The notes beneath the pieces were generated by a model, which was not told the origin of the DNA, ran no database searches, and worked only from the letters and a program-made list of their open reading frames with translations. A stretch of DNA of 21,777 bases, taken from a virus. Shown piece after piece: positions 1 to 21,777 of the stretch; positions within the stretch are counted from its first letter, which is position 1, and each line of letters begins with the position of its first letter. The stretch spans positions 1-21,777 of the IMG/VR virus record IMGVR_UViG_3300021957_000365; one strand, written 5' to 3'. The position numbers and the translations under genes were made by a program.

Positions 1-1
1 T

Positions 2-115
2 CATTCCATAATAACCACGATGTTCTATCGGGGTTTCAACAAATCAAACAAACCAAGTCGAACTAAAAAAGTATCTGAAGCTAAGGAAACTTTCGCCAAC
101 TCAAATTTTTTATAA
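2..115 (+). CDS. C-terminal end of a small basic protein (partial or complete, unknown)
   Basis: The frame is open from the left edge to a TAA at 113-115. An internal ATG at 20 would give a 31-residue basic peptide beginning MFYRGFNKSNKPSR, but no Shine-Dalgarno sequence precedes it, so a gene entering from the left is equally likely. The composition (Lys, Arg, Ser, Asn, with a KKVSEAK stretch) looks coding. I do not recognise the family. It is convergent with the minus-strand operon that ends at 233. Confidence 0.35.
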   Translation, partial: HSIITTMFYRGFNKSNKPSRTKKVSEAKETFANSNFL

Positions 116-183
116 GGGTTATTAACTGCTTTAAATTAAATGGGTATAACATGAAGTTTACGGAAATTATATCTAGTGTGCTA

Positions 184-229
184 TACACCCGCTATGAGTG
201 TACCACTGGTTCGTAGTACACCCGCTATG
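184..229. repeat. 13-bp direct repeat with internal hairpin between convergent genes
   Basis: TACACCCGCTATG occurs at 184-196 and again at 217-229, 33 bp apart. Between them GTGTAC (198-203) and GTACAC (216-221) can form a hairpin. The stretch lies just past the end of the minus-strand operon. It could be a bidirectional transcription end or a binding site; no U-tract is seen. Confidence 0.5.
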
Positions 230-232
230 GTT

Positions 233-436
233 TTAGTCTGGTTGGACTATTCGGATATTTTTTACTTCTGTAGTAAAAATGTAGTTGGGGTCTTTGAGAG
301 TTACCCCGAGCTGGTTATTTAATTGTGGTACCGCTTTTGGTCCACTAATGACTTCGAAGTATTCTCCGTGTTCTGCTATAACCTTTCGCAGTTTATCATT
401 TCTAGGTAAAACTTTAGCATATCTCTTCATCATCAT
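233..436 (-). CDS. Small phage protein, unknown function (67 aa)
   Basis: This is the last gene of the minus-strand operon. Three ATG codons in a row begin at 436; a GGAG lies 4, 7 and 10 nt from them, so the second or third may be the one used. It overlaps the end of the upstream gene by about 23 nt, which suggests coupled translation. The N-terminus is basic (MKRYAKVLPRNDKLRK) and the rest looks like a small beta-rich fold. No domain is recognised. Confidence 0.65.
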   Translation of the reverse strand: MMMKRYAKVLPRNDKLRKVIAEHGEYFEVISGPKAVPQLNNQLGVTLKDPNYIFTTEVKNIRIVQPD

Positions 437-752
437 AATCTCCTTGTATTGCTTCTGCTAGTAGCTTGAGATCAGCCTTTGGCGATTTCTCTAGTCCTGC
501 AATCTTTTCAATTGGTAATTCCATTAGTTCTGCTATCATTTGCACTAATTCTTTTTTTGTTACTGGGTTCTCTCCAGTTTTGGTTTTATAGACAGTTTTC
601 TTATATACTCCTTCTCTCGCTAGTTTACCTATAATAGATTTTATACTCTTATCAAATTCTTCTGATAGTTTTTCTACTGTTTCTCTAGTCGGATTCTCAC
701 TATATAAAGTTACCATCTGGTTAACCTGTTCTTCTGTGTAATTTACACTCAT
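414..752 (-). CDS. HTH-like regulatory protein, paralogue of the gene at 5439-5744
   Basis: The 112-residue protein starts MSVNYTEEQVNQMV and shares a clear pattern with the protein at 5439-5744: NYTE near the N-terminus, then NPTR-[ED]-TV, then [SN]-[IV]-I-[GA]-KL-[AS]-REGVY near residue 48, and a C-terminal KADL-[KQ]-x-L motif. The NPTR...REGVY block looks like a helix-turn-helix that senses or binds DNA; this is inferred from the pattern, and I cannot name the family firmly. It overlaps the previous gene's stop by 4 nt. The C-terminal end is acidic (DYDDEE). Two diverged copies under different promoters suggest separately timed regulators. Confidence 0.75.
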   Translation of the reverse strand: MSVNYTEEQVNQMVTLYSENPTRETVEKLSEEFDKSIKSIIGKLAREGVYKKTVYKTKTGENPVTKKELVQMIAELMELPIEKIAGLEKSPKADLKLLAEAIQGDYDDEEIC

Positions 753-946
753 ATTATGTCTCCTATTTCATCAGCTCCTTCAAAGAAACTGTCCTCTACT
801 TTAGTTATAGAGGTAACTTCACCTATAGTTAGTAAGTATTCCTTAGCTAACTGCCTAATATTCTCGGACTTTGTTAGTCCTTTTCCTATATTCATCTCAT
901 AATCATAGATTATACTAGTTCTAAGACCATCACTAATACCTATCAT
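749..946 (-). CDS. Small protein, unknown function (65 aa)
   Basis: The 65-residue acidic protein starts at 946 and overlaps both neighbours by 4 nt, as is usual for this operon. Residues 22-45 (KGLTKSENIRQLAKEYLLTI) could form a short helical hairpin. No family is recognised. Confidence 0.65.
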   Translation of the reverse strand: MIGISDGLRTSIIYDYEMNIGKGLTKSENIRQLAKEYLLTIGEVTSITKVEDSFFEGADEIGDII

Positions 947-1164
947 ACCTTACTCCTTTCATAGTTGTATATTAATTCTTCTACAGAACAAGGCATCTGC
1001 ACAATAGTTTTATTATTATTTTCTACTTTTACTACTTTGCCATTGTTGTAGTTAATAAAGTAGCCTTTGTCTTTCTGATAGTCGTGAGACTCAATTTCTT
1101 CGCCCCACGTTTCTGCTTCTATCATTATACGTCGCTTTTCTACTAAGTCTTTATACTCTGTCAT
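943..1164 (-). CDS. Small protein, unknown function (73 aa)
   Basis: I place the start at 1164 (MTEYKDLVEK) and not at the upstream ATG at 1194, because AAGAAGAG lies about 8 nt upstream of 1164. This start also leaves only a 14-nt overlap with the upstream gene. The protein has a charged N-terminal helix followed by a small beta segment (GYFINYNNGKVVKVENNN). Function unknown. Confidence 0.65.
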   Translation of the reverse strand: MTEYKDLVEKRRIMIEAETWGEEIESHDYQKDKGYFINYNNGKVVKVENNNKTIVQMPCSVEELIYNYERSKV

Positions 1165-1822
1165 AATACCACTCTTCTTTATCAAAGAACTCATAAACTA
1201 GCTCGTCTTGATACTCCATTAATGAGAGTTCTCCTTTGAGAGTATGGATCGGATCCCACCACTCTAAGTCTTCTTTTGATGTATCTACACCTAATTCCGC
1301 TTCTAGTCTCTCTTGTATCTCTTCTGTACTAACTTCTATGACTTCATTTTCATAATAGTACTCAGCTAACTCAGGATGCTTCCACCAATCCTGTGGTTTT
1401 TCCTTTGCTGTTCCTGTCTGGATTCCTACAAAATTTCTAAACTCATCTTCATAGGTCATTTTTGCACTAACATAAGGATCATACTTGGCTAAGTAGACAA
1501 TTAAGTGTCCGACTAGCTCATGGGGTGCCCTCCACGCTGAGTATCCACTAAAGCTTGTATTGTCAAAATCTTCCATATGACACCATTTTGCTCCTACATT
1601 ATCACAATACCAGTCATAAGCATCTAATTGATTACCATCACTGTCATAAGATGCTGCAGGCATAAACCTTAGCTCATCTATAGCTTTTAGTTCTTCCATT
1701 TGGTATTTATTACCTTCATAGTCACTTCTCGTTACTTCTTCTGTTTGCATGAGCCTGTAGTACTCATCCATCGCTCTATCATTACCATCTACAGTTACAT
1801 TAAAATATACATGATTTGCCAT
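1151..1822 (-). CDS. Api92/YubB-like ferredoxin-fold phage protein
   Basis: The 223-residue protein begins MANHVYFNVTVDG, like the N-terminal strand of the Api92/YubB ferredoxin-like family found in phages and plasmids. The paired motifs YDWYCDNVGAKWC (about residues 70-82) and a following S-x-W-x-AP segment (about 93-100) match that family's 'W...N.GTKW' and 'TAWSPP' blocks. The rest is acidic and rich in Tyr, Trp and Glu. The biochemical role of the family is not settled. An in-frame TAA of the preceding 33-codon gene sits immediately before this ATG. Confidence 0.65.
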   Translation of the reverse strand: MANHVYFNVTVDGNDRAMDEYYRLMQTEEVTRSDYEGNKYQMEELKAIDELRFMPAASYDSDGNQLDAYDWYCDNVGAKWCHMEDFDNTSFSGYSAWRAPHELVGHLIVYLAKYDPYVSAKMTYEDEFRNFVGIQTGTAKEKPQDWWKHPELAEYYYENEVIEVSTEEIQERLEAELGVDTSKEDLEWWDPIHTLKGELSLMEYQDELVYEFFDKEEWYYDRV

Positions 1823-1924
1823 TTAATCTCTCCATTGTTCAAAATATAGAAATACTACTGTTACTATTTGGATTAGAAATAGTACTCCTAATACTGTTAA
1901 TATATTATCTAATAAGTTTAGCAC
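1823..1924 (-). CDS. 33-residue single-span membrane peptide (GTG start)
   Basis: A GTG at 1924-1922 shares one base with the TAG of the upstream MazG-like gene. It is preceded by GAAGGAGA at good spacing. The frame reads MLNLLDNILTVLG and continues through a roughly 20-residue hydrophobic span to a charged end (EQWRD), then TAA directly before the next gene's ATG. The exact fit between two genes and the strong ribosome site make a real gene likely. Function unknown. Confidence 0.7.
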   Translation of the reverse strand: MLNLLDNILTVLGVLFLIQIVTVVFLYFEQWRD

Positions 1925-2328
1925 TATATGTCTCCTTCAGCTCTACGTTCGCTTCTTGAAACCTCGAAACCGTCTGGGTATCGCTGCTCTAGTTTATTGA
2001 TGTTTTCGTCCATTACTTCCTCTGGAGTAAATCCTAGAGCTAAACAGCCCTGAACCCAGTACCATAGAACGTCTCCTAGTTCTCTTTTCATGTGAAATCT
2101 GTTATCTTCATTCATTTCTTTACCTTGAAAAAAGATCTTTTTCATAATTTCTGTGAACTCGCCACTCTCTGCCAACATACCAATAGATGCAGTCATAAGT
2201 CTACTCCACTCTATATCAGGGTGTATAACACTTAGTTGTTGCACTCTTTGTTGAAACTTAGTAGTATTCCTACTTTCTGCAGACGTGCATGTGTCTACAA
2301 ATTTTGCATAATCGTTAATCTTACTCAT
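1924..2328 (-). CDS. MazG-like nucleoside triphosphate pyrophosphohydrolase
   Basis: The enzyme would hydrolyse (d)NTPs, or possibly (p)ppGpp as proposed for phage MazG, to the monophosphate and pyrophosphate. The start is taken at 2328 (MSKINDYAKFV, 134 aa), which overlaps the end of the upstream gene by 8 nt; an upstream extension in the same frame would run inside that gene. The Mg-binding helices of the all-alpha NTP-PPase fold are visible as AESGE (E-x-x-E) near residues 54-58 and RELGDVLWYW (E-x-x-D) near residues 82-91. The size fits single-domain phage MazG-like proteins. It sits among small early-type genes, consistent with remodelling of host nucleotide pools. Confidence 0.85.
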   Translation of the reverse strand: MSKINDYAKFVDTCTSAESRNTTKFQQRVQQLSVIHPDIEWSRLMTASIGMLAESGEFTEIMKKIFFQGKEMNEDNRFHMKRELGDVLWYWVQGCLALGFTPEEVMDENINKLEQRYPDGFEVSRSERRAEGDI

Positions 2329-2542
2329 AGTCAATGCCCTCCACTTGTGGTTGTACATCACAGTCTCTGAAGACTCTACCATCTTCTAGTTCAATGTCAT
2401 ACCATTTTGGGTTTTCAAATCTTACTGAGCCTGTCCATGTTTTTAGATAGGCACTCTCATCTGTAGGTTTTATTATTCTTCTTACTTTGCTATTCTCTAT
2501 CCTACTACCGATAGCAATGTGTTTATAACTTGATTGTCGCAT
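2321..2542 (-). CDS. Small protein, unknown function (73 aa)
   Basis: The 73-residue protein starts at 2542, where the ATG overlaps the upstream TAA. It contains a basic patch (SKVRRIIKP) and a C-terminal segment (WYDIELEDGRVFRDCDV) that reads like a small beta barrel. No family is named. It ends overlapping the MazG-like gene start. Confidence 0.65.
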   Translation of the reverse strand: MRQSSYKHIAIGSRIENSKVRRIIKPTDESAYLKTWTGSVRFENPKWYDIELEDGRVFRDCDVQPQVEGIDYE

Positions 2543-2739
2543 TATTCCTCCTTTAATTCTAATTGCAATAATTCATTTACTAATTCTTCGTAAAGAGAAG
2601 TAAGATGTGCTATCTCTTTGTTTAGCATATCCAACTCCTCCATGTAATCTTTCAGTGCCTCTTCGGCTACTTGTATTTCTGACTCAATTTCTTTCTTTTT
2701 TCTTCTGAGGCGTGTGGGGAACTTTATTATTTGAGCCAT
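2542..2739 (-). CDS. Small coiled-coil protein (65 aa)
   Basis: After a basic N-terminus (KFPTRLRRKKK) residues 16-62 form one long, highly charged helix with Leu/Ile at heptad spacing, i.e. a coiled coil. The GGAGGG used as ribosome site lies inside the end of the upstream 33-codon gene. The fold predicts oligomerisation; the function is not recognised. Confidence 0.7.
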   Translation of the reverse strand: MAQIIKFPTRLRRKKKEIESEIQVAEEALKDYMEELDMLNKEIAHLTSLYEELVNELLQLELKEE

Positions 2740-2828
2740 GGAAAGTCCCTCCTCACATCTTCTATATCTTCAGTTACTACTAAGTATAGACCCCATACTA
2801 TCATTCCTACATAGAATACTACTTCCAT
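2727..2828 (-). CDS. 33-residue single-span membrane peptide
   Basis: The ATG at 2828 shares a base with the TAA of the upstream basic peptide gene (TAATG). The peptide starts MEVVFYVGMIVWGLYLVV, one membrane span, followed by an acidic then basic tail (EDIEDVRRD). It overlaps the next gene's start by 13 nt and contains that gene's GGAGGG ribosome site. The close coupling to its neighbours supports a real gene. Function unknown. Confidence 0.6.
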   Translation of the reverse strand: MEVVFYVGMIVWGLYLVVTEDIEDVRRDFPWLK

Positions 2829-2956
2829 TATTTACCTTGACCTCTGTACTTCTTGTACGAACGCTTTTTGTTTTTGTTCATGTTCAAACTGAACTTGCCG
2901 TTACCTTGTGAACTCTTCTTCTTGTGTGACTTATGTCCTGTACTTCCCCACTTCAT
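2828..2956 (-). CDS. 42-residue strongly basic peptide
   Basis: The frame starts MKWGSTGHKSHKKK at 2956 and overlaps the upstream gene by ATGA. About one third of its residues are Lys or Arg, interspersed with Ser, Gly and Asn (for example NKNKKRSYKKYRGQGK at the end). Such a peptide is likely to bind nucleic acid, but that is inference. It ends TAATG into the next small membrane peptide. Confidence 0.65.
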   Translation of the reverse strand: MKWGSTGHKSHKKKSSQGNGKFSLNMNKNKKRSYKKYRGQGK

Positions 2957-3168
2957 ACTTGCACCTCTCTCCACTCAATAACTATACCTCTTCGGACTAG
3001 TTCGTTTAAGCACTTTTGTCTTATTTTTTTCTTCGCATTTCTACTGTTTATGTAATCAAACAACTCTTTCTTTGGTGTTTGCTTAATGTAAAAGTGTTCT
3101 GTTGGTAGCTTACTAGGAGCTACGCCTCTTACATATTTCTTTTGACTTGGTTTAAATTTTATTGGCAT
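2953..3168 (-). CDS. Conserved small phage protein, unknown function (71 aa)
   Basis: The protein starts MPIKFKPSQKKYVRG, has a central HFYIKQTPKKELFDYIN segment and ends with a helix containing KCLNELVRRGI. From memory this layout resembles an uncharacterised protein common in T4-like marine phages; I could not check that. It is basic and probably a compact alpha/beta fold. It overlaps both neighbours by 1-4 nt. Confidence 0.7.
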   Translation of the reverse strand: MPIKFKPSQKKYVRGVAPSKLPTEHFYIKQTPKKELFDYINSRNAKKKIRQKCLNELVRRGIVIEWREVQV

Positions 3169-3527
3169 TATTTTTCTCCTTCTTTCTTGTTAAATACATC
3201 ATCATAACTTTCAAACTGTTTAGTTTCTGAGTTATAAATCTGCGGTTTTACTAAATATTTTTCTTCGTGTACTAACTCTGCGTATACTTCTTCTAGTATA
3301 CCTTCAAAAGTCACAGGACACTTTATATAATTTTCTACCGATCTCATGACTTCTAATAGTCGCCACTCTGGTACTTGATCTATATCACACAGGAAACCTT
3401 CATTTTCTCTGTCTGAGATATCGAAAGCCTGCCAATGACATAGTTCTGCTTTGATGTCTTGGGTACTGATAACTGTATACGCAACTGCGAAGTTTTCATT
3501 CTCCCACTTTCTTAGTTTCTCCCACAT
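3168..3527 (-). CDS. Unknown protein, first gene of the minus-strand operon (119 aa)
   Basis: The start at 3527 has an AAGGAG ribosome site and lies about 27 nt from the -10 box of the promoter at 3554-3582, so it heads the operon. The protein is acidic, begins MWEKLRKWENENFAVAY, and has no motif that I can name. Codon use matches its neighbours. Confidence 0.7.
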   Translation of the reverse strand: MWEKLRKWENENFAVAYTVISTQDIKAELCHWQAFDISDRENEGFLCDIDQVPEWRLLEVMRSVENYIKCPVTFEGILEEVYAELVHEEKYLVKPQIYNSETKQFESYDDVFNKKEGEK

Positions 3528-3553
3528 AATTGTCTCCTTTTTTTGTTATGTAT

Positions 3554-3582
3554 ATTATACTCGAAATATTAAGCCAAGTCAA
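3554..3582 (-). promoter_or_regulatory. Sigma70-type promoter for the 233-3527 operon
   Basis: Read on the minus strand: TTGACT (3582-3577), a 17-bp spacer, TATAAT (3559-3554). It lies just past the stop codon of the PPK2 gene and 27 nt before the first ATG of the operon. Confidence 0.85.
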
Positions 3583-3586
3583 GTAC

Positions 3587-4201
3587 TTAGCTTAATAAAT
3601 CTACTATTTTTGTTAATAAGGACAGTCTACCTTGCGACTTTGTATTGTAATCTATACTGTGCCATTCGCCTAGCGTTGTATGAACTCGCTCTTTGAGAAG
3701 TGTCATTTGGTCGTACTTAGATAAAGCCAGTGCATCATTGGGTGAGAACTTCCACTTGGTTAGCGGGGATACTTGTCTGTTTCCTATACGGAATGACTGC
3801 TCCTCTTCACTTATGCTAAGCCATAGTTTGATGAATGTTACATCTTGCTTAGCTTCCCATTCAAGAACTGACGCCATGAAGTCTTCATACTGTTTATCTG
3901 TACACCAGCCGTTTAACTTCTGTACCATTGCTCTGCTATACCAACTTCTGTCGAAAAAGACCATTTGGTTGTCGCTAGGTAGTTTACGTTCCCATGACTC
4001 AAGCCAATTATTCATGTCCCATTCGCTCGGTTTACTACTAAGCGAGACTGAGTACTTACTTGTAGGAAGATAATGCGTTAGCTCACGGATAGTACCTGTC
4101 TTGCCCGCTGTGTCTCTTCCTTCTAGCACAACTGCAACTCTACCAAAATCTGTTTCTACTATTTTGTTAAGTTCAATTTGTTGTTGCTCTAATTTTGTCA
4201 T
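3587..4201 (-). CDS. PPK2-family polyphosphate kinase
   Basis: PPK2 enzymes transfer phosphate between polyphosphate and nucleotides, usually running toward NDP/NTP synthesis. The 204-residue protein has a Walker A loop GRDTAGKTGT (28-37, near the family's GRDAAGKGGT), a Walker B and arginine segment FFDRSWYSR (82-90), and a lid with SPLTKWKFSP (145-154). The C-terminal part contains the expected W-x-x-ID then RL-x-L arrangement. It is shorter than typical cellular PPK2 (about 230-300 residues). The first Gly after the P-loop Lys is Thr. It has its own promoter (4226-4254) and an AAGGA ribosome site. Whether it makes ADP, ATP, GDP or GTP cannot be read from the sequence. Confidence 0.88.
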   Translation of the reverse strand: MTKLEQQQIELNKIVETDFGRVAVVLEGRDTAGKTGTIRELTHYLPTSKYSVSLSSKPSEWDMNNWLESWERKLPSDNQMVFFDRSWYSRAMVQKLNGWCTDKQYEDFMASVLEWEAKQDVTFIKLWLSISEEEQSFRIGNRQVSPLTKWKFSPNDALALSKYDQMTLLKERVHTTLGEWHSIDYNTKSQGRLSLLTKIVDLLS

Positions 4202-4225
4202 GGTTTTCCTTTTTTATATAAATAT

Positions 4226-4254
4226 ATTATACAGGAGTTCAGGAAAAATGTCAA
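4226..4254 (-). promoter_or_regulatory. Consensus sigma70-type promoter for the PPK2 gene
   Basis: Minus strand: TTGACA (4254-4249), 17-bp spacer, TATAAT (4231-4226), followed by the ATATTTATA stretch also seen after the promoters at 5335 and 6441. Confidence 0.88.
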
Positions 4255-4304
4255 GAAATTTTTTAAGATAATGTTGAAAATTTTGATCTGAATGATCGTG
4301 GGAT

Positions 4305-4332
4305 AAAAAAATGGGACACCGAAGTATCCCAT
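4305..4332 (-). terminator. Intrinsic terminator with UUCG loop
   Basis: Minus strand: a 9-bp stem ATGGGATAC / GTGTCCCAT (one G-T pair) closed by TTCG and followed by seven T. It ends the non-coding transcript that starts near 5205. Confidence 0.85.
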
Positions 4333-5205
4333 CCAAAGTTTTTGTATGTTTAAAGTGGTCGTGTCGGAATTACTCACGAACCTATCCACTGTTTGCATTA
4401 TTTAAAGTCCAAACGCTATTGACTATAAGGTATCTACTATTCAGTAGGCGACAGGGCGACTGCCATTCTCCTCACGCTTAGCTTTTATACTGTTCCAAGT
4501 CTGCAGTTTATCGTTATCATGTTAGTTGCCTACTGCCCCCCGATATCTATGATATCTCGCTCTCGCAGTATGCGGTGGGAAACATCACCTTTCCCTTGCC
4601 CGAGTTTGCTACTATTGACTGGTCGCTATGATATAAATATCTAGTCCGCCCGTGTCGCAGTAGATTGGTTTGCTACTTGTCGTTGTCCCAAAGGGTTAAC
4701 GAAAGCGTGGTTTCCTCACTCTAGATTGCTTGTCTGGTCATAAGCCACCCGTTCAATTACCTCTGCATTAGTAAAGCCGAAGCTCGTAACGTCCATTAAT
4801 GCAGTAAAACAAACCGATTTTATACTTTCGATAAAGTGCCGAGGACTCTTGGTTTTGTTATGCTCCCCTTATTGCCTTTGCTTTCGTACTAAGTACTAAG
4901 TTCGCAGGGCTTATCGGAAGTTTCTAACCTCACCTGTTTACGCATCAGTTCATGCGATTATGTCTCTCTCCTTACTGCGGAAGGTATCTCACATAATGAG
5001 TATCAAAAGCGGACATTCTTTACAGTTAACGCAATCTCACAATGTCTAAGGAGCATACGGCGTGTTTTAAGAGTCGCCACTCTAGGTAAGCAACTGAAGG
5101 ATTATTTATTCGCTATCCCTCCTCCGAAGAGTCTGGGGTCACTGCTAAATCATTAATTTTTTCCTTTACTCAGTTACTTTTATCTATAAGGATAATTTTT
5201 ATTAT
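4305..5205 (-). ncRNA. Candidate giant structured non-coding RNA, about 900 nt
   Basis: The stretch has a perfect promoter at 5212-5240 and an intrinsic terminator at 4305-4332. It holds no convincing gene on either strand. Its base composition is richer in G and C than its flanks. It folds into many local helices when read on the minus strand. Examples: CTGCATTA (4804-4797) with TAATGCAG (4770-4763), enclosing an AGC-UUCG-GCT hairpin; ATTATGT (4997-4991) with ACATAAT (4963-4957), enclosing CCTT/AAGG; CGCAT/ATGCG at 4956-4941; GATATC pairs at 4556-4542; GGGAAA/TTTCCC at 4595-4577. A longer-range helix pairs 4535-4528 with 4449-4442 (CAGTAGGC/GCCTACTG). Size, own transcription unit and phage context recall the GOLLD and ROOL RNA classes, but I cannot assign a family by eye. 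Confidence 0.72.
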
Positions 5206-5211
5206 GAATAT

Positions 5212-5240
5212 ATTATACTAACTTTGAAACCATTTGTCAA
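5212..5240 (-). promoter_or_regulatory. Consensus promoter of the large non-coding RNA
   Basis: Minus strand: TTGACA (5240-5235), 17-bp spacer, TATAAT (5217-5212). The predicted start is about 5205. From the -35 box to the -10 box it differs from the promoter at 5335-5363 by only two bases, so the two are recent duplicates. Confidence 0.88.
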
Positions 5241-5257
5241 GAAGAAATTTAAATTAT

Positions 5258-5302
5258 TTATCTTAACCTCTCTGGGCGGGAAGCTTGATGCCTTCGCATC
5301 AT
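5258..5302 (-). CDS. Possible 14-codon peptide upstream of the large RNA
   Basis: Downstream of the promoter at 5335 lies AGAAAGGGAAA, then ATGATG and 14 codons (MMRRHQASRPERLR) ending in TAA at 5258, just before the next promoter. A small hairpin (GATGC/GCATC around 5286-5299) overlaps its start. It may be a leader peptide, a small toxin-like ORF, or chance inside a short non-coding transcript. Confidence 0.25.
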   Translation of the reverse strand: MMRRHQASRPERLR

Positions 5303-5334
5303 TTTCCCTTTCTCTTGTTTTTCAATATAAATAT

Positions 5335-5363
5335 ATTATACTAACTTTACAACCATTTGTCAA
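5335..5363 (-). promoter_or_regulatory. Consensus promoter, near-copy of the one at 5212
   Basis: Minus strand: TTGACA (5363-5358), 17-bp spacer, TATAAT (5340-5335). It drives a short transcript into the 5258-5302 region and possibly on into the large RNA. Confidence 0.85.
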
Positions 5364-5403
5364 GAAGTTTTTTACTTTATTTGCTTAAAACTTCTTGGCA
5401 AAT

Positions 5404-5426
5404 AGTGGTTACTTAGGGCAACCACT
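5404..5426 (-). terminator. Hairpin after the HTH-like gene, probable terminator
   Basis: Minus strand: AGTGGTT (5426-5420) pairs with AACCACT (5410-5404) around a 9-nt loop and is followed by ATTT. It lies 13 nt past the stop at 5439. The T-run is short, so it may be a weak terminator. Confidence 0.5.
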
Positions 5427-5438
5427 CCTCGACTTTTC

Positions 5439-5744
5439 TTATGAGATTGTGTCGATCAATCTTTGGAGGTCAGCCTTGCTGGCTTTCACTAGGGAAGGAA
5501 ATTCTTGTCCCAATGTGTCCTGTATCTGAGCTAAGAGTTCTGCTTTTCTTACGATTGGCTCGCCTGATTTTGTTACTCTTGGCTGGGCTTGGTACACACC
5601 TTCTCTTGAAAGTTTCGCTATAACACTTCTTGTGTTTTTACCGAGTTCTCTTGCTAACGCGTCAACTGTATCTCTTGTTGGGTTAGCGTTGTATTCTGCA
5701 ATCATTTTCTCTGTCATTGCTTCTGTATAATTAGCTTGTGCCAT
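5439..5744 (-). CDS. HTH-like regulatory protein, paralogue of the gene at 414-752
   Basis: The start at 5744 (MAQANYTEAMTEKM, 101 aa) is chosen because AGGAGA lies about 9 nt upstream and because the paralogue begins at the same place (NYTE). A longer frame from 5798 begins almost exactly at the predicted transcription start, so a leaderless 119-residue form beginning MKKIINKIK is possible. Conserved positions shared with the 414-752 protein are NPTRDTVDALARELGK, then IAKLSREGVY, and a C-terminal KADLQRL. It is probably a DNA-binding regulator; this is inferred, not shown. Confidence 0.78.
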   Translation of the reverse strand: MAQANYTEAMTEKMIAEYNANPTRDTVDALARELGKNTRSVIAKLSREGVYQAQPRVTKSGEPIVRKAELLAQIQDTLGQEFPSLVKASKADLQRLIDTIS

Positions 5745-5807
5745 TGTGTTTTTTCTCCTAAATAGTAGTGTTTTTATTTTGTTTATAATCTTTTTCATAG
5801 TAAGAAT

Positions 5808-5836
5808 ATTATAATCGATTTACTTACCTTTGTCAA
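5808..5836 (-). promoter_or_regulatory. Consensus promoter for the HTH-like gene
   Basis: Minus strand: TTGACA (5836-5831), 17-bp spacer, TATAAT (5813-5808). The ATG at 5798 is about 10 nt past the -10 box, near the expected transcription start. Confidence 0.87.
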
Positions 5837-5850
5837 GAACTAATTTACTT

Positions 5851-6024
5851 TTATTTAAATAGTTCTAAGATAAACATTCCAACTATACACCCCATAAGCC
5901 ATACTAAGGGGTGACCTAACATAAACCAAACCATCTCAGAGTCTTTTTTGTATTGCTTTTTTCTGCTCTCTTTCCATTTGGCAATGTCGAATCTTTTTAT
6001 TTTGCATCTTTTAATCTTTTTCAT
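5851..6024 (-). CDS. Small basic membrane protein, apparently leaderless (57 aa)
   Basis: The frame opens MKKIKRCKIKRFDIAKWK, is rich in Lys and Arg up to residue 28, and then has one membrane span (VWFMLGHPLVWLMGCIVGMF, about 32-51). The ATG at 6024 is only 7 nt from the -10 box of the promoter at 6031-6059, at the expected transcription start, and no Shine-Dalgarno sequence is present. It is therefore probably translated from a leaderless mRNA. The first bases (ATGAAAAAGATTA) match those following the promoter at 5808. Function unknown; an inner-membrane anchor with a cytoplasmic basic face is the simplest reading. Confidence 0.7.
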   Translation of the reverse strand: MKKIKRCKIKRFDIAKWKESRKKQYKKDSEMVWFMLGHPLVWLMGCIVGMFILELFK

Positions 6025-6030
6025 AAGAAT

Positions 6031-6059
6031 ATTATACAGACTTTGTTTCCTGTTGTCAA
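6031..6059 (-). promoter_or_regulatory. Consensus promoter for the 57-residue membrane protein
   Basis: Minus strand: TTGACA (6059-6054), 17-bp spacer, TATAAT (6036-6031). The spacer end AAACAAAGTCTG is identical to that of the promoter at 6441. Confidence 0.87.
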
Positions 6060-6067
6060 GAAAAACT

Positions 6068-6415
6068 TTACCAAAACCATTTTTTAGTTTCTGCTTTCTT
6101 GTCTAACGCTTTTATAGTTTCTTTCAGGCTATGCACTTCTTCTTCTTTCATCATAATCTGAAACTCTAGCTGTGTTTTCACTTCTAGTGCTTTTCTACTT
6201 TCTGCTTCATCTGCCCACCATTTTCTCATGATACGCCATGCTCTTTCTATTTCTAGGTTTTCATATGCTAAATCGTCTGCCCACACTCCTATACCATCTC
6301 TTATGAAAACTTTGCCTTCATCTATGGCAATCTCTACCATGAATTCATCATATCCACTTATTAGCGGAGCTTTTTCCATAATTTCCTGTATATCGCTTGG
6401 TATTTCTATTTGCAT
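6068..6415 (-). CDS. Unknown acidic protein with C-terminal coiled coil (115 aa)
   Basis: The start at 6415 (MQIEIPSDIQEIME) lies about 25 nt downstream of the -10 box, with AAGGA at a suitable distance. The upstream in-frame ATG at 6469 falls inside the promoter and is rejected. The N-terminal half looks like a compact alpha/beta fold with WADD and ERAWRIMRKWW segments. From about residue 75 a charged coiled coil follows. No family is recognised. Confidence 0.7.
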   Translation of the reverse strand: MQIEIPSDIQEIMEKAPLISGYDEFMVEIAIDEGKVFIRDGIGVWADDLAYENLEIERAWRIMRKWWADEAESRKALEVKTQLEFQIMMKEEEVHSLKETIKALDKKAETKKWFW

Positions 6416-6440
6416 CTTTTTTCCTTTTTTTGATAAATAT

Positions 6441-6469
6441 ATTATACAGACTTTGTTTCTTCTTGTCAA
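6441..6469 (-). promoter_or_regulatory. Consensus promoter for the gene at 6068-6415
   Basis: Minus strand: TTGACA (6469-6464), 17-bp spacer, TATAAT (6446-6441). Confidence 0.87.
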
Positions 6470-6597
6470 GAACTATTTTAGATTATTACTCATAAAATAA
6501 CGCAAACGAATACTCGGGGGCCGGACGCGAAACCACCCATCTATCGTGGCAAATCTCCGAAAAACGCTAAATTTCTCCATAAATTTGCCCAAAGCTA

Positions 6598-6626
6598 TTG
6601 ACAACCCCGCATAAGTCTGATATACT
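6598..6626 (+). promoter_or_regulatory. Promoter-like sequence facing a non-coding stretch
   Basis: TTGACA (6598-6603), 17-bp spacer, TATACT (6621-6626), followed by GGGAGGGAAAGGGG but no start codon. Nothing coding is seen on the plus strand from 6627 to 6889. It may make a short RNA or be a remnant. Confidence 0.5.
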
Positions 6627-6690
6627 ATCCAGGGAGGGAAAGGGGAAGATAAATTTAGCACAAAGTCGCCAAGTCTGCCAGTTTGTATCA

Positions 6691-6761
6691 TTTTTGCACT
6701 TCATTTTTGCACTTGGGTGCAAGTAACATCAATTTAGTACTTCGTTTTTGCACTTTGGCGC
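6691..6761 (+). repeat. Left repeat cluster, TTTGCACTT-N-GGYGC
   Basis: Copies at 6704-6720 (TTTTTGCACTTGGGTGC) and 6745-6761 (TTTTTGCACTTTGGCGC), with a partial copy at 6691-6702. Related copies lie on the other side of the gene at 6945-7100. The stretch 6480-6889 otherwise holds only the promoter-like site at 6598 and short CAAAGTG/GAAGTGG words. No gene is supported there. Confidence 0.7.
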
Positions 6762-6889
6762 AGAGTGGGTGACTTTGGCTGTATCTCTGCATAAAGTGCT
6801 GATTTGAGGCATCAAAGTGGTCAATATACCCGCCGAAGTGGCTCTTTTAGCCTTTAGTTAAATTAATTGAATTACTTTCACTTTACCTA

Positions 6890-6918
6890 TTGACCAAAGT
6901 GTTTTCGACCTGTATAAT
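6890..6918 (+). promoter_or_regulatory. Promoter for the 51-residue protein gene
   Basis: TTGACC (6890-6895), 17-bp spacer, TATAAT (6913-6918). The first rightward gene follows 26 nt later. Confidence 0.82.
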
Positions 6919-6944
6919 ATGTTCTATATTAAGGAGAAACAACA

Positions 6945-7100
6945 ATGAAAAAAGCAACAAAAGTAAAAAAATTAGCAAAAACAAAAGCGACATTAGTCAA
7001 AGAATTAGAACAAGGCATTGGAGTGTCCCCAGGATTCTTCAGCTCTCTCGAAAGAGCCAATGCAGAGACAATTAAAAGATTAACCCAACTTATGTCCTAA
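6945..7100 (+). CDS. 51-residue basic microprotein, paralogue of the gene at 8618-8767
   Basis: The start at 6945 has AAGGAG at good spacing and a promoter just upstream; an intrinsic terminator follows the TAA by a few bases, so it is a complete monocistronic unit. The sequence starts MKKATKVKKLAKTKATLVKE. It aligns with the minus-strand protein at 8618-8767: KL-x-KTKAT then KE near residues 9-20, and a shared SLER near residues 34-37. The short helices and basic N-terminus suggest a DNA-binding or antirepressor-like protein, but no family is known to me. Repeat clusters lie on both sides. Confidence 0.75.
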   Translation: MKKATKVKKLAKTKATLVKELEQGIGVSPGFFSSLERANAETIKRLTQLMS

Positions 7101-7106
7101 TTACCG

Positions 7107-7129
7107 AACCCGCGAAAGCGGGTTTTTTA
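7107..7129 (+). terminator. Intrinsic terminator with GAAA loop
   Basis: AACCCGC (7107-7113), GAAA, GCGGGTT (7118-7124), then a T-run. It ends the 6890-7100 unit. Confidence 0.9.
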
Positions 7130-7196
7130 TTGCCTCTCCGTAATAGTAAGTACTTACTTCGCGAGCGCGCGCGTAGACTTCACTTTTACACTTCAC

Positions 7197-7253
7197 ATTT
7201 GCACTTTGGCGCAGGGCGCATCACTTTCACACTTCACTTTTGCACTTAGGCGC
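7197..7253 (+). repeat. Right repeat cluster, TTTGCACTT-N-GGCGC
   Basis: Copies at 7197-7212 (ATTTGCACTTTGGCGC) and 7237-7253 (CTTTTGCACTTAGGCGC), 40 bp apart, each preceded by ACACTTCAC. The two left copies are 41 bp apart, so the pair spacing is conserved. Flanking sequence is rich in alternating CGCG (7160-7172, 7251-7266). Possible iterons or operators. Confidence 0.7.
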
Positions 7254-7282
7254 GGTGTGCGCGCGGGTACGTTTCTAAATGC

Positions 7283-7315
7283 GAATGATTCTCATTATTA
7301 GAATGATTCTCATTC
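7283..7315. promoter_or_regulatory. Two Fur-box-like palindromes, 18 bp apart
   Basis: GAATGATTCTCATT occurs at 7283-7296 and at 7301-7314; the second extends to the palindrome GAATGA-TTC-TCATTC. The words match half-sites of bacterial Fur (iron) boxes. They lie between two terminators and not over a promoter, so a role in gene control is not obvious. Confidence 0.55.
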
Positions 7316-7350
7316 AGCGGGGGTTTGAATCAGTCGAGGTTTGATTCAAA
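7301..7350 (+). repeat. Composite repeat module, copy A
   Basis: A Fur-like palindrome, then GCGGGGGTTTGAATCA, then TGATTCAAA. A second copy with the same order of parts lies at 9009-9053. In this copy TTTGAATCA and TGATTCAAA form an inverted repeat around 9 bp. Confidence 0.55.
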
Positions 7351-7373
7351 AAAATGCGGGCTGTCAAGCCCGC
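7348..7373 (-). terminator. Intrinsic terminator of the 7390-8545 gene block
   Basis: Minus strand: GCGGGCT (7373-7367), TGAC, AGCCCGC (7362-7356), A, then seven T. Confidence 0.88.
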
Positions 7374-7376
7374 CCT

Positions 7377-7390
7377 GAATGATTCTCATT
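7377..7390. promoter_or_regulatory. Third Fur-box-like palindrome
   Basis: GAATGATTCTCATT, identical to the words at 7283 and 7301, overlaps the stop codon of the gene at 7390. Confidence 0.45.
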
Positions 7391-7587
7391 TACATTGCAA
7401 TTCTCGTTATTTGTGCGAAGCACATTAAAAGCGTTAATAATACAAGCTCATTATTTCTTTGCATATAAGAGGCAATTAATATGATTAAATTGCCAGCTAT
7501 TAGCATTTCCAAATCTAAAGGATTATATAATAACCCTTGTAGAGATGAAAACACTAACACAAAGCCGAGCCATAAGCAAATTTTCAT
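7390..7587 (-). CDS. Small membrane protein with two or three spans (65 aa)
   Basis: Starts MKICLWLGFVLVFSS at 7587, sharing a base with the upstream stop (TAATG). Hydrophobic segments cover about residues 3-20, 27-42 and 47-63. Short polytopic proteins of this kind in phages are often holins or envelope-interaction factors, but nothing specific supports either role here. It is the last gene before the terminator at 7348. Confidence 0.65.
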   Translation of the reverse strand: MKICLWLGFVLVFSSLQGLLYNPLDLEMLIAGNLIILIASYMQRNNELVLLTLLMCFAQITRIAM

Positions 7588-8060
7588 TATGACACCGCCT
7601 TAAAAGATTTTTTCAAGTTAGAGGAATTATATATCCCTTTCTTGAACATTTGCCCGTTGGTTTTCCTTTCCCATTCGCTAGGCATACCAACAAAATTTGT
7701 CTTTGCATAACGGCAAGAACAAGCCAAATATTTTTTTATCTTTGGCGTTGATATACCTTTAAACCATTCAGACCGGCCGGCTTGACTCTTTGGCATTTTT
7801 ATGAACCTATAATTATATTTTTGTATATAAGTTTGTAGTTGATGCTCAATATTATAAGCCAAAAAACCGCCTTTATTTCTAGCCGGTATTTCATAGATAT
7901 GTTCTATAAAAACGCGGATATGTTGCCCAAATTCTTTTCTTAGGCTCGTTTCTATAGTTTGTCGTCTATGCTCGGAATTTTTAGCAATGCCAACTTTTCT
8001 AACACCCCTAAATTTAGAATCTCCCGAAATTCGCATGATATATAAAGTGTAACTATTCAT
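7587..8060 (-). CDS. GIY-YIG-like protein (T5orf172/Mug113 type)
   Basis: The start at 8060 (MNSYTLYIMRISGD, 157 aa) is coupled by TAATG to the upstream HAD gene; a GTG 15 nt upstream would add five residues. The layout fits the T5orf172/Mug113 branch of the GIY-YIG superfamily: an N-terminal strand YTLYIM, then RKVGIAKN with an Arg-rich helix (EHRRQTI), a Glu-containing IEHQL helix near residue 75 as the candidate metal ligand, and GRSEWFKG near residue 101. The basic C-terminal third with CSCRYAK may bind nucleic acid. The family suggests DNA cleavage; activity is unproven. It lies inside the block flanked by the composite repeat modules. Confidence 0.65.
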   Translation of the reverse strand: MNSYTLYIMRISGDSKFRGVRKVGIAKNSEHRRQTIETSLRKEFGQHIRVFIEHIYEIPARNKGGFLAYNIEHQLQTYIQKYNYRFIKMPKSQAGRSEWFKGISTPKIKKYLACSCRYAKTNFVGMPSEWERKTNGQMFKKGIYNSSNLKKSFKAVS

Positions 8061-8545
8061 TAAACAGACCCCCACGCTATATACTTTTTCTCTTGTTCGC
8101 TAGTAGCTAGCACGCATTCTGTCATTAGATCATCTAATGCTTCTAAATTTTCTATCTTATCATCAAAAAAGACCCTCTCAATATTTGCAAATGGTCTTAG
8201 TGAGATTAATTTATTAATCATTCTACGTTTTAGGATATGATCCGCTCTATCATCCTTTAATGATCTTGATAATATGACAGAAGCCGTTATATTATTAGCC
8301 GTTAAATAATCATAGTCTGCATTAGTCATATAACGGGCGGTACAAATCCAAACATAATGACCCTCTGAGGACACTTTTTTCATAAAGCTTGCAAGAGGTA
8401 AAAGCGTATCTCTAAAGATGTTTTCTCTAGTGCTATCTTTAATCCATTGGTCAAGGTTAAATTCCCCCTCAGAATTAAGGGTGCATCTGTGGGAACTGTC
8501 AACAACAGTTCCGTCTAAGTCGAATATATATAGTTTCTTTTTCAT
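8060..8545 (-). CDS. HAD-superfamily phosphatase (phage PNKP/5'-nucleotidase-like)
   Basis: The 161-residue protein has HAD motif I FDLDGTVVDSSHR (Asp9 as nucleophile, Asp11 as acid/base), motif II CTAR (68-71), a Lys-rich region near 97-112 for motif III, and motif IV FFDDKIENLEAL (126-137). The small size and TAR motif resemble phage polynucleotide 3'-phosphatase or nucleotide phosphatase domains. No kinase domain is attached. It would release phosphate from a nucleotide or DNA end; the substrate cannot be told from sequence. An AAGGA lies upstream of the start, just past the terminator at 8575, so expression may depend on readthrough. Confidence 0.82.
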   Translation of the reverse strand: MKKKLYIFDLDGTVVDSSHRCTLNSEGEFNLDQWIKDSTRENIFRDTLLPLASFMKKVSSEGHYVWICTARYMTNADYDYLTANNITASVILSRSLKDDRADHILKRRMINKLISLRPFANIERVFFDDKIENLEALDDLMTECVLATSEQEKKYIAWGSV

Positions 8546-8574
8546 AATTTTAAAATCCTTTGTAAATAATATTT

Positions 8575-8604
8575 AATAAAAGGTAGAGGGACACACCCTC
8601 TACC
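8575..8604 (-). terminator. Intrinsic terminator between microprotein and HAD genes
   Basis: Minus strand: GGTAGAGGG (8604-8596), 5-nt loop, CCCTCTACC (8590-8582), TTTTATT. The 9-bp stem is perfect. Confidence 0.87.
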
Positions 8605-8617
8605 AACCTAACAACAG

Positions 8618-8767
8618 TTACGAAATCCATTGCTGAATTTTTAGTAACATTTCTTTGGAGGTTCTCTCTAATGAGATACGCTCAGAAGCGGTGAGAGTTT
8701 TTCTCTCCGCTATCTCTTTACAGATAGTCGCTTTAGTTTTTTCTAGTTTTTTAGTTTCTTTTTTCAT
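8618..8767 (-). CDS. 49-residue microprotein, paralogue of the gene at 6945-7100
   Basis: The start at 8767 (MKKETKKLEKTKATICKE) has AAGGAG and a promoter at 8808-8835. It shares KL-x-KTKAT, a following KE, and the central SLER with the plus-strand protein at 6945. A longer frame, open from 8905 and past the second promoter, would add a hydrophobic segment (FLGGFAILITLIKY) in front. That longer form would start leaderless behind the promoter at 8913-8940. The short form has the better ribosome site. Function unknown. Confidence 0.7.
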   Translation of the reverse strand: MKKETKKLEKTKATICKEIAERKTLTASERISLERTSKEMLLKIQQWIS

Positions 8768-8807
8768 AATTAATTTCTCCTTATATATGTATTTAATTAA
8801 TGTTATA

Positions 8808-8835
8808 AGTATAGCGAATCCACCCAAAAAGTCAA
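8808..8835 (-). promoter_or_regulatory. Inner promoter for the 49-residue microprotein
   Basis: Minus strand: TTGACT (8835-8830), 16-bp spacer, TATACT (8813-8808). Confidence 0.8.
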
Positions 8836-8912
8836 GTAGTATCGTATATAGAAAATATATACATTTTTTATATATATTTTTGTGTGTTTCCGCGTTCCTT
8901 TTCATACCCCCT

Positions 8913-8940
8913 ATTATACACATTTTTCGCCAAAAGTCAA
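8913..8940 (-). promoter_or_regulatory. Outer leftward promoter next to an operator array
   Basis: Minus strand: TTGACT (8940-8935), 16-bp spacer, TATAAT (8918-8913), then AGGGGGTATG. The stretch ACACAAAACGCTTGACTTTT is shared with the rightward promoter at 9425. Confidence 0.85.
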
Positions 8941-8945
8941 GCGTT

Positions 8946-8987
8946 TTGTGTAACAATTGTGTGACAATTTCGTTACAGTTGTGTGAC
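8946..8987 (-). promoter_or_regulatory. 11-bp-phased operator array, left copy
   Basis: On the plus strand TTGTGTAAC (8946), TTGTGTGAC (8957), a degenerate TTTCGTTAC (8968) and TTGTGTGAC (8979) start exactly 11 bp apart. AATTGT-GTG-ACAATT (8955-8969) is palindromic. The array begins 6 bp upstream of the -35 box. Confidence 0.7.
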
Positions 8988-9001
8988 AGGCGCGGGAGTG
9001 T

Positions 9002-9022
9002 AAATGAGAATCATTCTCATTT
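9002..9022. promoter_or_regulatory. 21-bp perfect palindrome resembling a Fur box
   Basis: AAATGAGAAT and ATTCTCATTT flank a single C. The core agrees with the classical Fur box (GATAATGATAATCATTATC) at most positions. It lies in the divergent control region between the promoters at 8913 (leftward) and 9136 (rightward). Confidence 0.6.
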
Positions 9023-9053
9023 GGCGGGTTGAATCAAGTTACGTTTGAATCAG
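9009..9053 (+). repeat. Composite repeat module, copy B
   Basis: ATCATTCTCATT, GGCGGGTTGAATCA, then GTTTGAATCA, in the same order as at 7301-7350. The next 80 bp (9054-9135) are non-coding, with TGCATAAATGCA and CCGGATCGGCGCGG words but no gene. Confidence 0.55.
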
Positions 9054-9135
9054 CGCGGCATATTATAAATAATAAGCTTTAGCCCGGATCGGCGCGGTCC
9101 TGCATAAATGCACAGGCGTTGTGCAAAATTAGTTC

Positions 9136-9163
9136 TTGACATCCAGCAAAAAACCTGTATAAT
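9136..9163 (+). promoter_or_regulatory. Promoter for the first ~60-residue paralogue
   Basis: TTGACA (9136-9141), 16-bp spacer, TATAAT (9158-9163), then AGGGGG as in two neighbouring promoters. Confidence 0.85.
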
Positions 9164-9187
9164 AGGGGGAACATTACGGAGTAACCT

Positions 9188-9376
9188 ATGAAAAATAAAT
9201 TAAAAGAAAAATTAAAAAGTATGAACAATGCAAGATTAGTTTTAGCAGTCATCCGCTTAAATAGTCTAGCAGATGTGCCTTTTAGTGATCCTACATATAC
9301 AGGAGCAATGCCTAAGCAGTACGCCATGAATAGAGCAAAATTATTAGCATATAAAGGCATGGAAGGCGTTAAATAA
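9188..9376 (+). CDS. Small protein A of a duplicated pair (62 aa)
   Basis: The start at 9188 has GGAG 7 nt upstream. Protein A begins MKNKLKEKLKSMNNARLVLA and shares a clear pattern with the protein at 9490: a basic N-terminus, RL-x-LA-[IV]-x-R, L-x-D-x-PF, Y-x-G-x-MP and a C-terminal [SK]-LA-x-KGM. The shape, a basic helix, a PF...G-x-MP turn and another helix, is not one I can name. The gene is a single unit between two promoters. The two copies probably arose by duplication together with their promoters. Confidence 0.75.
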   Translation: MKNKLKEKLKSMNNARLVLAVIRLNSLADVPFSDPTYTGAMPKQYAMNRAKLLAYKGMEGVK

Positions 9377-9377
9377 T

Positions 9378-9419
9378 GTCACACAAATGTCACACAATTG
9401 TTGCAAAATTGTCACACAA
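9378..9419 (+). promoter_or_regulatory. 11-bp-phased operator array, right copy
   Basis: GTCACACAA at 9378, 9389 and 9411, with a degenerate GTTGCAAAA at 9400, all on an 11-bp grid ending 5 bp before the -35 box at 9425. It is the inverted counterpart of the array at 8946-8987. Confidence 0.7.
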
Positions 9420-9424
9420 AACGC

Positions 9425-9452
9425 TTGACTTTTTCGTAAAAGTGTGTATAAT
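9425..9452 (+). promoter_or_regulatory. Promoter for the 9490-9985 operon
   Basis: TTGACT (9425-9430), 16-bp spacer, TATAAT (9447-9452), then AGGGGTAT. Confidence 0.85.
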
Positions 9453-9489
9453 AGGGGTATAAACAAAAACAAATTATAAGGAGTTTATT

Positions 9490-9672
9490 ATGAAAAATTT
9501 AAAATTAATGAAAAACAAGAGATTGGCTCTTGCTATTAAAAGAGCAGAAGCTCTTAGAGATTGCCCTTTTGAGGGTGGTGTATATGTTGGCGATATGCCA
9601 ATAGAATTTAAAATAGCTAAGGCTAGATCTTTAGCAATCAAAGGCATGCAAATGCAAGGAGGTGCTAAATGA
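9490..9672 (+). CDS. Small protein B of a duplicated pair (60 aa)
   Basis: Begins MKNLKLMKNKRLALAIKRAE and is the paralogue of the 9188 protein (shared RL-x-LA, L-x-D-CPF/VPF, Y-x-G-x-MP, LA-x-KGM). Here the PF is preceded by Cys (DCPF). The ribosome site is AAGGAG. It heads an operon with the acidic protein (ATGA overlap) and the Cys-rich peptide, under the phased operator array. Function unknown. Confidence 0.75.
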   Translation: MKNLKLMKNKRLALAIKRAEALRDCPFEGGVYVGDMPIEFKIAKARSLAIKGMQMQGGAK

Positions 9673-9863
9673 GCAACCTAGTAAATGAAATTACATTAGA
9701 GCAAATTGCTGAGGATATCCTCGACGAGTTAAACGCTCTAAACGCTGAAATACAAGATGAAGCGGATGAAACCGCCCGCGAGTATGGTTTACATTTGGAT
9801 GATGATCTAGATGAGATTGTTGATATTATGGCGGAAGCTGAATTTGAAAGGAGGGGTCTATAA
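9669..9863 (+). CDS. Highly acidic small protein (64 aa)
   Basis: The ATG overlaps the previous stop (ATGA). About one third of the residues are Asp or Glu (for example LHLDDDLDEIVDIMAEAEFE), and the chain is probably all helical. Proteins of this charge in phages sometimes mimic DNA, but the size and sequence give no direct match, so that remains a guess. TAATG joins it to the next gene. Confidence 0.7.
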   Translation: MSNLVNEITLEQIAEDILDELNALNAEIQDEADETAREYGLHLDDDLDEIVDIMAEAEFERRGL

Positions 9864-9985
9864 TGGATAACGTAGAGATAATGTGCGAGTCGTGCTTAGG
9901 TAGCGGGCAAGCGGTAACCTTTAACGGAGATGCGGGCGTTGATGCTTGCAACGCTTGTGATGGTAAAGGATATTTTATAGAATAA
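9863..9985 (+). CDS. 40-residue zinc-finger peptide of DnaJ Cys-rich type
   Basis: The 40-residue frame contains CESCLGSGQ (8-16) and, 20 residues later, CNACDGKGY (28-36). These are two C-x-x-C-x-G-x-G knuckles as in the zinc-binding domain of DnaJ, isolated from any J domain. The two pairs would bind one Zn ion. Free-standing knuckles of this type occur in small phage and bacterial proteins of unknown role. The start shares a base with the upstream TAA. Confidence 0.75.
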   Translation: MDNVEIMCESCLGSGQAVTFNGDAGVDACNACDGKGYFIE

Positions 9986-9989
9986 ATAG

Positions 9990-10018
9990 TTGACAAACCC
10001 CCGTTAATTTTGTAAAAT
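9990..10018 (+). promoter_or_regulatory. Promoter for the 10044-10309 pair
   Basis: TTGACA (9990-9995), 17-bp spacer, TAAAAT (10013-10018). Confidence 0.75.
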
Positions 10019-10043
10019 GGGGGTATAACAAAGGAGTTAAAAT

Positions 10044-10169
10044 ATGAAAAATTTAAAATTTAAAAGATGGGTAAGAGCCGTTAAACGTGAGGGCGAAATA
10101 ATGTTACCTTTTATTGTTGGGCTTTCAATGTTTGGTTTAGTAATCGCGTTCGCGGTAAGGGTGGCCTAA
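10044..10169 (+). CDS. 41-residue single-span membrane peptide
   Basis: Begins MKNLKFKRWVRAVKREGE (basic, cytoplasmic by the positive-inside rule), then a membrane span of about 20 residues starting IMLPFIVGLSMFG. An AAGGAG lies 9 nt upstream and a promoter 26 nt upstream. The first residues MKNLK repeat those of the 9490 protein. Function unknown. Confidence 0.65.
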   Translation: MKNLKFKRWVRAVKREGEIMLPFIVGLSMFGLVIAFAVRVA

Positions 10170-10309
10170 TGAGAGCGGAGCTAACAATAGGAAAGGGCGG
10201 CAAAGTCGTTGCAGTAATTAAAGGAGCTAGAGCGTGGATTGAGTCCCGAGCTGTAGCCTACAGAGGGGCGGGCTTTGATGTAGTGATAAGCGTGTTAGAG
10301 CGCTTCTAA
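10169..10309 (+). CDS. 46-residue basic protein
   Basis: TAATG-coupled to the membrane peptide. Begins MRAELTIGKGGKVVAVIKGA and continues RAWIESRAVAYRGAGFDVV, a likely beta-alpha-beta unit with basic character. The base composition is higher in G and C than its neighbours. No family is recognised. The 10310-10445 stretch after it holds G-runs and C-runs that could pair (10315-10360) but no clear terminator or gene. Confidence 0.6.
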   Translation: MRAELTIGKGGKVVAVIKGARAWIESRAVAYRGAGFDVVISVLERF

Positions 10310-10414
10310 GCCTCTCAGGGGGGCGGTTAGTAGACCAGCTAGCCCCCTACCGACCACGCTCCCCCACATGTACAACTTTTGGAAATTTTGAAAATAAAAA
10401 AAGACGCTGGATCC

Positions 10415-10431
10415 TGCATCATAATGATGCA
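10415..10431. promoter_or_regulatory. 17-bp palindrome upstream of the TonB-receptor promoter
   Basis: TGCATCAT and ATGATGCA flank a single A; the site ends 15 bp before the -35 box. Its position suits an activator or repressor site. Confidence 0.55.
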
Positions 10432-10445
10432 TACGAAAATAATTC

Positions 10446-10474
10446 TTGACAATGCTGCTCTCTTGTGTTATAAT
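10446..10474 (+). promoter_or_regulatory. Consensus promoter of the TonB-dependent receptor gene
   Basis: TTGACA (10446-10451), 17-bp spacer, TATAAT (10469-10474). The leader is about 70 nt and contains GTTAATTAAC. Confidence 0.88.
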
Positions 10475-10550
10475 ATACACATCTGTAGGACGTTCTTCTT
10501 ACAGTATCAACAATCTTTGTTAATTAACAAAAAGCAATAAGGAGAAAACA

Positions 10551-13500
10551 ATGGTTTTTAAAAAACTATTCCTTGGAGTATTTGCTTTCGCTTTCCTAGC
10601 GTTACCAGCATTTGCCCAAGAAACAACCTCCGCTATTAGAGGCACCATAATTGGAGCTTCTGGAGCAGGAGTATCAGGAGCATCAGTCTCCATAACCCAC
10701 GAACCTTCTGGTTCAATCTCCACCCAAACCACTAATGAAAACGGAATCTTTCTAGCACGGAACTTACGTGTTGGCGGGCCGTATTTTATAAAAGTTACTG
10801 GTGTAGGTGGAACTGCAAAAATGGACAACATTTTCTTAGAACTTTCAGATACTAAAAAAGTATCACTAGTTCTTTCACAGTCATCACAAGTTGATGATCT
10901 AGTTGTTGTCGGGCAGAAAATAAATACAAAAGGTCTAATTACAGGACCTAGAAGTACTTTATCCTCTGATCAAATTGGAGATATAGCAAGTGTAAATAGA
11001 GATCTAAAAGACGCAGTTGCAACTCAACCATTTGTCAATGTATATAGTATTTCATTTAATGGCGACGACACTGAAAGTATTAGTATAGCAGGAACAAATG
11101 CTAGATATAGTTCTTTCCAGGTTGATGGTATTGGCCAATCAGATGACTTCGGTCTAGAATATGGCGGATATCCTGGAGTCAAATCTCCACTATCACTTGA
11201 CTCTGTAGAGCAAGTATCAGTTAGTGTTGTAGACTATGACGTAAGAGATTCCGGTTCAACAGCAGGTGTTATTAACGTTGTTACTAAATCAGGTACTAAC
11301 GAGTTTTCTGGATCTGTATACGGATTCAAAACTGGCGATAGCTGGGTTGGTGACGAAATCGACGGACAAAAACAAACTATTGGCGAATTTGACGAAGATG
11401 TTAAAGGATTCACACTAGGCGGTCCAATCATAAAAGATAAACTATTCTTTTTCGCAAACTGGGATAAGTTCCAAAAAACAGAACCAGGACTATGGGGTGC
11501 TGCTGGCAGTGGCTCATTACTCGAAGTAGATGACGTATCTTTAGAAGATGCCCAGAGAGTTATCAATATAACAAATGATGTATATGGATATGACGCTGGT
11601 TTAGCTACTGGTATGAACAATTCTTTACTAGATGAAGATGTTCTACTAAAACTTGACTGGAATATAAATGACTCACATAGAGCAACATTTACTCACCAAG
11701 CATCAGAAAATAATGACGTAAGAGAGTACGGCGGTTCAAATTCTACTTTAGCACTAACAAGTGGTAACTACATAAAGACTACTGACTTGACTGCAAACAG
11801 CTTCCAGGTCTTTAGTGACTGGACAGACGAACTATCAACAACATTTAGATATGGAGATAGATTAGTAGAAACATCACAGGCTAGTGTCGGTGGTAATGAC
11901 TTCATGAGAGCAGTCGTAGAGTTAGGGGGAGGAAACCAAGGACCACAGATTCTTGTAGGACCTGATGCCTTCAGACATTACAACTTCTTAGAGACACAAT
12001 CAACTGAGATGGAATTCGAAGTTTCATACTTACTTGGTGCTCATGAATTAGTTGCTGGTTTTGGCACTAACAGTATAGACGTTGCAAATGGTTTTGTACC
12101 ATATTCTGACGGTGTACTTGAGTATGCTACTATTGAAGACTATGAAAATAGAACTCCATACGCAATTGACTACAGAAACTCACCAAGTGGCGACCCCGCT
12201 GACGGTGCAGCTTTCTTTGAAATCAAAACAACAAGTTTCTTTTTACAAGATACTTGGGATTATAGTGACAGACTTACACTACAATACGGTGTAAGGTATG
12301 AAAAACTATCTATGGATGATACTCCAAGGTATAACGAAACTTTGGAAGGATACTATGGAATTAAAAATAATGTAAACTTAGACGGTAAAGATGTATTTTT
12401 ACCAAGAGTAAGTTTCACTTATGATGCTGACGACTTTAGTGTATTTAGAGACGTAAGATTCAGAGGTGGAGCAGGTTACTTCACAGGTGGCAGACCAAAT
12501 GTTTGGATGGGCGGTACTTTCAGTAATGACGGTATTGGTATTCAAAATGCGAACGTTCCTGTAGAAGCAGCACTAGGTTTCGATGGATTTGATACTTCTG
12601 TATTTGATTCTTACATTTACCAGCCAGGACAAGAAGGATTCAAACCAGCGTTTGCTGATATACTAGATCCTGAGTTCGAATTACCAAGAGAGCTTAAGTT
12701 CTCTGTAGGTATGGATTGGGTAATGGGCGATGAGTACTACTTTAGTGCAGATTTGCTTATGACGAAAACTGACAAAGACTTACACTTTAAACAGCTAAGA
12801 GTAGGTAACCCAGCATTTGGTGGCGCAGTAGATTGTCCTGAAATTGATAACTATGTAACTAACGAGCCAATCGGTGTAGGACCAGACGGCAGATTAATTT
12901 ATGCTGACTATGGAATATGCGGAAAAGCAATGGAAAGATTCATTGACTACAGAGGCTACGACATGTTACTTACAAATACAGACAAAGGCGAAAGCCAACT
13001 GTTTGCACTTTCCTTAAGTAAAGAGTTTGAGAATGGATTTGATTTTTACACTAACTACACATGGCAGAATGTTGATACTGTAGGTAATTTAACTTCAAGC
13101 AGAAATATCTCTAACTTTAAATACACAACTAAGTATGAGGACTTTAATAACGATGTCTTACATAGATCTGTATATGAAAGAGAGCATTCCTTTACTTTTG
13201 TAGGTAACTACACAGCTAATTGGTTTAAAAATGCTCCAACAAGATTCTCATTTATAGCAGGTGCTGTAAGTGGAGAACCTTTCTCATATACTCTAGGTCA
13301 ATACAAGGACGGAGCTTTATGGGGTCTTGACAGAGAATCAGCAAGAGATGAAACAGCAGCTTTCTATGTTCCTAACGGATCTGGTACTGATGTTATCATT
13401 CCTGACTGGTTTGCTGAAGACTACAACGCTTATATAGCTGCGGCTGGACTAGAAGCATACGCTGGAGGCTTTGCCCCAATTAATGGCTTTGAGACTGACT

Positions 13501-13814
13501 GGAATTATACTTTAGACTTTAAACTTACTCAGGAATTACCTGGTTTAGGTTTAACAAGCAAAGACAAGTTCTTGGTAACTTTAGATGTTCAAAACCTATT
13601 GAATCTACTTGATAGTGATTTAGGAAAGCAGACTAAAGCAGCAAGAAGTGCTAGAAGCATCGCTGAAGCAGTACCAGTTAACAACGGCGACGGTACATTT
13701 AGTTACGAATATAAATCTGCATACGGCATGAACATTGATAGAGTTGATAATCAAAACACCAACTACTATAGAAGTTTATATCGCATACAATTAGGATTTA
13801 AATACATATTCTAA
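10551..13814 (+). CDS. Oar-like TonB-dependent outer-membrane receptor
   Basis: The 1087-residue protein has a signal peptide (MVFKKLFLGVFAFAF...PAFA, cleaved near 22/23) and a carboxypeptidase-regulatory-like beta domain (about 27-105, starting SAIRGTIIGASGAGVSGASV). A TonB-box-like DDLVVVG follows near 114-120, then a plug domain (about 125-260). The plug contains the block typical of Oar-type receptors: FQVDGIGQSDDFGLEYGGYP, SLDSVEQVSV and GVINVVTKSGTNEFSGSVYG. The remainder is a 22-strand-type barrel ending in an aromatic (KYIF). Length fits Oar proteins (about 1000-1100). These receptors import or export ligands across the outer membrane using host TonB; the ligand is unknown. The gene has its own promoter and terminator and sits beside phage packaging genes, like a moron gene. 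Confidence 0.88.
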   Translation: MVFKKLFLGVFAFAFLALPAFAQETTSAIRGTIIGASGAGVSGASVSITHEPSGSISTQTTNENGIFLARNLRVGGPYFIKVTGVGGTAKMDNIFLELSDTKKVSLVLSQSSQVDDLVVVGQKINTKGLITGPRSTLSSDQIGDIASVNRDLKDAVATQPFVNVYSISFNGDDTESISIAGTNARYSSFQVDGIGQSDDFGLEYGGYPGVKSPLSLDSVEQVSVSVVDYDVRDSGSTAGVINVVTKSGTNEFSGSVYGFKTGDSWVGDEIDGQKQTIGEFDEDVKGFTLGGPIIKDKLFFFANWDKFQKTEPGLWGAAGSGSLLEVDDVSLEDAQRVINITNDVYGYDAGLATGMNNSLLDEDVLLKLDWNINDSHRATFTHQASENNDVREYGGSNSTLALTSGNYIKTTDLTANSFQVFSDWTDELSTTFRYGDRLVETSQASVGGNDFMRAVVELGGGNQGPQILVGPDAFRHYNFLETQSTEMEFEVSYLLGAHELVAGFGTNSIDVANGFVPYSDGVLEYATIEDYENRTPYAIDYRNSPSGDPADGAAFFEIKTTSFFLQDTWDYSDRLTLQYGVRYEKLSMDDTPRYNETLEGYYGIKNNVNLDGKDVFLPRVSFTYDADDFSVFRDVRFRGGAGYFTGGRPNVWMGGTFSNDGIGIQNANVPVEAALGFDGFDTSVFDSYIYQPGQEGFKPAFADILDPEFELPRELKFSVGMDWVMGDEYYFSADLLMTKTDKDLHFKQLRVGNPAFGGAVDCPEIDNYVTNEPIGVGPDGRLIYADYGICGKAMERFIDYRGYDMLLTNTDKGESQLFALSLSKEFENGFDFYTNYTWQNVDTVGNLTSSRNISNFKYTTKYEDFNNDVLHRSVYEREHSFTFVGNYTANWFKNAPTRFSFIAGAVSGEPFSYTLGQYKDGALWGLDRESARDETAAFYVPNGSGTDVIIPDWFAEDYNAYIAAAGLEAYAGGFAPINGFETDWNYTLDFKLTQELPGLGLTSKDKFLVTLDVQNLLNLLDSDLGKQTKAARSARSIAEAVPVNNGDGTFSYEYKSAYGMNIDRVDNQNTNYYRSLYRIQLGFKYIF

Positions 13815-13823
13815 CTTTCTCTG

Positions 13824-13853
13824 AGAGGGGGCTTCGGTCCCCTCTTTCTTTTT
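13824..13853 (+). terminator. Intrinsic terminator with UUCG loop
   Basis: AGAGGGGGC (13824-13832), TTCG, GTCCCCTCT (13837-13845), then a T-rich run. It separates the receptor gene from the next operon. Confidence 0.92.
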
Positions 13854-13886
13854 CCCCCTTACACAAACCCCCCACAAAAAAATGTC

Positions 13887-13915
13887 TTGACTTCTATGTT
13901 ATTTTTTGGTATAAT
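13887..13915 (+). promoter_or_regulatory. Promoter of the terminase-curli operon
   Basis: TTGACT (13887-13892), 17-bp spacer, TATAAT (13910-13915). The first ATG is only 7 nt past the -10 box. No other promoter or terminator is evident until 20760. Confidence 0.85.
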
Positions 13916-13921
13916 TCAAGT

Positions 13922-14395
13922 ATGGCAAAAAATCAATTATCAACTAGAATAAGTCCAGAAGGACTTGAAATCGCTAATGCATATCTAGAACTCGGAAGTA
14001 TACCTGCTGTATCTATTCGATTAAGAATAGACGAAGGAAAAATATCAGAATTCTTAGCTAAAAGAGAGGTTAAGCAATACGTAGATCAAGTGTACCTAGA
14101 TAGCGGCTACAGAAACCGTTTTAAGCTAGCAGAGGTCTTAGATACAATCATAGACAAAAAGTTAGATGAAGCAGAAGAAAGCGAAGTATATAGTTCAAAA
14201 GATTTAGCAGACCTAGTAGCCTTATCACACAAAATAAGAATAGATGAAATGAAGGCTCAGACAGAATTAGAAAAAGCGCAAGCAGCAAATATAAAAAACC
14301 AGACGAATGTTCAGATTAACAGTGCAGAGATGCCATTTGGACAAGGAAACTATGGCGAACTTATGAAAAAATTATTAAAGGACACAGTAGAATGA
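13922..14395 (+). CDS. Small terminase subunit-like protein, leaderless
   Basis: The 157-residue protein begins MAKNQLSTRISPEGLEIAN. It has an N-terminal HTH-like region (about 12-50), the segment AKREVKQYVDQVYLDSGYRNR (about 45-65), YSSKDLADLVALSHKIR (about 90-106), a coiled-coil helix and a C-terminal GQGNYGELMKKLL. From memory this architecture matches small terminase/packaging proteins of T4-like marine phages; HTH plus central oligomerisation helices fits the role of recognising DNA for the large subunit, which is not in the window. The ATG lies at the expected transcription start with no Shine-Dalgarno sequence, so translation is probably leaderless. It is the first gene of the operon carrying the curli genes. 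Confidence 0.65.
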   Translation: MAKNQLSTRISPEGLEIANAYLELGSIPAVSIRLRIDEGKISEFLAKREVKQYVDQVYLDSGYRNRFKLAEVLDTIIDKKLDEAEESEVYSSKDLADLVALSHKIRIDEMKAQTELEKAQAANIKNQTNVQINSAEMPFGQGNYGELMKKLLKDTVE

Positions 14396-14580
14396 ATTTT
14401 TATTTCAAAGACGAGCTTTTAAGGGTAGTAAATCTAGCACCTAAGCTAGACGTGAACAAAATAGAAGAAGTTCACCCTATGAAACAGATTACAATTATGG
14501 CCGTAGTGCAAGTAGTAGTATTTTTAGGAATGTTAGGAGCATTCTTTATAACACATGAATATCTGGAACTTAATAAGTGA
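14392..14580 (+). CDS. Small single-span membrane protein (62 aa)
   Basis: Overlaps the terminase-like stop by ATGA. The N-terminal half is polar; residues about 32-53 (ITIMAVVQVVVFLGMLGAFF) form one membrane span, followed by a short tail. It overlaps the next gene by 26 nt. A lysis or envelope role is possible; no family is recognised. Confidence 0.65.
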   Translation: MNFYFKDELLRVVNLAPKLDVNKIEEVHPMKQITIMAVVQVVVFLGMLGAFFITHEYLELNK

Positions 14581-14848
14581 AGTAGGAGCACCTATAGCAG
14601 GGGCTTTAGTCATGGGTGGTTTCATATTTATCATCATGAAGCAGATATTTGCAGGTGTAGTAGGACAAGTAGGAGCAATTAAAGGCATGACAGAATCTTT
14701 AGTAACTCGTATTAAGACTATGAACAACGATATGATACGATTAGATACTTCAGTATCAAGTGCATTAGACTTAGCACCAGATTTAGACAGAATAGCAAGA
14801 ACAGAGAATTTCGTAGAAGACGGAAAACTCGATGTAAGAAGAGATTAA
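14555..14848 (+). CDS. Membrane protein with C-terminal coiled coil, copy 1 (97 aa)
   Basis: An N-terminal membrane span (about residues 11-30) with small residues (GAPIAGALVMGGFIFIIMKQ) is followed by a helical segment containing MNNDMIRLDTSV. The next protein has the same plan and a related LDNDMIRLQQKV motif, so the two look like diverged duplicates. Size and plan resemble BhlA/UviB-type holin-like proteins, but homology is not shown. The ATG lies inside the previous gene's last codons. Confidence 0.65.
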   Translation: MNIWNLISEVGAPIAGALVMGGFIFIIMKQIFAGVVGQVGAIKGMTESLVTRIKTMNNDMIRLDTSVSSALDLAPDLDRIARTENFVEDGKLDVRRD

Positions 14849-15108
14849 TGGAAGTTTTAGTACAAAACATACAACAATTTGGATTTCCTATCGTTGGAAT
14901 GGTAGGTTTAGGTTACTTTGTATACTATGTATGGCAAACTATAACAAATGTCATCTCACCAGCAATTAAAGAGATGCAAATAGCACTTATTAAACTAATA
15001 GACCAGATAAGAATGCTCGATAACGATATGATTCGTCTCCAGCAAAAGGTAAACACTGTTTTACAACTGAAAGAAAATGAGAAAAAGAGACCTACTGAAA
15101 GGAAATGA
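14848..15108 (+). CDS. Membrane protein with C-terminal coiled coil, copy 2 (86 aa)
   Basis: Starts MEVLVQNIQQFGFPIVG, with the ATG sharing a base with the upstream TAA. One span at about 12-31 (FGFPIVGMVGLGYFVYYVWQ), then a coiled coil with LDNDMIRLQQKVNTVLQL and a basic tail (KKRPTERK). The QFGFPIVG start is reminiscent of UviB/BhlA holin-like proteins. It may have a role in lysis, or in anchoring the curli export genes that follow; both are inference. Confidence 0.65.
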   Translation: MEVLVQNIQQFGFPIVGMVGLGYFVYYVWQTITNVISPAIKEMQIALIKLIDQIRMLDNDMIRLQQKVNTVLQLKENEKKRPTERK

Positions 15109-15610
15109 GCCTGTTTTAATACTAATAATAGTATGTTCCTTATTTATTTATACACAAAGCACTATAGCAGCAGAGTTAGTACATAAGTTTGGCTCTCCAA
15201 GTTTTAGTGGGATTAATCAATCCGCACACTATTTAACAATTGATGAACAAGAAAGAACAAGAAAAGCAGAACTGGCCCAGAAAGCACAGGACGCTCTCGA
15301 TGAAGCCCAAAGAGAAGCAGACAATACTACTCTTGCTAAATTTTTAAGAAACTTAGAATCAAGAATCTACTCTACACTTGCAAAAGATATATCAGAATCT
15401 CTTTTTGATTACACAAATCCTGGAACACTTGAAAATCCTGTAACTGGAGAAATCTGGTTAGAAGGAAACAGAATAATCTGGACAAACAATGGAGTCTCTA
15501 TCACTCTCGTAGTCGAAGAATGGTTAGACGGAGTATTAATATCAACAACAACTATCGAAATACCTGTTGGAAGCTTTGGAGGATGTTTTAGTGATTGCGC
15601 GACTGGTTAG
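15077..15610 (+). CDS. csgF: CsgF-like curli assembly factor
   Basis: CsgF binds the CsgG pore and helps anchor and nucleate curli outside the cell. The 177-residue protein has a signal peptide (hydrophobic 12-30, cleaved near AA/E at 32/33). The CsgF N-terminal pattern follows: ELVHKFGSPSFSGINQSAHY compared with E. coli [20 protein letters not shown]. Then comes a Lys/Glu/Ala-rich helix (about 58-85), the helix FLRNLESRIYSTLAKDISES and a two-strand C-terminal part (IWLEGNRIIW...ITLVVEEW). It is longer than E. coli CsgF (138 aa) and ends with an unusual CFSDC. The gene overlaps the preceding one by 32 nt and csgG by 20 nt. Confidence 0.85.
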   Translation: MRKRDLLKGNEPVLILIIVCSLFIYTQSTIAAELVHKFGSPSFSGINQSAHYLTIDEQERTRKAELAQKAQDALDEAQREADNTTLAKFLRNLESRIYSTLAKDISESLFDYTNPGTLENPVTGEIWLEGNRIIWTNNGVSITLVVEEWLDGVLISTTTIEIPVGSFGGCFSDCATG

Positions 15611-16472
15611 TGTACTACTACTTACTGGATGTGCTTCATTTGGAGTTCAACAGGATAACTGCTATAGATTTGAAGAAGGCTTTGGAAAAGATGTAGTAAC
15701 TGGAGTAGCAAAAGCAGGTACGAACAAGATGGTATGTAAGACAGGCCCCGTAATACAACCAAGTGCTACTCAGCAATTACTCAACTTACCTTATCCAAAT
15801 CAAAAGACAATTGTAGCAGTATACAACTTCGGGGATAATACAGGCCAAAGAAAAGCCAGAGATGGTATCGCTGATTTTTCTACTGCAGTAACACAAGGAG
15901 CCCATCATATCTTAATTGAAGCTCTGAGAGACGCAGGAAAAGGAAACTGGTTTGTAGTTGTAGAGAGAACTGGACTTGATGCTTTGACAAAAGAAAGACA
16001 ACTTGTAAGAAGTACTTTTGAAGCTTACAACAAGGGAGCAGATGGAAAAACAATTTTAAAACCACTACTATACGCAGGAATGATTATAGAAGGTGGTATC
16101 GTTAGTTATGATACTAATGTAAGAACTGGTGGTAGCGGTGCTCGATACTTAGGTATCGGTATGAAGAATCAATATCGTGAAGACGTCGTTACAGTAACAT
16201 TAAGAGCTGTATTAGTTCAAACGGGGGAAGTCTTGTTAAATGTTACAACCACAAAAACTATACTATCTACTGGAGGTGGAGGCGATGTATTCAGGTTCAT
16301 AGAACTTGGTACAGAACTCGTAGAAATCGAAAGTGGTAGTACAGAGAACGAGGCTGTTAGCCAAGCCGTAAGAGCTGCTATTGAAGCGGCGGTATTTGGC
16401 TTAGTTATGCAGGGACTCGAAAAAGAGGTTTGGGATTTTAATTACCCAAGCCTGGGAGAAAACAATGAATAA
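15591..16472 (+). CDS. csgG: CsgG-like curli secretion pore lipoprotein
   Basis: CsgG forms a nonameric outer-membrane channel for curlin subunits. The GTG at 15591 is preferred (GGAGG 8 nt upstream). It gives 293 residues with lipobox LTGC at 11-14; a TTG 24 nt upstream has no good ribosome site. Family blocks are plain: IVAVYNFGDNTGQRK, DFSTAVTQ, WFVVVERTGLDAL-x-KER, YAGMIIEGGIVSYDTNV, GGSGARYLGIG, and the transmembrane hairpin region through VTTTKTIL and VFRFIEL. The eyelet loop differs from E. coli: the Y51/N55/F56 positions read as a non-Tyr residue, Asp and Phe, with a one-residue insertion. No CsgE is visible in the window. Confidence 0.92.
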   Translation: MIARLVSVLLLTGCASFGVQQDNCYRFEEGFGKDVVTGVAKAGTNKMVCKTGPVIQPSATQQLLNLPYPNQKTIVAVYNFGDNTGQRKARDGIADFSTAVTQGAHHILIEALRDAGKGNWFVVVERTGLDALTKERQLVRSTFEAYNKGADGKTILKPLLYAGMIIEGGIVSYDTNVRTGGSGARYLGIGMKNQYREDVVTVTLRAVLVQTGEVLLNVTTTKTILSTGGGGDVFRFIELGTELVEIESGSTENEAVSQAVRAAIEAAVFGLVMQGLEKEVWDFNYPSLGENNE

Positions 16473-17142
16473 GATAATTGGACTATTCGCGATATGTCTA
16501 TCTCTTACAGCGTTTGCGGGTAATAATGATTTATATATTACTCAAACAGGTACAGGACTTACACTTACTATTGATCAAATAGGTGCTACTAACACAGTTG
16601 GTAAATCCGACAGTAGAGCAACTTTGTCAGGTACTTCAATGACAGTAGACATAGACCAGATTGGTGATACTAATACTTTTTTGGCTTCGCTACTTCAAGG
16701 CAACTCATCTAGTTGGACTTATAAAGTCACCGGTGATAGTAACACTGCTACTTTAGCAGGTGGTGCTACAGGAGACATTGCTAGTTCTGACTTTGATTAT
16801 ATTACAGTTGGAGACAGTAACAGTCTTACTTGGACTCAAGGTGCTGCAGCAACAGCTACTGGAGCAAATACTGACTTTACTATAACAGGAACTTCAAATG
16901 CCATAGCAGGTACTTGTGAAGTTGTGGGTTGTATAAATGCTTGGACTATTAGTGGAAATAGTAATAATATTACTACTACTCAGACAGGTTCTGCGGATCA
17001 TCAGATCACAGCTACTTTGACTGGAAGTTCTAATACTGTAACTATTGACCAAACTGATACTGCAAGTACAAACGTTGCTAACATAATATCTACCACATCA
17101 AATGGTACTATTAATGTAGACCAATGCGCATCTGGCTGCTAA
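16465..17142 (+). CDS. Curlin-like amyloid subunit 1
   Basis: The 225-residue protein has a signal peptide (MNKIIGLFAICLSLTAFAG) and then imperfect curlin repeats with the [ILV]-x-[ILV]-x-Q-x-G-x-x-N signature. Examples are LTIDQIGATN, VDIDQIGDTN, ITTTQTGSADH and VTIDQTDTAS. Some units between are degenerate and rich in Thr, Ser, Asn and Gly. It should be a CsgG substrate that stacks as a beta-solenoid fibre. It has two Cys pairs (CEVVGC near 152-157 and CASGC at the end), which E. coli CsgA lacks. The start has GGGAGA and overlaps csgG by 8 nt; the last 19 nt overlap the FecR-domain gene. Confidence 0.85.
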   Translation: MNKIIGLFAICLSLTAFAGNNDLYITQTGTGLTLTIDQIGATNTVGKSDSRATLSGTSMTVDIDQIGDTNTFLASLLQGNSSSWTYKVTGDSNTATLAGGATGDIASSDFDYITVGDSNSLTWTQGAAATATGANTDFTITGTSNAIAGTCEVVGCINAWTISGNSNNITTTQTGSADHQITATLTGSSNTVTIDQTDTASTNVANIISTTSNGTINVDQCASGC

Positions 17143-18221
17143 TACTATTTAGTATTCCAGCCTTTACGACAGAAATCGGAGAGATATCTGAACTACGAGG
17201 CAATGGAGAGATTACTAGAGTAAACTCTACTAACTCTTTTACTGCTGAAATAGATTCAGATATCTTCTCATTCGACGATGTAAGAACTGGAAACGGTAGA
17301 CTTGCAATTGAATTTTTAGACTCATCTATAGTAAAACTTACAGAACACTCAAAGTTAATTATAGACGAGTACATTTATGATCCAGACCCTGCAAAGAGTA
17401 AAATGGCTCTTAACATGGCATCTGGAACAGCTCGATTTATTTCGGGAGCTTTTGGAAAAATTAATAAAGAAAATATAACAATTAATACTCCAACAGCAAC
17501 TATCGGTATTCGTGGTACAGATTTTACAACAACTGTAGACGAATTAGGCAGAAGTTTAGTTATACTACTACCAGATGAGAATGGAGACTCCTCAGGAGAG
17601 ATAACAGTAACAACTGCAGCAGGAGTAGAGATACTCAACGAAGCTTTTCAAGCAACAATGGTTTCAGCATGGGAACAACCACCCACACAAGCCGTAACCT
17701 TAGCAAACATAACACTTGGAATGATTGACAATATGTTGATTGTCCAAAGACCTGAAGAAGTCGAACAAGCAGTAGAAGAACAACAATCGGGCGTGTCACC
17801 TACTGCAGATTTAGACAAAGACTTCTTTGAAGATGCACCAGATTTAGATTGTGATGCTCTAATAGAAGACTGTGGAGAAGATGAAGAAGTCACAAGACTA
17901 GACATTGATTTACTGAGTGTAGAGTTTCTTGTAGATTTACTAGCATTGGTAGAGACTACAAGCAAAAAAAGAGGACAAACTTCACAATTAAACGGAGTAG
18001 AGCTTGAAGGTATAATAGCAGGTTTTGACCCTGTATACCAAACTTACACTTTCGTAGAAGAAGGATTAATTTACTTTGTACACGAAGGACAAAACAACTA
18101 CGACATAGGTATCGATACAAATGCAGGTACTTATCTATATATAGACAATGCAGGAGTAATATTGGAGGTAAATATAAATGGTGCGGGTGATAACGTTATT
18201 ATTATTAATCAGTCCCCTTAG
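17124..18221 (+). CDS. FecR-domain periplasmic protein
   Basis: The 365-residue protein starts with a signal peptide (MRIWLLILFSIPAFT). A FecR domain (about 17-185) carries IGEISELRGNGEITR, FDDVRTGNGRLAIEFLDSS, VKLTEHSKLIIDEYIYDP, ASGTARFISG and TPTATIGIRGTDFTT. In iron uptake FecR passes a receptor signal to a sigma factor, but stand-alone FecR-domain proteins without a sigma partner, like this one, often lie beside CHASE2 cyclases. A strongly acidic linker (about 215-255, including DCDALIEDC) leads to a C-terminal beta segment. That segment ends with curlin-like YDIGIDTNAG and NINGAGDNVIIINQ units. No good Shine-Dalgarno is seen; translation is probably coupled to the curlin gene it overlaps. 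Confidence 0.85.
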   Translation: MRIWLLILFSIPAFTTEIGEISELRGNGEITRVNSTNSFTAEIDSDIFSFDDVRTGNGRLAIEFLDSSIVKLTEHSKLIIDEYIYDPDPAKSKMALNMASGTARFISGAFGKINKENITINTPTATIGIRGTDFTTTVDELGRSLVILLPDENGDSSGEITVTTAAGVEILNEAFQATMVSAWEQPPTQAVTLANITLGMIDNMLIVQRPEEVEQAVEEQQSGVSPTADLDKDFFEDAPDLDCDALIEDCGEDEEVTRLDIDLLSVEFLVDLLALVETTSKKRGQTSQLNGVELEGIIAGFDPVYQTYTFVEEGLIYFVHEGQNNYDIGIDTNAGTYLYIDNAGVILEVNINGAGDNVIIINQSP

Positions 18222-18972
18222 TTTTGCTGGGGATAACTCTACTACGATTATTACAAAAGGAACCAACAATCAAATTACTACTAAACAGATAGGTAATGGT
18301 AACACTACTACTATTCTTTGTGGAGCAAATTCAGGAGGAACTATAACAGGAGCTACTTACTCTTCTCATAGCTGCACAAATGCTACATGGAGCAGTACTG
18401 TAACGGGCAATAGTAATACAGTTAAGATGTATACTGTATGGTCAAATAATATAGGAAACTCTTCTACTGTAACTATAGACGGTAATGATAACTATGCATA
18501 CATTGACCAAGATGAAGATGATAACACAGTAACCGTTACTCAAACAGGAAATGATAACCATTCAGAATCATTAGGCTCAGGAGACGATAATGTTTATTCA
18601 ACGACTCAAACAGGAAACAATAAATATAGCAAAATATTCTTTTTCGGTGATGATTCTGATATTACTGTTAATCAGTATGGGACTGGCCAACATAATTCTT
18701 ATATTTATGGAAACGGCGGTGCGCACAATAACTCGGTAAGTGTTACTCAGTATGGTAGTGGTAACAAAGATGCAGATATATTTTTTTACAACTCTGATAA
18801 TGAAGTAGACTTAACACAATATGGAACAGGAGCTCACGTAGCAAATATGAAATTCTATACAACAGGCTATGATGTAGATGTAACTCAACTTGGAGCTACA
18901 AATCAAACATATACTGCAACTTTTAATTGTACAGCAGATTGTACAAAAACAATATCTATTACACAACAATGA
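18178..18972 (+). CDS. Curlin-like amyloid subunit 2
   Basis: The 264-residue protein has a signal peptide (MVRVITLLLLISPLSFAG) and about eight curlin-type repeats with a strong Q-x-G register: TTKQIGNGN, VTVTQTGNDN, STTQTGNNK, ITVNQYGTGQHN, VSVTQYGSGNK, VDLTQYGTGAH, VDVTQLGATN. These QYG units are closer to the E. coli CsgA pattern than those of subunit 1. A C-terminal CTADC lies 9 residues from the end. The ATG has GGAGG upstream and overlaps the FecR gene by 44 nt. Two unlike curlins suggest a major and a nucleating subunit, but which is which is unclear. Confidence 0.88.
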   Translation: MVRVITLLLLISPLSFAGDNSTTIITKGTNNQITTKQIGNGNTTTILCGANSGGTITGATYSSHSCTNATWSSTVTGNSNTVKMYTVWSNNIGNSSTVTIDGNDNYAYIDQDEDDNTVTVTQTGNDNHSESLGSGDDNVYSTTQTGNNKYSKIFFFGDDSDITVNQYGTGQHNSYIYGNGGAHNNSVSVTQYGSGNKDADIFFYNSDNEVDLTQYGTGAHVANMKFYTTGYDVDVTQLGATNQTYTATFNCTADCTKTISITQQ

Positions 18973-20756
18973 GCAAACTAATAAATCCTTTTATTTTTAT
19001 ATTTTCACTTGGACTCCTAATCTGGAATCCTTCCCCTTTTCAAATACTGGAACTCAAGACATTTGACTATATTATGTCTACTACTCCAGAAATACAAAAC
19101 GAAAACATACTTCTTGTTGATCTCGATGAAGAGATAGTAGAAGCCTACGGAGGTTATCCACTACCAAGAAGCCTATTCGCAAGCATGATAGACATGACAT
19201 CGGGTGTTCCCGGTTTTACGATTCTCATGCCCGATCCCGACTTACGCGGTATTGAGTACGACAACACACTTGCCTACTCACTATCAAATAAACCAAGTGT
19301 TTTAGCTTATGCAGCTTCAACACAGGCATCAAAAGCAGGGCCTCATGTAGGCACAGCTCAACTAGGAGGTGACCCAAAAGAATGGCTATTCAACTATCCC
19401 GGAATTTTAAGACAACTACCAAAGTTACAAGTAACAGCAGAAGGCGTGGGACTAATAAACTCAAGCCCAGAAGTAGACGGAGTCGTACGAAGACTTCCCG
19501 TAGTCGTAAGTAGCCAGGAAGGATTATATCCCTCTTTTGCGTTAGAGATGTTGAGAGTTGGTGTCGGTGATCCAAGTTATCAAATTAAGACAAGCGAAGG
19601 TGTAGAATGGGTACGTATACCAAATTATCCACTTATACATACGGACGCAAACGCAAGAGTATGGATTCAACAAAATGTTAAATTCTATAGACAAACTGCA
19701 GCAGAGTACATGGAGAATCCTATACCTGCTCCCTTTGTTATCTTTGGAGTAACTGCCGAAGGTGTAACCAATCCCGTGCCTACAGCACAAGGAGCAGTAT
19801 ACCCTCATGAAATTCAAGCAAACGTACTTCATTCACTTATAGAAGGAAACAGCCCATCCATCCCGACATGGAGTGTAGCAGTAGAGCTGGGAGCCGCCCT
19901 TCTGGCTCTACTATTACTTTGGATTACAGCATCTCGTATATGGCTGTCACTTCCAGTCTTACTACTTACTATTGGAGGACTTATATACTTTGCCCTGGAA
20001 ATGTACAAATCTTCCTACTTACTTGACGTTTCTGGCACTATTTTAGTCGGGTTTTTATTCTGGAGCATCATAACTTTCAGGAATTTCATTACGCAGTTTT
20101 TGTTGAGATTGCAAATCAAACAACAATTCGGGACGTACGTAAGTCCGGACTTAGTAAAAAAATTACAAGAGGACCCAACATTGCTGAGACTGGGTGGGTC
20201 GACAGAACGACTTACTTTTCTTTTTTCAGATATTCGAGGATTCACACCAATTTCAGAAAAATATCAAAAGAATCCACAAGGTCTTACCAAACTTATAAAC
20301 AGGTTTTTAGATAACCAAACTGAGATAATATTAAAACACGGAGGAACCATCGACAAATATATGGGTGACTGTATTATGGCATTTTGGGGTGCTCCTCTAC
20401 CAGATAATAAGCATGAAGAAAATGCAACAAAAGCTGCTATCGAAATGAGAATAGCACTAGGAGAATTAAATGAAACACTTAGAGAAGAGGGCCTTGACCA
20501 AATTAATACAGGAGCTGGCATCAATACGGGAGACTGTGTGGTGGGCAACTTTGGTAGTAGTACTCGCTTTGACTATTCCGTTTTGGGTGATGCTGTTAAT
20601 CTCGCTGCCCGACTAGAATCGAGCTGTAAGAACTATGACGTAGACCTCGTCATATCCGAGCACAGTTTAGTTGATGGTTACGACTATAAATTTTTAGATG
20701 AAGTTACAGTAAAAGGAAAGACCGAGCCAGTTAAAATATATACCATCGAAAAATAA
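18969..20756 (+). CDS. CHASE2-domain class III adenylate cyclase
   Basis: The start at 18969 (MSKLINPFIFIF, 595 aa) overlaps the curlin stop by ATGA. The order is: membrane anchor (about 6-20), extracytoplasmic CHASE2 sensor (about 25-310, with ILLVDLDEE and GGYPLPRS), three membrane spans (about 318-390), and a class III cyclase domain (about 415-590). Catalytic residues are present. The metal Asp are Asp421 in FSDIRGFT and Asp467 in IDKYMGD. The adenine-selecting Lys and Asp are Lys463 and Asp535 (FDYSVLG), and the transition-state Asn and Arg are Asn544 and Arg548 (NLAAR). It should make cAMP in the host cytoplasm in response to an envelope signal. It is the last gene of the curli operon and probably works with the FecR protein. 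Confidence 0.9.
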   Translation: MSKLINPFIFIFSLGLLIWNPSPFQILELKTFDYIMSTTPEIQNENILLVDLDEEIVEAYGGYPLPRSLFASMIDMTSGVPGFTILMPDPDLRGIEYDNTLAYSLSNKPSVLAYAASTQASKAGPHVGTAQLGGDPKEWLFNYPGILRQLPKLQVTAEGVGLINSSPEVDGVVRRLPVVVSSQEGLYPSFALEMLRVGVGDPSYQIKTSEGVEWVRIPNYPLIHTDANARVWIQQNVKFYRQTAAEYMENPIPAPFVIFGVTAEGVTNPVPTAQGAVYPHEIQANVLHSLIEGNSPSIPTWSVAVELGAALLALLLLWITASRIWLSLPVLLLTIGGLIYFALEMYKSSYLLDVSGTILVGFLFWSIITFRNFITQFLLRLQIKQQFGTYVSPDLVKKLQEDPTLLRLGGSTERLTFLFSDIRGFTPISEKYQKNPQGLTKLINRFLDNQTEIILKHGGTIDKYMGDCIMAFWGAPLPDNKHEENATKAAIEMRIALGELNETLREEGLDQINTGAGINTGDCVVGNFGSSTRFDYSVLGDAVNLAARLESSCKNYDVDLVISEHSLVDGYDYKFLDEVTVKGKTEPVKIYTIEK

Positions 20757-20759
20757 TAC

Positions 20760-20788
20760 TTGACTTTCTGCTCTGATTTTGTTATAAT
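20760..20788 (+). promoter_or_regulatory. Promoter for the right-end gene set
   Basis: TTGACT (20760-20765), 17-bp spacer, TATAAT (20783-20788), directly after the cyclase stop codon. Confidence 0.85.
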
Positions 20789-20830
20789 TTTATTAAGAAC
20801 AAAAAGTTCAAAAGATTTTAGGGAATTAAT

Positions 20831-21028
20831 ATGGATGTTAACGAGGTGGCCGCAGAATTAGCGAAACACGAAGCAGTATGCGCTGAAAGATGGAAAACTT
20901 GTTTCAATAAGATAGATGATATTGAAAATCAGATTACCAGAATAGAAACAATACTTATTAGTGTATCAAGTACTTTGATAGTTGCGGGAGCAGGTATCAT
21001 ATGGACTATGTTCTCAATGCATAGTTAG
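20831..21028 (+). CDS. Holin-like small membrane protein (XhlA-type plan, 65 aa)
   Basis: Begins MDVNEVAAELAKHEAVCAER, with a coiled-coil helix (KHEAVCAERWKTCFNKIDD and onward, about 12-40) and one C-terminal membrane span (ILISVSSTLIVAGAGIIWTM, about 41-60). The plan, and the 'KHEAVCAERW' style, resemble XhlA-like or holin-associated proteins in tailed phages. It has a weak GGGA ribosome site and its own promoter. Confidence 0.65.
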   Translation: MDVNEVAAELAKHEAVCAERWKTCFNKIDDIENQITRIETILISVSSTLIVAGAGIIWTMFSMHS

Positions 21029-21036
21029 GAGAAAAT

Positions 21037-21210
21037 ATGGAAAAAGAATATAAAACAAAAGATTTGAAAGCTGAGAAGGTAGTTAAAGAAGAAAAACTTG
21101 ACTTACCTATCTATGAAAAAAGAGGTAATTGGTGTTTCAAACTAAAAGGAGGCTTGTACAAGTTTCCTACTAAAGAACTAGCTACAGAAAAGTACTTAGA
21201 ACTTAAATAA
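21037..21210 (+). CDS. Small charged protein (57 aa)
   Basis: Starts MEKEYKTKDLKAEKVVKEEK with AGGAGA upstream. The N-terminal third is a charged helix; the rest (IYEKRGNWCFKLKGGLYKFP) looks like a short antiparallel sheet. The stop overlaps the next ATG (TAATG). Function unknown. Confidence 0.65.
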   Translation: MEKEYKTKDLKAEKVVKEEKLDLPIYEKRGNWCFKLKGGLYKFPTKELATEKYLELK

Positions 21211-21326
21211 TGGATGTACTAAATGTATGGGATAGTTTATCCTATGTAGATGGAATAGTATTTACATTTTGGTTAGGTATTTTGTACTATGGCAAATGTT
21301 GGATAGATAATAAATTTAAGGATTAA
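21210..21326 (+). CDS. 38-residue membrane peptide
   Basis: TAATG-coupled. Starts MDVLNVWDSLSYVDG, followed by a membrane span of about 16 residues (IVFTFWLGILYYG) and a charged tail (WIDNKFKD). Function unknown. Confidence 0.6.
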   Translation: MDVLNVWDSLSYVDGIVFTFWLGILYYGKCWIDNKFKD

Positions 21327-21327
21327 T

Positions 21328-21510
21328 ATGGCAAACAGTATAGAAGATGCTTTAGAGAAAGCAGTAAAGCAAGTAGAAGTAGGAAAGGTAGTAGAAGGCA
21401 AAGGAGCCGAAGAACCTGCAGAATTATCCTCTAGAGTAAAAATACTACTAGCAAGAAAAAAGAACTTACAAAGAAAAAAGAGACAACACTTACCTAAAGC
21501 TCTTAGATGA
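21328..21510 (+). CDS. Small helical protein with basic tail (60 aa)
   Basis: Starts MANSIEDALEKAVKQVEVGK with AAGGA upstream. An acidic amphipathic N-terminal half is followed by a Lys/Arg-rich tail (ARKKNLQRKKRQHLPKALR). It overlaps the next gene by ATGA. Not recognised; it may be a structural or DNA-binding accessory protein. Confidence 0.65.
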   Translation: MANSIEDALEKAVKQVEVGKVVEGKGAEEPAELSSRVKILLARKKNLQRKKRQHLPKALR

Positions 21511-21665
21511 GTAAAAAGAAGACGCCAGAAGAAAGAATGGCGATCTGTAAAAAATGCCCCCACTTAAAGAAGTGGAAAGTTTGCGATATATGTAAATGTT
21601 TTATGCCCCTCAAAACAAAGATTAGATGGGCAGAGTGTCCTTTGGAAGATCCCAAATGGACATAA
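21507..21665 (+). CDS. Small zinc-ribbon-like phage protein (52 aa)
   Basis: Five of its six Cys fall in CKKCPHLKKWKVCDICKCF (14-32), the sixth in WAECPL (about 41-46). The C-x-x-C...C-x-x-C-x-CFMP...W-x-x-CP pattern is that of a zinc ribbon and, from memory, is common in marine phage genomes near structural genes. Function unknown. Confidence 0.7.
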   Translation: MSKKKTPEERMAICKKCPHLKKWKVCDICKCFMPLKTKIRWAECPLEDPKWT

Positions 21666-21675
21666 GGAGAGTGAC

Positions 21676-21777
21676 ATGCCTAAAGGTAAAGGAACATACG
21701 GATCAAAGGTTGGCAGACCAAAGAAAAAGAAAAAAGGTGGAAAGAAGAAAAAATCAATGGGAGGCTTAACAGCAGCT
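21676..21777 (+). CDS. Lys/Gly-rich small phage protein, cut by the window edge
   Basis: Starts MPKGKGTYGSKVGRPKKKKK after a GGAGAG ribosome site and is open to the last base (34 codons visible). Very basic, with RP and poly-Lys runs. Similar short basic proteins beginning MPKGKGTYG occur in tailed phages, as far as I recall. Probably nucleic-acid binding. Confidence 0.65.
   Translation, partial: MPKGKGTYGSKVGRPKKKKKGGKKKKSMGGLTAA

Follow-up and report, generated by a model that had tools for sequence, protein, structure and literature searches.

The window, namely the whole stretch of 21,777 nucleotides of viral DNA analysed here (IMG/VR record IMGVR_UViG_3300021957_000365), carries on its minus strand, between a gene for a small DNA-binding-like protein and one for polyphosphate kinase 2 (PPK2), a segment that almost certainly encodes a giant structured RNA (5205-4303). 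The locus is composed of the following features.

5439-5798, minus strand: conserved upstream neighbour, a 119-aa small DNA-binding-like protein (weak matches to phrog_1725 and phrog_323)
5335-5363, minus strand: second promoter copy, in tandem upstream, 95 nt from the first
5212-5240, minus strand: sigma70-type promoter TTGACA-N17-TATAAT, matching the consensus at 12 of 12 positions
4303-5205, minus strand: giant structured noncoding RNA of ~900 nt, the 5' start being placed from the -10 box
4303-4334, minus strand: intrinsic terminator with an 11-bp stem, a UUCG loop and then T7

The perfect promoter and the UUCG-loop terminator, both of which had been described in a sequence-only reading of this DNA, were thus confirmed. 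In the family of related loci, furthermore, a TTGAC..TATAAT-type promoter lies immediately 5' of the RNA at all of the 86 loci retaining the 5' end, and a T-run follows the RNA at 95 of the 101 loci retaining the 3' end. Perfect TTGACA-N17-TATAAT sites occur six times on the minus strand between 3000 and 7000; therefore, the promoter appears to be the ordinary strong one of the phage and not peculiar to the RNA element. No terminator was seen between the tandem promoters (5363-5335 and 5240-5212), and the ~95 nt separating them (5241-5335) contain a hairpin, UGAUGC-GAAG-GCAUCA, together with AAUAAAU as at the 5' end of the giant RNA; this segment may itself yield a small RNA or may lengthen the giant RNA at its 5' end.

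The absence of a plausible gene from these ~900 nt, as had also been claimed, is borne out by the stop codons (20-28 in each sense frame), by the longest sense ORF across 27 relatives (mostly 26-60 aa, with two at 75 and 102 aa) and by the short indels in these relatives, 122 out of 659 of which are divisible by three. A mini-ORF, AUG-AUU-UAG, is found at ~5153 beside a Shine-Dalgarno-like stretch and resembles the bar minigenes of lambda. It was nonetheless rejected as coding, because its codons change among the relatives (AUG-UUC-CAG, AUG-GUU-UAG or AUG-AUU-GAG) while the hairpin is retained.

Elsewhere in the window, we noticed a curli-like gene set on this phage contig at 15567-20756: a CsgG gene (15567-16472; Pfam E-value of 1.5e-54), proteins with repeats that on visual inspection look like those of curlins (16465-17142 and 18178-18972) and a CHASE2-adenylate cyclase gene (18927-20756). 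Also, a gene for a 1087-aa outer membrane protein like TonB-dependent receptors (10551-13814), which is an unusual cargo for a phage, adjoins the gene of the small terminase subunit, and two tandem small proteins (9188-9376 and 9490-9672) that look paralogous (MKN..RLxLAxxR..) are encoded in a gene-poor stretch.

Relatives and genomic place

A search of IMG/VR, for which both flanking proteins and conserved strings of the RNA were taken as queries, gave 124 loci matching the RNA profiles on ~95 distinct uncultivated phage contigs (counted by hand). These can be categorized into three groups: namely, group A, to which the window belongs (RNAs of ~0.9-1.1 kb), and the more divergent groups B (1.1-1.2 kb) and C (~0.6-1.0 kb). 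The loci that were read share one order, in which the 119-aa gene is followed by the TTGACA..TATAAT promoter, the RNA and the terminator with its T-run. Exactly one copy of the RNA is present on each of seven contigs (13-104 kb), and four of the seven have a T5-like small terminase subunit gene in the opposite orientation ~5-7 kb from the RNA, the distance in the window being ~8.7 kb. Across many related marine phages, the RNA occupies the same syntenic position. The PPK2 gene is common in these phages and does not always adjoin the RNA.

The group-B loci that were read have an equivalent of the tandem upstream promoter, and a counterpart of the segment between the two promoters is present in this group. 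In group B, we noticed that a further hairpin-rich and apparently noncoding stretch separates the neighbour gene from the first promoter (positions 6440-6620 of locus L057; also L062, L066, L070 and L073).

For the 5' domain, a covariance model (R1) was built from group A only, and it matches group B with E-values of ~1e-18 to 1e-10 and several members of group C with ~1e-8 to 1e-5. R1 gave no match in four of the 11 long records tested, including group-C members recognised by the sequence profile only, and none in a stretch of phage ICP1 (NC_015157, 72000-112000) or in unrelated control contigs. Groups B and C have in common the core string AUUGANSCGUAGAU..AUCUCG, which also served as a search pattern. 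Among the isolate phages of the collection searched, no relative of group A, B or C was found by DNA or by the neighbour protein, and no match to the neighbour protein was found in plasmids. Bacterial genomes gave six pattern matches, and the sole family member among them (L261) is a 4.4-kb phage contig that had been assigned to a Flavobacteriaceae MAG and that has the neighbour gene (117 aa); this would be either a possible hint of the host or a mis-binning. The leader pattern TATATTCAGAAACAAA was also tried as a probe and set aside, its matches in the collection being mostly chance ones in AT-rich sequence.

Covariation and the parts of the RNA

The folding energy of the single sequence is ordinary when compared with shuffles (z of -0.91), and one sequence is hence insufficient to reveal the structure; the case rests on the relatives. 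In 44 family RNAs, which are mutually related so that the counts are not independent, CUUCGG was found 114 times against 4.0 expected, in keeping with the many hairpins, several having UUCG-type loops, noticed in the single sequence, and GUAGYAAA was found 23 times against 4.2 expected (at 4676 and 4612 in the window).

When 27 distinct group-A RNAs were aligned and scored with a model of 112 pairs, 89.8% of the cells were paired, as opposed to 36-46% with the partners slid by 1-3 columns, a comparison favouring the model to some extent because it was partly derived from the same 27 sequences. With the same advantage, 58 pairs (13-21 slid) and 310 cells (18-42 slid) were changed on both sides, and the covariation score was 0.296 (0.03-0.06 slid). 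None of 500 shuffles matched the model on four measures and two did on the fifth. Ten stems with at least two covarying pairs came out of a blind scan, and three column-permuted controls gave no such stem; for group B alone, a small set, a stem scan remained within the range of its controls (26 against 11-26). Furthermore, 11 canonical pairs exceeded every null value in a tree-based test, for which we used our own short implementation with 30 simulations. Alignments across the variable 3' half are unreliable. Conserved G-U pairs (columns 1284/1296, GU in 25; 581/592, GU in 25; 117/163, UG in 17) indicate that the RNA of the minus strand is the selected molecule. The proposal of a giant structured RNA that has a promoter and a terminator to itself is strongly supported by the covariation and the absent coding capacity. 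In the one long-range helix that the earlier reading had singled out (4535-4528 with 4449-4442), 41.3% of the cells are paired against 41.5% in shuffles. The 8-base complementarity does exist in the window sequence but is not conserved, and this helix was rejected; the strand 4536-4528 pairs locally with 4573-4565 in the window sequence and in some relatives, within a stretch that is variable family-wide.

From 5' to 3', the RNA is composed of the following parts.

5083-5187, minus strand: 5' domain (model R1, built on group A and finding B and C)
5179-5170/5097-5088 and 5165-5162/5101-5098, minus strand: outer helices of the 5' domain
5150-5144/5113-5108, minus strand: inner hairpin of the 5' domain with bulged A5146
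5071-5082, minus strand: hairpin GAGU-GGCG-ACUC; 3 of 4 pairs covary
5012-5059, minus strand: H-type pseudoknot, first stem 5059-5056/5033-5030 plus 5053-5051/5038-5036
5046-5042/5016-5012, minus strand: second stem of the pseudoknot, involving the loop strand 5046-5042; 97% paired, 4 of 5 pairs covary
4957-4997, minus strand: hairpin with inner stem 4984-4981/4973-4970 and outer stem 4997-4991/4963-4957
4941-4956, minus strand: hairpin CGCAU-GAACUG-AUGCG, swapping to CCGAU..GUCGG
4842-4935, minus strand: long-range helix 4935-4933/4844-4842; 3 of 3 pairs covary, 97.5% paired
4817-4837, minus strand: hairpin 4837-4833/4828-4824; covariation between 4832 in its loop and 4817
4763-4804, minus strand: hairpin 4804-4797/4770-4763; 6 of 8 pairs covary, 99.5% paired
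4785-4774, minus strand: UUCG hairpin inside the preceding one (112-pair model)
4704-4720, minus strand: invariant hairpin with a bulged A and a GAAA tetraloop, GUG-A-G[GAAA]C-CAC (from the sequence)
4510-4700, minus strand: mosaic variable region, modules exchanged among relatives
4476-4507, minus strand: movable pseudoknot module ACUG..CUUGG..CAGU..CUAAG, 4507-4504/4492-4489 plus 4499-4495/4481-4477
4450-4464, minus strand: hairpin GGCAG-UCGCC-CUGUC; 97.7% paired
4359-4379, minus strand: 3' hairpin UCGUG..CACGA; 4 of 5 pairs covary, 100% paired

In the hairpin at 5071-5082, both sides switch together to give GUGA..UCAC or GACU..AGUC, and in the outer stem 4997-4991/4963-4957 all seven pairs change on both sides and remain 100% paired. 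The H-type pseudoknot, in which 5046-5042 pairs with 5016-5012 across 5059-5051/5038-5030, is supported. The long-range helix 4935-4933/4844-4842, likewise supported, closes an internal domain of variable content, and the covariation between 4832 and 4817, a tertiary pair, is reached by no null value. The 16-base core of the hairpin at 4704-4720 is identical in nine of nine aligned relatives, and covariation thus cannot be scored there. The helices in 4700-4510 (helices 17-19 of the model) are 33-57% paired over the whole set, and the local stems 4595-4590/4582-4577 and 4573-4565/4536-4528 are present in part of the family only, because this region is a mosaic of exchanged modules. The module at 4476-4507 shows one compensatory change, from ACUG/CAGU to AGUG/CACU.

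Comparison with known large RNAs

A search of Rfam at gathering thresholds with the window and 16 related loci gave no family matches. At permissive thresholds, nothing convincing was found for the window or for loci L057 and L022, and the best matches were short or AT-rich chance ones (e.g., CrcZ, scoring 19.3 bits where the cut-off is 95). The models of GOLLD, ROOL and OLE, against which the RNA was to be checked, were thus all unmatched, and tRNA genes were absent from the window and from the family loci scanned. The resemblance to GOLLD and ROOL suggested earlier stands in size and phage setting but extends neither to the Rfam models nor to nearby tRNAs.

GOLLD is a giant RNA of phages and prophages that forms a 14-mer cage and is frequently, while not universally, close to tRNAs; ROOL, like the RNA described here, is not known to have a protein partner. 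OLE RNA is about 600 nt long and belongs to extremophilic bacteria. The phage RNAs GOLLD and ROOL are both comparable in size to the one described here; they form cages and often lie near tRNAs (PMC12286853). Like GOLLD, the window RNA is phage-borne, ornate and longer than 800 nt, with one part conserved and another variable, but it differs in having neither an Rfam model match nor nearby tRNAs; also, GOLLD keeps its 3' region (PMC12286853), whereas the window RNA conserves the 5' and middle parts and varies in the 3' half. ROOL (rumen-originating, ornate, large) is likewise phage-borne, large and pseudoknotted, while the window RNA is longer and has neither an Rfam match nor a tRNA island. 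OLE RNA is similarly large and ornate, but its Rfam model is unmatched here. The closest in setting is a noncoding RNA of ~800 nt in phage ICP1, which is the most abundant phage transcript and sits in an ORF-less gap of ~1 kb away from tRNAs (PMC7567579); phage-borne, in an ORF-less gap and without tRNAs like the window RNA, it nonetheless shows no detectable similarity to the latter by sequence profile or by the covariance model of the 5' domain.

With its covarying helices, no ORF, and its own promoter and terminator, the window RNA has the features of the giant structured phage RNA kind, and it is a new family among the giant ornate phage RNAs. No description of this family was found in a limited search of open-access papers.

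Possible roles of the RNA

Judging from the promoter type, the host RNA polymerase would synthesize the RNA, probably early after infection and in large amount. The transcript would then fold into a rigid body with UUCG- or GAAA-capped hairpins, pseudoknots and one long-range closing helix, in which the conserved 5' and middle domains may represent a shared body and the exchangeable modules of the 3' half its variable outer parts. By analogy, the folded RNA might work as a structure itself, most likely as a GOLLD/ROOL-like particle or scaffold that associates with itself, and we lean slightly toward such a host-made, rigid RNA acting as a structural body. That the assembly is mainly of RNA only, rather than a scaffold for protein, is suggested more tentatively.

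The main rival to self-assembly is that the giant RNA would serve protein as a scaffold or decoy, binding or sequestering a protein of the phage or of the host without assembling by itself; we consider this rather unlikely, but the sequence does not separate the two. OLE RNA, which works with Oap proteins, is a model for such a role. The gene just upstream across the family loci encodes a small DNA-binding-like protein, so that a protein partner may be encoded next door, and unpaired stretches that do not vary, of which AAUAAAUAA behind the first hairpin is one, could be protein sites. The upstream protein is, however, only weakly predicted to bind DNA, and these phages have a second paralogue of it elsewhere, which in the window (414-752) has no such RNA adjoining it.

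It is very improbable that the RNA acts as an attenuator or long untranslated leader regulating the PPK2 gene (3587-4201): this gene is indeed the next one downstream on the same strand in the window, but the RNA stops at a strong terminator, a separate perfect promoter (4254-4226) serves PPK2, and groups B and C have other genes after the RNA, with PPK2 elsewhere or not found on the locus. Equally little can be said for the hairpins functioning in single-stranded DNA, e.g., as a replication origin or packaging site with an incidental transcript; that each phage has one conserved copy, close to the gene of the small terminase subunit, would fit, whereas the retention of strand-specific G-U pairs, the promoter and terminator kept in practically all relatives, and a structure extending over 900 nt would not. 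An intron or a decayed protein gene, for which size alone speaks, is virtually excluded by stops in every sense frame, indels that are not in threes, pair-restoring changes (the covariation refuting it as a general account), no match to group I/II introns in Rfam, and a promoter and terminator in place of exons.

Returning to the RNA as a structural body, we put forward with more reserve that it may represent a superfamily of giant RNAs that has not been described before and that nearly all members of a large group of uncultivated, T5-like marine phages would carry. Such RNAs may form a particle of their own kind, made of RNA only, whose outer modules are interchangeable and whose function is unlike that of GOLLD and ROOL. 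Very few RNA families attain such size and complexity, and the present one is an unrelated new family that shows strong covariation, has diverged into three groups and keeps a fixed place in the genome. It makes the question of whether giant RNA particles are a recurrent strategy of phages directly testable and is a ready target for structural studies.
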